NCBI GenBank assembly: GCA_947502495.1
Contig: CANNAC010000002.1
Location: forward strand, 496,001-560,000
Length of the DNA stretch: 64,000 nucleotides
Origin: an uncultured Flavobacteriaceae bacterium
Lineage (GTDB): Bacteria; Bacteroidota; Bacteroidia; Flavobacteriales; Flavobacteriaceae
Reading direction: 5' to 3'
A program made the position numbers and the translations under genes. The number at the start of each line of letters is the position of its first letter. Within the stretch, counting starts at the first letter, position 1. Of this stretch, positions 1-64,000 are shown one piece after another. The notes under the pieces are model-generated. The model was not told the DNA's origin, did no database searches, and was given only the letters and a program-made list of their open reading frames with translations.

Positions 1-723
1 CTGCCCAATAAAAGAATCTAAATCTTCTGGAATTGGAACACTAACCATGTGGTTTGCTCCAATAGATAAAACCTCGTGATTTTGGGTAAGCATAAAAAAT
101 AAGATTCCTAATACTACCACTACAAAAGGGCCTTGAATCACTTCGAAGAACTTTCCTTTTTTACTCAATATTTTATCCCAAAATATTAAAAGTAATAAAC
201 TAATAAGACCGATTAAAGCAGCTCCAGGGTGAATATTATTTAGCATTGTAAACAATTCTGAAAAGGTATTTCCTCCGTCTATTTCAAAAAATTCTAAATC
301 CCAAGCTGATGCTTCATCATAACCAAAAAAGTTAGGAATTTGTTTTAAGATAATGATAATACCAATACCTGTAAGCATTCCTTTAATCACCGATGACGGA
401 AAATAATAGCCAATAATACCAGCTTTTAGAATACCAAAAATTAATTGAATAACACCTCCTAAAACAACAGCAACTAAAAAGTTTTCATAACCTCCTAAAG
501 TTCCAATTGCTGTTAATACAATTGCTGCAAGTCCGGCAGCAGGGCCACTTACACCAATTTTAGAACCACTTAAGGCTCCTACTACTATTCCTCCTATAAT
601 TCCGGCTATAACTCCTGAAAAAAGCGGGGCTCCACTGGCTAATGCAATACCTAAACATAAAGGTAATGCAACAAAAAACACGACGACACTTGCAGGCAAG
701 TCGCTTTTTAATGTTTTAAACAT
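1..723 (-). CDS. SulP family anion (probably bicarbonate) transporter, N-terminal part
   Basis: The frame is open from an ATG at 723 down to the left edge, giving 241 residues of a longer protein. The start MFKTLKSDLPASVVVFFVALP, followed by Gly/Ala-rich helices, a conserved GVSGPAAGLAAIV stretch near residue 60 and KGMLTGIGIIIILKQ, is typical of the SulP (SLC26-like) transmembrane domain. Marine SulP proteins of this type often carry bicarbonate or sulfate and are often next to a carbonic anhydrase, but the substrate cannot be read from this part. The C-terminal half, including any STAS domain, lies outside the window. A perfect inverted repeat at 743-773 lies in its leader. The family is fairly sure, the substrate is not. 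Confidence 0.88.
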   Translation of the reverse strand, partial: MFKTLKSDLPASVVVFFVALPLCLGIALASGAPLFSGVIAGIIGGIVVGALSGSKIGVSGPAAGLAAIVLTAIGTLGGYENFLVAVVLGGVIQLIFGILKAGIIGYYFPSSVIKGMLTGIGIIIILKQIPNFFGYDEASAWDLEFFEIDGGNTFSELFTMLNNIHPGAALIGLISLLLLIFWDKILSKKGKFFEVIQGPFVVVVLGILFFMLTQNHEVLSIGANHMVSVPIPEDLDSFIGQ

Positions 724-742
724 ATATACATACTGATTTTGC

Positions 743-773
743 GCTATTGATTCTTTTTTTTATAATCAATAGC
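743..773. promoter_or_regulatory. Perfect 10-bp inverted repeat between the small gene and sulP
   Basis: Arms GCTATTGATT (743-752) and AATCAATAGC (764-773) enclose an A/T-only loop. On the plus strand a T-rich tract follows, but no plus-strand gene ends here. On the minus strand it lies 20 nt upstream of the SulP start, so it is either a leader hairpin or the end signal of the upstream small gene. The function is inferred only. Confidence 0.4.
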
Positions 774-820
774 TATTTTTAATATTTTTTTGGGACAATA
801 AATGTCTAACGAATAAAATA

Positions 821-1102
821 TTAAATAAAATCTGGTGGTGGAGAAATGATGTTAAAATGCGGATTCAGGTAATTTTTAAAGAAATACCCTAATTCATTAT
901 TCTTAAATAAATCGCTTAAAGGAATAAATTCGTTGTTTGTTTCAGAAAAAACAACTTCGAAATTATTATTTTCTTCCTCTTCAGAAAGGCTATAAAAAAC
1001 AGAAATATCTATGGTATCATCTAATGCCACAATTATAGATGGCATAGTAATGATTGCCATAAATAATACAGTAAAAAATATAGAAATGTTTCTTTTTGGC
1101 AT
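821..1102 (-). CDS. Small membrane-anchored protein of unknown function
   Basis: This 93-residue protein has one N-terminal hydrophobic segment (residues 8-26) preceded by KR, which looks like a signal anchor or uncleaved signal peptide. It is followed by an acidic stretch (EEEENNN) and a C-terminus ending in ISPPPDFI. Similar short proteins with a PPPE/D ending occur in flavobacteria near transport genes, from general memory and not tested here. It starts at an ATG and lies about 100 bp upstream of the SulP gene on the same strand, so the two may be co-transcribed. No function is proposed. Confidence 0.65.
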   Translation of the reverse strand: MPKRNISIFFTVLFMAIITMPSIIVALDDTIDISVFYSLSEEEENNNFEVVFSETNNEFIPLSDLFKNNELGYFFKNYLNPHFNIISPPPDFI

Positions 1103-1164
1103 CCTTTAAATTAAATCAAGCTGCAAATATATGATTATAGAAGTGTTTTATTGTTAAGGAAAAA

Positions 1165-1923
1165 TTAAATTTCATTTAATGCTTTAATATCATCATTAGA
1201 AATCCAACCCACTTTACCGTCTGTAAGCTTAATCTTTTTCCAATTATTTACCGTATCTAAAATTAAAACTTTAGTTCCTTCATGTAACCTAAAAGACTCT
1301 TCACTTCTTAAATTAGGCTCACTTTTAACTAATGCTTCTTGTGAAAAGACGATGGCAGGTTTATTATTTTTATCGATGTCGAATTTATGAAATGCAAAAA
1401 ACAACAAGATAAAAGATAGGAACAAGAAGCTAGAACTACCAATAAACGCGAGTCTTTTTCTGTTTGTAGAATAACTAAAGTAATACAATAAAGATAACAA
1501 CACAAACAATAAAGTAGCAGCAACGCAAGCATAGGCCCAAGCATTAAAACTCATCGTATTTGTTAGTTTCTTCACTAGCTTAGACACCCCAACTTCTGGC
1601 ACCACATCTATAGCATCTACTGTCATGTTTCTTGCAAAAGCGATATTGTTTTGTATTTCTTTATCGTTTGGCGAAAGCGCTAAAGCTTTTTCAAAATAAA
1701 AAATACTTGGTGCAATATTATTTAATTTATAATGCGCATTACCTAGATTAAAATACAACGAAGCAGAATGTTTTTTAGCATCTAAAATACTTTCGTATTT
1801 AGTAATTGCTTCTGTAAACTTCCCTTCATTATACAACATATTTCCTTCTTCAAAAAGCGTGTTGTTTTGCGCTACAGAAAGCGTAGTTAGTAAAAAAGTT
1901 ACTATGTAAATTAATTGTTTCAT
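1165..1923 (-). CDS. batE: BatE-like TPR and SH3 domain protein
   Basis: This 252-residue protein has a signal peptide (about 1-19, ending in SVAQ), two to three TPR motifs (about 22-95, with LGNAHYKLNN and ALALSPNDKE), two transmembrane helices (about 127-149 and 157-177) and a bacterial SH3-like domain at the C-terminus (about 190-252, with KIKLTDGKVGWIS). This is the layout of BatE, the last gene of the Bacteroides aerotolerance operon. It is downstream of batD on the same strand with a 91-bp gap. The TPR part is expected to face the periplasm and take part in the Bat membrane complex. The family assignment is good; the molecular role of Bat proteins is poorly known. Confidence 0.85.
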   Translation of the reverse strand: MKQLIYIVTFLLTTLSVAQNNTLFEEGNMLYNEGKFTEAITKYESILDAKKHSASLYFNLGNAHYKLNNIAPSIFYFEKALALSPNDKEIQNNIAFARNMTVDAIDVVPEVGVSKLVKKLTNTMSFNAWAYACVAATLLFVLLSLLYYFSYSTNRKRLAFIGSSSFLFLSFILLFFAFHKFDIDKNNKPAIVFSQEALVKSEPNLRSEESFRLHEGTKVLILDTVNNWKKIKLTDGKVGWISNDDIKALNEI

Positions 1924-2014
1924 TTGTGTTTTCTATAAAACCCTTCCGATTTTAGTTCGATGCATCGCAATACATCCAACATCCTTTAGTATGCTAAGAA
2001 AGGAGTTTAAATGT

Positions 2015-3787
2015 TTATCTTATTTGCTTATCTATTTCAGAAATCGTTCTAGCTGCTTTTTCATAATCTTGTTGCATTTCTACTTGTGTAATTGGCGTAT
2101 AACGAGCCAATTCACAGTTTTTCAAGATGCTAACAAACTCTAAAACCGTTGTATTCTCTACTTCTCTTTCGTTTAATATTTCGGTAATCTTATCTTTACT
2201 AAAATCACTAGTTTCTATTTGCAACTTGGCTTTTAAATAATTGTGCAATGCCTTTTCAAGAGCTACATAAAAAGCTTCTTTTTGCCCTAAAGCGCGTTTT
2301 GCTACACTTAAATACTTTTTCGCTAGTTTGTCTGCTTTTCTAATTTTGTTTCCAGTAACATCAGCCATACGTTCTTCACGTTTGTTTCTAAAAACAATTG
2401 CTAATGGGATTGCTAAAAGCGGACCTAATAATGCGGTCCAAAATCCTGTAGATTTAAAGAAGTTCTTTTTTGTTGTGCTAACGAGATTCGCGTTGGTTTT
2501 AATAAAGGCAAATTGGTCGTTACTCAAAACGGGTTGTTTATCGTTTCCGTTTGCTATGGCGTTATTCGTCGTTGCTTCATTATTGGTTGGCCCTTCTAAC
2601 ACATCTATAATTAATTCCCTAGAGGAAAGTGTTTTGTAGCTTTCTGTTTTTAGATCAAAATAAGAAAATGAGATACTTGGCAAAGGATATTTACCTTTAA
2701 ACTGTGGTACAATAGTGTAACTTTGAGCACGCGTTCCTTGCATGCCGTTGATGTTTGTTCTTACATTATCTTGATTTTCTGGCTCATAAACCTCTAAAGA
2801 ACTAGGTAGGCTTAGTTTAGGTAATTCGAATAATTTTAAATTCCCACTCCCCGAAACCGCAACGGTTGCTTGTAAAGATTCGGATGCATTTAATGCGGTT
2901 TTAGAAGTCGCTACTTTAAAATCAAAATCACCAACAGCTCCAGTAAAGTTTGCTGGTTTATTATTTTCTGGTAACGGTTTCACATTAATGTTTCTACTTC
3001 CTGCCGAAATGGTTTTGTGTGCTTGCGTCATTAAACGCTCTCCAAAAATATTACGTCTATTGGTAGGCACATCTACCGTAATATCTAAGCTTAGTGGTTC
3101 TATTTCTAATTTTCCTGTTTTTTGAGGATAAAGTACTGTTTTTCGTAAAACAACATACCTATAATCTTCCCCTTTGTAAGTTCCTTTTAAAATTTTAAGA
3201 CCTTTGATATCTATGTTTTGCGACCAGAAGTCATTGTATCTTGGACTATCGGTTTCTCTCCAATTACTAACTCCTGTATTTGGTGAAACGTACAATTTAT
3301 AGACTACCGTTATTCCTTCGTTTAAATAAGGACTCGTTTTAGATACTTCGGCTACTAAGTGAATATTATCTTCTATTAAAATATCTGGATTATTAGGATC
3401 GTTCGGTCTACTTACTGCTTTAGAAACCACAACTACTGTTGGTGTTGTTTTATAGGTTTCTCCTTTAATTTCGATAGTAGCTTGATTGATCGTAAATTTT
3501 CCTTGCTTCTTTGGTGCTAAAAAATAACTATAGGTTTTATTGAATGATTTTTTACCATTCATCCAAGAATGACTAACCGATTGATTTGGACCAGCAACTA
3601 CAGTAAAATCTTGAAAGCTTGGCGGATTAAAATTATCGCCATCTTCATTCATTTCAAAATCAATACGCAAACGCTCATTAACACCAAGTTTCTTCTTACT
3701 TACTTTTGCTTCAAATTTAACTTGAGCAGAAGCAATACTTGTTGCAAGTAGTATAAATAGTATTGTTATGTGTTTTATTGTTTTCAT
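2015..3787 (-). CDS. batD: BatD, oxygen-tolerance family protein
   Basis: This 590-residue protein has a signal peptide (about 1-22, ending in ASAQ), a long periplasmic region of Ig-like beta domains (about 23-440), a single membrane helix near 455-475 (FWTALLGPLLAIPLAIVF) and a cytoplasmic helical tail. The N-terminus VKFEAKVSKKKLGVNERLRI and the LYPQKTGKLEIEPL region fit the BatD family. It lies between batC and batE in the operon. BatD is thought to scaffold the VWA proteins in the inner membrane; this is known for the family only in outline. Confidence 0.88.
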   Translation of the reverse strand: MKTIKHITILFILLATSIASAQVKFEAKVSKKKLGVNERLRIDFEMNEDGDNFNPPSFQDFTVVAGPNQSVSHSWMNGKKSFNKTYSYFLAPKKQGKFTINQATIEIKGETYKTTPTVVVVSKAVSRPNDPNNPDILIEDNIHLVAEVSKTSPYLNEGITVVYKLYVSPNTGVSNWRETDSPRYNDFWSQNIDIKGLKILKGTYKGEDYRYVVLRKTVLYPQKTGKLEIEPLSLDITVDVPTNRRNIFGERLMTQAHKTISAGSRNINVKPLPENNKPANFTGAVGDFDFKVATSKTALNASESLQATVAVSGSGNLKLFELPKLSLPSSLEVYEPENQDNVRTNINGMQGTRAQSYTIVPQFKGKYPLPSISFSYFDLKTESYKTLSSRELIIDVLEGPTNNEATTNNAIANGNDKQPVLSNDQFAFIKTNANLVSTTKKNFFKSTGFWTALLGPLLAIPLAIVFRNKREERMADVTGNKIRKADKLAKKYLSVAKRALGQKEAFYVALEKALHNYLKAKLQIETSDFSKDKITEILNEREVENTTVLEFVSILKNCELARYTPITQVEMQQDYEKAARTISEIDKQIR

Positions 3788-3847
3788 TTTATAATATGCT
3801 TCGACAAGCTCAGCATGACATTTAGCTTCCTTTTGTCTTCTGAGTTA
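3788..3847. repeat. Dispersed repeat fragment between batC and batD
   Basis: The gap contains GCTTCGACAAGCTCAGCATG followed by ACATT. This resembles the short dispersed intergenic repeats (TTCGA ... CATGACA) common in flavobacterial genomes. It is a single copy in this window, so the call rests on resemblance to the copies at 44942-45112. Confidence 0.4.
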
Positions 3848-4684
3848 TTACCAATCTTTTTCGGTTTGTACTCTTTCTCCTTTTGTTTTTTGAGCATTCA
3901 TTTTATCTTGTACTTTTTGCTCTTGATCATTCATTGCTTCTAACAAGTTTTTCACTTGCTGTGGTGATAATTGTCCGGGTTGTGGTTTTGGTTGTTCTTT
4001 TTTCTCATCCTCACCACCTTTTCCTTCATCTTCTTTTTCATCTTTAGGATCGCCTTCTTCGTCTTTTTTATCTTCGCCTTCCTTTTTATCTTTTTCCCCG
4101 TCGTCTTTAGGCTCTTCGTCTTTATTTTCGTCTTCCTGATCCTTTTTATCTTCCTGATCCTGTTCCTGATCTTTTTGATCTTCTTTATTCTCGTCCTGCT
4201 TATCTTCCTGATCTTGCTGTTCTTGTTGTTGCTCTGCACATTCTTTTGCTAAAGCATAATTATAACGTGTTTCGTTATCTGTAGGATTATTTCGCAATGC
4301 ATTTTTAAAAGCTTCTGCCGCCTCTTTACATTGTTTATCTTCCATTAAAACATTCCCAATATTATGAAATGCTCTGTACTTTTCGTCTTTAGTCGTTGCG
4401 TATTTTGCCGTTTGTTTTAAACGATATAATGCTTCGTCAAAAATACCTTTTTTGTAATACGAACTTCCTAAGTTATACGCTCCAACTGGATAGTTTGGTT
4501 GTTCGGAAATTGCTTTTCTGTATTCCATTTCTGCGGAAACATAATCTTCATTATCCGCCAAAATATTAGCATCGTACACCAAATCATTCGCTTTTTTTTG
4601 CGCAAGTAATTCCTGTTCTTCTTTGTCTTGTGCAAAAGAAGAAAGGCTAAAAAAGGCTAATATGATTATTAATATATGTTTCAT
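3848..4684 (-). CDS. batC: BatC, TPR protein with highly charged tail
   Basis: This 278-residue protein has a signal peptide (1-18, ending in SFAQ), TPR repeats at about 30-145 (GAYNLGSSYYKKGIFDEALY, AFKNALRNNPTDNETRYNYA) and then about 90 residues made almost only of E, D, K and Q (about 150-240), ending with a short PQPGQLSPQQVKNLLEAM segment. TPR plus a charged low-complexity region is usual for BatC. The low-complexity DNA produces long false ORFs in other frames. It lies between batB and batD in the Bat operon. Confidence 0.87.
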   Translation of the reverse strand: MKHILIIILAFFSLSSFAQDKEEQELLAQKKANDLVYDANILADNEDYVSAEMEYRKAISEQPNYPVGAYNLGSSYYKKGIFDEALYRLKQTAKYATTKDEKYRAFHNIGNVLMEDKQCKEAAEAFKNALRNNPTDNETRYNYALAKECAEQQQEQQDQEDKQDENKEDQKDQEQDQEDKKDQEDENKDEEPKDDGEKDKKEGEDKKDEEGDPKDEKEDEGKGGEDEKKEQPKPQPGQLSPQQVKNLLEAMNDQEQKVQDKMNAQKTKGERVQTEKDW

Positions 4685-4801
4685 TTTAATTCTACTAAAT
4701 TATAAAACTCTTGGTTTGGTTATAGTTAAAGGTTTTATAAATTATTTAACTGGTTAATTCCTGAAAAAACCTTTCGACTAATTTAAATGGGATATTACTC
4801 T

Positions 4802-5848
4802 TTATAAATTTTCGTTGAATAGGTTTAGTTTTTTCAACCATGCTGTTTTTCGTTCTAATAAAAAGATATCTACAAACAGTAATAACAATGCTATTCCTAA
4901 AAACCATTGAAATTGATCTTTAAAATCGGCAAACTCTTTGGCTTCAAACTCCGTTTTATCCATTTTGTTTAAAATCTCTCTAATCGTGGTAACGACGTCA
5001 TTTGTATTTTTACCATTAATATAAACGCCATTTGCTTCTGCAGCAATGCTTTTTAAATTTTCTTCGTTTAGGCGTGTAATTACCGTTTCGCCTTGTCTAT
5101 CTTTTTTATAATTTAAAACAACACCGTTTCGTTTTATTGGAATTGGTCCTCCTTTAATATCTCCAACACCAATGGTAAAAATTCGAATGCCGTGCGTACT
5201 TGCTTCTTCGGCAGCACGAATTGCAGATTCCCCAAAATGATCTTCTCCATCTGAAAGAATGATTAGTACTCGATTGGTTTGTTCTTCATTATCAAAATAC
5301 GTTTCTGCTAGTTCTATGGCCCCATTTATTGCAGTTCCTTGCGAAGACAGCATATCTGTATTCATGTTTTGCAAAAACATTTTAGCTGCCGCATAATCGG
5401 TAGTTATTGGTAATTGCGGAAATGCTTTTGCTGCATACGCTATAATACCAACGCGGTCACTGGCTAGATTATTTATAATTTGAGTTACTAATTGCTTGGT
5501 TTTATCTAGTCTGTTTGGCGCAATATCTTCTGCCAACATACTTTTAGAAACATCTACAGCAAATACAATATCTACACCTTGACGCTTTACCGTTTCTAGT
5601 TTGGTTCCCACTTTAGGGTTTACTAACGCAATAGCTAAACTTGCAAACACTAAACATATAAGGATTACTTTTAGTATGCTTTTAAAAAGGGATTGGTTCG
5701 GACTTAATTTTTTTAGGATTGCTTTATTGGCAAAGTTTTTTTGTGCTTTATGTTTCCAAATTTGAAGCACCAAAAAAAGTAGGATTATTACAGGAATAAT
5801 CACTAAAACCCAAAACCATATTTTTTCTTCTAATTGATATTGAAACAT
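4802..5848 (-). CDS. batB: BatB, VWA domain membrane protein
   Basis: This 348-residue protein has two N-terminal membrane helices (about 10-28 and 58-76), a von Willebrand factor A domain (about 88-290) and a C-terminal helix (about 315-333). The metal-ion-dependent adhesion site is intact: DVSKS in FAVDVSKSMLAEDIAPNRLD, and SDGEDH later in the domain. It follows batA with a 21-bp gap. In the Bat system two paralogous VWA proteins, BatA and BatB, sit in the inner membrane and are thought to work with the MoxR ATPase. Confidence 0.9.
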   Translation of the reverse strand: MFQYQLEEKIWFWVLVIIPVIILLFLVLQIWKHKAQKNFANKAILKKLSPNQSLFKSILKVILICLVFASLAIALVNPKVGTKLETVKRQGVDIVFAVDVSKSMLAEDIAPNRLDKTKQLVTQIINNLASDRVGIIAYAAKAFPQLPITTDYAAAKMFLQNMNTDMLSSQGTAINGAIELAETYFDNEEQTNRVLIILSDGEDHFGESAIRAAEEASTHGIRIFTIGVGDIKGGPIPIKRNGVVLNYKKDRQGETVITRLNEENLKSIAAEANGVYINGKNTNDVVTTIREILNKMDKTEFEAKEFADFKDQFQWFLGIALLLLFVDIFLLERKTAWLKKLNLFNENL

Positions 5849-5869
5849 TTTCTTTATTTGGCTTTTCTT

Positions 5870-6874
5870 TTAAACAAAACTTCTAAAAATAGTGAAACGC
5901 AATAGTAATTCCATTGCTAAAAATAATCCTGCTAGTAATACTAATGCACGATATTTTTCTTCATAATTATAAAATTTAAATTCTTCTATTTCTGTTTTTT
6001 CTAGTTTGTTGATTTCTGCATAAATATCGGCAAGCTTTTTATTGTTTGTCGCTCTAAAATATTTCCCTCCAGTCACATCTGCAATTTCTTTCAGTAAATC
6101 TTCATCAATTTCTACTTGTACTCTTGCGTATTGAAAAGTTCCGTTCGCATTTATAGAATAAGGCGATAACGCCATTCCGTTAGTACCTAATCCAATAGTG
6201 TATACCTTAATGCCATATTCTACCGCTAATTCACTTGCGATTTTAGGATCTATAAAACCAGAATTGTTTACACCATCGGTTAATAAAATAATTACTTTAC
6301 TCTTGGCTTTACTATCTTTTAAACGGTTTACAGAGGTTGCTAAACCCATCCCAATGGCTGTACCTCCTTCAATAATCGTGTTGTATTTTATTTCGTTTAA
6401 AGAACGTAATACAATTGCTTTATCACTTGTAATTGGTGTTTTTGTGTAGCTTTCTCCTGCATATTCCACCAAACCGATTCTATCATTTGGTCTTCCTATA
6501 ATAAACTCGGAAGCCACTTTCTTTAAGGCTTCTAAACGATTCGGGCTTAAATCTTTTGCCAACATACTTGCCGAAACATCAATAGCCATCACAATATCAA
6601 TTCCTCGTGTTGTCTTTGTTTTTGTAGAAACATCAACGGTTCTTGGTCTAGCTAATGCCGTTATAATTGCTGCTAATGCCAATACACGTAAAGCAAAAAG
6701 TACATGTCTTAATTTTGGTAACCAAGAACTGGTAACTTTAAATCCTTTTAAACTGGATATTTTTAATTCTGCTGTTTGCTTTTTGTGCTTAAAAACATAC
6801 CATAGCAATGCTAATGGAAGTAATAAAAACAACCAGAAAAATTCTTTATTTAAAAATTCTATTCCTTCCAACAT
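5870..6874 (-). CDS. batA: BatA, VWA domain membrane protein
   Basis: This 334-residue protein has N-terminal helices (about 10-27 and 56-78), a VWA domain (about 90-290) with an intact DVSAS metal site in MAIDVSASMLAKDLSPNRLE and a later TDGVNNSG loop, and a C-terminal helix (about 310-328). It is paralogous to BatB just downstream: both share the SML-KD/ED-PNRLD/E stretch. Its start lies only 3 bp after the stop of the preceding gene, so the genes are almost certainly translated from one message. Confidence 0.9.
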   Translation of the reverse strand: MLEGIEFLNKEFFWLFLLLPLALLWYVFKHKKQTAELKISSLKGFKVTSSWLPKLRHVLFALRVLALAAIITALARPRTVDVSTKTKTTRGIDIVMAIDVSASMLAKDLSPNRLEALKKVASEFIIGRPNDRIGLVEYAGESYTKTPITSDKAIVLRSLNEIKYNTIIEGGTAIGMGLATSVNRLKDSKAKSKVIILLTDGVNNSGFIDPKIASELAVEYGIKVYTIGLGTNGMALSPYSINANGTFQYARVQVEIDEDLLKEIADVTGGKYFRATNNKKLADIYAEINKLEKTEIEEFKFYNYEEKYRALVLLAGLFLAMELLLRFTIFRSFV

Positions 6875-6877
6875 GGT

Positions 6878-8575
6878 TTACTTTTCTTCTTGTTCTTTTT
6901 TTGCTACTTCTTCTTTTACAAGCTCTACAGAATTAATAATTCGTTCTGCAATCGCTTCCGCATAGACATCGCCTTTTCTATAGGTAATTGCTATTTCTTG
7001 TATTACATTTTCTGCAGTGAAATGTAAAAGCACATATTCACCATCATAAAAATTACCGGTATTTTCTACAGGAAGACTCGCTGTTCCGTAGGTCTTTAAT
7101 CCTTCTGCATTATTAGGAGTTACAAACTTTTCCTTTTTTACAAGCAAATTGGTAACACCTTGTTTTTCTAATTGCTGAATTGCCTTTTCGGAAACTTGAT
7201 TTAAATCTATTTCTTCCTTGTTTTCTTGACTTCCCGGACCTTCTTGCGGACTAACTTTTAGCGTAGAAAGTTGCACACTTAAGGCTTGGGAAACATTACC
7301 AAAACGAAAAACAGTCATCTGGAGTTTGGCTTTTATTTCTTCTGGAATTGGTGGGTTTTCTCTTTTTAAAACCTCTGGTGTACTAATCGTAATTGCTGGA
7401 AAACCATAATCACTTGTTACCCAATTTCCTTCTAGCAATTCTTTACTTTCATGACCAACAATAGTGTCTTTCACATAAACAAAACCATATTTTAAACCAA
7501 AACCAACAAACGTTGCGATACACAATCCAACAACTATAGCTATTGTTATTATCGTCTTTTTACGTTTTTGTTTTTGTTCTTGTATTTCTTGGTATTTTTG
7601 GTCTTGTAGTTTTTCTTCTTCCGTTGGTTCTGGCAATGCTTCTTTTACTTGATCTATTTCTAAATCAATAGTATTTCTATCTAATTTTGCCAACTCTACA
7701 TCTGGAGCCGATTTTGCGAACTTCACTAAATCTGCACGCTTTAAAATAGTTTCAATATTTCTAATATCGTCTTTAGAAATATCTATTTGATTACCATCTT
7801 TAAGTATGTTTAATCGCGTTATTAATTCGTCTGTAGTACTTTCTAAAGCACGATCATACACCTTTTCATCTAGGTATTTTCGAATAATAAAAGTTAACTC
7901 GGAATAGTAATCTTTTAATTCTGCATTTTGCAAATAGTTGGTTTCATCTAAATTTTGAAGTGCTAATTTCGCTCTATCATAAGGCGGAAGCAATGCAATT
8001 TTCTCTTCCTTGGTTAGTGGCTTTGTTCGCCAAATAAACCAATATAAGATGAAACCTATTGCCGATAAAATCAGTACCGTTAATAGTAGATATTTCCACC
8101 ATTGACTCGGACTTTTATCTACTTCAATAAATGGTTTAATATCATACAAACCTTGTTTGGTAGTATCTACCACAATATTTTTCACTTCTACTTGTAAAGA
8201 ATCGGTATTAAATACTTTGGTGCCAATTACAATTTTTTGTCTCGGAATAGTATACTTCCCAGAGTCGAACTGCGTTAATCCATATTTTTTAATCAGCTTA
8301 TATTTAGCGTCTTCTTTTGTGGTATCTATAGCATAAGACTGTATCATTTCTAAAGGAAGGAATGTTTGTCCTTCCGGGAAAACCACCAGATTTGTGGTAT
8401 CTGTTTCCACCTCGACTCTAAAAGTTATTTGCTCTCCTATTTTTATGGAAGTAGAATCTATGGTTGAAGTTACTTGAGCAAAGGAGAAAATAGAAAATAG
8501 AGCAAAGAACAAAGACAGTGCAAGGCTTCTTGACTGTTTTATTTTATAATTTAAAAATCTTAAATCGTAATTCAT
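6878..8575 (-). CDS. BatD/DUF4381-like two-helix membrane protein in the Bat operon
   Basis: This 565-residue protein has an N-terminal hydrophobic signal (about 16-34, ending in SFAQ), a short beta-rich domain with IDSTSIKIGEQITFRVEVE, like the start of BatD, and a membrane helix at about 162-182. A cytoplasmic helical region follows (TKEEKIALLPPYDRAKLALQ, DUF4381-like), then a second helix at about 342-362 and an extracytoplasmic C-terminal domain of about 190 residues. It lies between the DUF58 gene and batA in the same operon, with 15 and 3 bp gaps. The double-membrane layout differs from classical BatD. The family call is moderate and the role unknown beyond membership of the MoxR/Bat cluster. 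Confidence 0.75.
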   Translation of the reverse strand: MNYDLRFLNYKIKQSRSLALSLFFALFSIFSFAQVTSTIDSTSIKIGEQITFRVEVETDTTNLVVFPEGQTFLPLEMIQSYAIDTTKEDAKYKLIKKYGLTQFDSGKYTIPRQKIVIGTKVFNTDSLQVEVKNIVVDTTKQGLYDIKPFIEVDKSPSQWWKYLLLTVLILSAIGFILYWFIWRTKPLTKEEKIALLPPYDRAKLALQNLDETNYLQNAELKDYYSELTFIIRKYLDEKVYDRALESTTDELITRLNILKDGNQIDISKDDIRNIETILKRADLVKFAKSAPDVELAKLDRNTIDLEIDQVKEALPEPTEEEKLQDQKYQEIQEQKQKRKKTIITIAIVVGLCIATFVGFGLKYGFVYVKDTIVGHESKELLEGNWVTSDYGFPAITISTPEVLKRENPPIPEEIKAKLQMTVFRFGNVSQALSVQLSTLKVSPQEGPGSQENKEEIDLNQVSEKAIQQLEKQGVTNLLVKKEKFVTPNNAEGLKTYGTASLPVENTGNFYDGEYVLLHFTAENVIQEIAITYRKGDVYAEAIAERIINSVELVKEEVAKKEQEEK

Positions 8576-8590
8576 AAATCGTTAATCTTT

Positions 8591-9457
8591 TTATCCTCTT
8601 CTTTTAAAATAACCTAAAAGTTTTTTCACGTAACTTTCATCTACTCTACAATCTATACTTCCTGCTCCAGACTTAGCAAAACTATCCTTATAATACGCTA
8701 CTTTTTCATGGTAGAATTTCGCATAATTTTTACGCACCGTTTTAGATTGTGTATTTACTAAAAGCAACTCACCAGTTTCTTCATCTTGCATTTGCACCAT
8801 ACCAATATTTGGCATTTCCTCTTCCCGTTTATCAAAAACTCTAATTCCGGTTACATCGTGTTTTCCTGCTGCTATTTTAAGCGTTTGCTTATAATCGTCT
8901 GCAATAAAATCGGAAAGCACAAAAACAATGGCTTTCTTTTTCATTACGTTACGCATAAACTTTAAAGCTTCGGCAACATTAGTGCCTTTGCTTTTGGGTT
9001 TAAATTCTATAAGCTCACGAATAATTCGCAATACATGCGATCTTCCTTTTTTAGGCGGAATATAAAGCTCTACATCGTCGGTAAATAAAATCAGTCCTAT
9101 TTTATCATTATTCTGTGTTGCAGAAAACGCTAATGTTGCTGCGATTTCTGTTACCACTTCATTTTTAAATTGCTCTTCCGTTCCAAATAGTTCCGATCCC
9201 GAAATATCCACCATAAGCATCATAATAAGCTCCCGTTCTTCTTCAAAAACTTTAATATGTGGCAGATTGGTTCTTGCCGTTACATTCCAATCTATATTAC
9301 GTACATCATCTCCATATTGATACTGTCTTACTTCAGAAAAAGTCATACCACGACCTTTAAAGGTAGAATGGTATTCTCCTCCAAAAATATGATCCGACAA
9401 ACGGCGTGTCTTGATCTCAATTTTTCGTACTTTTTTTAGTAATTCTTTGGTATCCAT
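8591..9457 (-). CDS. DUF58 domain protein (VWA-like), MoxR operon
   Basis: This 288-residue cytoplasmic protein carries the DUF58 core GDDVRNIDWNVTARTNLPHI, followed by ELIMMLMVDISGSELFG (a VWA-type metal site) and IVFVLSDFIADDY. The KIEIKTRRLSDHIFGGEYHS N-terminus is typical for the Bacteroidetes subgroup. DUF58 proteins almost always accompany MoxR AAA+ ATPases and are thought to recruit or present substrates. It is downstream of moxR with a 94-bp gap that contains an imperfect inverted repeat. Confidence 0.9.
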   Translation of the reverse strand: MDTKELLKKVRKIEIKTRRLSDHIFGGEYHSTFKGRGMTFSEVRQYQYGDDVRNIDWNVTARTNLPHIKVFEEERELIMMLMVDISGSELFGTEEQFKNEVVTEIAATLAFSATQNNDKIGLILFTDDVELYIPPKKGRSHVLRIIRELIEFKPKSKGTNVAEALKFMRNVMKKKAIVFVLSDFIADDYKQTLKIAAGKHDVTGIRVFDKREEEMPNIGMVQMQDEETGELLLVNTQSKTVRKNYAKFYHEKVAYYKDSFAKSGAGSIDCRVDESYVKKLLGYFKRRG

Positions 9458-9476
9458 TTTTATTAAGTATGCAGTG

Positions 9477-9547
9477 AGCAGTCTTCAGTTAGCAGTAATT
9501 ACAATTCAGAATTCGAGTAAGCGACTGCCTACTGAATACTGAAGACT
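9477..9547. repeat. Imperfect inverted repeat in the moxR-DUF58 gap
   Basis: AGTCTTCAGTTAGCAGT (9480-9496) and ACTGAATACTGAAGACT (9531-9547) are near-perfect inverted copies with two mismatches, inside a stretch rich in CAGT/ACTG words. It could fold as a large hairpin in the operon message. Similar CAGT-rich intergenic repeats are known in flavobacterial genomes from general memory. Confidence 0.5.
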
Positions 9548-9551
9548 CTTT

Positions 9552-10556
9552 TTATGGTACTTCAATCTCATTAACAATCTTGCTAATAATATCTTCTGAA
9601 GTTACGTTTTCTGCTTCCGCTTCATACGTAATTCCAATTCTATGACGCAATACATCATATACTACTGCACGAACATCTTCTGGTATTACATAACCTCTTC
9701 GCTTAATAAACGCATAACATTTTGCAGCGGTTGCTAGGTTAATACTTCCACGAGGAGAAGCTCCAAAAGAGATTAATGGTTTTAAATCTTCTAACTGATA
9801 TTTTTCTGGGTAACGTGTTGCAAAGATGATATCTAGAATATATTTTTCAATTTTCTCATCCATATATACTTCACGAACCGCTTCTTGTGCTCTAAGTATT
9901 TGGGATACAGAAACTACAGGATTTACTTTTTCCCAAGACCCCTTTAAGTTCGCTCGCATGATTAATTGCTCTTCTGCTTGCTTTGGATAATCAATAACTG
10001 TTTTCAGCATAAACCTATCCACTTGCGCTTCTGGTAAAGGATATGTTCCTTCTTGCTCCACAGGGTTCATCGTCGCCATAACCAAGAATGGTTTATCCAA
10101 TTTAAAAGTTTCATCACCAATAGTTACTTGCTTTTCTTGCATTGCTTCTAATAAAGCAGATTGCACTTTTGCAGGCGCTCTATTAATCTCATCTGCTAGC
10201 ACAAAATTTGCAAATATTGGTCCTTTTTTAATTTTGAAGTCGTTTTCCTTCATGTTATAAATCAAAGTTCCAGTAACATCTGCAGGTAATAAATCTGGTG
10301 TAAATTGTATTCTACTAAAACTTCCAGATACTGCTTGAGATAGTGTATTAATCGCCAATGTTTTTGCAAGACCAGGAACACCTTCTAATAAGATATGTCC
10401 TTGACCTAATAATCCTATAAGTAATCTTTCGATCATGTCTTTTTGACCAACAATTACTTTATTCATTTCTAGAGTTAGTAAATCTACAAAAGCACTCTCT
10501 TTTTCAATTTTCTCATTAATTGACTTAATATCAACTGTACTTGTATCTTCCATCAT
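9552..10556 (-). CDS. moxR: MoxR family AAA+ ATPase
   Basis: This 334-residue ATPase has a Walker A motif GVPGLAKT (about 59-66), Walker B with LADEINRAPAKVQSALLEAM, sensor 1 in MATMNPVEQEGTYPLPEAQ and the conserved VDRFMLK and SFGASPRGSINLA (arginine-finger/sensor 2) segments. It is the first gene of the Bat operon, the usual position. MoxR proteins act as chaperone-like ATPases on VWA partners, here probably BatA, BatB and the DUF58 protein. Two adjacent ATG codons (MM) start the protein; either could be used. Confidence 0.93.
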   Translation of the reverse strand: MMEDTSTVDIKSINEKIEKESAFVDLLTLEMNKVIVGQKDMIERLLIGLLGQGHILLEGVPGLAKTLAINTLSQAVSGSFSRIQFTPDLLPADVTGTLIYNMKENDFKIKKGPIFANFVLADEINRAPAKVQSALLEAMQEKQVTIGDETFKLDKPFLVMATMNPVEQEGTYPLPEAQVDRFMLKTVIDYPKQAEEQLIMRANLKGSWEKVNPVVSVSQILRAQEAVREVYMDEKIEKYILDIIFATRYPEKYQLEDLKPLISFGASPRGSINLATAAKCYAFIKRRGYVIPEDVRAVVYDVLRHRIGITYEAEAENVTSEDIISKIVNEIEVP

Positions 10557-10603
10557 TTTTTAATTTTTAAAGGCATGAATTTAACATTCATAATTTGGAG
10601 GTG

Positions 10604-10611
10604 TAAATTTG
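10604..10611 (+). promoter_or_regulatory. Candidate -7 box for the aldo/keto reductase gene
   Basis: TAAATTTG at 10604-10611 matches the Bacteroidetes sigma-A -7 consensus TAnnTTTG, about 105 bp upstream of the chosen start and in the gap divergent from moxR. The -33 element is not clear. Confidence 0.4.
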
Positions 10612-10716
10612 TTAAAATTTTTAATGCGTTGCTGTTAATAATTGGTTAAAAATTGTAGTGTTTAATATATGTTTAAGCCTTTTTCTTTGTTATTTTTAAT
10701 GTTCAAAACAAAAAGA

Positions 10717-11589
10717 ATGATAAAGAATAAATTTTCTAGAATTATTGCTGGAGCTATGACCTGGGGAGACTGGGGAAAGCAACTCTCTAAAAAAGAGACG
10801 ATTACATTGCTAAACCATTGTGTCACACAAGGTATAACTAGTTTTGATCATGCAGATATTTATGGGAGTTATACTACAGAAACTGCTTTTGGTAACGCTT
10901 TCGCGGAAAGCGGTATCGCACGAGAAAAAATGCAATTAATTAGCAAATGCGGCATACAATATGTCAGTGAAAATCGTAAAAATGAAGTAAAACACTACAA
11001 TTTTAGTAAAAATTATATCATTTGGTCAGCGGAAGAATCGCTAAAAAACCTAAAAACCGACTATTTAGATCTCTTTTTATTACATAGACCTAGTCCCTTA
11101 ATGCAACCCGACGAAATTGCAGAAGCAGTTTCTATATTAAAAGCACAAGGAAAAATAAAAGCATTTGGGGTTTCTAACTTTAGCACATCGCAAGTCGATT
11201 TAATTTCTAAATACACAGAAGTTTCGGTAAATCAAATAGCATTTTCCTTAACCCAACACCAAGCGATGCAGGATGGTGTATTAGATCAAATGATGATAAA
11301 TAATATTACACCTATGGCTTGGTCTCCTTTAGGTATCGTTTTTAGAGAAGATACCGAACAAACCAGACGCATACATAAACAGCTTGGAGATTTATTAGAA
11401 AAGTATAACGCCACCGAAGATCAACTTTTATTGGCTTGGATTTTAAAACATCCTGCCCATATTCATCCTGTAATAGGAACTACAAACGCAAAGCGCATAG
11501 AAAAAGCAGTGCAAGCAATGGCTATACAATTAGAATTAGAAGATTGGTTTAAAATTTTAGTGGCCTGTCAAGGACATAAAGTGCCTTAA
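10717..11589 (+). CDS. Aldo/keto reductase
   Basis: The first in-frame ATG (10669) would add 16 hydrophobic residues that do not fit the family. The second ATG at 10717 (MIKNKFSRIIAGAMTWGDWG) gives a normal 290-residue protein and is preferred. Family marks are DHADIYGSY (catalytic Asp and Tyr), the Lys in QLISKCGI, LDLFLLHRPSPL (catalytic His) and AFGVSNFS. The proline-rich HPVIGTTNAKRIEKAV end binds NADPH. It resembles the YdhF-like oxidoreductases. The substrate is unknown. It is followed by a heptanucleotide array and an SDR gene on the same strand. Confidence 0.88.
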   Translation: MIKNKFSRIIAGAMTWGDWGKQLSKKETITLLNHCVTQGITSFDHADIYGSYTTETAFGNAFAESGIAREKMQLISKCGIQYVSENRKNEVKHYNFSKNYIIWSAEESLKNLKTDYLDLFLLHRPSPLMQPDEIAEAVSILKAQGKIKAFGVSNFSTSQVDLISKYTEVSVNQIAFSLTQHQAMQDGVLDQMMINNITPMAWSPLGIVFREDTEQTRRIHKQLGDLLEKYNATEDQLLLAWILKHPAHIHPVIGTTNAKRIEKAVQAMAIQLELEDWFKILVACQGHKVP

Positions 11590-11666
11590 TAGTGAATAGT
11601 GAATAGTGAATAGTGAATAGTGAATAGTGAATAGTGAATAGTGAATAGTGAATAGTGAATAGTGAA
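11590..11666 (+). repeat. Tandem array of 11 perfect TAGTGAA heptamers
   Basis: From 11590 to 11666 the sequence is eleven uninterrupted copies of TAGTGAA (77 bp), starting directly after the TAA stop of the aldo/keto reductase and ending 9 bp before the ATG of the SDR. Because the unit holds both TAG and TGA and its length is not a multiple of three, every frame is closed. Perfect short tandem repeats are prone to slipped-strand changes in copy number, which would alter the spacing between the genes. Confidence 0.97.
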
Positions 11667-11675
11667 AATTAAATT

Positions 11676-12431
11676 ATGAAAAATAAAACAGCCTTAATAA
11701 CAGGAGCAACGAGCGGCATTGGCAGAGCAACAGCCCATGAACTTGCAAAACACGGTATTAACTTAATACTTTGTGGCAGAAGACAAGACCGCCTAGATAC
11801 TATACAAAAAGCACTAAGCAAACAAACTAACGTACATACTTTAAATTTTGACGTACGTGATAAAGACGCCGTTTTTAATGCTATCAATTCGCTTCCTGAA
11901 GATTTTAAACAAATAGATATTTTAATCAATAATGCAGGAAATGCACATGGCCTAGATCCTATTGAAACAGGAAATCTAGACGATTGGGATGCCATGCTAG
12001 ACATTAATGTAAAAGGGTTACTATATGTGAGTAAAGCGGTAATTCCTATAATGACAGAAAGAAATTCTGGTCATATTATTAATATTGGTTCTTCGGCAGG
12101 AAAAGAAGTATACCCAAAAGGAAATGTCTATTGCGGTAGTAAACATGCGGTTCTAGCAATTACAGAAGGCATGCGAATAGACCTCAACCCGTACGGAATA
12201 AAAGTTGGTGCCATTAATCCTGGATTGGTAGAAACCGAATTTTCTCAAGTCCGCTTTAAAGGAGATGCCATTGCTGATAATGTATACAAAGGTTACAAAG
12301 CGTTGCAACCAGAAGATATTGCAGACATCATTTACTTTGTCATTACACGTCCTGCACATGTAAATATTGCAGATCTATTGGTATTCTGTACAGCCCAGGC
12401 AAGTAGTACTATTGTCAAGAAAGATATTTAA
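11676..12431 (+). CDS. Short-chain dehydrogenase/reductase (YdfG-like)
   Basis: This 251-residue classical SDR has the nucleotide-binding TGATSGIGRATA motif at residues 8-19, NNAGNAHG near 88, a Ser in IINIGSSAGKE and the catalytic YCGSK (Tyr and Lys) at about 151-155. The C-terminal RPAHVNIADLLVFCTAQAS resembles the YdfG/NADP-dependent 3-hydroxy acid dehydrogenase subgroup. The exact substrate is not known. It lies downstream of an aldo/keto reductase, which suggests carbonyl or aldehyde metabolism, but this is inference. Confidence 0.9.
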   Translation: MKNKTALITGATSGIGRATAHELAKHGINLILCGRRQDRLDTIQKALSKQTNVHTLNFDVRDKDAVFNAINSLPEDFKQIDILINNAGNAHGLDPIETGNLDDWDAMLDINVKGLLYVSKAVIPIMTERNSGHIINIGSSAGKEVYPKGNVYCGSKHAVLAITEGMRIDLNPYGIKVGAINPGLVETEFSQVRFKGDAIADNVYKGYKALQPEDIADIIYFVITRPAHVNIADLLVFCTAQASSTIVKKDI

Positions 12432-12434
12432 CTA

Positions 12435-12460
12435 AAAAAGATTCCTGCCTTCGCAGGAAG
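12435..12460 (+). repeat. 25-nt hairpin element, copy 1, just upstream of a start codon
   Basis: TTCCTGC (12442-12448) and GCAGGAA (12453-12459) are perfect arms around a CTTC loop, preceded by AAAAGA. The same 25 nucleotides recur at 33180-33204. In both places the hairpin ends 5-6 nt before an ATG, covering the ribosome-binding region. Confidence 0.85.
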
Positions 12461-12465
12461 GAAAC

Positions 12466-13599
12466 ATGATCAATAAACGCTTACTTATTAAAAACCTATT
12501 AGCCCATAATGATGAGAACAGTTTTTATGATAAAAAGCGAAAAATAAATATTGACCTAAGAGAAGGAAAAGCAAAATTTTTAAAACACGTTTGTGCGCTA
12601 TCTAACAGCAATCCGAAAAACAATTCTTATATCGTAATTGGTGTAGAAGATGAAGACAATACTATTGTAGGAGTTGATTTTTTTGATGATTCTAAAATTC
12701 AGAATTTAATAAATGCATACTTAGCCAATCCACCAATAGTGCAGTATGAGAATATTCCTTTTCCACATTTACTAGATGATAAAGTGGTTGGTCTAGTCAC
12801 GATAAGACCAATTGACAGCCTAACATCCCTTCGTAAGAATATTTGGAAATATTATGGCGGAACTACCTTTTTTAGAGATGGCAGCATAAGTATGCCAAAG
12901 GTTTTTAAAAGCGATATAACCGATGTAAATTCTAAAATTGTGGAAGCTATTGAAAATCATTCACAAAACAACATTCAACATACACTCGATGGCGTTTTTA
13001 CTTTTTTAAATAAACGGAAAGATTACCATCCTAAATACAAAGTGTTTAAAGAATATTTTGTGCTTTGTTGGTCTGGACAAAAGAAAATAGTAGGTAAAGA
13101 AACCTTTTATTCTAGAGTCGATATTGAAATGGTAAACGAGCAAGTACGCTTATTTTTCTCTACTTTAGATGAAGTAGAAATAAGCTATAATGAAGATAGT
13201 TTTAAAATTATTGAATACGTAAATCTCAGTCTACAAAACACATCTAAATATTATCCTCTAGAAGAAACTATTATTCGTTTTGAAAACAATGCTAATTATA
13301 CTATCGAAAGCAAACTACTATTTAATGCCCCTCAATTTGATAAAAAAGTATTGCACCATATATACAATGCTAATAATACCTTATTAGAAAAATTAAAAAA
13401 AGGACAACAGCTAAACAAAAACGAAGAGCTTGATTTAATGAACCTTCCAGAAACCTACTTAATTTGCTATTTAAATGGTTTTCAAGAAGCTATAGACAAA
13501 CTTATCGAAGCAAAAACTTTTTTAAAAACCTATAGCGAAGATGCCTACCTGTTTTTTAAAGAATCTCTACGCATCTTAAGAAAAGTAAAGTACAGCTAG
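12466..13599 (+). CDS. AlbA_2/Schlafen-type putative DNA- or nucleotide-binding protein
   Basis: This 377-residue protein has an N-terminal AlbA_2-like domain (about 25-140) with DLREGKAKFLKHVCALSNS and SYIVIGVEDEDNTIVGVD, which is the pattern of the divergent AAA_4/AlbA_2 family. The C-terminal 230 residues have no clear family and are rich in Lys, Asn and Tyr. Such proteins are often called ATP-binding or transcriptional-regulator-like proteins, but biochemical evidence is thin. It follows the SDR by 34 bp on the same strand, with a hairpin element in the gap. The function is open. Confidence 0.7.
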   Translation: MINKRLLIKNLLAHNDENSFYDKKRKINIDLREGKAKFLKHVCALSNSNPKNNSYIVIGVEDEDNTIVGVDFFDDSKIQNLINAYLANPPIVQYENIPFPHLLDDKVVGLVTIRPIDSLTSLRKNIWKYYGGTTFFRDGSISMPKVFKSDITDVNSKIVEAIENHSQNNIQHTLDGVFTFLNKRKDYHPKYKVFKEYFVLCWSGQKKIVGKETFYSRVDIEMVNEQVRLFFSTLDEVEISYNEDSFKIIEYVNLSLQNTSKYYPLEETIIRFENNANYTIESKLLFNAPQFDKKVLHHIYNANNTLLEKLKKGQQLNKNEELDLMNLPETYLICYLNGFQEAIDKLIEAKTFLKTYSEDAYLFFKESLRILRKVKYS

Positions 13600-13707
13600 A
13601 TACCAACTATACAAAAAACAATACCAATTATATAATTTTCGTAACCAAGCACATATTTAGCACGTAATTACCAATCTGATTACCATATATTTACACCGCT
13701 ATTAATC

Positions 13708-13774
13708 AACAGAGTATCTTAAACCTTGTTCCTTTTTTTATTTATTTAAAAGATGGATTCAAGGTTTTTTAAAT
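13708..13774. terminator. Possible terminator between convergent genes
   Basis: AAACCTTG and CAAGGTTT form arms of a hairpin around an A/T-rich loop of about 33 nt, followed by TTTT on the plus strand, between the AlbA_2 gene and the oppositely oriented DUF1501 gene. The loop is long, so the call is weak. Confidence 0.35.
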
Positions 13775-14959
13775 AAAATCTAAATAATTAAAAGAAGTAT
13801 TCAATATTTTTTTATCATCTACATCTAACCACTTTTTTAATATCGTTGCATAAATAGCTCTAAAATCTATTTCGTATTTTAAATCGCCATTGCCATCTAA
13901 ATCACTAAGACTGGCTAGATCATTGTACAACCCTGGTTTTTTCATGTTTTCACCAATAATAAAAACATTATTTGCTGCTCCATGATCTGTACCATTTGCT
14001 GCATTTTGTTCTACACGTCTACCAAATTCTGAAAAAGTAATAATTAAAGTATCCTTAAAAGTATTTTGGGCTTTTAAGTCGGCTACAAATGCCTCCATAC
14101 TTTCCGCATACATTTCCAAAAGTTTTTTCTGTTTTTTATTCTGATTAGAATGTGTATCAAATCCACCTAAAGAAGAGTAAAACACTTTAGTTTCCATGCC
14201 CGAATTAATAAACTGCGCCATTGTTCTCAATTGATTAGCGAAGCCATTATTAGGATAGCTATTGGCTTTAACTACTTTTTTTGCATTAAAGAAAATGTGT
14301 TTCGCAGAAGACTCTGCACTAATCATCGTTTTATATAAATAGCCTAAATTATGCTCGCTTAAATGCTCTTCATTTTGATAACTCAATATTTTTTTAAAAT
14401 TAGGGTTTTGAGAAGCTTTATACAGTGTAGAAGCACTTTTGGTAGCAATACCACTCATGTTTTCCCCTTTCAACATTAAAGAAAGGCTGTCATCAATTTC
14501 TATTGCATTATAATTGTTTTTTCCAAAAGCATCTAAATATCTACCAACCCATCCGTTTTGTAAATATTGATTGGAGTCACTTGCTGTTTGCCAAATATCT
14601 GTAGATCTAAAATGTGACCTATTCGGGTTTGGGTAGCCAACATTATTAATAATGGTAAGCAAGCCTTTATCATAAAGTCTTTTTAGTGGCGTTAGACTGC
14701 TATCTAGACCTAGATTGTCGTTTAACTTAATTATTTCTTTTTCTTTTATTGAAATAGTAGGTCTATAATTATAATACAAATCATTGGAATAAGGAACTAC
14801 CGTATTTAAACCGTCATTACCACCTGAAAGTTGAATTATTACTAGTTTTTTATACCCTAAACTCTCAATTGAAATTTCTTCAAAAGCTTTAATAAAATTT
14901 GGTACAAAAAACAATGTACTAGCCAACGATGAATTTTTAATAAATTGTCTTCTTTTCAT
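13769..14959 (-). CDS. DUF1501 family secreted protein
   Basis: This 396-residue protein starts MKRRQFIKNSSLASTLFFVP, a twin-arginine-like export signal. The body carries VIIQLSGGNDGLNTVVPY, LGGFDTHSNQN and TFSEFGRRVEQNAANGTDHG, the DUF1501 (sulfatase-like fold) motifs. DUF1501 proteins are nearly always paired with DUF1800 proteins, as here (gap 34 bp, DUF1800 first). Their biochemical role is not established. The alkaline phosphatase/sulfatase-like fold suggests a metal hydrolase, but several catalytic residues of true sulfatases cannot be recognised. Confidence 0.9.
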   Translation of the reverse strand: MKRRQFIKNSSLASTLFFVPNFIKAFEEISIESLGYKKLVIIQLSGGNDGLNTVVPYSNDLYYNYRPTISIKEKEIIKLNDNLGLDSSLTPLKRLYDKGLLTIINNVGYPNPNRSHFRSTDIWQTASDSNQYLQNGWVGRYLDAFGKNNYNAIEIDDSLSLMLKGENMSGIATKSASTLYKASQNPNFKKILSYQNEEHLSEHNLGYLYKTMISAESSAKHIFFNAKKVVKANSYPNNGFANQLRTMAQFINSGMETKVFYSSLGGFDTHSNQNKKQKKLLEMYAESMEAFVADLKAQNTFKDTLIITFSEFGRRVEQNAANGTDHGAANNVFIIGENMKKPGLYNDLASLSDLDGNGDLKYEIDFRAIYATILKKWLDVDDKKILNTSFNYLDFI

Positions 14960-14993
14960 AATATAGTTTTAGCCGTTTTAAAAAAGATGCCAT

Positions 14994-16367
14994 CTAGCAT
15001 AGTTGATATTCTGGGATAGACATTAACTGAATTATATTGTTTTTTTTATCCTCCTCATTCAAATTTTCTAATATCTCATTAGTACCTTCCTTTATTTGGC
15101 ACAGGATTAAACTTTCTTTAATCTGAAAAAACGGCAAACCGTTAAAGTTCTCTTCAAAAGACTTCCAATCGGGTTTAATAACCATCCCTTTATTGCTGCT
15201 TTTTTTATAAAGTTCTTTATATGAATCTGTAAAATCCCCTTTTTCATTTAAATCCATTACAGAATTGCTTAGTAATAGTTGCGGAAGATTAAGTCTTAAC
15301 ATTAAAGTATTAGGATCTATCCAACTTCTTCCTCCTTTCCATCCTGCAACATTTGGCGGATCCAATAGAACTTGACCTAAAAGCTTTTGAAGCTTTAAAT
15401 AATTCTTCTTTTCTTTAAACTGCATGGGAACAATTTTATTCATTCCAACTAAAAGTTCAATCGGTGATTTAATTTTTGAACCTATATTTTCTTGATCATA
15501 AAACCAATCAGAAGTAAATACATATCTCATTAATGTTTCTATGTTGTAATCTGGATAAAAAACATTAACCATTTTTGACACGTGGAAATCATTAATTGTA
15601 TCATTAACAAAATACGTATATATTTTTTTACATATAAATGCAGCACATTCTTCTTGCTCTAGTATAATATCAATAATATCATCACCATTAAACTCCCCCT
15701 GTTTATTAAGGAAGGTTTTGGTTTTTCCATCATGTGCTTTTTCATTAAACACAAAGTAACCTTCTGTTTTATGGTACTTATACCCTGTAAATGCTCGAGC
15801 ACTTTCTTTAATATCTTGTTCGGTATAATTACCGACTCCAATTGTAAAAAGCTCTAATAATTCTCTAGCAAAATTTTCATTCGGGCTTCTTTTACTGTTT
15901 TTTAAAGTATCTAAATACTTAATCATTGAAGCTTCTTTTGAAATAACCTTAACAAAATCTCTAAAACTCCCTAAAGCATTTTCTCGAAGTGTATTATTGT
16001 AACTTTGTAGATGATAGATATTTCTATCTCTACAAACAAAATGATTTGCCCAGAACAAAGTCATTTTTTCTCTTAATATCTGATCGGAATAATTTAATCT
16101 ATCCATCCAGGCATAATTATATGCATTAAATTTTTCTGCATTAAGATTTAAAAAAGCTTGTCTTGCCATTTTATCGGTTTTAAAATCGGCAGTTAAATAG
16201 GTGTCCAGCTTAGAGGTATCTAGAAGTAAATGTTCCATTTTTAATGATTTTTCAAATAAATCATCCACAATAGCCTTTTTAGTTTCCTTAGCTAATTCCA
16301 TTGCTTGCTTTGGTAAAACTCCAAAACCTGCCCTCCAATATAAATGTAATATGTGTTTTTTGTTCAT
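14994..16367 (-). CDS. DUF1800 family protein
   Basis: This 457-residue protein has HLYWRAGFGVLPKQAMEL at the start, followed by MTLFWANHFVCRDRN, NFARELLELFTIGVGNYTE (the hallmark of DUF1800) and LDPPNVAGWKGGRSWIDPNT. There is no obvious signal peptide, while its partner DUF1501 has a Tat-like one, as is common for the pair. Together they are a two-gene operon read on the minus strand, DUF1800 first. The molecular function is unknown. Confidence 0.9.
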   Translation of the reverse strand: MNKKHILHLYWRAGFGVLPKQAMELAKETKKAIVDDLFEKSLKMEHLLLDTSKLDTYLTADFKTDKMARQAFLNLNAEKFNAYNYAWMDRLNYSDQILREKMTLFWANHFVCRDRNIYHLQSYNNTLRENALGSFRDFVKVISKEASMIKYLDTLKNSKRSPNENFARELLELFTIGVGNYTEQDIKESARAFTGYKYHKTEGYFVFNEKAHDGKTKTFLNKQGEFNGDDIIDIILEQEECAAFICKKIYTYFVNDTINDFHVSKMVNVFYPDYNIETLMRYVFTSDWFYDQENIGSKIKSPIELLVGMNKIVPMQFKEKKNYLKLQKLLGQVLLDPPNVAGWKGGRSWIDPNTLMLRLNLPQLLLSNSVMDLNEKGDFTDSYKELYKKSSNKGMVIKPDWKSFEENFNGLPFFQIKESLILCQIKEGTNEILENLNEEDKKNNIIQLMSIPEYQLC

Positions 16368-16510
16368 ACTTCTAAAGCTAAATAAAGACTACTGTTTCCT
16401 TCTAAAGTTATCAAAAATCTAACCGTTTATTTAATAAAGATCATAATTTAATTTAAAAACCGTCTCAGCATACTAAAACGGTTCTTTTATTTCTTTTAAG
16501 AAGCAGATAA

Positions 16511-17122
16511 TTACTTTCCACCATCTAATTTATCTTGCCAATCAGAAAGCTCTTTCCATTTTCCTTGAGAAGCCAATAAAGCTTGTTTAGGCCAAGTTCC
16601 AGGTTTATGTATTTTATACCTATCTCCTCCTGAATTTAAAACTTCTTGGCATTTTTCTACACTACATTGCGATAATGCATGCCATGTTTTGACATCATGT
16701 GTATGAAAAAGTTCTTTGATTTTTGGACCTATACCTTCTACAACCGTTAGATCATCTTCTTTAATTTTTTTACCAAACACAGCTTTGGCTGCATCTGCGT
16801 CAAAGGTTATTTTTGCTACGGAAGCGACTCCTGCTCCAGCCGCAAAAGAAGAAACAGCAGTTCCTAACTCTGAAGATTTACTAGACTTGCACGCTTGCAA
16901 ATCTGCTTCTAATTTTGTTATTTTATTCTTGTAAAGATTTACATCTGAAGACTTCTCTGATTTACAAGTCTCTAAATCTGCTTCTAGTTTAGCTATTCTA
17001 TTTCTGTAAACATCTTCATCAGCAGCGTTGTCGTTGCCTCCTGATAATAATCTACCTAGTAAATATCCTAATAAGGCACAAATTGCGCCAACCAATAATG
17101 GAATTAATATACACCAATTCAT
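16511..17122 (-). CDS. Membrane-anchored helix-hairpin-helix protein
   Basis: This 203-residue protein starts with a transmembrane helix (about 4-24) and a GRLLSGG segment, then has two similar coiled-coil units of the type YxNxIxKLEADLxxCKS (about 40-55 and 63-79), an Ala/Gly-rich linker and a C-terminal domain with LTVVEGIGPKIKELFHTHDV (helix-hairpin-helix, about 125-145) followed by PGTWPKQALLASQGKWKEL. HhH domains of this kind occur in Bacteroidetes envelope proteins. It starts 23 bp downstream of the OmpA-like gene, so it is probably in one operon with it. Confidence 0.75.
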   Translation of the reverse strand: MNWCILIPLLVGAICALLGYLLGRLLSGGNDNAADEDVYRNRIAKLEADLETCKSEKSSDVNLYKNKITKLEADLQACKSSKSSELGTAVSSFAAGAGVASVAKITFDADAAKAVFGKKIKEDDLTVVEGIGPKIKELFHTHDVKTWHALSQCSVEKCQEVLNSGGDRYKIHKPGTWPKQALLASQGKWKELSDWQDKLDGGK

Positions 17123-17145
17123 ATTCTATATTTTTAAGTTTTAGT

Positions 17146-18075
17146 TTAGTTAATTGTTATAACAGTTCTTCTATTTTTAGCCTTACCTTCTTCTGAAGCA
17201 TTATCTGCAATAGGCTCATTTGGACCTTCAGATGTAGCTTCTATGTTAGTACTTAAAATACCGTTTTGTATTAAATAGCTTTTTGCAAAATCTGCTCTTT
17301 GCTGACCAAGCATTACATTATTAGCCGCATTTCCAGTATTATCTGTATGACCAACCACAAGTACTTTTACACCTAGTTTATCTACACATCTAGAAATATT
17401 AGCTATTTTTTCTCGTTGCGCTGTTGTTAAATTAATTTGTGCTTCTCCTGTATTAAAATACAATACCAATGGATTTGCTTTTAAAGCTTCACAAGCCACT
17501 TTTAAAACCTCATCAGCTGCTTTATCATCTTCAGAAACCGCAAATAACTCATAAAGAACAGGGCCAAAAAAGATTTTATTCTCATCTGCAATCATACTGC
17601 CTTTTAATGCTCCTTTTGTATCTATACGTTTAGAAGAAATACCTTGTGACACAAAATAATTTTTAACTGCATTTGCTCTTGCTAAACCTAAATTAGGATA
17701 TGCTGAATTATTTGTTTCTTCATTGGTATAATACCCTGTAATTGAAACTCGCTTTGAAGGATTTTCATCCAAATACGTTTTAAGGCCAAAAACTGCATTT
17801 TTTAATTCCTCTGAAACGGGTTCTAAAATTCTAAAACTAGAATCCTTAAAATTGAAGTTGTCCTTACTCTTTAATGTATAATCACCATCCTTAATAAAAA
17901 AAGGATTTAACGTTGCTTCCATCACATTCGGAGCTTCTACTATAGTCTTTTCATCTCCTTTTTTGTGATCGCAGCTTTCGGCATTGCAACAATTACAACA
18001 TAGCCACCAATACAAAATGGTACTAATTATAATAGTTAGCAAAATACCGAGTAAGTAGGATGTTTTTTTACTCAT
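17146..18075 (-). CDS. Inner-membrane-anchored OmpA-like protein with a doubled domain
   Basis: This 309-residue protein has an N-terminal membrane anchor (about 7-25), a Cys-rich stretch just after it (WWLCCNCCNAESCDHKK) and two OmpA-like halves. The first (about 80-170) is degenerate, with RVSITGYYTNEE and NLGLARANAVKNYFVSQGIS. The second (about 200-309) is complete, with VLVVGHTDNTGNAANNVMLG, QRADFAKSYLIQNGI and NRRTVITIN. The conserved peptidoglycan-binding Asp and Arg positions are present in the second half. It probably binds peptidoglycan. It is upstream of the HhH protein. Confidence 0.82.
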   Translation of the reverse strand: MSKKTSYLLGILLTIIISTILYWWLCCNCCNAESCDHKKGDEKTIVEAPNVMEATLNPFFIKDGDYTLKSKDNFNFKDSSFRILEPVSEELKNAVFGLKTYLDENPSKRVSITGYYTNEETNNSAYPNLGLARANAVKNYFVSQGISSKRIDTKGALKGSMIADENKIFFGPVLYELFAVSEDDKAADEVLKVACEALKANPLVLYFNTGEAQINLTTAQREKIANISRCVDKLGVKVLVVGHTDNTGNAANNVMLGQQRADFAKSYLIQNGILSTNIEATSEGPNEPIADNASEEGKAKNRRTVITIN

Positions 18076-18196
18076 TCGTTATTTGTTTTATAAGTTATTG
18101 ACTATTAAGGTATTGAATTTTTAACATATTATTCCTTTTTAATGTTTAAGATTGTTTTTAAAATCGATTAATGGTTTAAATTTCACGTTTTTAAAC

Positions 18197-18226
18197 AAAA
18201 AAAAGCCACATCTTTCGATGTGGCTC
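18197..18226 (-). terminator. Rho-independent terminator of the aldehyde dehydrogenase gene
   Basis: The minus strand reads AGCCACATC-GAAA-GATGTGGCT followed by an unbroken T run (plus 18197-18204). The stem is nine perfect pairs with a four-base loop, 28 bp past the gene's stop. Confidence 0.9.
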
Positions 18227-18253
18227 TTCCAAATATAATTTAATTAAATACGA

Positions 18254-19807
18254 CTATAGATCAAATTTAATCCCTTGTGCTAAAGGTAATTCGTCTGAAT
18301 AGTTTACTGTATTTGTTTGTCTTCTCATATATACTTTCCAAGCATCAGATCCAGACTCACGTCCGCCACCTGTTTCTTTTTCACCACCAAAAGCACCACC
18401 AATCTCCGCACCAGAAGTTCCGATGTTTACATTTGCGATACCACAATCAGAACCTGCATAAGACAAGAACTTTTCAGCTTCTTTCATTTCGTTTGTCATG
18501 ATTGCTGAAGATAATCCTTGCGCAACACCATTTTGTTTTGCAATAGCATTTTCTACTTCCCCAGAATATTTCATTAAATATAAAATAGGTGCAAAAGTTT
18601 CGTGTTGTACGATTTCAAAATGATTTTCTGCTTCAATAATTGCTGGTTTCACGTAGCAACCAGATTCATAACCTTCTCCTTCTAAAACACCTCCTTTTAC
18701 TAATACGTTTCCGCCTTCCGCTTTCGCTTTTTCAATAGCAGCTAAATACGTATTTACAGCATCGTGATCTATTAATGGTCCGATATGATTTTTTTCATCT
18801 AAAGGATTACCAATCGTTAACTGCCCATAAGCACCAACAATAGCATCTCTTACTTTATCGTAAACCGATTCGTGAATAATTAATCTTCTTGTAGAAGTAC
18901 AACGTTGTCCGCAAGTTCCAACAGCACCAAATACAGCACCAGGAACTACTACTTTTAAATCTGCAGTTGGTGTAATAATGATTGCATTGTTTCCTCCTAA
19001 CTCTAATAAAGATTTTCCAAAACGTTCTGCAACAGTTGCACCAACTATTCTTCCCATTCTTGTAGATCCTGTAGCAGATACAAGTGGAATTCTTGAATCT
19101 GCAGTCATCATTTCACCTACTTTGTAATCGCCATTTATAATACAAGAAATACCTTCTGGTAAGTTGTTATCTTTTAAAACTTCTGCTATAATATTCTGAC
19201 AAGCAATAGTACATAAAGGTGCTTTTTCTGAACCTTTCCACACACAAACATCACCACAAATCCAAGCTAAAGCTGTATTCCAAGCCCAAACTGCAACTGG
19301 AAAGTTAAATGCAGAGATAATACCAACAACACCAATTGGATGCCATTGTTCACGCATTACGTGTCCTGGTCTTTCTGAAGGAATCGTTTGTCCGTTTAAC
19401 TGTCTAGATAAACCAACTGCGAAATCACAGATATCAATCATTTCTTGAACCTCACCATAACCTTCTTGCAAAGATTTTCCCATTTCGTAAGAAACTAATT
19501 TCCCTAAAGGTTCTTTTAATTCTCTTAATTTATTTCCAAACTGACGAACAATTTCTCCACGTTGTGGTGCAGGCATATGTCTAAAAGATAAAAATGCCTT
19601 CGTAGCAGCATCCATTACCTTTTCATAATCTTCCCTTGTAGTCGTTTTTACTTTTCCTATTAATTTCCCATCTACTGGAGAATAAGACTCTATAATTTCT
19701 CCGTTAGAAAAATTATTAGAACCTGTTGATGTTCCATCATTAATAGCCGAAACACCTAATGCTTTTAATGCCTTATCCATTCCGAAATCCTTAGAAATAT
19801 CTCCCAT
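18254..19807 (-). CDS. ALDH7-type aldehyde dehydrogenase (aminoadipate semialdehyde type)
   Basis: This 517-residue NAD-dependent dehydrogenase has the conserved ISAFNFPVAVWAWNTALA, SATGSTRMGRIVGATVAERF, SLLELGGNNAIII (catalytic Glu) and GAVGTCGQRCTSTRRL (catalytic Cys in GQRCT) segments. The NNA after ELGG and the QRCTSTRR context are those of the ALDH7/AmaB group, which oxidises alpha-aminoadipic semialdehyde (piperideine-6-carboxylate) in lysine breakdown. Substrate is inferred from the subgroup. It is a single-gene unit with its own candidate promoter and terminator. Confidence 0.9.
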   Translation of the reverse strand: MGDISKDFGMDKALKALGVSAINDGTSTGSNNFSNGEIIESYSPVDGKLIGKVKTTTREDYEKVMDAATKAFLSFRHMPAPQRGEIVRQFGNKLRELKEPLGKLVSYEMGKSLQEGYGEVQEMIDICDFAVGLSRQLNGQTIPSERPGHVMREQWHPIGVVGIISAFNFPVAVWAWNTALAWICGDVCVWKGSEKAPLCTIACQNIIAEVLKDNNLPEGISCIINGDYKVGEMMTADSRIPLVSATGSTRMGRIVGATVAERFGKSLLELGGNNAIIITPTADLKVVVPGAVFGAVGTCGQRCTSTRRLIIHESVYDKVRDAIVGAYGQLTIGNPLDEKNHIGPLIDHDAVNTYLAAIEKAKAEGGNVLVKGGVLEGEGYESGCYVKPAIIEAENHFEIVQHETFAPILYLMKYSGEVENAIAKQNGVAQGLSSAIMTNEMKEAEKFLSYAGSDCGIANVNIGTSGAEIGGAFGGEKETGGGRESGSDAWKVYMRRQTNTVNYSDELPLAQGIKFDL

Positions 19808-19842
19808 ATATGTTTGTTTTTTATGAATTATTTAATTTCCTG

Positions 19843-19850
19843 CAAAGATA
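19843..19850 (-). promoter_or_regulatory. Candidate -7 box for the aldehyde dehydrogenase
   Basis: The minus strand reads TATCTTTG at plus 19843-19850, a full match to TAnnTTTG, 36 bp upstream of the ATG. Confidence 0.5.
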
Positions 19851-19909
19851 TGAATAAAAAGTTGGTTTCCCTTGTATCAATAATCATTCAAAAAAAAGGG
19901 TTGGAAATG

Positions 19910-19935
19910 AAAAAAGAGGGTGTAAACCACCCTCT
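19910..19935 (-). terminator. Rho-independent terminator of the 1630-residue surface protein gene
   Basis: The minus strand reads AGAGGGTG-GTTTA-CACCCTCT followed by TTTTT. The stem has eight pairs and lies 27 bp past the stop. On the plus strand TTTTT also follows, so it may act in both directions. Confidence 0.85.
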
Positions 19936-19961
19936 TTTTAATAAATTTTATAGTCTGCTTA

Positions 19962-22900
19962 TTATTTTTTAATTACTTTTTTTATAATTCGTATTTCTTC
20001 TCCCTTTAATTCTACAAAATAAGTAGCATTACTAAGGTTTGAAATATCGACAGTTATGTCGGTACTTCCAGTTAAGGCTTCTATTTTTTTAACTCGTCTT
20101 CCCCTAATATCATATATTATAATTGATTCTAAATCTACCAAATGACTGTTTTTAATAGTAAATGATGTCGATGCTGGATTAGGAAATAGTATTAATTGTT
20201 CTTGGTCAAATTCATTAACTCCTAATGTAGGCGAAACAGTAATTGTAAAACTACAAACGGTTTCGTTTCCGGCGGCATCTGTAGCTGTAATGGATACAGT
20301 TATTACATTATTAGTAGGTACCATGGTACCTGCTATTGGATCTTGCACTATTGTTAAATCTGATCCTGATGAACAATCATCTGTAACGGTATACTCATAA
20401 TCTAAAACAGTATAATCTGAATCTGTATTCACTGTAAAATCTACAGGGCAATTAATTACTGGACTTTCTGTACCAGAAACAATGACATCAAAACTACAAG
20501 TTGTAGTATTACCTGCTTCATCCGTTGCTTCAAAGGTGTTAGTAGTTGTTCCTAAAGGAAAGGTGCTTCCGCTTGGTAAACCAGCAGTTTGTGTGATCTG
20601 TCCTTTTGGTTCTACAATTTCCGATACAAATGTTGTTGCAATAGCTTCCATAGTCGCATCGTCGACAACGCCACTATCTACACTCGCAAATAATAAATAG
20701 TACAACCTTGTTGTGCCTGTTAAAGCAGTTACTTGATGTTGGTCGTCATCTGTATCTATTGCAAAATTATGAGTTGCATTTACGTTCTCTGGGATAATTA
20801 TCAAATGGTTTACAGAAGGATCGCTATCTACAACTCCTACTTCCTCATTTACACGTTTGGCAAAAATGTTATAATTAAGTCCTACAACGTTAATAGTTGT
20901 GGTGTATCCTGTTGCTGTACCATCACCATCTGCACCTAAATTTCCCTCGATATTAAAACTATCAATAGCATCTAAATCTGCCGCTAACAACCACATATCC
21001 TCTACCTTTCTAGTGAAATATTGGCCAGTCGTTCCAAAATTGATATCTGAAACCACTAAATTATCTGAATAGCTAATATCATTTCCAGTCTCTGTAGAAA
21101 TGTAGTTACCACCATCATACATGTCATTTCCGCCATCGTCAATATTATCACTGTTTAGCCCATCATCCAGAATAAAATCGAAGGCATTTGGAATTAAAGC
21201 CGTGACACTTGAATTGTTGCCGTTAAAATTTGATAAAATAGACTCTAAAGATGTATTAAAAGTGGTACAATTATCTGTTGCCGTTGGCATGTTATAAGTA
21301 ACAATAGCATCACATTCATTCGCAGCGTTTACCACGGTTATATTTGTAGGACATGTTATTACTGGATTTTCAGCATCATTAACAGTAATTGTTTGCATAC
21401 AACTCACACTATTACCGCCAATATCTGTAGCGGTCCAAGTTACAACCGTATCACCAACAGGATAAAACCCTGAAGCGTCAGCTGTTTGATTATAATCATT
21501 TGTTAATTGAATTGTTCCCAGAAAAATAACATTTATAGTAAATGTATTTGGGTTTTCTTCGCCTTCCTCACATTGATCGGAATCTACATTACCATCTGCT
21601 ATTAAAGTAAATATGAAACTAGACCCAAAATTAGTTATCCAAGTATTCCATGTGGCTAAAGGCACAGTAATTTCTCTGTTAATAAGGCTGCAAGCGCCTT
21701 CCATATCACATTCAGAAAATAATATATTGCCATCCGGATCGTTTAGTTCAAAACATTCTGTTGACCCAGTAAAATCACCTCTAAAGGTCAGGTCTAACAC
21801 GACATCTGAAGAAGCTGTAATTGCATTTAGCAATGTTCCTGGGGTATCTATTAATTCTCCATCTATATCAAAATTAAAGTTTACAAGTCCTGTAGAAGGC
21901 GCAATAGTAGTACCACAATTATCAACTAGAGTGGGTGTTGTTACAATTACCGTTGCACCACATAAACCTAAATCGTTATCTACTTCAACATTACCCACAC
22001 ATGTTATTGATGGTGGAATATTATCCTGCACAAAAATGGTAAAGCTACACACTGTTGTTATGCCATTTAAATCTGTAGCTATAAACTCTATGATATGAGA
22101 TCCAGCAGAAAAACTTGATCCACTTGGCATCCCTTCTGTTTGGGTGACTGTTACAGCACCGGCACAATTATTTGGAGAAACAGGTGTGTTAAAATTAACA
22201 ACAGCATCACACATTCCTGGATCTACATTTACTGTTATATCTGAAGGGCATTCTATTATAGGAAGTGTATCTAATACCGTTACTGTTGCATCACAGCTAA
22301 CAACTGTACCACAAATGCTTGTAACAGAAACGGTAACTGTATTAGCGCCAAGATCTGCACATGTAAAATTAGAGACCGAAAACGTTGCATTAGTTATTGG
22401 TGTTGCAATAAACAGATAATCTATAATACTATTATTAAGTGTTGTTGCCTGTGGCCCTAAGTCTGTTAAAGATCCAGAAATTAAATCTACAGATAGATTC
22501 CCATCTCCGCAATTGTTTAATCCTACTACAACGGTATCTTTTCCTAAATACTCTATAGCTTGAACGTAACATGCATCAAGAATGTTTCCTGTAGTTAATA
22601 CGTTTTTAACACCTGTGTTTAAATCTATTTCAGTAAAAATAAGATCGAATGATCCACCACCACCTCGAGGTGAGACATACACACTTGTTAAATAAATCAA
22701 TCTGTTATTTTTTAGATCTGTTGTTAAGCTTATAGTTCCATCATATAAAAAGGAAGAAAATGGACTCATAGTATCTGTAGCAATATTATAAGCGTTAATC
22801 TCTCCAGATTCGAAAGCAAAATATAATGTACCATCGGGACCAAAACTCATACTTAATGCAAAAGGGTCTCCAGATACAGACTCTAAAGAGCTAATTAGCA

Positions 22901-24854
22901 CAGGATTTAAAGTTCCGTTTTGAAGCGTGATAGTATATAAATTACTAATAGTTTCTGGGCCCGTATAGTCTTGCCTTAATAAATAAACAGTCTCATCAAC
23001 GGGGTTAATGTCTATACTCAAATGAGGTCCTCCTGCTAAGGTAGAACTTCCTGTAAAACTAGGATCAACCGTTGTGGTAGGGGTATTTGCATCGTAATCA
23101 TAAAGTGCAATATCGTTAATGCCTTCATTGTATAATGCTAATCCATAAAGTTTACCCTTTCCATGCAAAACGTCTTCAGCCGTTATAGATGCCATTCCGT
23201 TTTCATCTAAATAGATAGAAACATCCGTGCAATTTGCTACAGGTGCTTCTTCTACAACAGTTACGGTAGCTGTACACGTATCCATTAATTCGTCACCACC
23301 AATTAGTCCAGCATCTGTAACATTTAGCGTAACTATATTAGCTCCTAAATTGGAGCAATTAAACGTATTTTGGCTCACAGAAAATGTTAATGCTAGACCT
23401 TCGGGATCACTAGAGCCACCATCAACATCAGTAGCAACTATAGTTGCGTTACCACTGGCATCTAGTTGTACTGTAATATCTTGACAAACAGCTATTGGTG
23501 CTAAATTAACAAAGCTAAACACTCTTGCATGACCAAAATTAGCGCTTGAAGATGCATCACCTGCATCATTGTATCTGGCTCCAATGGCTACTAGAGTTCC
23601 ATCACTATTAATACTAACAGCATAACCAGATTCATCATTAGTTGCTTCGCCATCTATATCGGAGCCCAACTGTTCCCAAGCATTGGTTCCGCTATTAAAT
23701 TCAAATACCCTTGCATGGCCAGAATCTACACCATTTCCCCCATCATTATATCTCGCCCCTACAATAGTTCTGTTGCCATCAGCACTAATACTTGCTGATG
23801 TTCCAAACCAATCTCCTACAGCTTCACCATTTATGGTTTGCATGAGCACCCAAGAATTAGTGCCATTATTATATTCATATATTTTTGCAAGTCCAGTATC
23901 TAAACCACCAATATCAGACCTTGCTCCGGCAATAAGTCTAGTTCCATCTGAACTTAAACTTAGTGATTGACCAAAAAAATCGTCGATACTATCACCATCC
24001 ATGTTTTGTCCTAATTGTTCCCATAAACTTGTGCTATTATTATATTGGTATACTTGTACTTGACCAGAATTATCAATGGTGTTAGCATCAGTTCCCGAAG
24101 CACTTACTGCAACAATAGTACCATCTGCATTTAAACTAACCTTTGAACCAAAAAAGTCTGAAAATGCCACACCCTCTATATCTTGTCCCAATTGAACCCA
24201 ATCTGTAGAAAACGTATAGGCACGCATATAACCTCCATTAGATGCGCCACCAAATGAAGCTCCAATAGCGATAATATTTCCATCATCACTTATGCTAACT
24301 GAACTTCCAAATTGATTGTTTTGTGATTCTCCAAAAAGAACAGATCCTACTTGAACCCAATTATTTCCTATATTATCATAAACTGTAGCTGTACCGTAAT
24401 TAGTTTCTGTACCAATATCTACGCCAAGCGCTCCAATGACAACGCGATTACCATCAGCACTTAAAGCCACAGAGCTCCCAAATAAATCACTTGCAGATAC
24501 ACCATTTATATCAGAACCAATTTGAAGCCAATTATTATTTATATTTTGAAAGATTCTTACATGACCTGAATCCGGCGCCCCACCATCGTTATATTCTCCA
24601 CCAACGGCCATTATTGAGCCATCGGCATTTAAACTTATGGCTCTTCCAAATTGATCGGAAAATGATTCGCCATCAATATCAGAACCTATCTGTGTTTGTG
24701 CGTGTAAGTTGCTGCTTAAAATAAAAGTAATTAGTAAAGCAATCCGTTTGAACTGATGTCTTTGCTTCCAGACTAAATTATTCACCATTGAAGTATCAAT
24801 GATTTTTCTACGGTTTTTGAGGGAAGATGTACCCTTAAGTTGTTTCTGTTTCAT
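19962..24854 (-). CDS. Very large secreted surface protein with beta-propeller and HYR repeats and a T9SS sorting domain
   Basis: This protein of 1630 residues (1608 if started at the second Met, which gives a more normal signal peptide) has a signal peptide ending in NLHAQ. Seven repeats of about 55 residues follow (about 55-455), each with the pattern LGSDIDGE..DxFG..VSLSADG.xxxIGA, then a free beta domain (about 560-800), then several HYR-like Ig repeats (CPSDITVNVDPG; CSFTITVS) up to about 1530. The end (LFPNPASTSFTIKN ... IKKVIKK) is a type A C-terminal sorting domain for the type IX secretion system. The first part is FG-GAP/propeller-like. Adhesion or surface-matrix roles are inferred. 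Confidence 0.85.
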   Translation of the reverse strand: MKQKQLKGTSSLKNRRKIIDTSMVNNLVWKQRHQFKRIALLITFILSSNLHAQTQIGSDIDGESFSDQFGRAISLNADGSIMAVGGEYNDGGAPDSGHVRIFQNINNNWLQIGSDINGVSASDLFGSSVALSADGNRVVIGALGVDIGTETNYGTATVYDNIGNNWVQVGSVLFGESQNNQFGSSVSISDDGNIIAIGASFGGASNGGYMRAYTFSTDWVQLGQDIEGVAFSDFFGSKVSLNADGTIVAVSASGTDANTIDNSGQVQVYQYNNSTSLWEQLGQNMDGDSIDDFFGQSLSLSSDGTRLIAGARSDIGGLDTGLAKIYEYNNGTNSWVLMQTINGEAVGDWFGTSASISADGNRTIVGARYNDGGNGVDSGHARVFEFNSGTNAWEQLGSDIDGEATNDESGYAVSINSDGTLVAIGARYNDAGDASSSANFGHARVFSFVNLAPIAVCQDITVQLDASGNATIVATDVDGGSSDPEGLALTFSVSQNTFNCSNLGANIVTLNVTDAGLIGGDELMDTCTATVTVVEEAPVANCTDVSIYLDENGMASITAEDVLHGKGKLYGLALYNEGINDIALYDYDANTPTTTVDPSFTGSSTLAGGPHLSIDINPVDETVYLLRQDYTGPETISNLYTITLQNGTLNPVLISSLESVSGDPFALSMSFGPDGTLYFAFESGEINAYNIATDTMSPFSSFLYDGTISLTTDLKNNRLIYLTSVYVSPRGGGGSFDLIFTEIDLNTGVKNVLTTGNILDACYVQAIEYLGKDTVVVGLNNCGDGNLSVDLISGSLTDLGPQATTLNNSIIDYLFIATPITNATFSVSNFTCADLGANTVTVSVTSICGTVVSCDATVTVLDTLPIIECPSDITVNVDPGMCDAVVNFNTPVSPNNCAGAVTVTQTEGMPSGSSFSAGSHIIEFIATDLNGITTVCSFTIFVQDNIPPSITCVGNVEVDNDLGLCGATVIVTTPTLVDNCGTTIAPSTGLVNFNFDIDGELIDTPGTLLNAITASSDVVLDLTFRGDFTGSTECFELNDPDGNILFSECDMEGACSLINREITVPLATWNTWITNFGSSFIFTLIADGNVDSDQCEEGEENPNTFTINVIFLGTIQLTNDYNQTADASGFYPVGDTVVTWTATDIGGNSVSCMQTITVNDAENPVITCPTNITVVNAANECDAIVTYNMPTATDNCTTFNTSLESILSNFNGNNSSVTALIPNAFDFILDDGLNSDNIDDGGNDMYDGGNYISTETGNDISYSDNLVVSDINFGTTGQYFTRKVEDMWLLAADLDAIDSFNIEGNLGADGDGTATGYTTTINVVGLNYNIFAKRVNEEVGVVDSDPSVNHLIIIPENVNATHNFAIDTDDDQHQVTALTGTTRLYYLLFASVDSGVVDDATMEAIATTFVSEIVEPKGQITQTAGLPSGSTFPLGTTTNTFEATDEAGNTTTCSFDVIVSGTESPVINCPVDFTVNTDSDYTVLDYEYTVTDDCSSGSDLTIVQDPIAGTMVPTNNVITVSITATDAAGNETVCSFTITVSPTLGVNEFDQEQLILFPNPASTSFTIKNSHLVDLESIIIYDIRGRRVKKIEALTGSTDITVDISNLSNATYFVELKGEEIRIIKKVIKK

Positions 24855-25167
24855 GTTTAAAAATTTTATGATTGCTAGTTTGCTATATCAATGTTATCAA
24901 ACAAGACCTTTAAAATCTAACATTCAACATGGACAAACACATGGACAATTAAAAATTCTAATCATAAACACCTGTTTTTAAGCTAGTTAATAGAATGTTA
25001 TTTTTTTAAATGGATATAATACAAAACACACTCTTAAAAGCTAGAAACAGCTATTAATAAATCCTATTTAAAAAATAAATGTAAGCTCATGAAAAATAAA
25101 TTAAATTCTAACACATATATTTACCTAATTATTAATTCCATAGTAAATTTGAGAATTATATCTATTT
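24855..25167. other. Divergent gap with a 12-bp-spaced direct repeat and a promoter
   Basis: These 313 bp lie between the surface protein gene and the divergent regulator gene. They hold ACATGGACAA at 24928-24937 and again at 24940-24949 (a 12-bp period), A/T-rich DNA and, at 25144-25151, TAAATTTG as a -7 box for the regulator gene. No further ORF is supported. Confidence 0.6.
25144..25151 (+). promoter_or_regulatory. Candidate -7 box for the TPR/HTH regulator
   Basis: TAAATTTG is a full match to TAnnTTTG, 17 bp before the ATG at 25168. Such a short leader is common for this promoter class. Confidence 0.55.
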
Positions 25168-27027
25168 ATGATAAAACATTTAATCCGCTTTGTTTTTTTT
25201 GTTATTGTTTCCACAAATGTGCAAGCACAAAAGGATAACAAAACTAAAGACTCCATTCAAAAAAAATCGTATTTAAAGGCTTTAGATACTATTCAATCCC
25301 AAAAAAGTAGAGCAGATATAATTGATAAATTGCTTCCACTTTTAAATAGCGACCCTATAGATTACCCTAATTATGTTGAAGAATCTGTTTATTTATTGAT
25401 GGATTTAGAGCAATATGATCGAGCTGCAGAGCTTGCTATCAAATCATTTTACACGTTCAATATTCGGCTAAATCAGACAGAAAGAGCACTTCAACTAATG
25501 GATACGCTTGAACATGTTATTTCTAAAATTGAAGATTCTCAACACAGGGGAAACATCTATTTTAAGAAAGGAGAATATTATTTAAACCGAGAGGAATATG
25601 TAAATGCTAATAAAAATTACGCAATCGCAATTAAAACTTTTGGGAAAAAAGATTCTATTTACGTGGCGGACACCTATCTATCAAAAGGCAATACCAATTT
25701 TGAATTAGGCAATTATTTAGAAGGATTACAGGACACACAAAAAGCTTCTAATTACTACCTAAATCTTAACGATATAGATTATTTTATTAATGCTCAAAAC
25801 AGTATTTTCATTTTATATGGTGAAATGGGCTTACACGACAAAGCATTAGATGAACAAAATAAATTAATTGAAATTTTACATGTTCATGATAAAAACGAAA
25901 GTTTATCTGCTTTGCTTTTTAATAAAGCCATAACCCAAAAAGAACTAGGAGATTTAAAAGGTCAAGAAAAAAGCCTGCTAGAAGGGCTTGAATATGCAAA
26001 ATCAATAGAATCAGAAAGAAATGGTATGGTATTAGTATTCTATGCTGTCTTGGCTAAATTTTATGCAGATAAAGATATAAAAACCGCAAATGTTTACTTA
26101 GACTCCACAAATCTAATAAAAAAGAACGCTAACATTTCTCCTTGGTTTATAAACCAGTCTAGGTTAAAAACAAGTTATCTCTATTCCAAGAAAAACAATC
26201 ATGATGAAGCCATAAAAATTAATTTAGAAGCGCTTGAGTTTGCCAAAGCAGATAAGGCAAAAACCAGAATGCTAACCATATATGAGAATTTATATAAAAT
26301 CTACGAGAATAAAGGTGGTGAATTAGACGCCTACAAGTATTTCAAATTATATTCTAATTTAAACGATTCTTTAAAGAATGCTAAGCAGGTAAATGCGTTA
26401 TCTTACTATCAGTCGCTATTTGAAACTGAAACCAAAGACAAAAAAATAAGTTTACAAAAAGCAGATATTAAAATTTTAGAACAACAAAAGTCTATTGAAA
26501 AACGCAGAAAAACAATTTTGTTTTTAGTGTTGATACTAATTTTGTTTTTGGGTTTAACCATTATTTATTATTTAAGAAAACGTAGCTCGAATTTAAAAAA
26601 ACAATTATCCATAAATAAAGAAGAGTTAGTCTCCTTTACACAAAGACTATTGGTTAACGCAAAAGAGCTTAAAATTTTAAAGGTCGAACTGAATAAATAC
26701 AAAAAAGATTTTAAAGAGATTGACCATTCAAAAAATATAGAAAGCTTAATGTCAAGTAAAATATTAACAGAAGATGAATGGACAGAGTTTAAAAACAGAT
26801 TCAATAAAGTGTATCCTTCCTTTTTAGTTCAAATTAGAAACAATTATAAGGATATTACAAATTCCGAAGAACGCTTAATATGTTTGGAAAAACTGAATTT
26901 AAAAACAAAAGAGATTGGGGACATTTTAGGGATATCTAAAGATAGTGTTGTAAAGGCTAGATATCGACTAAAGAAAAAACTAAATGTTGACAAGGATATA
27001 CCTCTTGTTCAATATTTGGAAAATTAA
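25168..27027 (+). CDS. TPR membrane protein with C-terminal HTH domain (transcription regulator-like)
   Basis: This 619-residue protein has a signal peptide (1-20, ending in NVQAQ), eight or so TPR units in the periplasmic part (about 40-420), one membrane helix (about 450-468, LFLVLILILFLGLTIIYYL), a coiled coil and a C-terminal helix-turn-helix (about 570-615) with LNLKTKEIGDILGISKDSVVKARYR in LuxR/GerE style. This layout is common in Bacteroidetes one-component membrane regulators. It is divergent from the large surface protein gene, which makes that gene a possible target. This is inference from position only. Confidence 0.82.
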   Translation: MIKHLIRFVFFVIVSTNVQAQKDNKTKDSIQKKSYLKALDTIQSQKSRADIIDKLLPLLNSDPIDYPNYVEESVYLLMDLEQYDRAAELAIKSFYTFNIRLNQTERALQLMDTLEHVISKIEDSQHRGNIYFKKGEYYLNREEYVNANKNYAIAIKTFGKKDSIYVADTYLSKGNTNFELGNYLEGLQDTQKASNYYLNLNDIDYFINAQNSIFILYGEMGLHDKALDEQNKLIEILHVHDKNESLSALLFNKAITQKELGDLKGQEKSLLEGLEYAKSIESERNGMVLVFYAVLAKFYADKDIKTANVYLDSTNLIKKNANISPWFINQSRLKTSYLYSKKNNHDEAIKINLEALEFAKADKAKTRMLTIYENLYKIYENKGGELDAYKYFKLYSNLNDSLKNAKQVNALSYYQSLFETETKDKKISLQKADIKILEQQKSIEKRRKTILFLVLILILFLGLTIIYYLRKRSSNLKKQLSINKEELVSFTQRLLVNAKELKILKVELNKYKKDFKEIDHSKNIESLMSSKILTEDEWTEFKNRFNKVYPSFLVQIRNNYKDITNSEERLICLEKLNLKTKEIGDILGISKDSVVKARYRLKKKLNVDKDIPLVQYLEN

Positions 27028-27352
27028 GTGCTTATTTTTCAATAAACTACATAACTTTAGTTTTTCACATACGTTAAAAACTATGTAAGCTATACCGTTG
27101 AGGAGCTATTTAGGTTCCTTTCCAAAAAACAGGTTTAAACTTCAATAAATTCTTATTAAATAAAGCAATTTAGTATACAAAAGCAAACAATCTATTATTA
27201 AAAAATATTTAAATGTTTCCTTTTTTAATTTTTAACTTTATGAAGAATTTAACAGCAATAAAAAATCTAAAGTGTTTAAAAAAAGAGTATCTATATTAAC
27301 AGGAATTATATTACAGCTCTTTAACATCTATTCCCTTTAAAAATCCATCACT
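27028..27352. other. Gene-free stretch upstream of the alpha-2-macroglobulin gene
   Basis: These 325 bp contain a weak inverted repeat (TACATA/TATGTA with GTTTTT/AAAAAC, about 27047-27087), which could end the preceding transcript, and a 19-codon ORF at 27240-27299 (MKNLTAIKNLKCLKKEYLY), too short to call a gene. The promoter of the downstream gene is not clear. The rest is A/T-rich with nothing recognisable. Confidence 0.5.
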
Positions 27353-30300
27353 ATGCGCATCAAAAAACTTCTTGCTTTTGTCTTTATTCTGGCCCTAGCA
27401 TTTTCATGTAAAAAACAGGTAGAAGAAACAGATAATATCTTCAAATTTAAAGACTACATAAGTTATACTACTTCTGGTCGTATTTCTGTTGCAAATCCCA
27501 TTGAAATCAATTTAGCAAATGATGTAGAAGGTTGGGAAGTAAACCAAGAAATAACAGATAATATTGTTTCTATTAAACCGCATGTAGATGGAAAACTACT
27601 AGTAAACAACAAACACTCTTTACGTTTTGTTCCAGATGAAATACTAGATGCAGACACAGAATATACCGTAGACGTTAAACTGGATAAGATTTTTAATACC
27701 ATTCCTACAGACTTTAAAACCTATACTTTTCAGTTTAAAACCATTACACCAAACTTTAATATTGTTACCAATAATTTGCAATCGTATAGTAAAGAGTGGC
27801 AATACTTAGAAGGTGTAATTCGCGCTGCAGATATTATTTCTTTAGAAGATGCTAAGCAATTAGTGGAAGCTTCGCAAAGTGGAAAAAATCTAGCAATCGT
27901 TTGGAATGAATCGTATAAAAAAGAAAAACTTTTTGAATTTAAAATAGATAGCATTCATCGTTTGGTGGAAGACAGCCAAATACTTGTAAAATGGAATGGG
28001 AAACCTATTAAAGCAGATAACTCTGGTGAAAATACAGTAAACATTCCTGGTAAAAACAACTTTACTATCACTAAAGTCGATGTGGTACAAACTCCGGAAC
28101 AATACTTGTCTATTAATTTTTCGGATCCTTTAAAAAAGCAACAAAATTTTGATGGTTTGGTGACTATTCAAAATGTGAAAAACCCAAAATACATAGTAGA
28201 TGGCAATGTATTAAAAGCCTATCCGAATACAAAAGTGGTTGGTAATGTACAAGTAGATGTTTTTCAAGGAATAGCAAATACAGATGGATATAAACTGAAG
28301 AAACCCTTTTCGGAAACGATCGCTTTTGAAGACGAAAAACCACAAGTTAGATTAATAAGTAATGGTGTAATTCTACCAAATTCCCAAGAATTAAAATTCA
28401 ATTTTGAAGCGGTTAATTTAAAAGCTGTTGATGTTCGTATCATCAAAATTTTTGAAGATAATGTATTGCAATTTTTACAAGACAACAACCTCAACAATAC
28501 CAATAGAAATGATGTACGTCGTGTAGGAAGAAGAATTGCAAAGCAAACCATTACGCTACAGGATGCATCTGAAAATACTGGAAAATGGAAAACCTATAGC
28601 ATCGATCTATCGAAATATATGAAAGCCGATCCTGGAGCGATTTACAGAGTAGAGCTAGAAATGAAAAAGGAATACTCGCTGTACAATTGTGATGGCAATC
28701 AAAACATAACAAACTCCGAAGATAACGACGATTATTATGAAGAGGAATACTATGAAGAAGACTATTATTATGAGGATTACAGCGAAACAACAACCGAAGA
28801 TGAAGACCTTCGTGAAGAAGAATATTGGGATAATTTAACCTACAGCTACCAAAACAATTATTACAACTGGAACGATAGAAAAAACCCTTGTAAAGAAGCT
28901 TTTTACAACAACAAAACCGTTGCACAAAACCTATTAGCATCCAATATTGGTGTGATTGCAAAAAAAGGAGCTAATAACAATTATTACTTTGCAGTAACCA
29001 ATATTTTAGACACCAATCCGGAAGCTGGAGCAACCGTAGCTATCTATAATTTTCAGCAACAAGAAATTGCAAAAACCAAAACAGACACAGAAGGTTTAGC
29101 GACGATTCTTGTCGAAAACCATGCTGCTTTTGCAATCGTTTCCAAAGGAAATAACACGAGTTACATCAAACTAAACGACGGTAATTCTTTATCCTTAAGT
29201 AAGTTTGATGTTTCTGGAAATCATTTACAACGCGGACTAAAAGGATACATTTATGGCGAGCGTGGTGTTTGGCGACCAGGAGATACTTTGCATTTGTCTT
29301 TTATGTTGAATGACGCTGGAAACAAACTACCAAAAGCGCATCCTGTAAAAATGGAAATTACAGATGCAAACGGAAAACTTGCCTATAGAAACGTTACAAC
29401 AAACAACCTCAACAACCTATACAACTTTACGGTTCCTACTGCTACCGAAGACAAAACAGGAAACTGGAATGCGAAAGTTTCGGTTGGTGGCGCTACTTTT
29501 TATAAAGGGCTGAAAATAGAAACCGTAAAGCCAAATCGATTAAAAATCAAAGTCGATTTTGAAGACGAAGTGCTTTCTGGTGAAAATCCGTTAAACGGAA
29601 AATTAGATGTAAAATGGCTACATGGCGCTCCTGCAAAAAATGTTAGAACCGAAATTAAAGCGAAATTCAGCAATGCATATACGAGTTTTAAAAATTATGC
29701 TGATTATACATTTAGAGATCCATCGCGTTCTTTTTCTACCGAAGAAATCGTCATTTTTGATGGTAAAGTAAACGAAGAAGGTTTAGCAGATATTACCAAC
29801 AAACTTAGTGTTGGAAGCAATGCTCCAGGAATGTTAAATGCACAATTTTTAGTTCGTGCTTTCGAAAACGGAGGGGATTTCTCTATGGATGCTTTCACCA
29901 AACAATATGCGCCTTATAAGTCTTTTGTTGGTTTAAAATCGCCAAAAGGAAAAGGTTACGGATCTTATGTGACTAATGAAAATCAAACTTTCGATATTGT
30001 TGTGGTAGACGCACAAGGAAAACCTATAAAGCGTAATGATTTAGAAGTAAAAGTGTACAAAATAAACTGGCGTTGGTGGTGGAATTCTTCCTATGATAAT
30101 TTATCCTCATACACCTCAAGTACCTATCATCAGGCGTACAAAGACATGAAGCTAAATACAGATGCTAATGGTAAAACTAGCTTCACTTTAAACATTCCGG
30201 AAAACGATAAAGGCCGTTTCCTTATCCGTGTATTCGATCCTAAAAGCGGACATGCAACAGGGCGAACCGCATACTTTTATAAAAACTGGTATACACCTTC

Positions 30301-32923
30301 AGGAGATAAAGAAGCTGCCAAAATGTTAGCTTTTGCTTCCGATAAAGAAAATTATAATGTTGGTGAAACAGCAACCATTACTTTTCCTTCTGGTATTGAA
30401 GGTCGTGCTTTAGTAAGTATTGAAAATGGCACAGAAGTACTGGAGCATAAATGGGTAAAAACTACCAAAGGAGAAACTACGGTAACGATTCCTATTACCG
30501 CAAAAATGGCACCTAATGTGTTTGTCAATATTTCGCTTTTACAACCACATGCGATTACTGCCAACGATTTACCAATCCGTTTGTACGGTGTAATTCCAAT
30601 AATGGTAGAAGATCCTAACACCAAACTAGAACCAGAATTAAAAATGGCTAGTGTTTTACGTCCGGAACAAGAATTTGAAGTTTTCGTTTCCGAAAAAAAC
30701 AACAAAGCAATGACCTATACTATTGCAATGGTAGAAGAAGGCTTGCTAGATTTAACACGATTTAAAACACCAAATGCGTGGAACGAATTTTACAAAAGAG
30801 AAGCTTTAGGTGTAAAAACTTGGGATGTTTTTGATGATGTCATTGGCGCGTATCCTGGAAGCGTAGATCAAATTTTTGCTATTGGTGGCGATGGCGCTGC
30901 TGCAGATGGTAAAAACAAAAAAGCAAATCGTTTTAAACCTGTTGTAACCTTTTTAGGCCCTTTTCAATTAAATCCGGGCGACAACAAAGCACATAAAATA
31001 AAAATGCCGAATTATATTGGTTCGGTAAGAACCATGGTAGTTGCAGGAGATATTACTAACGAAGCTTATGGAAGCACAGACAAAACCGTGCAAGTAAAAA
31101 AGCCGTTAATGGTATTGGCAACGCTTCCGTGGAAATTAAGTCCAGGTGAAAAAGTAACCCTTCCAGTTACTGTATTTGCAATGGAAAAAAACATTAAAAA
31201 TGTAAACATTAGCTTAAAACTAAGCGATGGCATTGAAGTGATAGGTAGTAAAACACAAACCTTGTCTTTTGCAAAACCAGACGAACAAATGGTTTATTTT
31301 GAACTAGATGTTAGTAAAGCAAAAGGGATAAATACGGTAGAAGTTATTGCTAGCGGAAACGGTGAAAAATCTACCTACAAAGTAGAATTAGATGTTGTAA
31401 ATACCAACCCCATAACTTCTGTAGCTTTAGATAAGGACTTAGAAGCTAATGCTTCCGGAAATCTCGATTTTGAAACCTTTGGTGTTATTGGAACGAATAG
31501 TGCTACGGTAGAGTTTTCTACGATGCCTCCAATGGATTTCTCTAGAAGACTGCAATATCTTGTTCAATATCCACATGGATGTGTAGAGCAAACAACATCT
31601 GGCGTTTTTCCGCAGTTATACTTGCAGGATATTTTCGATTTAACCTTTAAGAAAAAACAAGAAATCCAATCGAATATAGAAAACGGCATCAAGCGCTTAG
31701 GACACTTTCAAAGACCAAATGGCGGAATGAGTTATTGGATGGGAGAAAATAATGCCAATGATTGGGGAACCAGTTATGCTGGTCATTTTATGATTGAAGC
31801 CGAAAAGAAAGGATTTGTACTTCCGCTTACTTTTAAAAGCAATTGGATTGCCTATCAAAAACAAGCCGCTCGGGATTGGCGACCAAGCTATAAAACCTAT
31901 AACTCTGATCTCGCACAAGCATACCGATTATACACATTGGCCTTATCTGGAAGTGCCGATTTAGCAGCAATGAATAGACTTCGTGAGTTTACCGAAATTT
32001 CTAATGAAGCAAAATGGCGTTTGGCTGCTACCTACGCTTTAGCTGGACAAGGTGAAGCAAGTGCACAAATTTCTAAAACTGCAAATATTGAATTCCTACC
32101 TCCTAGATATAATTATTACACCTATGGTTCTGTCGACAGAAATCGCGCAATGGCATTAGAAACGATGGTAATTACCAAAGATCCACGCGCTAAAGATTTA
32201 GCGAAAACAATTGCTAAAGATTTGTCTAAAGATAAATGGATGAGTACACAAACCACAGCATATAGTTTACTTGCAATGGCAAAAATGGTAGAAGCCAATG
32301 GCGGGAAAGCAATTAAATTGCAATATACCTTAAACGGAAAAACAGAAGAAATAGACACGAAAAGCGCTATTGCGCAACGAGATTTAATTGTTAAAGAAGG
32401 AAGTAATTCGCTTTCCTTTAAAAACAACCAAGGCAATCTAGTTTATGTTCGTGTGTTGAATTCTGGAAAACTGCCTTTAGGAAACGAAAAAACAGAACAA
32501 CGAGGTTTAAGCGTTTCAGCAGTGTATAAAGATTTACAAGGAAACACCATAGACATTTCTAAGTTACAACAAGGTCAGGATTTTGTAGCAACCGTTAAAG
32601 TGAGTAATCTTAAAAATGAAAAGGTGAATGATGTGGCGTTAACACAAATTTTTCCTTCGGGATGGGAAATCGTAAACACGCGTTTCACCGACTTTGGAAG
32701 CAGTACTACTAGCCAAGCTAGATTTACAGATATTCGTGATGATCGCGTGAATTTCTATTTCGATTTAAATAAAAAAGGAAAACACGACACCAACACCTTT
32801 AATGTCATGTTAAATGCTGCATATCTTGGAACTTATTATTTACCAGGAGTACAAGCAGAAGCCATGTATGATAATGAGTTTTTAGTTAGAAATAAAGGAC
32901 GTTGGATTGAGGTTGTGAAGTAA
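27353..32923 (+). CDS. Bacterial alpha-2-macroglobulin lipoprotein
   Basis: This 1856-residue protein starts with a lipoprotein signal (MRIKKLLAFVFILALAFSC, lipid Cys 19). It contains the MG-domain series, a bait-like middle region, and the thioester motif CVEQ (Cys1410 to Gln1413) in YPHGCVEQTTSGVFPQLYL, followed by the alpha-alpha thioester domain (RLGHFQRPNGGMSYWMG). These proteins trap attacking proteases in the periplasm and are usually next to pbpC (PBP1c), which could repair the peptidoglycan. Here pbpC is 2.2 kb downstream, separated by repeats and extra genes. An acidic, Tyr-rich loop (about 455-492) is unusual. The family is certain, the protective role is from the literature. Confidence 0.95.
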   Translation: MRIKKLLAFVFILALAFSCKKQVEETDNIFKFKDYISYTTSGRISVANPIEINLANDVEGWEVNQEITDNIVSIKPHVDGKLLVNNKHSLRFVPDEILDADTEYTVDVKLDKIFNTIPTDFKTYTFQFKTITPNFNIVTNNLQSYSKEWQYLEGVIRAADIISLEDAKQLVEASQSGKNLAIVWNESYKKEKLFEFKIDSIHRLVEDSQILVKWNGKPIKADNSGENTVNIPGKNNFTITKVDVVQTPEQYLSINFSDPLKKQQNFDGLVTIQNVKNPKYIVDGNVLKAYPNTKVVGNVQVDVFQGIANTDGYKLKKPFSETIAFEDEKPQVRLISNGVILPNSQELKFNFEAVNLKAVDVRIIKIFEDNVLQFLQDNNLNNTNRNDVRRVGRRIAKQTITLQDASENTGKWKTYSIDLSKYMKADPGAIYRVELEMKKEYSLYNCDGNQNITNSEDNDDYYEEEYYEEDYYYEDYSETTTEDEDLREEEYWDNLTYSYQNNYYNWNDRKNPCKEAFYNNKTVAQNLLASNIGVIAKKGANNNYYFAVTNILDTNPEAGATVAIYNFQQQEIAKTKTDTEGLATILVENHAAFAIVSKGNNTSYIKLNDGNSLSLSKFDVSGNHLQRGLKGYIYGERGVWRPGDTLHLSFMLNDAGNKLPKAHPVKMEITDANGKLAYRNVTTNNLNNLYNFTVPTATEDKTGNWNAKVSVGGATFYKGLKIETVKPNRLKIKVDFEDEVLSGENPLNGKLDVKWLHGAPAKNVRTEIKAKFSNAYTSFKNYADYTFRDPSRSFSTEEIVIFDGKVNEEGLADITNKLSVGSNAPGMLNAQFLVRAFENGGDFSMDAFTKQYAPYKSFVGLKSPKGKGYGSYVTNENQTFDIVVVDAQGKPIKRNDLEVKVYKINWRWWWNSSYDNLSSYTSSTYHQAYKDMKLNTDANGKTSFTLNIPENDKGRFLIRVFDPKSGHATGRTAYFYKNWYTPSGDKEAAKMLAFASDKENYNVGETATITFPSGIEGRALVSIENGTEVLEHKWVKTTKGETTVTIPITAKMAPNVFVNISLLQPHAITANDLPIRLYGVIPIMVEDPNTKLEPELKMASVLRPEQEFEVFVSEKNNKAMTYTIAMVEEGLLDLTRFKTPNAWNEFYKREALGVKTWDVFDDVIGAYPGSVDQIFAIGGDGAAADGKNKKANRFKPVVTFLGPFQLNPGDNKAHKIKMPNYIGSVRTMVVAGDITNEAYGSTDKTVQVKKPLMVLATLPWKLSPGEKVTLPVTVFAMEKNIKNVNISLKLSDGIEVIGSKTQTLSFAKPDEQMVYFELDVSKAKGINTVEVIASGNGEKSTYKVELDVVNTNPITSVALDKDLEANASGNLDFETFGVIGTNSATVEFSTMPPMDFSRRLQYLVQYPHGCVEQTTSGVFPQLYLQDIFDLTFKKKQEIQSNIENGIKRLGHFQRPNGGMSYWMGENNANDWGTSYAGHFMIEAEKKGFVLPLTFKSNWIAYQKQAARDWRPSYKTYNSDLAQAYRLYTLALSGSADLAAMNRLREFTEISNEAKWRLAATYALAGQGEASAQISKTANIEFLPPRYNYYTYGSVDRNRAMALETMVITKDPRAKDLAKTIAKDLSKDKWMSTQTTAYSLLAMAKMVEANGGKAIKLQYTLNGKTEEIDTKSAIAQRDLIVKEGSNSLSFKNNQGNLVYVRVLNSGKLPLGNEKTEQRGLSVSAVYKDLQGNTIDISKLQQGQDFVATVKVSNLKNEKVNDVALTQIFPSGWEIVNTRFTDFGSSTTSQARFTDIRDDRVNFYFDLNKKGKHDTNTFNVMLNAAYLGTYYLPGVQAEAMYDNEFLVRNKGRWIEVVK

Positions 32924-33170
32924 AGAACCACCTCGTCTTCCGTTTCTTTTGGAAACGGAATCCACTCCTCCTTGAAAAAAGGAGGAGAGTTTAAAATCGA
33001 GTTACCATTTAAGATGGAAGATAAACAACTACAAGAGTTGATATAACCGACGTTTTAAATAACAGAACTAAATTATGAATATAGTAACAAGCAAAACTCC
33101 TTCCCTTGAAAAAAGGGAAGGTGGATTTGATTTCAAAAAAGAAATCAAAGACGGAAGGGTAAAAACAGAA
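32924..33170 (+). repeat. 245-bp structured repeat, copy A
   Basis: The copy starts directly after the stop of the alpha-2-macroglobulin gene. It carries hairpins CCGTTTC/GAAACGG, CTCCTCC/GGAGGAG, CAACT/AGTTG, CTTCCC/GGGAAG and TTTGATTTC/GAAATCAAA. The left and right ends are imperfect inverted copies of each other. It is about 90% identical to copies B and C by eye. It is followed by a hairpin element and the DUF2071 gene. Confidence 0.92.
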
Positions 33171-33179
33171 GGATAAATT

Positions 33180-33204
33180 AAAAGATTCCTGCCTTCGCAG
33201 GAAG
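33180..33204 (+). repeat. 25-nt hairpin element, copy 2, just upstream of a start codon
   Basis: This copy is identical over 25 nt to 12436-12460: TTCCTGC (33186-33192), CTTC loop, GCAGGAA (33197-33203). It ends five bases before the ATG of the DUF2071 gene, as copy 1 does before the AlbA_2 gene. Confidence 0.85.
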
Positions 33205-33208
33205 TTAT

Positions 33209-33931
33209 ATGAAAGCAAAAGAAATATTAAATCACAGTAAACACAGGCCCTTTGATTATCCTGCACGTTCTTGGAAATTCTACCAAGAGTGGAATGATGC
33301 TATATTTTTACACTGGGAAGTAGCCTGTGATTTAATCCAACCTTTTTTACCAAAAGGGATCGAATTAGATGTTTTAAACGGAAAAACCTGGGTGAGTTTG
33401 GTCGCTTTTAATATGAATAATATTGGCATACGAAGCTTACCAAAACTGCCTCATATTTCCGATTTTCATGAAATAAACATTCGTGTGTATGTGATTTACA
33501 ACAACAAACCAAGTGTCTATTTTCTAAATATGGAAGGCAGTAAACGTTCTTCTTGTAAAGTATTAAAGGCACTTTCTAAGTTCCCGTATCGCCACTCAAA
33601 AATGAAGCGAAATTCTTTTAGCTATACCTCTTCTAATCAAAAAGAAAACGACTGGTTTTATACAGAATACAGATTAGAAAACAGTCCTGTCATTAAAGAC
33701 GAAACCGATAATTGGCTAACAGAACGGTATGCCACTTTTCAAGATTATAAAAATCAAATTATTGAATATGATGTGCATCATGTGCCTTGGCCAATGCAAG
33801 CAATTAAATTAAAAAAGTTGGAAGTAAACTATCCGAGATTTAATCACATAATAAATAATCAACCAGATCGCGTACACTATTCCAAAGGTGTACAAGTACT
33901 CACTTGGGATAAAAAGAAAGTATCTTTATGA
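33209..33931 (+). CDS. DUF2071 (YqjF-like) protein
   Basis: This 240-residue protein matches the YqjF/DUF2071 family: IFLHWEVACDLIQPFLPKGI near residue 32, TWVSLVAFNMNNIGIRSLP, FHEINIRVYV and the C-terminal VHYSKGVQVLTWDKKK. The family is acetoacetate-decarboxylase-like in fold, without an established reaction. Its stop overlaps the next gene's start by 4 bp (ATGA), so the two are translationally coupled. It is part of the insertion between alpha-2-macroglobulin and pbpC. No catalytic role is proposed. Confidence 0.85.
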   Translation: MKAKEILNHSKHRPFDYPARSWKFYQEWNDAIFLHWEVACDLIQPFLPKGIELDVLNGKTWVSLVAFNMNNIGIRSLPKLPHISDFHEINIRVYVIYNNKPSVYFLNMEGSKRSSCKVLKALSKFPYRHSKMKRNSFSYTSSNQKENDWFYTEYRLENSPVIKDETDNWLTERYATFQDYKNQIIEYDVHHVPWPMQAIKLKKLEVNYPRFNHIINNQPDRVHYSKGVQVLTWDKKKVSL

Positions 33932-34242
33932 ATAATGAATCGAAACCGTATTACGCCGTAATTTTCACTTCCACACAAAATAAAAACACAAAAGGCTATG
34001 CGGAAATGGCTGAAAAAATGGAAACCCTAGCCAAGCAGCAAAAGGGTTTTATTGGTATAGAATCTGCTAGGGAAAATGTTGGTATTACTGTCAGTTATTG
34101 GGAAACTCTAGAAGACATTAAAAACTGGAAACAACAAAACGAGCATGTACAAGCACAATTAAAAGGCAGACAAGATTGGTACAGTTGGTACCATGTGCGG
34201 ATTTGTAAAGTAGAGCGTGAGTATGCGTTTCTAGCCAATTAA
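33928..34242 (+). CDS. Antibiotic biosynthesis monooxygenase domain protein
   Basis: This 104-residue protein has the ABM (dimeric alpha/beta barrel) pattern: YYAVIFTSTQ, YAEMAEKMETLAKQQKGFIG, SARENVGITVSYWETLEDIKNWKQQNEH and the final YSWYHVRICKVER. Such small proteins are quinone- or haem-related monooxygenases or of unknown role. It overlaps the DUF2071 gene by 4 bp. The substrate is unknown. Confidence 0.85.
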   Translation: MNNESKPYYAVIFTSTQNKNTKGYAEMAEKMETLAKQQKGFIGIESARENVGITVSYWETLEDIKNWKQQNEHVQAQLKGRQDWYSWYHVRICKVEREYAFLAN

Positions 34243-34255
34243 GTGATGTGCAATA

Positions 34256-34504
34256 AAAGACCACCTCGTCTTCCGTTTCTTTAGGGAAACGGAATCCACT
34301 CCTCCTTGAAAAAAGGAGGAGAGTTTAAAATTTAGTTTCCATTTAAAATGGAAGATAAACAACTACAAGAGTTGATATAACCGACGTTTTAAATAACAGA
34401 ACTAGATTATAAATATAGCAACACACTAAACTCCTTCCCTTTTTTTAAGGGAAGGTGGATTTGATTTCAAAAAAGAAATCAAAGACAGAAGGGTAAAAAC
34501 AGAA
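34256..34504 (+). repeat. 245-bp structured repeat, copy B
   Basis: This copy has the same internal hairpins as copy A, with CCGTTTC/GAAACGG on the left and TGATTTC/GAAATCA on the right. The left end (ACCACCTCGTCTTC) is matched by an inverted right end (ACCCTTCTGTCTTT). It starts 13 bp after the monooxygenase stop and ends one base before the ATG of the DUF559 gene, so it occupies the whole 5' region of that gene. Confidence 0.93.
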
Positions 34505-34505
34505 T

Positions 34506-34868
34506 ATGAAAAACAACATTCACAACCATAAGTATTTAGAAGAGCGGAGAAAAGAGCTACGAAAAAACTTAACCTCTGCTGAAGCTGCGCTTTGGAAAGT
34601 GATTCAAAAAAGCCAATTAAAAGGTCGAAAATTTAGAAGACAACACAGCATAAAAAACTTTATTGTAGATTTTTATTGTGCATCCGAAAAACTAATTATA
34701 GAATTAGATGGAGCCTATCATTTAGATTTTGTACAACAAAATTACGATGCAGAAAGAACAAAAACATTAGAAGCTTTAGGTTTGAAAGTAATACGATTTG
34801 AAAACAAGCTAGTATTTGAAAATATGGGTTCTGTGTTAGAAGAAATTATTAGCTACTTTAAAGAATAA
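34506..34868 (+). CDS. DUF559 (Vsr-like PD-(D/E)XK) endonuclease-domain protein
   Basis: This 120-residue single-domain protein has RRKELRKNLTSAEAALWKVI and QKSQLKGRKFRRQHSIKNFI, then VDFYCASEKLIIELDGAYH, where the Asp of VDFYC and the ExD of IELDG fit the PD-(D/E)XK nuclease core of the DUF559/Vsr-like family. The rest, GLKVIRFENKLVFENM, is also characteristic. It lies exactly between repeat copies B and C, which touch its start and stop codons. This suggests that it acts on, or is carried by, the repeats. Catalysis is inferred from the motif, and the family is not well studied. Confidence 0.88.
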   Translation: MKNNIHNHKYLEERRKELRKNLTSAEAALWKVIQKSQLKGRKFRRQHSIKNFIVDFYCASEKLIIELDGAYHLDFVQQNYDAERTKTLEALGLKVIRFENKLVFENMGSVLEEIISYFKE

Positions 34869-35112
34869 AAAACCACCTCGTCTTCTGCTTCTTTAGGGAA
34901 ACGGAATCCACTCCTCCTTGAAAAAAGGAGGAGAGTTCAAAATTTAGTTTCCATTTAAAATGGAAGATAAACAACTACAAGAGTTGATATAACCGACGTT
35001 TTAAATAACAGAACTAGATTATAAATATAGTAACACACTAAACCCCTTCCCTTTTTTTAAGGGAAGGTGGATTTGATTTCAAAAAAGAAATCAAAGACGG
35101 AAGGGTAAAAAA
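34869..35112 (+). repeat. 245-bp structured repeat, copy C
   Basis: This copy begins right after the DUF559 stop and ends one base before the ATG of pbpC. It is nearly identical to copy B. One hairpin arm in the left end is damaged (CTGCTTC instead of CCGTTTC). All six hairpins are otherwise kept. Confidence 0.93.
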
Positions 35113-35113
35113 C

Positions 35114-37465
35114 ATGAACAAAATAATAACCTACATAAAAAAGCATAAAATAAAAACAGTAGTTCTTGCTGTACTTTTACTTGCTTATTATTTCTGTTTA
35201 CCGAAGCAGCTTTTTAAAGACCCAACAGCAACAGTAATAACGAGTGCGAATAACGAATTACTTGGCGCACAAATAGCCAAAGATGGACAATGGCGATTTC
35301 CGCAGAATGATTCGGTGCCCGAAAAATTTAAAACCTGCATTATTCAGTTTGAAGACGAATATTTTTACAAGCATCCTGGTTTTAATCCTATTTCTATTTT
35401 CAAGGCATTAAAGCAAAACTTACAATCTGGAGAAGTAAAACGAGGAGGAAGTACGATTACGCAACAAGTAATTCGTCTTTCTAGAAAAGGACAATCCAGA
35501 ACGTATTTCGAAAAAATAAAAGAAATGATTCTTGCTACGCGATTAGAATTCCGCGAAAACAAAGATCAAATACTAGCCTTTTATAGTAGTTATGCACCTT
35601 TTGGAGGAAACGTGGTTGGTATCGACGCTGCTTCTTGGCGTTATTTTAACAGAAACGCAAACCAATTATCTTGGGCAGAAAGTGCCACTCTAGCGGTTTT
35701 ACCAAATGCGCCAAGTTTGATTTATCCGGGAAAAAATCAAGAGCGATTGCTTGTAAAACGAAATCGTTTACTTAAAAAACTACTAGAAAAAGAGATTATA
35801 GATTCGCTAACTTATAGCTTATCTATTGCTGAAGGTTTACCACAAAAACCATATCCTTTACCACAAACTGCTCAGCATTTACTACAAAAAATAGCGAAAA
35901 CAAATTATGGTAAACGTACACAAACTACTATTAATTCTAGGCTGCAAAAACAAACCAATGCGATTGTAAAAAATCATTACAACTTGTTGAAGCAAAATGA
36001 AATCTACAACATGTCTGTTTTGGTTTTAGATGTCAAAACACGTAAAGTTTTAACCTATGTAGGAAATGCACCAACAGACAAAGCACATCAAAAAGATGTA
36101 GATATTATAGATAAACCTAGAAGTACCGGAAGCATTTTAAAGCCGTTTTTATATGCTGCAATGCTAGATTCTGGTGACTTGCTACCAAATACTTTAATTG
36201 CAGATGTGCCCACGCAATATGGAAGCTATTCTCCTGTGAATTTTAATAAAGAATACGATGGCGCAGTTCCTGCGAGTCGTGCCTTGTCGCGTTCTTTAAA
36301 CGTTCCTGCGGTTCGTATGCTTCAGGAGTTTGGTTTAGATCGATTTCATCATTATTTAAAAGAATTAAAGCTGAAAGATTTAAAATACAACGCCAATCAT
36401 TACGGACTTACCTTGGTGCTTGGTGGTGCAGAAAGTAATCTTTGGGATTTATGTAAAAGCTATGCATCGTTGTCTTCCACCATAAATCATTACAGTGAAA
36501 ATTCTAGCCAATATTTTAGCAATGAATTTTGTGAACCTACTTTTTTAGCTTCGGAAACAATAGATTTTGGAAAGAAAACTTCAGACAAAACCTTATTTGA
36601 TGCTGCTTCCATTTACTTAACCTATGAAAGTTTAAAGGAAGTAAACAGGCCAGAAAGCGATGAGAGTTGGGAGTTTTTTGATGGCTCGAAACAAATTGCT
36701 TGGAAAACAGGAACCAGTTTTGGCTTTCGGGATGCTTGGGCCATTGGAACGACCAAAGATTATGTAGTTGGTGTTTGGGTAGGAAATGCAGATGGCGAAG
36801 GAAGACCTGGTTTGGTTGGTGTACAAACTGCTGCTCCTATTTTATTTGATGTTTTTGATGCCTTACCAAATAGCGATTGGTTTGCAAAACCTTTTGATGA
36901 AATGCAAGAGGTTTCCATTTGCGAAAAAAGTGGTTACAGAGCAACAGAAAACTGTGAAGAAACCGAAAACAAATTCATACAGCTTAGCGGCTTAAAAACG
37001 AAACCTTGTCCGTATCACAAATTAGTACATTTAGATACCAGCGAACAATATCAAGTAAATTCTTCGTGTGAGGATATTAGTAATATTACCAACAAATCTT
37101 GGTTTGTGCTTCCGCCGTTAATGGAATTCTATTATAAAACTAAAAATCCGTTTTATAAACCATTACCACGGTTTAGAAGCGATTGTTTGGGTGAAAATAG
37201 TATTTCTATGCAGTTTATTTATCCGAAAGAAAACACCACCGTTTTTCTACCTAAAGATTTTGATGGCAACACGAATGAACTTGTTTTAAAAATCGCACAT
37301 TCTAAACCAGAAACCACTTTGTTTTGGTATGTCGATGCTGAATTTGTTGGTACCACAAAAGACATTCATGATATGGCTATTTTACCCAAAGTAGGAAAAC
37401 ATGTCATTACCGTTGTAGATACTTTTGGTAATGAAACGAAGCGTTGGATTGAAATATCTAAATAA
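35114..37465 (+). CDS. pbpC: Penicillin-binding protein 1C
   Basis: This 783-residue bifunctional peptidoglycan synthase has a short N-terminal membrane helix (about 13-28), a glycosyltransferase domain with FEDEYFYKHPGFNPISIF (about 78-95) and RGGSTITQQV (about 110), and a transpeptidase domain with SILK (Ser340-Lys343), SLN near 395 and KTG in AWKTGTSFGFRD near 530. The C-terminal PBP1c domain of about 120 residues follows. It pairs functionally with the alpha-2-macroglobulin gene. Its start codon directly follows repeat copy C, so its leader is provided by the repeat. The stop abuts that of the convergent lipoprotein gene with no spacer. Confidence 0.95.
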   Translation: MNKIITYIKKHKIKTVVLAVLLLAYYFCLPKQLFKDPTATVITSANNELLGAQIAKDGQWRFPQNDSVPEKFKTCIIQFEDEYFYKHPGFNPISIFKALKQNLQSGEVKRGGSTITQQVIRLSRKGQSRTYFEKIKEMILATRLEFRENKDQILAFYSSYAPFGGNVVGIDAASWRYFNRNANQLSWAESATLAVLPNAPSLIYPGKNQERLLVKRNRLLKKLLEKEIIDSLTYSLSIAEGLPQKPYPLPQTAQHLLQKIAKTNYGKRTQTTINSRLQKQTNAIVKNHYNLLKQNEIYNMSVLVLDVKTRKVLTYVGNAPTDKAHQKDVDIIDKPRSTGSILKPFLYAAMLDSGDLLPNTLIADVPTQYGSYSPVNFNKEYDGAVPASRALSRSLNVPAVRMLQEFGLDRFHHYLKELKLKDLKYNANHYGLTLVLGGAESNLWDLCKSYASLSSTINHYSENSSQYFSNEFCEPTFLASETIDFGKKTSDKTLFDAASIYLTYESLKEVNRPESDESWEFFDGSKQIAWKTGTSFGFRDAWAIGTTKDYVVGVWVGNADGEGRPGLVGVQTAAPILFDVFDALPNSDWFAKPFDEMQEVSICEKSGYRATENCEETENKFIQLSGLKTKPCPYHKLVHLDTSEQYQVNSSCEDISNITNKSWFVLPPLMEFYYKTKNPFYKPLPRFRSDCLGENSISMQFIYPKENTTVFLPKDFDGNTNELVLKIAHSKPETTLFWYVDAEFVGTTKDIHDMAILPKVGKHVITVVDTFGNETKRWIEISK

Positions 37466-37999
37466 TTAACGCAAAGATTGCCCTTTTGCGCACCACCAAG
37501 GATGCATTTCTACTTTTAAACGACCAGCTTGCACCATAGGATCTAGATTAGCCAAGCTATCTGCCATTTTTTTAGTTGGTACGTTATATACTGCAATACC
37601 ACGAATATCACCATCGTCTCCAAAAGGACCTATTAAATCGGCAAAGCCTTCGTCGTACATTCTACTTAAATGCTCTAAATGCTCTTCTTGTAATCCTTTA
37701 TCTACTTCTTCATTCTGACTTCTTATTGGTCCTTTCTTTAAGAATGCCATGAAGTACTTTTGCATTATTATGGTGTCTTGTGTTTTTTCATCTATGTAAT
37801 CAAAGGTTTCAAATCCTTTGGCTTTTAATTCCGCTTTAAGCGCAGCAACAGATTGTTTTACTTCTAAAACTTCCTCTATTACTTCGTCCACAACTTCTGT
37901 ATTTGGAACCGTTGAAATTTCGTCAATAACCGTTTTATCTTCTTTCTTACAAGCGATAACCGTTGCTAAAGCAAAAATTAAAATTATAAATTGTTTCAT
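37466..37999 (-). CDS. Lipoprotein with YCII-like domain
   Basis: This 177-residue protein has a lipoprotein signal MKQFIILIFALATVIAC (lipid Cys 17), an acidic linker and a C-terminal YCII-related alpha/beta domain (about 78-165), with YFMAFLKKGP, HLEHLSRMYDEGFADLIGPF and MVQAGRLKVEMHPWWCAKG. YCII domains resemble small ferredoxin-like enzymes or binding proteins. The stop codon touches the pbpC stop. The role is unknown. Confidence 0.75.
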   Translation of the reverse strand: MKQFIILIFALATVIACKKEDKTVIDEISTVPNTEVVDEVIEEVLEVKQSVAALKAELKAKGFETFDYIDEKTQDTIIMQKYFMAFLKKGPIRSQNEEVDKGLQEEHLEHLSRMYDEGFADLIGPFGDDGDIRGIAVYNVPTKKMADSLANLDPMVQAGRLKVEMHPWWCAKGQSLR

Positions 38000-38011
38000 A
38001 GGTGTTCTGTT

Positions 38012-38497
38012 TTATTTTTTCCAAGTAGTAAATGGTTTGCTACTTAGTTGTGAGTTATAATATTTTATATTTCCGGTAACTTCTTTACCAAGCCAATCTG
38101 GTTTCGTGAAAGCTTCCTCTTCTGCTTGCAATTCTACTTCTGCAACAATTAATCCTTCGTTTTCACCGAAAAATTCATCTACTTCAAAAATATGGTTTTC
38201 TACTTTAATTTCATATCGTATTTTATCAATAATTCCTTTTTTACAAAGTTTTAAAAGATCTTCAGCTTCGGATTTAGAAATTTCCTTTTCCCATTCAAAA
38301 CGCGATAATCCGTTTTTAGAAGACGCTCCTTTTATGGTTAAAAAACCCTGTTCTCCTTTTAGTCTTACTCTAACGGTTCGTTTTTTATTGGTACTTAAAA
38401 AGCCTTGAACAATTTTCGTGTTTTTAAAAGCTTCCGTTTTAAACGCTGTAGATTTGACCAAAAATTTACGTTCTATTTCTAAATTAGATTGCTGCAC
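38012..38497 (-). CDS. CYTH domain protein
   Basis: This 161-residue protein has the EIERKFLV signature (ExExK) at residues 6-13, RVRLKGEQGFLTIKG near 45-60, RFEWEKEIS, and IVAEVELQAEEEAF near 120. This is the CYTH tunnel fold of adenylate-cyclase-2/thiamine-triphosphatase type, which hydrolyses triphosphates such as inorganic tripolyphosphate. It overlaps the upstream YhhN gene by 14 bp. Confidence 0.9.
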   Translation of the reverse strand: MQQSNLEIERKFLVKSTAFKTEAFKNTKIVQGFLSTNKKRTVRVRLKGEQGFLTIKGASSKNGLSRFEWEKEISKSEAEDLLKLCKKGIIDKIRYEIKVENHIFEVDEFFGENEGLIVAEVELQAEEEAFTKPDWLGKEVTGNIKYYNSQLSSKPFTTWKK

Positions 38498-39158
38498 TTG
38501 TTTTCTTATTAATATAAATTGTGGAAAGCGAAATTAAGGTAATTGCTGTCCAATACGTACTAGAAACTAAAAATTGTGCGATGGTAAAATCGCCAATAAA
38601 CTTTCTATAGGATAAAACCGAATCGGAAACCAAAAACAAAGAAGCACCAATAGCGATTAGTAAAAATCCGTATTCTTTTTTCCAAACATATACATTTATT
38701 GCTTGCCAAGCCATCAGTACAATACAAGTCACATATAGAATTACAGGGATTAGTAAGTCGCCTAAATGGTCTTTTAAACTAAAAAAGATAAGCCCCGCAA
38801 CAAGCACTAATGGTATTAAGGTTTTTAGATTCCTGGAAAATCCGCGAATACTAGCAAATGCATATATAAAAAATACGTGACCAATTAAAAACGATGCTAA
38901 ACCAAAAACAAAATACGCATCAAACATCAAAAAGATATCTCCAATTAAGCAAAACACCAAACCGGTTAGCACGATTTTTTTATATGGCTTTAGTCCGTTT
39001 TTAGCATACAACACAGGTAATAAGATAACTAGTATGGTAGACAACGGTTTAAAAATATAATGCATGGTGTTACTATCTATATAAGACGAAACGATCGTGC
39101 AGATTACAGAAATTACGATTAAAATGATAAGAATACTTTTATTCATGAATTGTTTCAT
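38484..39158 (-). CDS. YhhN family membrane protein (lysoplasmalogenase-like)
   Basis: This 224-residue hydrophobic protein has about eight membrane helices. The pattern FCLIGDIFLMFD near 77-88 and GASLFLVSDSVLSYRKF near 181 match the YhhN/TMEM86 (lysoplasmalogenase) family, with conserved Asp residues in the active-site helices. The activity is inferred. The alternative Met5 start (MNKSILIIL) is possible. The end overlaps the CYTH gene by 14 bp, so the two are co-translated. Confidence 0.85.
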   Translation of the reverse strand: MKQFMNKSILIILIVISVICTIVSSYIDSNTMHYIFKPLSTILVILLPVLYAKNGLKPYKKIVLTGLVFCLIGDIFLMFDAYFVFGLASFLIGHVFFIYAFASIRGFSRNLKTLIPLVLVAGLIFFSLKDHLGDLLIPVILYVTCIVLMAWQAINVYVWKKEYGFLLIAIGASLFLVSDSVLSYRKFIGDFTIAQFLVSSTYWTAITLISLSTIYINKKTSAAI

Positions 39159-39170
39159 TCTATTATTTTC

Positions 39171-39178
39171 TAAATTTA
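39171..39178. promoter_or_regulatory. Self-complementary -7 box between yhhN and dinB
   Basis: TAAATTTA is a palindrome and matches TAnnTTTx on both strands, between the divergent yhhN-like and dinB genes. On the plus strand it is only 5 bases from the dinB ATG, so a transcript from it would be nearly leaderless. Confidence 0.45.
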
Positions 39179-39182
39179 CATC

Positions 39183-40286
39183 ATGTCAAGCGATTTACCA
39201 ATACGAAAAATTATTCATGTCGATATGGATGCATTTTATGCTTCTGTAGAGCAGATGGATAATCCCGAACTACGCGGAAAAGCGGTTGCTGTTGGTGGCG
39301 GCGGAACTCGTGGTGTGGTAAGTGCGGCAAGCTATGAAGCTAGAAAATTTGGCGTACGAAGTGCTATTAGTGGCGCACAAGCAAGACGAAATTGTCCGCA
39401 TCTTATTTTTGTAAAACCTCGTTTTGATAGATATACCGAAATCTCGAAACAAGTAAAAAAGATCTTTTTCGATTATACCGATTTGGTAGAACCACTTTCT
39501 TTAGACGAAGCCTATTTAGATGTTACGGAAAACAAAAAAGGAAATCCGAGTGCATCGTTACTAGCAAAAGAAATAAGAGATCGCATTTTTAATGAAGTTG
39601 GTTTAACGGCTTCGGCAGGAATTAGCATCAATAAATTTATTGCTAAAGTTGCTAGTGATTACAACAAACCTAACGGACAAAAAACAGTAAATCCCGAAGA
39701 GGTTTTAGCATTTTTAGAGGTTTTAGATATCCGAAAATTTTATGGTGTTGGTAAAGTTACTGCTGAAAAAATGTATCAAAAAGGCATCTTTACAGGAAAG
39801 GATTTAAAATCGAAAACACTAGAATTTTTAGATGAAAACTTCGGGAAATCTGGACGCTACTATTATTATATTGTTCGCGGAATACATAACAGCGAAGTAA
39901 AACCAAATAGAACTAGAAAATCCCTTGCTGCAGAGCGTACTTTTAATGAAAACCTTTCTTCTGAAATATTTATGCTAGAAAAACTAGAGCATATTGCCGA
40001 AGAAGTTTCCAGACGATTAAACAAAAGTAAGGTTGCAGGAAAAACGGTAACCCTAAAAATTAAATACAGTGATTTCACCTTACAAACTAGAAGTAAAACT
40101 TTACCCTATTTTATAAGCGATGCTAGCATCATTTTAGAAACCGCTAAAGATTTATTGTATCAAGAAAAAATGAGTAATTCGGTGCGATTGCTTGGTATTT
40201 CTCTATCTAATTTAAATACCGAAAAATCTAAAAAGCGTATTGTAAAAGACAAAGAAGTTAGTGTGCAGTTACAGTTTGGTTTTTAA
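39183..40286 (+). CDS. dinB: DNA polymerase IV
   Basis: This 367-residue Y-family translesion polymerase has HVDMDAFYASVEQ (catalytic Asp 14 and 16), YEARKFGVRSAISGAQARR, SLDEAYLDVTENK (the catalytic Asp-Glu), ASAGISINKFIAKVASDYNKPNGQ and a helix-hairpin-helix segment with FYGVGKVTAEKMYQKGI. The little-finger domain covers the last 110 residues. The C-terminus lacks a clear beta-clamp motif. It is divergent from the yhhN-like gene. Confidence 0.95.
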   Translation: MSSDLPIRKIIHVDMDAFYASVEQMDNPELRGKAVAVGGGGTRGVVSAASYEARKFGVRSAISGAQARRNCPHLIFVKPRFDRYTEISKQVKKIFFDYTDLVEPLSLDEAYLDVTENKKGNPSASLLAKEIRDRIFNEVGLTASAGISINKFIAKVASDYNKPNGQKTVNPEEVLAFLEVLDIRKFYGVGKVTAEKMYQKGIFTGKDLKSKTLEFLDENFGKSGRYYYYIVRGIHNSEVKPNRTRKSLAAERTFNENLSSEIFMLEKLEHIAEEVSRRLNKSKVAGKTVTLKIKYSDFTLQTRSKTLPYFISDASIILETAKDLLYQEKMSNSVRLLGISLSNLNTEKSKKRIVKDKEVSVQLQFGF

Positions 40287-40424
40287 GGATTTGTCTTTCC
40301 AACAAAAATAATCGAACTTCGTTTCTATAGATAGAAAACATAGTGTTTCTTTTAAATACATAGATGGAATTAATTCTTGAAATTTATTTACCCTATATTA
40401 ACAAAAACAATATTCCTATCATTC

Positions 40425-41774
40425 ATGAAAAAACTGCTGATCCTTTTTCTTGCTGTATTAAACTTATCGTTTCAGACAAAGGAAAATTTAAATACTGTTT
40501 TTAATAATAGCTTAATCTCAGACACAGAAAGCAATATTTCCAGATTGAATCCTATCCGAATCATCGCGATTGACGAAGATAATAATCGAATTAAAACAAA
40601 CTATATCGCACTTGAGAATTTATTAAAAGAAGCTACAGGCAATCAGTCTTGGTTTGTTACGCAAAGTGAGGAAGCCACTACGGCAGTTGAAATTAAAAGT
40701 GTAGATATCCATTCTGGTTGGATTACGCTTGGTAAAACTTACTCCGGCTTCTTAAATATGGACGAAGGAGAAACCATAGAGTTTTTTAATCCATTTGTTA
40801 ATTATGAAATTATTGACAATAAACCAATGTTTGAAACATATCCAACACATATAGACGATGCATATATTAATTACATACAATCTGGCGGAATCCTTAAAAG
40901 AGCCGAAAATGATTATGTATTATTAACGCCTGTTGTTTTTGGAGCACACGAAAAAAGAGTGATTTATTCTGCTTCTAGTTCGGATTTAGAAAATTGGACA
41001 TTTCAAGGTAAAAAAATACTTGGCACGGATCAAATTCCGTTTGCAAAAAAAACAGGTAATGTATTTAGCACAGGCAATCCCTTGGAATTGAAAAACGGTA
41101 CTTTTTTAGTCCTACTTGGCGTAGAACAACCAAATGGGAATTACACTTCTGCGTATATGATTATAAATAAAGAATTAGAAATTTTACAATCCCCACAAGA
41201 AATTAAAATCCCAGCATGGCATGGCCCTTCTCAAAACAGTTTTCCGCTAGCAATTACAAAGCATAAGGATTTATTTAGAGTACTCTTTCACAGAAGAAGT
41301 TCTAAATTTATAGAATCTGAAATCCATGAAATAACTACCAAAAACATTTTAAATCTCTTGGATAAAAATAAAGGAATGCATTCTTCTAAGATAATTCAAA
41401 AAGCAAAAACAGAAACTGGATATCTACACGGAAAAGCAGACGATGCAAGTTATATTTCATTTCATTCCGAACTATATATATTACTTGGCAGTGAAGAATT
41501 ACCTTCCGAATATTTAACTTCATTTAACCGCGAATATGGCTTATTGAAACTGGAAAACAACAAATGGATTCACGATAAACGCAGCCCATTACTTATAAAC
41601 CCTGTAAGCATTCACAATAAATATCCCGAATACGATTGGGCTTCAGATCATTTAGGTGGTTTTATTTCTCCTATGTTTAAAGATAGTTTTTTATATTTAT
41701 TCTTAACCTTTGGAACGGATAACCCGGATTATCTCCTTTCTGGAATTAAAATAAAAACCACATTACAAGATTAA
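40425..41774 (+). CDS. Secreted protein with possible five-bladed beta-propeller (glycosidase-like)
   Basis: The frame opens at TTG 40377 but the first ATG at 40425 (MKKLLILFLAVLNLSF) gives a clean signal peptide and is preferred; length 449. The part SASSSDLENWTFQGKKILGT resembles the repeats of GH32/43/68-type propeller folds, and STGNPLELKNGTFLVLLGVEQ and YDWASDHLGGFISPMF would fit further blades. The catalytic acids cannot be assigned. No function is claimed. Upstream is dinB, downstream a group of secreted unknowns. Confidence 0.65.
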   Translation: MKKLLILFLAVLNLSFQTKENLNTVFNNSLISDTESNISRLNPIRIIAIDEDNNRIKTNYIALENLLKEATGNQSWFVTQSEEATTAVEIKSVDIHSGWITLGKTYSGFLNMDEGETIEFFNPFVNYEIIDNKPMFETYPTHIDDAYINYIQSGGILKRAENDYVLLTPVVFGAHEKRVIYSASSSDLENWTFQGKKILGTDQIPFAKKTGNVFSTGNPLELKNGTFLVLLGVEQPNGNYTSAYMIINKELEILQSPQEIKIPAWHGPSQNSFPLAITKHKDLFRVLFHRRSSKFIESEIHEITTKNILNLLDKNKGMHSSKIIQKAKTETGYLHGKADDASYISFHSELYILLGSEELPSEYLTSFNREYGLLKLENNKWIHDKRSPLLINPVSIHNKYPEYDWASDHLGGFISPMFKDSFLYLFLTFGTDNPDYLLSGIKIKTTLQD

Positions 41775-41890
41775 TCGCTTTTTTTAGGCTTCTTATTTAT
41801 GGGGAAAATATAGAATAACGTGCAAATGCTACAACAACTAATAATCGGAATTTCAAGAATCTTATAAATGGATTAGATACGTTTAAAAAT

Positions 41891-43585
41891 ATGCTTTATA
41901 TCCAATTCGAAATACAAAACGCTTCAAAATTTGAAGATTTCAAAAATCTGTATAATCATATGGTTCAAGTTCGGCAACCTGGTTTTAAGTTCGATGATGA
42001 AGGTCCTGAATTTGACTGGGATACTATGTCTGAAGAGGAAGTAGATGCTGCTTTACAAGAATTAAACACCTTTTTAGATGAACAAGTAGAACCAGAAAAA
42101 CATAGGTACAAAGCGCTCATTCCTAGTTATGCAAAGGAATTTTTAGAAAGCTATATCAAAAATGAGAATGAAAAATCCGGTTATTTTGGGGAATCCGATG
42201 CGCTTCCTATCTTTAATTATTTAGAATTTGGTTTTGAGGTAGATATGGATCATCTGAAAAAGATAAACGAGCATTCTGGCATTGTCGAGTTTTCTACTGG
42301 GAATTATCCCTTTGGCGGTTTAGAACGTTTTATGATGACTTTAGCTGCCTATGAATTAAAGCCTGTTGCTTGTTTTGACGGCTTCAACCCTTGTAAAATT
42401 CATTGGACATCTGCCTTTGCATATGAATTAATTATCTCTACTAAAAAGAATCGTTTTTCTAGAATTACAGAATGGATTAGTAATAGTCTCTTTAAAAAAT
42501 CTCTTTTTTTAATGCTGTTTCTAATATGTAATATTCTTTCCGCGCAAATAGATACATCGGCATGTGCAGTAAATAATAAAAATATTAAAACGAACACTAA
42601 AGATGTACTCGTTTTAGAAAAACCAGAATTTCCAACACCTGAAGATGCGCTGCTCTTTTTTTTATCGGAAGACAAAATGCTTAACCCAAGCAACTACAAT
42701 GGTGAGGTAATTCATCTAGAAAAAATATATACAGAGTATGCCAAAACAGGAAAAGTAGTTTATGCAGATACTATAATTACAAAGCAAACAAACAACTTTA
42801 AACACTTTAAAGAATTAAGCGAAGTACCTATTTTAGATAAGCTAGACATAGATAATGTTACTAAAATCGATAACGGTACTTTTCAATTACAAAGTACAGA
42901 TTCCCTTTATCATCTAAATGTAATATACACGCTTAAAAATAATAAAATTATTGCGCTAACGGAAGACACATCCGTTTATGTAAACGATGTAAAATATGTG
43001 TATAACCAACAGCAGCAATTAGTAAAAAAGACCTATTTCAATGAATATGAAAGTGGCGGTATTGATGAAGCGATATATAATAATAACGGACAAATTATAA
43101 GTCAGTCCCGTTTTGATAATACAGATGGTTTAGCGGTTACCATAAAAACATACACCTACAATGCGAACCATTTGCTGACGTACTTGAAAATGACAAATGC
43201 TTTATATTTTGTCCCTTTTGAAAATGAAGAAGAAAATATAGAAATAAACAAAGTCGATTATTTAAAATACAAACAACCAGATACCTATGTGAATACACAG
43301 ACCATCCATTTTGAATATAATGAACGCTGTCAACTCGTGAAAGTTACCACAGAAAGAAAAAGGTTTACAGAAGAAAACGGTATTGAAGATCAATCGAAGC
43401 GTCTTTATGAATTAAGTTATAAACCTAAGCAACTTACTATTGCTGCTCGTTTACCAGAAAAAAGAAGCTACGCATATACTTTGGATGCCTTAGGAAATCC
43501 GAAAGAAATAAACTCCTATGTTGTGGACGCAGATACTTCTTGGTTACACAAAAAAACAAGCTTTAATATTTTATATAATAAATAA
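41891..43585 (+). CDS. Two-part unknown protein with internal signal-peptide-like segment
   Basis: Residues 1-195 form a soluble, acidic unknown domain (MLYIQFEIQNASKFEDFKNL ... GGLERFMMTLAAYELKPVAC). At about 200-220 there is a typical flavobacterial signal peptide (KKSLFLMLFLICNILSAQ) and after it a secreted, Tyr/Asn-rich 340-residue domain. Either it is a type II membrane protein with a cytosolic head, or two genes fused by loss of the stop of the first. No stop or frameshift is seen in the frame. Confidence 0.6.
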   Translation: MLYIQFEIQNASKFEDFKNLYNHMVQVRQPGFKFDDEGPEFDWDTMSEEEVDAALQELNTFLDEQVEPEKHRYKALIPSYAKEFLESYIKNENEKSGYFGESDALPIFNYLEFGFEVDMDHLKKINEHSGIVEFSTGNYPFGGLERFMMTLAAYELKPVACFDGFNPCKIHWTSAFAYELIISTKKNRFSRITEWISNSLFKKSLFLMLFLICNILSAQIDTSACAVNNKNIKTNTKDVLVLEKPEFPTPEDALLFFLSEDKMLNPSNYNGEVIHLEKIYTEYAKTGKVVYADTIITKQTNNFKHFKELSEVPILDKLDIDNVTKIDNGTFQLQSTDSLYHLNVIYTLKNNKIIALTEDTSVYVNDVKYVYNQQQQLVKKTYFNEYESGGIDEAIYNNNGQIISQSRFDNTDGLAVTIKTYTYNANHLLTYLKMTNALYFVPFENEEENIEINKVDYLKYKQPDTYVNTQTIHFEYNERCQLVKVTTERKRFTEENGIEDQSKRLYELSYKPKQLTIAARLPEKRSYAYTLDALGNPKEINSYVVDADTSWLHKKTSFNILYNK

Positions 43586-43631
43586 GATTTATATTTTGCA
43601 CTTTTTAAATACCACAGCATAAAAGGTTTAT

Positions 43632-44156
43632 GTGATTAAAAATCTAAAAAAACTAATTAAATTGAAAAAACAAGCACTCATTCTTCTAGTATTTATAATA
43701 AGTACAAACGCCTTATTTTCTCAAGTAACCATATTGTCTAAACAAAAAAAAGCGCGAAGTTCCTTTTATGAACTTGTGGATTATATGGGAAGTGATAACG
43801 CGGCAGTATTACAGAACGATATACTTCTTGATCCTAAAAGTTCAGCCCTTTTTTTACGCTTTGAAGTTAAATTAAAGGAGGTAGCGTCTGAAGGTGTACG
43901 CTATAATAATGTCCTTTTTAAAGGAGATATACCTTTTAATGTTGTAAACAGCGTGTATATTGAAGGTGAAAAAGTTGTGTTGGATGTTAACTCCCAAGGA
44001 TACGTCAACCAAGTGAAAGTTCCTGGAGAATATTGGACAGAAGCTATTCAACGATATAGCGACTTTACAATTACTGTTTATAATTCGCAAAAGCGAGAAG
44101 AGATTGCAAAAGTACTTCAGTTTTTTGTAGATAATCCTTATATATCTAAAGACTAA
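43632..44156 (+). CDS. Short secreted protein of unknown function
   Basis: This 174-residue protein has an N-terminal signal peptide (ending in ALFSQ). There is no ATG at the 5' end: the start is GTG at 43632 or TTG at 43662 (MKKQALILLVFIIS). The mature part carries FLRFEVKLKEVASEGVRYNN and FPPF-free beta-like strands without a known motif. It follows the two-part gene by 46 bp on the same strand. No function is proposed. Confidence 0.55.
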   Translation: MIKNLKKLIKLKKQALILLVFIISTNALFSQVTILSKQKKARSSFYELVDYMGSDNAAVLQNDILLDPKSSALFLRFEVKLKEVASEGVRYNNVLFKGDIPFNVVNSVYIEGEKVVLDVNSQGYVNQVKVPGEYWTEAIQRYSDFTITVYNSQKREEIAKVLQFFVDNPYISKD

Positions 44157-44281
44157 CTAAAGCGGCACCATTCTTAGGAATTAAAAATATTACTTACCAA
44201 AAATCTTGTTGTACAAGAAAAAGAAACTCGATTACTATAACTCGATAATGTATAAAACACATTTTCACTAATTAGCAGGGC

Positions 44282-44671
44282 TTAAACATCTTCCTTAGCC
44301 TCTATAACATCTTTAAATGTTGGAGGATTCTCGATAATACTAGCGGCTCCTTTTTTATTAATTTTAAAAACCACGTCTTTGGTTGTGGTAAATAAAATAA
44401 TAGAGATAAAAGGCTTTGGTAAATATTGTTTTAAAAATACAAAAGCTTCTTCTAATGTAAGTTCTTGTTCTTCATCTTCTACTTCTCTAGGTCTGTAGCG
44501 TAATTTTACTAGGACTTTAAAATCATCTTTGGAATAGATTGGTCTTACAAAGATGTTTTTCAATTCGAGTTTACCAATGGTTTTAGCCATGGTTAATTTT
44601 GCAAAGCGACCTTCTTGAACACTTTCTTTTACTTGTTCCCAGAAAAGAACTAAAACATCTTGGTATGGCAT
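44282..44671 (-). CDS. Small conserved-looking unknown protein
   Basis: The frame opens at GTG 44707, but the first ATG at 44671 (MPYQDVLVLFWEQVKESVQEG) gives a compact 129-residue soluble protein and is preferred. It contains GRFAKLTMAKTIGKLELKNI, LVKLRYRPREVEDEEQEL and a C-terminal segment with LPKPFISIILFTTTKDV. It resembles no family that I recognise. It lies downstream of a terminator that follows pyk. Confidence 0.6.
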   Translation of the reverse strand: MPYQDVLVLFWEQVKESVQEGRFAKLTMAKTIGKLELKNIFVRPIYSKDDFKVLVKLRYRPREVEDEEQELTLEEAFVFLKQYLPKPFISIILFTTTKDVVFKINKKGAASIIENPPTFKDVIEAKEDV

Positions 44672-44765
44672 AAAACTATGGATTACGGATAAACAATTTG
44701 AGTCCACAAAAGTACCATTTATAATTCAATTATCACCTTGTTTGTTTTGTGTGGATAATGAAGAA

Positions 44766-44797
44766 ATAAAAAACCAGCTACATGACTGTAACTGGTT
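44766..44797 (-). terminator. Rho-independent terminator downstream of pyk
   Basis: On the minus strand AACCAGTTACA-GTCA-TGTAGCTGGTT (arms 44787-44797 and 44772-44782) is an 11-bp stem with one G-U pair, followed by TTTTTT. It is placed to stop read-through from the pyk operon into the downstream small gene. Confidence 0.75.
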
Positions 44798-44941
44798 TTC
44801 ATTATTCTTCTATTCTCGATTCGCGTTAGCGATAGAACGGTTTGTTTGAGCTCCTCGCAGAGAGCGAGTAGTGAAAGCGCGGTACTACAAAGCTTTTTAA
44901 GCGAAGTAGTAAACGCTATAAAAATTAACTTTATTACTTAT

Positions 44942-45112
44942 TGTCCTTTCGAGTGTAACGAATCACATCAAAGATTCCTCCATTACAGTCGGAATGACAT
45001 AATACTTCCATTTTTAATCAAACCCTAATTTAAGTTGCTTTGTCATTTCGAGTTTATCGAGAAATCTATAATCCATGCAATAAGAGATTCCTGTGTTGCA
45101 GTCGGAATGACA
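44942..45112. repeat. Pair of REP-like dispersed repeats
   Basis: 44942-44999 and 45041-45112 share TTTCGAGT, AGATTCCT and CAGTCGGAATGACA. Each begins TGTC-TTTCGA and ends CGGAATGACA, so it is an imperfect inverted repeat. Such repeats are frequent in flavobacterial intergenic DNA. Confidence 0.75.
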
Positions 45113-45120
45113 AAAGGAAT

Positions 45121-46563
45121 CTAGAAACTACAACTTGTAATTTCGGTTACACGCAAGGTGTTTACCATTCCTTTTTCTTGTATTGGCATCGCTGCTAGAC
45201 TTACTAGCATGTCTCCAGTTTCCAGATATCCTTTTTTACAGGCAATGGCATTTACATCTTCGATGGTTTCGTCTGTGCTTACAAACTTATCATAAAAGAA
45301 CGCCTTCACACCCCAAAGTAAATTTAACTGTGTTAAAATACGTCTGTTAGAGGTAAATACTAATATGTGTGCCGATGGTCGCCAAGCTGAAATTTGAAAT
45401 GCCGTATACCCACTATTGGTTAATGTGGAAATTCCTTTTGCATTAATCTCATTTGCCATATTTGCCGCATGATAACATATCGATTTCGTGATGTATCTTT
45501 TGGTACGAATATGTGGTGGCAATTGTGGTACTTGAATAAGCGGCGAGTCTTCTACACTTTTAATAATGTTAGACATTTGTGTAATTACTTGCACAGGATA
45601 TTGCCCAACAGAAGTTTCTCCAGAAAGCATTACTGCATCTGCGCCATCCATTACCGAGTTTGCAACATCATTAACTTCTGCTCTTGTTGGTGTAAGACTA
45701 GAAATCATGGTTTCCATCATTTGCGTTGCAATGATTACTGGAATTCTCGCTTTTTTAGCACGTAATACTAATTGTTTTTGAATAAGTGGTACTTGTTCTG
45801 CAGGTACTTCAACTCCTAAATCCCCACGAGCAACCATTAACCCATCACAATAAGCAACAATTTTATCTATGTTTTCTACTGCTTCTGGTTTTTCAATTTT
45901 TGCTATAATCGGAATTTTGTGATCACTATGCTTTGCTATTAAATCTTGTAACTGCATTAAATCTTCTGCATGACGCACAAAAGATAAAGCCATCCAATCT
46001 ACTTTTTGCTCGATGGCAAAAATAGCGTCTTCAATATCTTTTTCGGTTAAAGCAGGTTGTGAAATATCTGTATTTGGCAGATTAACCCCTTTTTTCGATT
46101 TTAGTGGTCCGCCTTGAATTACTCTTGCTTTAACTTCGGTTTTTTTATCTGTAGAAACGACTTCAAAAATAAGTTTACCATCATCTAAAAGAATACGTTC
46201 TCCTGGTTTTGCATCCTGTGGAAAACGATCATAGGTCATGTAAACACGTTCTTTTGTTCCTTCAAAACGTTCACCTGTAGCAAAAATAATTTCGTCTCCA
46301 GTTTTTACAATAACATCTCCTTTCATCACTCCTACACGAAGTTTCGGCCCTTGTAAATCTCCTAAAATAGCAGCGTTGTAACCAAACTCTTCATTAAGCT
46401 CACGTATCATTTGAATACGTTCTTTTACATCGGCATAATCTGCGTGTGAAAAATTAATTCGAAAGACATCTACTCCTTCTTCAAGCATTGCTTTTAAAAC
46501 GACTTTAGTGCTTGTTGCTGGTCCTAAAGTTGCTACTATTTTAGTTTTTTTTCTTTTTGTCAT
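45121..46563 (-). CDS. pyk: Pyruvate kinase
   Basis: This 480-residue enzyme converts phosphoenolpyruvate and ADP to pyruvate and ATP in glycolysis. It has TKIVATLGPATS, FRINFSHADYADVKERI, LQGPKLRVGV, IIAKIEKPEAVENIDKI (metal and phosphate binding), MVARGDLGVEVPAEQVPLIQ and IIATQMMETMI with the following PTRAEVNDVANSVMDGADAVML. It lies downstream of the IPExxxVDY gene in the acpP-fabF-rnc operon, the normal Bacteroidetes order. The last codons reach into the repeat-rich gap. Confidence 0.96.
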   Translation of the reverse strand: MTKRKKTKIVATLGPATSTKVVLKAMLEEGVDVFRINFSHADYADVKERIQMIRELNEEFGYNAAILGDLQGPKLRVGVMKGDVIVKTGDEIIFATGERFEGTKERVYMTYDRFPQDAKPGERILLDDGKLIFEVVSTDKKTEVKARVIQGGPLKSKKGVNLPNTDISQPALTEKDIEDAIFAIEQKVDWMALSFVRHAEDLMQLQDLIAKHSDHKIPIIAKIEKPEAVENIDKIVAYCDGLMVARGDLGVEVPAEQVPLIQKQLVLRAKKARIPVIIATQMMETMISSLTPTRAEVNDVANSVMDGADAVMLSGETSVGQYPVQVITQMSNIIKSVEDSPLIQVPQLPPHIRTKRYITKSICYHAANMANEINAKGISTLTNSGYTAFQISAWRPSAHILVFTSNRRILTQLNLLWGVKAFFYDKFVSTDETIEDVNAIACKKGYLETGDMLVSLAAMPIQEKGMVNTLRVTEITSCSF

Positions 46564-46607
46564 ATTCGTTTTCCTTGAATCCCGATACGTATCGAGAGAT
46601 AATCCTT

Positions 46608-47084
46608 TTAATTAAATATTAGTTGGTCTGTAGTTTTCAATTCGTTTGCATCTATAGCAAAAGCTGTTACTACTTGCGGTATTTCTAAAATTTTATTTAA
46701 GACTTGTTTTTCTACATATTGATTAGGGTCAACAGTAATCTTTAAAATAAAATTCACCTTTTTATATTCGGGAATTAAATGCTTTGTTGTTGTGAATTTT
46801 TCTTCGTTTATAAAAAGCGAAGTTACATCTACCGCGGCATTAACTTCTATTTTGCTAATATTAGAAACTAAGTTCCAAACGGTTAGTTGTTTTTCATCTT
46901 CCCATTCAAAAATAGAATAGCTAGAAGTATCTATGTATTCTATATCTACTCGTTTTCTTTTAAGATTTAGGCCTAAATATTTGTTTAAAAGATAGGCTAG
47001 TCTGTAGTCTTCAATAGAGCAATGTATGCCAATTAAAGCATAGTCTATGTCTTCTATAAAATCTTCAAGAATTAGTTTTCGCAA
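46608..47084 (-). CDS. IPExxxVDY family protein with TTG start
   Basis: This 158-residue protein has DFIEDIDYALIGIHCSIEDYRLAYLLNKYL, typical of the Bacteroidetes-only IPExxxVDY family, which is found between rnc and pyk, as here. The consensus name motif is poorly kept. No in-frame ATG exists near the start, so the start codon is TTG at 47084, preceded by AAAGGAATT. The function is unknown. Confidence 0.8.
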   Translation of the reverse strand: MRKLILEDFIEDIDYALIGIHCSIEDYRLAYLLNKYLGLNLKRKRVDIEYIDTSSYSIFEWEDEKQLTVWNLVSNISKIEVNAAVDVTSLFINEEKFTTTKHLIPEYKKVNFILKITVDPNQYVEKQVLNKILEIPQVVTAFAIDANELKTTDQLIFN

Positions 47085-47202
47085 AATGTTAATTCCTTTT
47101 AATTATTGTAAATATAGTATTAAAAACGAAGAATTATGTTAAGCTAAAGGTAATATTAACAGTAGTTTTTAACGAAAACGTTATAGTAGGTGTATTATTT
47201 TT

Positions 47203-47949
47203 TTAAACGGAAGCTCCTCTAGAAATTTGCTTTTGTAAAGCAAAAAAGGCACGTTTTGAGGCTTTTTCCTCGGCTTTCTTTTTGGAAGTTGCTCGTCCTT
47301 TAGAAATGACTTTTTGATCTATAGAAAGTTTTACAGAAAAATGTCTAATTTCATCATTTCCGGTGTCTTCATAGACCTCGTAATTAAAATTTTTCTTCTC
47401 TTTTTGGCACCATTCTATAAGTAAACTTTTATAGCTTATTACTTTGCCTTCTAGAGTTTCTATATCTACATGTGGTGTTATTACACGCTTGTAGATAAAT
47501 TTTTCGCAGTACTTATAGCCTCGATCTAGAAAAATAGCACCTACTAAAGCTTCAAATAAATTACCGTGAATATTATCGCCAAATTGACCTTTCGGTATTT
47601 TACTTTCTACTAATTTTATTAGTTTAAGGTCTCTTCCTAATTCGTTTAAGTGTTCGCGACTCACTATTTTAGAGCGCATTTTGGTAAGATAACCTTCATC
47701 TCCACTTGGAACCTCTATATATAAATGATGGGCCACTACAGCACTCAGCATAGCGTCTCCTAAAAATTCTAATCGTTCATAATTAATAGCATGTCCTTTG
47801 CCATTTCTTATGTTCATAGAACGGTGCGTAAAGGCCGTTTGGTAAAACTTTATTTCCTTGGGTTTAAAGCTTAAAATTTTTGATATAGACGTAAAGAAAT
47901 CCCCGTTATCTTTAGAACGAGAATTAAATATGTTACGAATGTATTTCAT
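47203..47949 (-). CDS. rnc: Ribonuclease III
   Basis: This 248-residue double-stranded RNA endonuclease has FTHRSMN, NYERLEFLGDAMLSAVVAHHLY (signature), GNLFEALVGAIFLDRGYKYCEKFI with the catalytic Glu and Asp, and a C-terminal double-stranded RNA binding domain (KSLLIEWCQKEKKN ... SKKKAEEKASKRAFFALQ). It starts 7 bp after the fabF stop, a typical acpP-fabF-rnc operon. Confidence 0.96.
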   Translation of the reverse strand: MKYIRNIFNSRSKDNGDFFTSISKILSFKPKEIKFYQTAFTHRSMNIRNGKGHAINYERLEFLGDAMLSAVVAHHLYIEVPSGDEGYLTKMRSKIVSREHLNELGRDLKLIKLVESKIPKGQFGDNIHGNLFEALVGAIFLDRGYKYCEKFIYKRVITPHVDIETLEGKVISYKSLLIEWCQKEKKNFNYEVYEDTGNDEIRHFSVKLSIDQKVISKGRATSKKKAEEKASKRAFFALQKQISRGASV

Positions 47950-47956
47950 TCAAAAA

Positions 47957-49207
47957 TTAATCTAGCTTCTTAAATAATACACAAGCATTATGGCCACCAA
48001 AGCCAAAGGTATTACTCATGGCTACTTTAACATCTCTTTTTTGAGGTGTATTAAGTGTTAAATTTAATTCTGGATCGATGTTGTCATCTACGGTAGTGTG
48101 GTTTATTGTTGGAGGCACGATACCATGTTCCATTGCAAGTATACATGCAATAGATTCAATAGCTCCTGCTGCACCTAACAAATGGCCAGTCATAGATTTT
48201 GTAGAATTAATGTTTATGTTTTTCGCGTGTGCACCAAATACGTTAGAAATAGCCTTAAGTTCTGCAACATCTCCAAGAGGTGTTGAGGTACCATGTGTAT
48301 TAATATGGTCTACTTCTTCTGGTTTTACTCCTGCGTTTTCTAAACAATTTTTCATCACAGCAATAACACCAATTCCTTCTGGATGTGGTGCTGTCATGTG
48401 ATATGCATCCGAAGACATTCCGCCTCCTAATACTTCTGCATATATTTTTGCTCCTCTTGCTTTTGCGTGCTCATATTCTTCTAAAATAATAGCTCCTGCT
48501 CCTTCACCTAAAACAAAACCATCTCTGGTAGCGTCAAAAGGTCTAGATGCTGTTTGTGGATCTTCATTTCTAGTCGATAAAGCATGCATTGCATTAAATC
48601 CACCCATTCCTGCAATAGTTACTGCTGCTTCACTTCCTCCGGTAACTATAACATCACAATGTCCTAAACGAATATAGTTTAAGGCATCTATCATAGCGTT
48701 AGCAGAAGAGGCACAAGCAGAAACTGTGGTGTAATTAGGTCCCATAAATCCATGTTTAATAGATATGTTTCCTGGTGCAATATCTGCAATCATTTTTGGA
48801 ATAAAGAATGGATTAAATCTAGGCGTACCATCTCCTTGTGCAAAGTTTAAAACTTCGTTTTGAAAGGTTTCTAGACCACCAATTCCTGCTCCCCAAATAA
48901 CACCAACACGTAGTTTGTTGATATTATCTAAGTTTAGCTTAGCATCTATGATAGCTTCATCGGAAGCTACCATAGCGTACTGAGCGAACTTGTCCATTTT
49001 ACGCGCCTCTTTTCTATCAAAAAAATCGGTAGCGTTAAAGTTTTTTATTTCACAAGCGAACTTGGTTTTGAACTTTTCCGTATCAAAATATGTTATAGGT
49101 GCAGCACCACTTTTACCACTTAATAGGGCTTCCCAATATTCGTCTTTGGTATTACCAATAGGTGTTAATGCTCCTAGACCTGTAACTACAACTCGCTTTA
49201 GTTCCAT
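47957..49207 (-). CDS. fabF: 3-oxoacyl-ACP synthase II
   Basis: This 416-residue condensing enzyme elongates acyl-ACP in fatty acid synthesis. The Cys-His-His triad is in TVSACASSANAM, NTHGTSTPLGD and STKSMTGHLLGAAGAIES. The N-terminal RVVVTGLGALTPIG and the C-terminal MSNTFGFGGHNACVLFKK are normal. It lies 12 bp downstream of acpP and 7 bp upstream of rnc. Confidence 0.97.
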   Translation of the reverse strand: MELKRVVVTGLGALTPIGNTKDEYWEALLSGKSGAAPITYFDTEKFKTKFACEIKNFNATDFFDRKEARKMDKFAQYAMVASDEAIIDAKLNLDNINKLRVGVIWGAGIGGLETFQNEVLNFAQGDGTPRFNPFFIPKMIADIAPGNISIKHGFMGPNYTTVSACASSANAMIDALNYIRLGHCDVIVTGGSEAAVTIAGMGGFNAMHALSTRNEDPQTASRPFDATRDGFVLGEGAGAIILEEYEHAKARGAKIYAEVLGGGMSSDAYHMTAPHPEGIGVIAVMKNCLENAGVKPEEVDHINTHGTSTPLGDVAELKAISNVFGAHAKNININSTKSMTGHLLGAAGAIESIACILAMEHGIVPPTINHTTVDDNIDPELNLTLNTPQKRDVKVAMSNTFGFGGHNACVLFKKLD

Positions 49208-49219
49208 AAAAATTTGTTC

Positions 49220-49453
49220 TTATTTAGCTGCTTCGATATAAGAAACTGCTTGACCAACTGTTGCAATATTTTCAGCTTGATCGTCTGGTATTTGGATATC
49301 GAATTCTTTTTCGAACTCCATAATTAATTCTACAGTATCTAATGAATCTGCTCCTAAGTCGTTTGTAAAGCTAGCTTCAGTTACAACTTCGTTTTCATCA
49401 ACTCCCAGTTTGTCTACGATAATCGCTTTTACTCTTGATGCAATGTCTGACAT
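49220..49453 (-). CDS. acpP: Acyl carrier protein
   Basis: This 77-residue acidic protein carries the phosphopantetheine site DSL in [10 protein letters not shown] (Ser37). It is the first gene of the acpP-fabF-rnc-pyk operon. A good candidate promoter lies at 49486-49493 on the minus strand. Confidence 0.97.
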
Positions 49454-49485
49454 AATCTTTTTAATTTTAAGTTTTAATTAGATGG

Positions 49486-49493
49486 CAAAAATA
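49486..49493 (-). promoter_or_regulatory. Candidate -7 box for the acpP operon
   Basis: The minus strand reads TATTTTTG at plus 49486-49493, a match to TAnnTTTG, 32 bp before the ATG. A/T-rich DNA lies upstream. Confidence 0.5.
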
Positions 49494-49636
49494 AAAAACT
49501 TTATTTTAAAACACACCTTTAGTTTAAAAATGTGGTTGTAATTTAATAAATAAAGCTGAATATTTGTTTTTTTACCTCTAATTGTTAATAATTATTCTTT
49601 TTTTTGTTTGAATAAATTTAACATTATTATCTGTAA

Positions 49637-50206
49637 ATGAAACGTATTGTAATTTTTGCTTCCGGAAGTGGAACTAATGCTGAAAATTTAATTAAGTTTT
49701 TTCACAACAGAGAAAATGCATCTGTTATTCAGGTTCTAACTAACAATCCTCGTGCCAAAGTTTTAGACCGATGTAAAAAACTGAATGTTAGCGCGTTATC
49801 ATTCAACAAAATAGCCTTCACTAAAACGAATGATGTACTCGATTTACTTAAAAACAAGCAACCAGACCTTATTGTCCTTGCTGGTTTTTTATGGAAATTT
49901 CCTGAAAATATACTTGCCCATTTTCCTAATAAAGTGATAAATGTTCATCCTGCTTTGCTACCAAAATATGGAGGAAAAGGTATGTATGGAATGCATGTTC
50001 ACGAAGCCGTTGTAAATAATAAAGAAAAAGAAACAGGCATCACTATTCATTACGTAAATGAACATTATGACGAAGGAGCTATCATTTTTCAAGCAAAATG
50101 CAAGGTAAATCCTACAGATTCTGCTGAAGATGTTGCAGAAAAGATTCATTTACTAGAAATGAAGCACTTTCCAGAAGTGGTAAACGATGTCCTATTTTCA
50201 GAATAG
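49637..50206 (+). CDS. purN: Phosphoribosylglycinamide formyltransferase
   Basis: This 189-residue enzyme transfers a formyl group from 10-formyl-tetrahydrofolate to GAR in purine synthesis. It has IVIFASGSGTNAENLIKFF, the catalytic NVHPALLPKYGGKGMYGMHVHEAV (Asn and His) and the Asp in HYDEGAIIFQ. TAAATTTA just upstream (about 49613-49620) is a possible -7 box. It is divergent from the acpP operon and is followed by the RNase H gene. Confidence 0.95.
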   Translation: MKRIVIFASGSGTNAENLIKFFHNRENASVIQVLTNNPRAKVLDRCKKLNVSALSFNKIAFTKTNDVLDLLKNKQPDLIVLAGFLWKFPENILAHFPNKVINVHPALLPKYGGKGMYGMHVHEAVVNNKEKETGITIHYVNEHYDEGAIIFQAKCKVNPTDSAEDVAEKIHLLEMKHFPEVVNDVLFSE

Positions 50207-50277
50207 AAATCAAACTATAACTAATCCGATTATCGCTAGTCTATATATGAAGCGATATCGATAGGCGCAAGCTAAAG

Positions 50278-50919
50278 ATGTCAAAAAAGAAAAAAAAATA
50301 TTATACAGTCTGGAAAGGACACCACGTTGGTGTTTTTGAAACATGGAATGACTGCAAAGCACAAATAAAAAATTACCAAGGCGCGCAATACAAATCTTTC
50401 CCAACCTTTGATGCTGCAAAAAAAGCATTAAACGCAAGCTATAAAGATTATATAGGTACCAATAAGAAATTTAAAAGCGAACTTTCTGCAGAGCAACTAA
50501 AAAAAATAGGACTACCAAATTATAATTCTATTTCTGTAGATGCAGCTTCCTCGGGAAATCCTGGTATTATGGAATATCGTGGCGTAGAAACTAAATCTAA
50601 AAAACAATTATTTATTCAAGGCCCTTTTGCGGAAGGCACAAATAATATAGGGGAATTTTTAGCTTTGGTTCACGGATTAAGTTTTTTAAAAAAACACAAC
50701 AGCGATCTCCTTATATATACAGATTCTAAAACCGCTATGAGTTGGGTGCGTAAAAAGACCTGTAATTCGAAATTAGAACGCAATGCCAAAAACAAACCGG
50801 TTTATGATTTAGTAGATCGTGCCATACTATGGTTAAACAATAACACGTACAAAACAACCATTGTAAAATGGGAAACCAAAGCTTGGGGAGAAATACCTGC
50901 AGATTTTGGTAGGAAATAA
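50278..50919 (+). CDS. Ribonuclease H with viroplasmin domain
   Basis: This 213-residue protein has an N-terminal caulimovirus viroplasmin-like domain (about 5-55, YYTVWKGHHVGVFETWND) and a C-terminal RNase H domain with SVDAASSGNPG, NNIGEFLALVHGL, IYTDSKTAMSWV and the final Asp in PADFGRK. These are the four acidic catalytic positions. It cleaves RNA in RNA-DNA hybrids. The layout is common in Bacteroidetes. Confidence 0.92.
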   Translation: MSKKKKKYYTVWKGHHVGVFETWNDCKAQIKNYQGAQYKSFPTFDAAKKALNASYKDYIGTNKKFKSELSAEQLKKIGLPNYNSISVDAASSGNPGIMEYRGVETKSKKQLFIQGPFAEGTNNIGEFLALVHGLSFLKKHNSDLLIYTDSKTAMSWVRKKTCNSKLERNAKNKPVYDLVDRAILWLNNNTYKTTIVKWETKAWGEIPADFGRK

Positions 50920-50945
50920 GTTATTATACTAGTTTTAAAATAACG

Positions 50946-50953
50946 TATATTTG
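50946..50953 (+). promoter_or_regulatory. Candidate -7 box for the PfkB kinase
   Basis: TATATTTG matches TAnnTTTG fully, 22 bp before the ATG at 50976. Confidence 0.6.
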
Positions 50954-50975
50954 CAAAAAAAATTAATATCGCTTT

Positions 50976-51905
50976 ATGAGCAAATTAGTCATTGTAGGTA
51001 CAGTAGCTTTTGACGCTATTGAAACTCCTTTTGGTAAAACCGATAAAATTCTTGGAGGCGCAGCAACATATATAGGTTTTTCTGCTGCCAATTTTGATAA
51101 CGTGGATGCCGCAGCAGTTTCTGTTGTTGGAGGAGATTTCCCGCAAGAATACCTAGACCTTTTAACCGACAGAAAAATAAGCATAGAAGGAATAGAAGTA
51201 GTAAAAGAAGGTAAAACTTTCTTTTGGAGTGGTAAATATCATAACGATATGAACACTCGTGATACCTTAGCAACAGAGTTAAATGTACTAGAACATTTTA
51301 CACCAGTTGTACCTGAAAGTTACAAAGATGCAGATATTGTGATGCTTGGTAACTTACATCCTTTAACACAACAGAGTGTTTTAGATCAAATGTCTAAAAA
51401 ACCGAAATTGGCAATTTTAGACACCATGAATTTCTGGATGGATATTGCTATGGATGATTTAAAAGCAGTTATAAAAAATATAGATGTGATCACCATTAAT
51501 GATGAAGAAGCTCGCCAGTTATCTGGAGAATACTCTTTAGTTAATGCAGCAAAGAAGATTCATGAAATGGGTCCTAAATATGTGGTTATTAAAAAAGGAG
51601 AACATGGCGCTTTACTATTTAGTGAAGGAAACATGTTCTATGCACCAGCTTTACCATTAGCTGAAGTTTTTGATCCAACAGGAGCAGGAGACACTTTTGC
51701 AGGTGGTTTTGCAGGATATATTGCTAAAACAGGTAATATTTCTTTTGAAAACATGAAGAAGGCAGTAATATATGGTTCTGCATTAGCTTCCTTTTGTGTA
51801 GAAAAATTTGGAACAGAACGCATGCTAACTTTAACAGATAAAGAAATATTCGAGCGCTTGCAACAGTTCAAAGATTTGACACAATTTGATATCGAAATAA
51901 ACTAA
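50976..51905 (+). CDS. PfkB-family sugar or nucleoside kinase
   Basis: This 309-residue kinase has KILGGAATYIGFSAANF near 28 and the PfkB signature FDPTGAGDTFAGGFAGYI with catalytic Asp near residue 240. VGGDFPQEYLDLL and VVIKKGEHGALLF are also family marks. The substrate is unknown: ribokinase, adenosine kinase and related enzymes share these motifs. It is followed by a terminator and the PurF-like gene. Confidence 0.9.
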   Translation: MSKLVIVGTVAFDAIETPFGKTDKILGGAATYIGFSAANFDNVDAAAVSVVGGDFPQEYLDLLTDRKISIEGIEVVKEGKTFFWSGKYHNDMNTRDTLATELNVLEHFTPVVPESYKDADIVMLGNLHPLTQQSVLDQMSKKPKLAILDTMNFWMDIAMDDLKAVIKNIDVITINDEEARQLSGEYSLVNAAKKIHEMGPKYVVIKKGEHGALLFSEGNMFYAPALPLAEVFDPTGAGDTFAGGFAGYIAKTGNISFENMKKAVIYGSALASFCVEKFGTERMLTLTDKEIFERLQQFKDLTQFDIEIN

Positions 51906-51910
51906 ACACA

Positions 51911-51941
51911 AACGCGCTCATAATGGAGCGCGTTTTTTTTT
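51911..51941 (+). terminator. Rho-independent terminator of the PfkB kinase gene
   Basis: AACGCGCTC-ATAATG-GAGCGCGTT is followed by a run of nine T. The stem is nine perfect pairs, 5 bp past the stop. Confidence 0.93.
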
Positions 51942-51953
51942 CGCAAAATCAAA

Positions 51954-51975
51954 GTTTCATAATTTGTTATGAAAC
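51954..51975. promoter_or_regulatory. Perfect inverted repeat upstream of the PurF-like gene
   Basis: GTTTCATAA (51954-51962) and TTATGAAAC (51967-51975) flank TTTG. The 9-bp arms lie 50 bp before the ATG. The symmetric form suits an operator for a dimeric regulator or a leader hairpin. The ATAATTTG core also overlaps a -7-like box. Confidence 0.5.
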
Positions 51976-52025
51976 AATGTAAAAGGCGACAACACAAATA
52001 AGAAACAACAAACACACAACTAAAA

Positions 52026-53924
52026 ATGAGCGATGCTTTAAAACATGAATGTGGAATAGCACACATTAGACTTTTAAAACCATTAGAATTTTACAAAGAG
52101 AAATATGGTACTGCGTTTTACGGTGTAAACAAAATGTATCTATTAATGGAAAAGCAGCACAATCGTGGTCAAGATGGCGCTGGTTTTGCAAGTATTAAAT
52201 TAGATACCCAACCAGGAGAGCGTTACATAAGTAGAGTTCGCTCTATTGCACAGCAACCTATTCAAGATATTTTTGCTCAAATAAACGGTAGAATAAATAA
52301 AGAACTTACCGAACACCCAGAATACCAAGATGATGTTGCATTACAAAAAAAGAACATTCCGTATATAGGAGAAGTGCTTTTAGGTCATGTTCGTTATGGT
52401 ACCTTTGGTAAAAATAGCGTAGAAAGTGTACATCCTTTTTTAAGACAAAATAACTGGATGCACAGAAATCTTATTCTTGCTGGTAACTTTAACATGACCA
52501 ATGTTAAAGAGTTATTTAAAAACCTATTAGATTTAGGACAACACCCAAAAGAGTATACAGATACCATTACTATAATGGAAAAGATCGGTCACTTTTTAGA
52601 TGATGCTGTCGCAAAAATATACAAGAAACTTAAAAAAGAAGGTTACAATAAAAATGAATGTTCCCCTTTAATTGCAGAACGATTAAACGTAGCAAAAATT
52701 TTAAGAAAAGCCGCAAAAAACTGGGATGGTGGTTATGCAATGGCTGGACTTTTAGGACATGGAGATTCTTTTGTACTTCGTGATCCTGCAGGAATTAGAC
52801 CAACCTATTATTACCAAGATGATGAAGTTGTAGTTGTAGCTTCAGAAAGACCTGTAATACAAACCGTATTTAATGTAGACTTTGACGACGTTAAAGAATT
52901 ACAACCTGGTCATGCTATTATCACCAAAAAATCTGGAGAGGTTTCTATTCAAGAAATATTAGAACCTTTAGAAAGAAAAGCATGTTCTTTTGAACGTATC
53001 TATTTCTCTAGAGGAAGTGATGCAGAAATCTATCAAGAGCGAAAAGAACTAGGAAAATTATTAATGCCTAGAGTTTTGGAAGCTATTGATAATGATACAG
53101 AAAATTCTGTTTTTTCCTATATTCCAAATACAGCGGAAACTTCCTTTTTCGGGATGATAGAAGCTGTTGAAGAACATTTAAACCAAAAGAAAACACAAGC
53201 CATTTTAGAGGGAGACGGAAAACTTTCTAAAGAACGTGTTATTGAAATCTTATCGGAAAGAACAAGAATTGAAAAAATCGCGATTAAAGATGTTAAACTA
53301 AGAACCTTTATCACAGAAGATAGTAGTAGAGACGATTTAGTTGCGCATGTTTACGATGTTACTTATGGTGTAATTAAACCAACAGATAACCTGGTTATTA
53401 TAGATGATAGTATTGTAAGAGGTACCACTCTAAAAAAGAGTATCATTAAAATGATGGATCGACTGCATCCTAAAAAAATAGTTGTTGTTTCTTCTGCACC
53501 GCAAATACGTTATCCGGATTGCTATGGTATTGATATGGCAAAAATTGAAGGCTTAATTGCATTCAAGGCAATGCTATCTCTTCTTGAGGACAATAATAAA
53601 TACCACCTGATTGAAGAAGTCTATAAAAAATGTAAAAAACAAGTAGATTTAGAAGATACTGAGGTAAAAAACTTTGTAAAAGAACTTTATGATCATTTCA
53701 CAGATGATGAAATTTCTGATAAAATCTCGGAATTATTAAGCGATGAAACGGTAAATGCAGAGGTGAAAATAATATTTCAACCTGTAGCTAATTTACATAA
53801 AGCTTGTCCTAAAAACTTAGGCGATTGGTATTTTACAGGAAATTATCCAACAGCAGGAGGAAATAGAGTGGTAAATAGAGCTTTTATTAATTTCTATGAA
53901 GGAAATGAAGAACGTGCTTACTAG
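52026..53924 (+). CDS. PurF-like amidophosphoribosyltransferase, long Bacteroidetes type
   Basis: This 632-residue protein joins an N-terminal class II glutamine amidotransferase domain with Cys9 (after removal of an 8-residue lead) in HECGIAHIRLL, followed by KQHNRGQDGAGFA, GHVRYGTFG and NFNMTN, to a phosphoribosyltransferase domain with the PRPP-binding VIIDDSIVRGTTLKKSI near 460. Normal PurF is about 470-500 residues: the extra length is at the C-terminus and within the domains. It is probably the enzyme that starts purine synthesis or a close relative. Confidence 0.85.
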   Translation: MSDALKHECGIAHIRLLKPLEFYKEKYGTAFYGVNKMYLLMEKQHNRGQDGAGFASIKLDTQPGERYISRVRSIAQQPIQDIFAQINGRINKELTEHPEYQDDVALQKKNIPYIGEVLLGHVRYGTFGKNSVESVHPFLRQNNWMHRNLILAGNFNMTNVKELFKNLLDLGQHPKEYTDTITIMEKIGHFLDDAVAKIYKKLKKEGYNKNECSPLIAERLNVAKILRKAAKNWDGGYAMAGLLGHGDSFVLRDPAGIRPTYYYQDDEVVVVASERPVIQTVFNVDFDDVKELQPGHAIITKKSGEVSIQEILEPLERKACSFERIYFSRGSDAEIYQERKELGKLLMPRVLEAIDNDTENSVFSYIPNTAETSFFGMIEAVEEHLNQKKTQAILEGDGKLSKERVIEILSERTRIEKIAIKDVKLRTFITEDSSRDDLVAHVYDVTYGVIKPTDNLVIIDDSIVRGTTLKKSIIKMMDRLHPKKIVVVSSAPQIRYPDCYGIDMAKIEGLIAFKAMLSLLEDNNKYHLIEEVYKKCKKQVDLEDTEVKNFVKELYDHFTDDEISDKISELLSDETVNAEVKIIFQPVANLHKACPKNLGDWYFTGNYPTAGGNRVVNRAFINFYEGNEERAY

Positions 53925-54026
53925 CATAATTTCTTACGGTTTTTCCGTATCTGTCTAATTTTTAAACGCTTAATCCATAAAAAAAGCTTTTCATCTAAAA
54001 GATTTTATTAGAAAAATAAATAAAAC

Positions 54027-54034
54027 TACATTAG
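54027..54034 (+). promoter_or_regulatory. -7-like box of sRNA unit 1
   Basis: TACATTAG fits TAnnTTxG and lies exactly six bases before the first conserved base (54040), the same distance as in unit 2. Confidence 0.45.
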
Positions 54035-54039
54035 TAGGA

Positions 54040-54109
54040 CCATAACATAAGTAGGTTAAGTTCATGGTAGATTTGGGGCAAAAAAGGTGAACGTAAGTTC
54101 GCCTTTTTT
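54040..54109 (+). ncRNA. Small-RNA-like unit 1 of 3
   Basis: It starts with CCATAAC ... GTTCATGG, a 5' hairpin with a single bulged C, then has an unpaired part (TAGATTTGGGGCAAAA) and ends in a terminator-like stem GGTGAAC-GTAA-GTTCGCC plus T run. One G-U pair in the stem differs from unit 3. No ORF is present, so an RNA product is the simplest explanation. Confidence 0.6.
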
Positions 54110-54220
54110 CATTTCACATCATTTCGCACGACATTTCCTTTTAAAACATACACATTCCTCCTTTAGACTAATATTTTAGTAGTTTATCTAATAAGTTCGA
54201 CTATTTCACCAAACCAAGCT

Positions 54221-54228
54221 TATATTTG
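54221..54228 (+). promoter_or_regulatory. -7 box of sRNA unit 2
   Basis: TATATTTG matches TAnnTTTG fully and lies six bases before the first conserved base (54234). Confidence 0.6.
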
Positions 54229-54233
54229 TTAGA

Positions 54234-54303
54234 CCATAACATAAGTAGGTTAAGTTTATGGTAGATTTGGGGCAAAAAAGGTGAACTCTCGTTCACCTTT
54301 TTT
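54234..54303 (+). ncRNA. Small-RNA-like unit 2 of 3
   Basis: Nearly identical to unit 1 and 3. In the 5' hairpin the bulged base is T (GTTTATGG). The terminator stem GGTGAAC/GTTCACC is perfect but its loop is TCTC instead of GTAA, which shows that the stem, not the loop, is conserved. Confidence 0.6.
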
Positions 54304-54373
54304 CATTTTCTATACCCAAATATTTTTCTACATTTTACAATATTCATTACAATATCACGTTATATACATATCT

Positions 54374-54445
54374 CCATAACATAAGTAGGTTAAGTTCATG
54401 GTAGATTTGGGACGAAAAAAGGTGAACGTAAGTTCACCTTTTTTT
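54374..54445 (+). ncRNA. Small-RNA-like unit 3 of 3
   Basis: The same two hairpins are present, with GGGACGAAAA in the linker. Its terminator hairpin is symmetric with T runs on both strands and can also end the superoxide dismutase transcript arriving on the minus strand. The -7-like box TATATACA (54361-54368) has the same spacing as in the other units. Confidence 0.6.
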
Positions 54446-54493
54446 ATATACACCTATCACAAATAGGCATGGTATTATTTATTACTTCAAAGC

Positions 54494-55102
54494 TTATTTA
54501 GCTTCTGCATAACGTCTTTCTACTTCATTCCAGTTAATTACATTAAAGAAAGCTTCAATATAATCAGGTCTTCTGTTTTGGTAGTTTAAGTAGTATGCAT
54601 GTTCCCAAACATCTAATCCTAAAATTGGTGTTCCTCCACAAGTAACTCCTGGCATTAATGGATTATCTTGATTTGGTGTAGAGCAAACTTCTACTTTTCC
54701 TCCTTTATGCACACATAACCAAGCCCAACCAGAACCAAATTGTGTTGCAGCTGCTTTACTAAAAGCATCTTTAAAAGCATCTACAGAACCATAAGCTGCT
54801 TCAATAGCATCTTTTAAATCCCCAGACAAACGTCCTTTTCCTTCTGGATTCATTACGTCCCAGAATAAAGAGTGGTTATAAAAACCTCCACCATTATTTC
54901 TAACTGCTCCATTATTCATGTCTAGACCACCAAGAATATCTTCAATAGATTTTCCTTCTAAATCTGTCCCTTCAATTGCAGCATTTAATTTTGTTGTATA
55001 ACCGTTATGATGTTTCGAGTGGTGAATCTCCATTGTTCGAGCATCTATGTTAGGCTCTAAAGCGTCATAAGCATATTTTAATTTCGGTAATTCGAAAGCC
55101 AT
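54494..55102 (-). CDS. sodA: Superoxide dismutase, Mn/Fe type
   Basis: This 202-residue enzyme converts superoxide to hydrogen peroxide and oxygen. Metal ligands are His27 in [12 protein letters not shown], the His in [14 protein letters not shown], and Asp and His in [20 protein letters not shown]. The GGGFYNH context and the Gln in TPNQDNPLM are those of Mn enzymes, so Mn is favoured over Fe. The minus-strand TAAATTTG (plus 55139-55146) with TTGAAGG upstream is a good promoter. Confidence 0.95.
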
Positions 55103-55138
55103 AATATTTATTTTTAGTTGTTAATATTTAATTTCTTT

Positions 55139-55146
55139 CAAATTTA
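55139..55146 (-). promoter_or_regulatory. Candidate -7 box for the superoxide dismutase
   Basis: The minus strand reads TAAATTTG at plus 55139-55146, with TTG about 17 bp further upstream, which fits the Bacteroidetes -33/-7 pattern. The ATG is 37 bp downstream. Confidence 0.6.
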
Positions 55147-55224
55147 CGCATAAATGCCTTCAATTAAAAATAATAAATAGTTATCAAATTATCGATAATC
55201 TCTATCTTGTGTAAAATTTAGCGT

Positions 55225-58200
55225 ATGACTTGCCAACATCCTTTCACTATTTACAATGCATCTGCAGGAAGCGGAAAAACATTCACATTAGTAAAAGAGT
55301 ATTTAAAGATTTTATTACAATCTAATAATACGCAACAATACAAGAACATTCTAGCGATTACATTCACCAATAAAGCGGTTGGTGAAATGAAAGAACGTAT
55401 TATAGAAATGCTTACCGCGTTTTCTTCGGAAGAAATTATAGAAAACCCAAATAGTATGTTTTCTACACTTTTAGAAGAGTTACAATTAAAACCTAAAAAA
55501 CTACATAGTAAGTCCAAAAAAATACTAAACAGTATTATTTATAATTATGCCGCTTTTGACGTTTCTACTATTGATGGATTTACCCATAAAATAATTAGAA
55601 CTTTTGCACACGATTTAAAACTGCCGTTAAATTTTGAAGTCGAATTAGATCAAGATTCCCTTTTACAAGAAGCAGTAGATAGTCTTATTGCAAAAGCAGG
55701 AACCAATAAAGAGCTGACTAAAATTTTAGTGGATTTTGCTATCGAAAAAGCAGATGACGATAAAAGTTGGGACATTTCTTTTGATTTTAACAAAATTGCA
55801 AAACTCCTAGTTAAAGAAAATGACGTCGCGCATATTGAAAAATTAAAGGGTAAATCTCTAGAAGATTTTAAAACACTTAAAACACAAATACGAAAAAACA
55901 CAAAAAGCATTGAGGCTGACGTTTTAGAAATTAGCCAAAACGTTTTACAATTAATAGAGGAAGCTGGTTTACAATTTAATGATTTCTCAAGCAGTTATTT
56001 ACCCAAACATTTTGAGAAACTAGCGAATAAAAACTTTGCTGTAAGCTTTGATCCCAAATGGCAAATTGCTTTAATTAATAACGAAACACTATACCCAAAA
56101 AGGCTAACACCAGAACTTGGCGCCGTTATTGATGGCCTGCAACCAAGATTCATTAAAGCTTTTGAAGCAACGAAAACGCTTATTTTTGAATATAAATTTT
56201 TAAAAGCCTTTTATAAAAACATCACACCTTTATCGGTTTTAAGTGCCATAAATCAAGAGTTAACCAATATAAAAATAGATCAGAATAAATTATTAATCTC
56301 CGAATTCAATACGCTAATAAGTAAAGAAATTAAAGACCAACCAACGCCTTTTATTTATGAGCGACTAGGCGAAAAATTTAGACACTATTTTATCGATGAG
56401 TTTCAAGACACTTCTAAATTACAGTGGCAGAATTTAATTCCGTTAATAGATAATTCGCTTTCTGGTCATAATTTAAAACAAGAACAAGGAACCGCAATGC
56501 TAGTTGGTGATGCCAAACAAGCTATTTATAGATGGCGAGGCGGAGAAGCAGACCAGTTTATAGACTTATACTCTAAAAAAACGCATCCTTTTCAAGTAGA
56601 GCAACATGTAGACAATCTGCCGACAAACTACCGAAGCTATAAAGAGATTATTCATTTTAATAATAACTTTTTTAAACATCTAGCCGAAACTTTTTTCAGT
56701 AATACCGATTATAGTAATTTATATCATGAAGGCTCCAATCAAAATACCTTTAATGAAAGTGAAGGCTATATTCAATTAGATTTTTTAGACCTTAAAGACG
56801 AAGACAGAGATGAAATCTTTCCGCAGAAAGTATTAGAAACCATCCGAACGTGTCAAACCAATGGTTTTTCCTATCAAGACATTTGTATTTTAGTCCGCAA
56901 GAAAAAAGAAGGTATTGCCATTGCTGAGTACCTAAACACCGAAGGCGTACCGATTATGTCTTCCGAAACGATGCTTATTTTTAATAGTCCAGAAGTGCAG
57001 TTTATAGACCATCTGCTAACCCTTTTGGTACAATCTGAAAATGAAGAAATAAAGGTCAAAGCGTTAAATTATCTTTCCGAAAAATTTAAAATAGAAGACA
57101 AGCACGCTTTTTTTAGCACACATCTAAAGCAATCGCTTTTTCAAACCTTTAAAAGTTTCGAAGACTACAACATTTATCTAACACCAAACCAATTATTACA
57201 ATTACCATTATATGAGTTGGCAGAAAGTATTGTTAGAAATTTCAATCTTGTAGAAACATCTAATGCCTACGTGCAATATTATTTAGACTTTGTTTTAGAA
57301 TACGCACAAAAACAAGGTTCTAGCCTTTCTGGGTTTTTAGAACATGCAACCAATAAAAAAGGAAATCTAAGTATCGTTTCTCCGCAAGGACAAAATGCAG
57401 TACAGATAATGACTATTCATAAATCTAAAGGATTAGAGTTTCCGGTGGTTATTTTCCCGTATGCCGATTTAAATATTTATGGCGAAATAGAAGCAAAAGA
57501 ATGGTTTCCGTTAGATCCAGAGAAATTCCATGGCTTTTCTAGCACCTTATTAAACTACAGTAAAGAATTTGAAAATTACGGAGACGTTGGTTTGCAAATC
57601 CACAATAAGCACCAAGCCGAACTTGAGTTAGATAATATCAACTTATTATATGTTGCCTTAACCAGACCTAAAGAGCAACTTTTTATTATTTCGAAAAGAG
57701 ATATTTCACCTAAAGAATTAGCAGAACCAAAAACCTATGCTGGCCTATTTATTCATTTTTTAACGCAAGCACAAATGTACAATGACAACGAAAGCATGTA
57801 CAGTTTTGGTTCCTCAAAAAAAACATCTAAAGAAAAAACGTCATATAAAAAAATTGCAGAACAACAAGAATTTATAACCACCACCAAAGAAAGTCACAAC
57901 ATAAAGATTGTTACTAATTCTGGTTATTTATGGAACACAGCGCAACAAGAAGCCATCGAAAAAGGAAATCTTATTCATAATATAATGGCGCATATTAAAA
58001 CAAAAGAAGATGTTTCGTTTGCCATTTCGCATTTTCAAGAATCGGCAATTATAAATAAAGAACAAGCCATCGCTTTAGAAAAAATAGTACGCCAAATTGT
58101 AGAACATCCAGAGCTTAAAGATTATTTTATAGAAGGAAACACCGTGTATAACGAACGGGATATTATATCCAATCACGAAATTATAAGACCAGACAGATTT

Positions 58201-58374
58201 GTTATAAACTCAAAAAACGAAGCAACTATTATAGATTACAAAACCGGATCCATAAATAAAAAACACCAATTACAATTAGAAAATTACCAACGTGTAATTG
58301 AAGAAATGCCATATAAAGTAACCAATAAAATTTTAGTGTATATCAACGAAGACCTTAAAATAATACGCTTTTAA
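55225..58374 (+). CDS. AddA/RecB-like UvrD-family helicase-nuclease
   Basis: This 1049-residue protein has Walker A in NASAGSGKTFTLVKEY (about 12-20), ITFTNKAVGEMKERI, Walker B in YFIDEFQDTSKLQWQN (about 390-400), LVGDAKQAIYRWRGGEAD, TIHKSKGLEFPVVIF and NLLYVALTRPKEQL, all UvrD motifs. The C-terminal PD-(D/E)XK nuclease motif is in RPDRFV and TIIDYKTGS (about 990-1010). It fits an AddA-type double-strand break repair helicase-nuclease. The AddB-like partner is at 61355, with two unrelated genes in between. Confidence 0.9.
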   Translation: MTCQHPFTIYNASAGSGKTFTLVKEYLKILLQSNNTQQYKNILAITFTNKAVGEMKERIIEMLTAFSSEEIIENPNSMFSTLLEELQLKPKKLHSKSKKILNSIIYNYAAFDVSTIDGFTHKIIRTFAHDLKLPLNFEVELDQDSLLQEAVDSLIAKAGTNKELTKILVDFAIEKADDDKSWDISFDFNKIAKLLVKENDVAHIEKLKGKSLEDFKTLKTQIRKNTKSIEADVLEISQNVLQLIEEAGLQFNDFSSSYLPKHFEKLANKNFAVSFDPKWQIALINNETLYPKRLTPELGAVIDGLQPRFIKAFEATKTLIFEYKFLKAFYKNITPLSVLSAINQELTNIKIDQNKLLISEFNTLISKEIKDQPTPFIYERLGEKFRHYFIDEFQDTSKLQWQNLIPLIDNSLSGHNLKQEQGTAMLVGDAKQAIYRWRGGEADQFIDLYSKKTHPFQVEQHVDNLPTNYRSYKEIIHFNNNFFKHLAETFFSNTDYSNLYHEGSNQNTFNESEGYIQLDFLDLKDEDRDEIFPQKVLETIRTCQTNGFSYQDICILVRKKKEGIAIAEYLNTEGVPIMSSETMLIFNSPEVQFIDHLLTLLVQSENEEIKVKALNYLSEKFKIEDKHAFFSTHLKQSLFQTFKSFEDYNIYLTPNQLLQLPLYELAESIVRNFNLVETSNAYVQYYLDFVLEYAQKQGSSLSGFLEHATNKKGNLSIVSPQGQNAVQIMTIHKSKGLEFPVVIFPYADLNIYGEIEAKEWFPLDPEKFHGFSSTLLNYSKEFENYGDVGLQIHNKHQAELELDNINLLYVALTRPKEQLFIISKRDISPKELAEPKTYAGLFIHFLTQAQMYNDNESMYSFGSSKKTSKEKTSYKKIAEQQEFITTTKESHNIKIVTNSGYLWNTAQQEAIEKGNLIHNIMAHIKTKEDVSFAISHFQESAIINKEQAIALEKIVRQIVEHPELKDYFIEGNTVYNERDIISNHEIIRPDRFVINSKNEATIIDYKTGSINKKHQLQLENYQRVIEEMPYKVTNKILVYINEDLKIIRF

Positions 58375-58578
58375 TGCTGGCGTTCCACTTTTCCGCAAAA
58401 GCTGCAAAGCGTCGTGTCATCCACTATATCTTTTTTAGGTGCTGCTTACTATTTTTGGTTTGGTCATCTTCATGCTAGTACCGTAAAATCGAAAAACGGT
58501 TTTACATTCGCATAAAAAAGGATGCCGTTTCTACCACTAACGCAAAAAAACATTATAAATTTGTAAAAAAAAACAAAC
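58375..58578. other. Short gene-free patch between addA-like and kbl genes
   Basis: These 204 bp are somewhat richer in GC than the surroundings and hold scraps such as CTTTTCCGCAAAAGCTGCAAA that resemble dispersed flavobacterial intergenic remnants. TAAATTTG at 58556-58563 is a -7 box for kbl, 15 bp before its ATG. Confidence 0.45.
58556..58563 (+). promoter_or_regulatory. Candidate -7 box for kbl
   Basis: TAAATTTG matches TAnnTTTG fully. The predicted leader is about 10 nt. Confidence 0.6.
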
Positions 58579-59772
58579 ATGTACGGAAATATAAAACAAC
58601 AACTACAACAAGAAATACAAGACATAAAAGATAACGGCCTTTACAAAGAAGAGCGCATTATCACTTCGCCACAAGGAGCAGAAATCACCTTAAATACAGG
58701 AGAAACTGTTTTAAATTTTTGTGCGAATAACTATTTAGGTCTATCGTCACATCCAGAAGTAATTCAAGCAGCAAAAGACGCTATGGATACGCATGGTTTT
58801 GGTATGTCTTCAGTTCGATTTATTTGTGGTACACAAGACATTCACAAAGAATTAGAGCAAAAGATAGCAGATTTTTATGGTACCGAAGACACTATTTTAT
58901 ATGCCGCAGCTTTTGATGCTAACGGTGGTGTTTTTGAACCTTTATTAGGAAAAGAAGATGCTATTATTTCAGATTCTTTAAATCATGCTTCTATAATAGA
59001 TGGTGTACGTTTATGTAAAGCTGCTCGCTATCGTTATGCGAATAACGATATGGCAGATTTAGAGCAACAACTAATAGATGCGAATAAAAATGGTGCTAGA
59101 AATAAAATTATAGTAACCGATGGTGTTTTTTCTATGGATGGTTTAGTGGCTCCATTAGATAAAATTTGCGATTTAGCAGATAAATACGATGCAATGGTAA
59201 TGATAGACGAATGCCATGCAACAGGATTTATTGGACCAAAAGGAATTGGAACACTAGAAGAAAAAGGGGTTTTAGGAAGAGTAGATATCATTACAGGAAC
59301 CTTAGGTAAAGCTTTAGGTGGTGCAATGGGAGGATATACTACCGCAAAAAAAGAAATTATTGAAATATTACGCCAACGTTCTAGACCGTATTTATTTTCA
59401 AACTCTTTAGCTCCTGCAATAGTTGGTGCATCGATAAAAGTTTTTGATATGCTTAAAAACGACACCTCATTACGCGACAAGTTAGAATGGAACACCAATT
59501 ACTTCAAAAAAGGCATAAAAGAAGCTGGTTTTGACATTGTAGATGGTGATTCTGCTATTGTTCCTGTGATGCTATATGATGCGAAATTATCACAAACCAT
59601 GGCAAATATGTTACTTAATGAAGGCATTTATGTCATTGGGTTCTTTTTTCCTGTAGTTCCAAAAGAAAAAGCAAGAATAAGAGTACAGCTTTCTGCCGCA
59701 CATGAAAAAGAGCATTTAGATAAGGCTATATCTAGCTTCATTAAAGTTGGGAAAACATTAGATATTATTTAA
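58579..59772 (+). CDS. kbl: Glycine C-acetyltransferase (2-amino-3-ketobutyrate CoA ligase)
   Basis: This 397-residue PLP enzyme has [49 protein letters not shown] (the PLP-binding Asp-His pair) and [16 protein letters not shown] (PLP Lys244). It cleaves 2-amino-3-oxobutanoate with CoA to glycine and acetyl-CoA in threonine breakdown. The threonine dehydrogenase partner is not in this window. Other alpha-oxoamine synthases are close relatives, but length and motif context fit Kbl best. Confidence 0.93.
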
Positions 59773-59818
59773 ATTCAGTACAAACAGATAATATTAAACG
59801 TTTTTTTAAATATTTTTT

Positions 59819-59826
59819 TATATTTG
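59819..59826 (+). promoter_or_regulatory. -7 box of the OmpA/TSP3 gene
   Basis: TATATTTG matches TAnnTTTG fully. The leader would be about 65 nt, long enough for translation control, before the ATG at 59896. Confidence 0.6.
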
Positions 59827-59895
59827 TCTTTGTTAATAATATTTAACAACTTACTTTTGCTTATCAATTAACACTTAAAAATTAAATTATTGAAT

Positions 59896-61284
59896 ATGAA
59901 AAATCTTAGCAGATTATTGTTCGCTATGTTGCTTGTATTAGGTTTTAGCAGCACGTATGCACAAGATGAAAACAATCCTTGGGCAATTAGTTTCGGGGTA
60001 AACGCAGTCGATCTTTATCCAGTTGGAGAAGATTCTCCTCAAGGGGATTACTTTGATGAATTCTTAAATGTAGATGATCACTGGAATATCCTTCCATCTT
60101 TATCCACTATTAGTGTATCTAAGTACCTTAATAACGGGTTTTCTATCGGAGTAACAGGATCAATCAACAAAATTGAAAAAATTGGTGAGACAGTAGGAGT
60201 ACCTAGCCTAACAGTTAGCGAAATGTCTTATTATGGTCTTGATGGAGCTGTTAAATATAGCTTTGCAGACTTATTAAATTGTACAACTATTGAGCCTTAT
60301 TTAGGTGTAGGTGGTGGTTACACTTGGATTGATGAAATCGGAGCTGGAACTTTAAACGGTTCTTTAGGATTAAACTTCTGGTTAACAGAAAACATTGGTC
60401 TTAACGTTCAATCTACTTATAAACATTCTTTCGAGGATTACTTATCTAAACATTTCCAACACTCTGCAGGTTTAACTGTTAAGTTTGGTGGAAAAGATAC
60501 AGATGGTGACGGTGTATATGACAAAGATGATGCTTGTCCAGAAGTTCCTGGTTTAGAAGCTTTCAACGGTTGTCCTGATGCTGATGGTGATGGAATCGAA
60601 GATTCTAAAGATACTTGTCCTAATGAAGCTGGTTTAGCTGAATTTAACGGATGTCCTGATTCTGACGGAGATGGTGTTGCTGACAACGAGGATAAATGTC
60701 CTACTGTTGCTGGTTTAAAAGCTTTAGCTGGTTGTCCTGATGCTGATGGTGACGGAGTTGCTGATGCTGATGATAAATGTCCTAGCGAAGCTGGTCCTGC
60801 TGCTAACAATGGTTGCCCATGGGCAGACACTGATGGTGATGGTGTATTAGACAAAGATGATAAATGTCCTAATGAAGTTGGTGTAGCTGCAAACAATGGT
60901 TGCCCAGAAGTTATTGCTGCTCCTACTGCTGAAGTTATGGCAACATTAAACAACTATGCTAGAACAATCTTATTTGCAAGTGCTAAGTCTTCTTTCAAAC
61001 AAGAAACGTACCCAGTATTACAAGCAATCACTGCTATCTTAAAAGAATATCCTGAGTCTAACTTTACGTTAGAGGGACATACAGATAGTGATGGAGCTAA
61101 ATCTTCTAATCAATTATTATCTGAAAGAAGAGCTAACGCTGTAAGAGATTACTTAATCTCTAACGGAGTTAACGCGGACAGATTAGTTGCTGCTGGATTT
61201 GGTGAAGATTACCCAATCGATTCTAACGCTACAAGAGCTGGAAAGAAAAATAACAGACGTGTTGAAGTAAAACTTAGAAAATAA
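59896..61284 (+). CDS. OmpA family outer membrane protein with TSP3 calcium-binding repeats
   Basis: The open frame begins with TTG at 59890, but the ATG at 59896 (MKNLSRLLFAMLLVLGFSS) starts a clean signal peptide and is preferred; length 462. A beta-barrel of about 190 residues is followed by five thrombospondin type 3 repeats of the form DADGDGVxDxxDxCP (about 200-325), each with a calcium-binding DxDxDG pattern, and a C-terminal OmpA domain with FTLEGHTDSDG and NNRRVEVKLRK. Codons are those of a strongly expressed gene. It anchors the outer membrane to peptidoglycan. Confidence 0.93.
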   Translation: MKNLSRLLFAMLLVLGFSSTYAQDENNPWAISFGVNAVDLYPVGEDSPQGDYFDEFLNVDDHWNILPSLSTISVSKYLNNGFSIGVTGSINKIEKIGETVGVPSLTVSEMSYYGLDGAVKYSFADLLNCTTIEPYLGVGGGYTWIDEIGAGTLNGSLGLNFWLTENIGLNVQSTYKHSFEDYLSKHFQHSAGLTVKFGGKDTDGDGVYDKDDACPEVPGLEAFNGCPDADGDGIEDSKDTCPNEAGLAEFNGCPDSDGDGVADNEDKCPTVAGLKALAGCPDADGDGVADADDKCPSEAGPAANNGCPWADTDGDGVLDKDDKCPNEVGVAANNGCPEVIAAPTAEVMATLNNYARTILFASAKSSFKQETYPVLQAITAILKEYPESNFTLEGHTDSDGAKSSNQLLSERRANAVRDYLISNGVNADRLVAAGFGEDYPIDSNATRAGKKNNRRVEVKLRK

Positions 61285-61313
61285 GTTTCACAAAACAATC
61301 TAAATATTTAATA

Positions 61314-61349
61314 AAAACGCTTCGATATATCGAAGCGTTTTTTATTTTT
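61314..61349 (+). terminator. Rho-independent terminator of the OmpA gene
   Basis: AAAACGCTTCGATA and TATCGAAGCGTTTT form a perfect 14-bp palindrome (61314-61341) followed by TTT and an A/T-rich tail. It overlaps the leader of the next gene. Confidence 0.9.
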
Positions 61350-61354
61350 ATAGA

Positions 61355-64000
61355 ATGACAACATTCATTCTAGATGTATTACAAGATTTACAAAAAAGAG
61401 ACAAAGACTTATCTTCATTAACCTTTGTTTTGCCCAGCAAACGTGCTGGTATATTTTTAAAACACCAAATTGCACAAATAGTCAATAAGACCATTCTATC
61501 TCCCTCCATAATTAGTATTGAGGAGTTTGTAGAAGATTTGTCGCAATTAAAAAAAACATCCAATACAGAACTTCTATTTGTATTTTATAAAGTCTATTTA
61601 GAATTAACCAAAAAAGAAGACCAAGAAAGTTTTGATTCCTTTTCAAAATGGGCGCAAATATTACTTCAAGATTTTAATGAAATAGATAGATATCTCATTC
61701 CTCAAGAAAAAATATTCAACTACCTAAGCGCAATTCAAGATTTAAAACATTGGTCTTTAGAAGAACCTAAATCCGATTTTATAAAGAAATACCTATCCTT
61801 TTGGAATAAATTAAACGATTACTATTCCAAATTTGCAGAAGCGCTTCTACAAAACAAAACAGGCTACCAAGGATTAATCTATAGAGAAGCTGTAGAAAAT
61901 TTAGAATCTTACATTCAAAGCAATACAGAAAAACAACATATCTTTTTAGGTTTTAATGCTTTAAACAATGCCGAAGAAAGTATTATTCAAGAATTACTGC
62001 AAAATGAAATGGCAGAAATCTTTTGGGATATTGACCAGAAATTTTTTGATAATCCATATCACGATGCCGGTTTATTTACCAGACAACATCACAAAAATTG
62101 GAAATACTTTGCTACCAATCCGTTTCACTGGAAAACCAATAATTACGCACAACCAAAAAATATAGAAGTCGTTGGTATTCCTAAGAATATAGGACAAGCA
62201 AAATATATAGGTACTCTTTTAAAACAATTAAAAGAAAAAGACCCAAGTTTACAACAAACCGCGGTTGTACTTGCAGACGAAAACCTACTAACGCCAACAT
62301 TAAATGCGCTACCAGAATCTATTGATGCCTTAAACATCACCATGGGTTTTCCATTACAATCCATACCATTAGCCTCTTTATTTGAGCAAATTTTTCAAGT
62401 GCACAAAAAAGCAAGCACAACTTTTTACTACAAAGATGTAATCGCTATTATTTCGCATCAATTTATTAGACCGCTATTGAATACCAATAATGTAGACGTA
62501 GCTTCCAAAATCACCCAAACCATACTAAGTAATAATTTAGTATACTTAACAATAGATCGCTTAAAAGAACTTTCGGTAACTTCCACAGAAATCCTAGACT
62601 TATTATTTGTTATCCAAGACAACAGTGTAGAAAACATGCTTAAAAACTGTTCGAACCTTATTTTATGCATAAAAGAAAACTTAGACCTTAACAAGCCATT
62701 AAATAAACTCTCTTTAGAATATCTATTCCGCTTTAACGAGCTATTTAATGAGCTTTCTAGTCTTAATGCTAGTTACAGCTACATAAAAGACCTAAACACG
62801 CTACATGGCATTTATAAAGAGCTTTTAAGTTCTGCAACCTTAGATTTTCAAGGAGAACCTTTACAAGGCCTACAAGTTATGGGAATGTTAGAATCTCGTG
62901 TTCTAGATTTTGAAACCGTAATTATAGCTTCTGTAAATGAAGGCGTACTTCCTTCAGGAAAAACCAACAACTCTTTTATTCCTTTTGATGTTAAAATAGA
63001 AAACCAATTACCAACATACAAAGAAAAAGATGCCGTTTATACCTATCACTTTTACAGATTGTTGCAACGCGCTAAAAACGTATACATTTTATATAACACA
63101 GAAGCCGATGTATTAACTGGTGGAGAAAAAAGTAGATTTATTACCCAATTAGAATTAGAAGGAGATCACATCATACATCATCAAATTGTCACACCAAAAG
63201 TAGAAGCGTGTTTTACCGAGTTATTAGAAATTGAAAAAACCGAGGCTATACAAGACAAGTTAAAAGCAGTTGCCGAAAGAGGTTTCTCGCCTTCTTCATT
63301 AACCAATTATATGAGGAACCCCATCGATTTCTATTATCAAAAAGTATTAGGAATAAAAGAACAAGAAGATGTCGAAGAAAGTGTCGCTTTTAATACACTT
63401 GGTACCGTTGTGCACAATACTTTAGAAGATTTATACACGCCTTTTATTGGTCAGTTTTTAACCGTAGAAGGTCTAGAGAAGCAAAAAGAGAGAATTACCG
63501 AAAGAGTTACTCATCATTTTGAAGCGGAATACAAAGAAGGAGATATTAATACCGGAAAGAACCTCATCATTTTTGAAATAGCAAAACGCTACGTCCTTAA
63601 TTTTATTCATTTAGAAATTGCAGATGTAAAACAAGGAAACGAAGTAAAAATAGTCTCTTTAGAAGCAAACAATAGAACACCTATTACCATACCAGAACTA
63701 GACTTTACCGTAAATCTTACAGGTAAAGTAGATCGCGTAGATATCTACAATGGTGTCACCCGAATTATAGATTACAAAACCGGCAAAGTATTATCCAACC
63801 AAGTAGAAATTTCGAATTGGGAAGACCTCAACACCGACTATAAAAAATATAGTAAAAGTTTTCAAGTACTTATGTATGCCTACATGATGATGAAAGAAAA
63901 CAAAGTACAATTCCCATTGGAAGCTGGTATTATTTCCTTTAAAAATCTAAGTGCCGGATTTTTAAAATTTGCCGTAAAAGAAGGAAGAGCTAAAAATCAA
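61355..64000 (+). CDS. AddB-like PD-(D/E)XK exonuclease subunit, truncated by the window edge
   Basis: The frame is open from the ATG at 61355 (MTTFILDVLQDLQKRDKDL) to the right edge, 882 residues. FVLPSKRAGIFLKHQI stands where AddB has its inactive helicase-like start. GLQVMGMLESRVLDFETVII fits a degenerate helicase motif, and the C-terminal KVDRVDIYNGVTRIIDYKTGKV (about 795-820) has the Asp and Asp-Tyr-Lys of the PD-(D/E)XK nuclease. It probably pairs with the AddA-like protein at 55225 in double-strand break repair. The true C-terminus is outside the window. Confidence 0.88.
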   Translation, partial: MTTFILDVLQDLQKRDKDLSSLTFVLPSKRAGIFLKHQIAQIVNKTILSPSIISIEEFVEDLSQLKKTSNTELLFVFYKVYLELTKKEDQESFDSFSKWAQILLQDFNEIDRYLIPQEKIFNYLSAIQDLKHWSLEEPKSDFIKKYLSFWNKLNDYYSKFAEALLQNKTGYQGLIYREAVENLESYIQSNTEKQHIFLGFNALNNAEESIIQELLQNEMAEIFWDIDQKFFDNPYHDAGLFTRQHHKNWKYFATNPFHWKTNNYAQPKNIEVVGIPKNIGQAKYIGTLLKQLKEKDPSLQQTAVVLADENLLTPTLNALPESIDALNITMGFPLQSIPLASLFEQIFQVHKKASTTFYYKDVIAIISHQFIRPLLNTNNVDVASKITQTILSNNLVYLTIDRLKELSVTSTEILDLLFVIQDNSVENMLKNCSNLILCIKENLDLNKPLNKLSLEYLFRFNELFNELSSLNASYSYIKDLNTLHGIYKELLSSATLDFQGEPLQGLQVMGMLESRVLDFETVIIASVNEGVLPSGKTNNSFIPFDVKIENQLPTYKEKDAVYTYHFYRLLQRAKNVYILYNTEADVLTGGEKSRFITQLELEGDHIIHHQIVTPKVEACFTELLEIEKTEAIQDKLKAVAERGFSPSSLTNYMRNPIDFYYQKVLGIKEQEDVEESVAFNTLGTVVHNTLEDLYTPFIGQFLTVEGLEKQKERITERVTHHFEAEYKEGDINTGKNLIIFEIAKRYVLNFIHLEIADVKQGNEVKIVSLEANNRTPITIPELDFTVNLTGKVDRVDIYNGVTRIIDYKTGKVLSNQVEISNWEDLNTDYKKYSKSFQVLMYAYMMMKENKVQFPLEAGIISFKNLSAGFLKFAVKEGRAKNQ

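Follow-up and report, generated by a model that had tools for sequence, protein, structure and literature searches.

The DUF559 locus and its composite repeat

The window (the whole stretch of 64,000 nucleotides that was analysed) carries a DUF559 Vsr-like endonuclease gene placed between two direct copies, B and C, of a composite repeat of approximately 248 bp, with a third direct copy, A, lying farther upstream (Table 1). Specifically, 6 nt separate the end of copy B from the ATG of the DUF559 ORF, copy C covers the final 5 nt of this ORF including the stop codon, and copy A ends 1.09 kb before copy B, in agreement with the initial annotation, which had two copies touching the gene ends and a third about 1.1 kb upstream. 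In ungapped comparison with copy B, copy A is 86% identical (92% by BLAST) and copy C 97%. An alpha-2-macroglobulin gene on one side and a penicillin-binding-protein gene on the other enclose the three copies. A DUF2071 gene and an ABM-like gene sit between copies A and B; the DUF2071 gene is absent here in three congeneric genomes (G120, G122 and G124), in which the ABM gene is found at the same site and the macroglobulin–ABM interval lacks the DUF2071 gene.

Table 1. Coordinates of genes, repeat copies and repeat modules at the DUF559 locus (positions in the window).
Feature	Coordinates	Strand	Remarks
Composite repeat copy A	32918..33165	+	upstream of copy B
Copy A forward module: hairpin 1, hairpin 2 and third segment	33099..33160	+	
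DUF2071 gene and ABM-like gene	33209..34242	+	between copies A and B; DUF2071 gene at 33209-33931
Composite repeat copy B	34252..34499	+	upstream of DUF559 gene
Copy B inverted module: third arm-like segment	about 34261-34270	-	
Copy B inverted module: hairpin 2	about 34271-34294	-	after hairpin 1 on the minus strand
Copy B inverted module: hairpin 1	34299..34321	-	CTCCTCCTT/AAGGAGGAG; from sequence and fold
Copy B forward module: hairpin 1	34433..34455	+	CCTTCCCTT/AAGGGAAGG
Copy B forward module: hairpin 2	34460..34483	+	
Copy B third segment	34484..34494	+	GACAGAAGGGT; against hairpin-1 purine arm: mirror 6, direct 5
DUF559 (PF04480) Vsr-like endonuclease gene	34506..34868	+	120 aa, frame intact
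Composite repeat copy C	34864..35111	+	downstream of DUF559 gene
Copy C forward module: hairpin 1, hairpin 2 and third segment	35045..35106	+	third segment GACGGAAGGGT; mirror 7, direct 6

The ORF matches the PF04480 profile with an E value of 3.8e-36 and 123.7 bits, above the curated cut-off of 20.6, and its closest solved relative by sequence is 3hrl, an "endonuclease-like protein" (E 3e-19). Among seven diverse DUF559 members, the window protein included, the D, ExDG and H positions are invariant; D, ExD and H form the conserved acidic core and are the catalytic residues.

Copy B together with the following 6 nt folds with −78 kcal/mol, compared with −43 ± 4.3 kcal/mol for 200 dinucleotide shuffles (z −8.1), so the repeat is as structured as had been claimed for it. 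It is composite, with approximately 110 nt flanked by two double-hairpin modules in opposite orientation. Within each module, hairpin 1 is joined by a GTGGA-like linker to hairpin 2, after which comes a third segment similar to the hairpin-1 purine arm, so that in copies B and C (locus L002) a pyrimidine arm is followed by a purine arm and then by a third purine segment. The second loop of the window modules measures about 31 nt and contains hairpin 2, in which a CGTC tag and a TCCA tail are visible by eye. Also judged by eye, hairpin 2 differs among dispersed copies yet remains paired, whereas hairpin 1 and the third segment remain similar.

The repeat is not unique to this locus. In its own genome it is dispersed as at least 22 matches in at least 13 clusters, mostly single modules or parts of them, and these counts are a lower bound because 40 of the 54 first-look candidates were scored. 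The same genome has three DUF559 genes, each beside palindromes of another sequence class (by eye): the one in the window, one at C1:378344, and one in frame inside a 1038-aa methionine synthase frame, in which Pfam places pterin-binding, B12-binding and activation domains around DUF559. At two loci of this genome (L029 and L032), the modules are interspersed with members of a further dispersed family of repeats (CTCGATACAATCCCGA... TCACTCGAACTGACA).

Association of DUF559 genes with hairpin repeats

When weak matches are counted, PF04480 occurs in 60 of 120 genomes of the bacterial family of the window. With 30 matches of at most 36 bits dropped and split matches merged, 69 DUF559 loci were kept, 51 of which are stand-alone genes. 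Flanking sequence was sufficient at 48 of these (L051, L065 and L098 had too little), and at 30 of the 48 the up- and downstream flanks share a direct repeat (score of at least 60), compared with 1 of 305 control ORFs and with 0 of 121 when the control is restricted to small ORFs. The controls come from 20 family genomes, which contributed twenty 20-kb stretches. At four of the 30 bracketed loci (L073, L078a, L078b and L090), the duplicated DNA resembles coding sequence of neighbouring paralogues; without them the proportion is 26 of 44. The duplications around the DUF559 genes of L073, L078 and L090 are not hairpin-like and instead read as the beginning of a gene for a small membrane protein, and some further bracketed loci, such as L060, have a repeat of another kind.

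To count as a module, a hairpin had to have one pyrimidine-rich arm and, no more than about 60 nt away, a third copy of 5 nt or longer. The detector threshold was fixed after examples had been viewed, and the controls therefore weigh more than the raw rate: 74 of 138 near windows of DUF559 genes in the family contain a module versus 2 of 900 control windows. A strict detector, which demands an exact third copy of 6 nt, places modules at 24 of the 51 stand-alone loci versus near 2 of 307 control ORFs. The looser first detector was also run on two other small-gene families of this bacterial family, with 30 loci each. Modules are found in 0 of 60 windows of four-helix IVP genes (PF05635) and in 2 of 52 windows of GIY-YIG genes (PF01541, four loci being too short), and the idea that all small nucleases sit in these repeats is rejected on these counts. 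GIY-YIG is present in 120 of 120 family genomes and is therefore not patchy like DUF559. Among the GIY-YIG genes (L292–L321), 7 of 26 loci have flanking direct repeats of their own (e.g., L309, L304 and L306), several of which are of a different sequence type with CTCGA or GTCATTTCGA motifs; this is perhaps a second nuclease–repeat pairing.

Beyond the family, we took the best 80 of at least 573 named DUF559 loci from a scan of genome contigs. According to the record titles, these 80 come from alpha-, beta-, gamma- and deltaproteobacteria, Chloroflexi, Nitrospinota and others. Within this best-80 set, 75 loci were usable for a comparison of flanks (L159, L174 and L178 have no flank, and L181 and L202 contain N), and at 37 of the 75 the two flanks reach score 60 against each other. 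Pairs taken farther out at these loci do so in 0 of 70 cases, and pairs made across loci in 6 of 500. Modules are found in 120 of 160 near windows versus 5 of 148 far windows. From a plasmid collection, 16 of 40 listed records were added, Neisseria gonorrhoeae and E. coli among them. In Sphingomonas, a DUF559 gene lies between sufB and sufC, and elsewhere one lies between transhydrogenase genes. Over the resulting 165 loci (51 stand-alone and 18 in-frame loci of the family, the 80 broad and the 16 plasmid-collection loci), at least one module lies within approximately 430 bp at 134, on both sides at 82 and on neither at 31. By set, the loci with at least one module number 37 of 51 for stand-alone and 10 of 18 for in-frame genes of the family, 73 of 80 for the broad set (best of at least 573) and 14 of 16 for the plasmid collection. 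The association of DUF559 with these repeats is thus general, in many bacterial phyla, and reaches far beyond the window locus. The initial annotation had proposed to look for an excess of DUF559 genes near the repeat, and starting from the gene the association is very strong (30 of 48 versus 1 of 305 in the flank test, 134 of 165 loci in the module count). Starting from the repeat, a DUF559 gene lies beside 1 of 13 clusters of the window repeat class in its own genome (40 of 54 candidates scored).

The kind of repeat follows the nuclease. Loci were classed by a short or a long spacer before the third segment, and the classes were placed on a quick-search tree of DUF559 proteins built without L098, L099, L101 and L103. 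Repeat class changes 17 times among the 110 labelled proteins, whereas 300 shuffles, with labels exchanged within the two sets, need 31 changes on average and never fewer than 24. For the window's family alone there are 5 changes versus a shuffled mean of 14 and minimum of 8; for the broad set alone agreement is weaker, with 12 changes versus a mean of 17, and 1 of 300 shuffles reached 12.

A purine-motif intrastrand triplex needs a mirror copy of the purine arm, and the third segment was scored for its fit as a mirror or as a direct copy. Of 588 hairpins with non-symmetric arms (arms that are not their own mirror image), 270 gave strong cases, in which the mirror fits better in 169 and the direct copy in 42. 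With one vote per locus, mirror wins at 79, direct at 13 and 8 are tied (100 voting loci). In window copies B and C, mirror is ahead of direct by one base, and in two modules of L003, another repeat class of the same genome, the direct copy fits better. At the level of sequence, the layout of the DUF559-flanking repeats is that of intrastrand-triplex (BoxC/PIT) repeats, and the third segment and the hairpin could fold into a triple helix.

Occupied and empty sites and inserts in host proteins

Close relatives were examined for empty sites, as had been suggested, and presence and absence were found among congeners at pbpC, at metH and at one dispersed module. Seven genomes of the genus were searched, which have 0 to 3 DUF559 matches each (weak ones counted). 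Upstream of pbpC, the window has repeat–nuclease–repeat, whereas G124 has a single composite repeat without nuclease, G122 no repeat of the window's class, and G120 a short scar of the repeat end plus one module at another place in the locus. Repeat and ABM gene are both missing from G121, and G123 and G125 have other sequence. The G120 scar (AAAAGACGGAAGGGT, L238) replaces the B–nuclease–C block as if this had been removed between AAAGAC copies, which could be an ordinary deletion between short direct repeats. The dispersed module is present in four of the genus genomes, decayed in one and unrecognisable in two. In six of the seven genomes, metH was found. A DUF559 insert bracketed by inverted palindromes is found in G000 alone, where it replaces a host loop; the five other congeners have this loop uninterrupted, with the same amino acids. 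The metH and pbpC comparisons, which include no near-identical filled/empty pair, gave no noticeable target site duplication.

Outside the genus, the E. coli DUF559 gene ycjD was followed through its fabI–ycjD–sapF stretch, at least 80% of which is present in 3333 of 5426 genomes. One strain has a truncated ycjD. Among 40 listed records, 14 match on the fabI side only, the match stopping 41 nt before the palindromic motif near ycjD. E. coli was rejected as a clean empty site for ycjD, because other genes follow fabI in the two ycjD-less strains inspected.

These E. coli records would also fit an explanation in which DUF559 is mere cargo that ends up between repeat copies because these are fragile or permissive to insertion. 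The DUF2071 gene, which likewise lies between two repeat copies in the window, points the same way, as does the link of BoxC-type motifs to genomic instability described in PMC4666352. However, modules are nearly lacking from random ORFs and windows and from the two other small-gene families (0 of 60 and 2 of 52 windows); repeat class, moreover, follows the nuclease tree. We regard cargo at a hot spot as unlikely.

At 18 of the 69 family loci, DUF559 lies within an open frame of at least 300 codons. Pfam confirmed, with one representative each, leucyl-tRNA synthetase, MetH, RecG, HemD, HisD and a PLP enzyme as hosts, and the remaining hosts were named by reading the translations. Several inserts have the nuclease domain between inverted modules. 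The LeuS editing-domain region carries DUF559 in several genera of the family (L039, L040, L044, L047, L050, L099, L100 and L102); the domain is broken in L099, and in L100 and L102, where it is degenerate, palindromes are absent both by detector and by eye. This absence rests on the reading of the flanks, because the detector misses intact in-frame loci: it is negative at 8 of 18, and it overlooks short palindromes such as those of the metH inserts, which are visible by eye at three of these 8 (L001, L052 and L057).

These inserts bring up a homing endonuclease, which would cut a host gene or an intergenic site and for which the palindromes would be linkers, terminators or traces of past repair. 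In its favour, in-frame inserts form one clade per host gene on the DUF559 tree, those of LeuS, MetH, RecG and HemD included (6 changes for 7 states); metH is uninterrupted in five congeners, the hemD insert is more alike than its host in 2 of 3 pairs (both with L049), and there is a weak match to the PADLOC homing-endonuclease model (E 0.005), which ranks below the methyl-directed restriction enzyme model (E 1e-4). On the other hand, in leuS, metH and recG the identity of the insert is at or below that of the host protein in nearly all pairs. Because they have diverged as much as their hosts or more, these inserts look old and not freshly homed, and recent homing is unsupported for the three genes. 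Stand-alone genes at unrelated places, moreover, carry the same kind of palindrome. Homing appears distinctly unlikely as the explanation.

A candidate nuclease–repeat element and its relation to known systems

We propose that the DUF559 protein and its flanking hairpin repeats probably form one small selfish element that follows the logic of RAYT and REP. In the repeat, a pyrimidine–purine hairpin comes first and the purine arm then recurs, either at once or with a second hairpin in between; a single-stranded repeat, for example behind a replication fork, could form either a hairpin or an intrastrand triplex. One or a few loci would supply the nuclease, which would recognise the folded form of its own repeat class and nick or cut it at that place. 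If the break is then repaired by recombination with a further copy, single modules and composite repeats would spread in trans, and the same repair could convert a lone repeat R into R–nuclease–R; some lineages may have become fixed in frame in the host proteins LeuS, MetH and RecG. Binding, cutting and the repair route are inferred; we think it most likely that the nuclease attacks its own repeat class in the folded, single-stranded state and that recombination between copies spreads the repeats. In favour of a selfish element we count the excess of modules and flank repeats at DUF559 loci, its specificity against two other small-gene families, the mirror-fitting third segment, the agreement of repeat class with the nuclease tree, the occurrence of R alone, no R and R–nuclease–R at one site, metH with and without the insert, the degenerate leuS inserts L100 and L102 without palindromes, and the SOS response for which a Caulobacter DUF559 protein is responsible when a cytosine methylase is lacking (PMC12907096). 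Against it we count the 31 of 165 loci without a detected module (8 in-frame loci among them), the many repeats with no DUF559 nearby (1 of 13 own-genome clusters has one, 40 of 54 candidates scored, and so does one of about 20 E. coli K-12 motifs), the lack of a target site duplication in the metH and pbpC comparisons, the old-looking leuS, metH and recG inserts, the weaker tree agreement of the broad set and the G120 scar.

A protective enzyme has also to be weighed. A Vsr-like repair or restriction enzyme could sit beside triplex-forming repeats as a guardian of the genome and process the lesions that they cause. Caulobacter VsrA, which shares the DUF559 domain, acts when a cytosine methylase is missing and is reported to be responsible for the SOS response of such living cells (PMC12907096). 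What sets it apart is its description as Vsr-like with a tie to cytosine methylation, and a term search of the main text of that paper returned neither palindromes nor triplexes. The patchy presence of DUF559 (60 of 120 family genomes and 0 to 3 matches per genus genome, weak ones counted) and its insertion into operons and open frames speak against a guardian, which we hold to be very improbable. A role at the RNA level alone, with the hairpins as terminators or mRNA stabilisers beside a small gene and no DNA transaction, would suit the strong RNA folding (z −8.1) and the description of such palindromes as presumed terminators in Enterobacter (PMC2869309), but modules occur before as well as after the gene and also within open frames, and the mirror-fitting third segment serves a DNA triplex, not RNA pairing, which makes this role the most improbable of all.

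The selfish nuclease–repeat element that we favour has several known counterparts. Close in sequence layout are the BoxC, PIT and TM_ECO intrastrand triplex motifs (Hoyne 2000, as cited in Holder 2015, PMC4666352), which have the same succession of pyrimidine arm, purine arm and third purine segment; the short-spacer class near DUF559 genes resembles the E. coli sequences published there. Holder 2015 links these motifs to genomic instability and describes them in E. coli K-12 as having no association with mobile elements or gene functions, and in a word-start search its main text contains neither "nuclease" nor "endonuclease". Among approximately 20 of the 23 K-12 motifs in its table, one adjoins a DUF559 gene, namely motif no. 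9 (1351204-1351239), at a distance of 167 nt from the ycjD stop codon. The 1–6 nt loop rule of Holder 2015 is broken by the second loop of the window modules, with its approximately 31 nt and its hairpin, and these modules are therefore a long-loop relative and not TM motifs; many short-spacer modules at other loci comply with the rule. Hairpin 2 of the window modules, with the CGTC tag and TCCA tail seen in it by eye, resembles the CGTC-tagged REPs (CGTC tag, 8–9 bp stem and CCA tail), which are described as having no transposase dedicated to them (Di Nocera 2013, PMC3733652). A strict CGTC–hairpin–CCA scan gave 0 of 16 DUF559 loci of groups outside the window's family, and identity with CGTC-REPs is rejected as a general answer. 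Rickettsia palindromic elements are palindromic repeats placed in frame in protein genes; the DUF559 insert differs from them in carrying a nuclease domain, sometimes between inverted modules.

Each component is known, whereas the link between DUF559 and the repeats, how widely it extends and its accord with the nuclease tree appear to be new: no link of DUF559, COG2852 or YcjD with such repeats was found among the literature matches listed, a search that most subscription journals lie outside. On a wider scale, we give even chances to DUF559 proteins being structure-specific nucleases for intrastrand-triplex or hairpin repeats throughout bacteria, with BoxC, PIT and their kin as non-autonomous members of a widespread, unrecognised nuclease-driven class that also settles in frame in essential genes. 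If true, this would explain the nuclease domains lodged in LeuS, MetH and RecG. The link gives testable functions both to the repeats and to a widespread nuclease family listed in Pfam as of unknown function, and it makes DUF559 a possible enzyme that recognises folded or triplex DNA.

A close match in logic is the REP/REPIN and RAYT (TnpA-REP) system, in which the gene and the REP are reported to coevolve (PMC6006769). Dispersed palindromes, often paired in opposite orientation, are common to both, as is the small number of nuclease genes, one or a few, each between repeats of its own class that are also scattered elsewhere; here the scattered copies were counted for the window's repeat class only. 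The two differ in that the DUF559 repeat is a hairpin with a mirrored third arm and the REP a hairpin with a GTAG tag, and in that the window enzyme is of the PD-(D/E)XK type whereas RAYT is a HuH/Y1 tyrosine nuclease. The initial annotation had proposed a REP/MITE-like element with a DUF559 nuclease; this idea is partly supported, in that the RAYT/REP logic of few nuclease genes, an own repeat class and many dispersed repeats fits. The link between DUF559 and its repeats would represent a second, unrelated enzyme solution to the problem that REP and RAYT solve.
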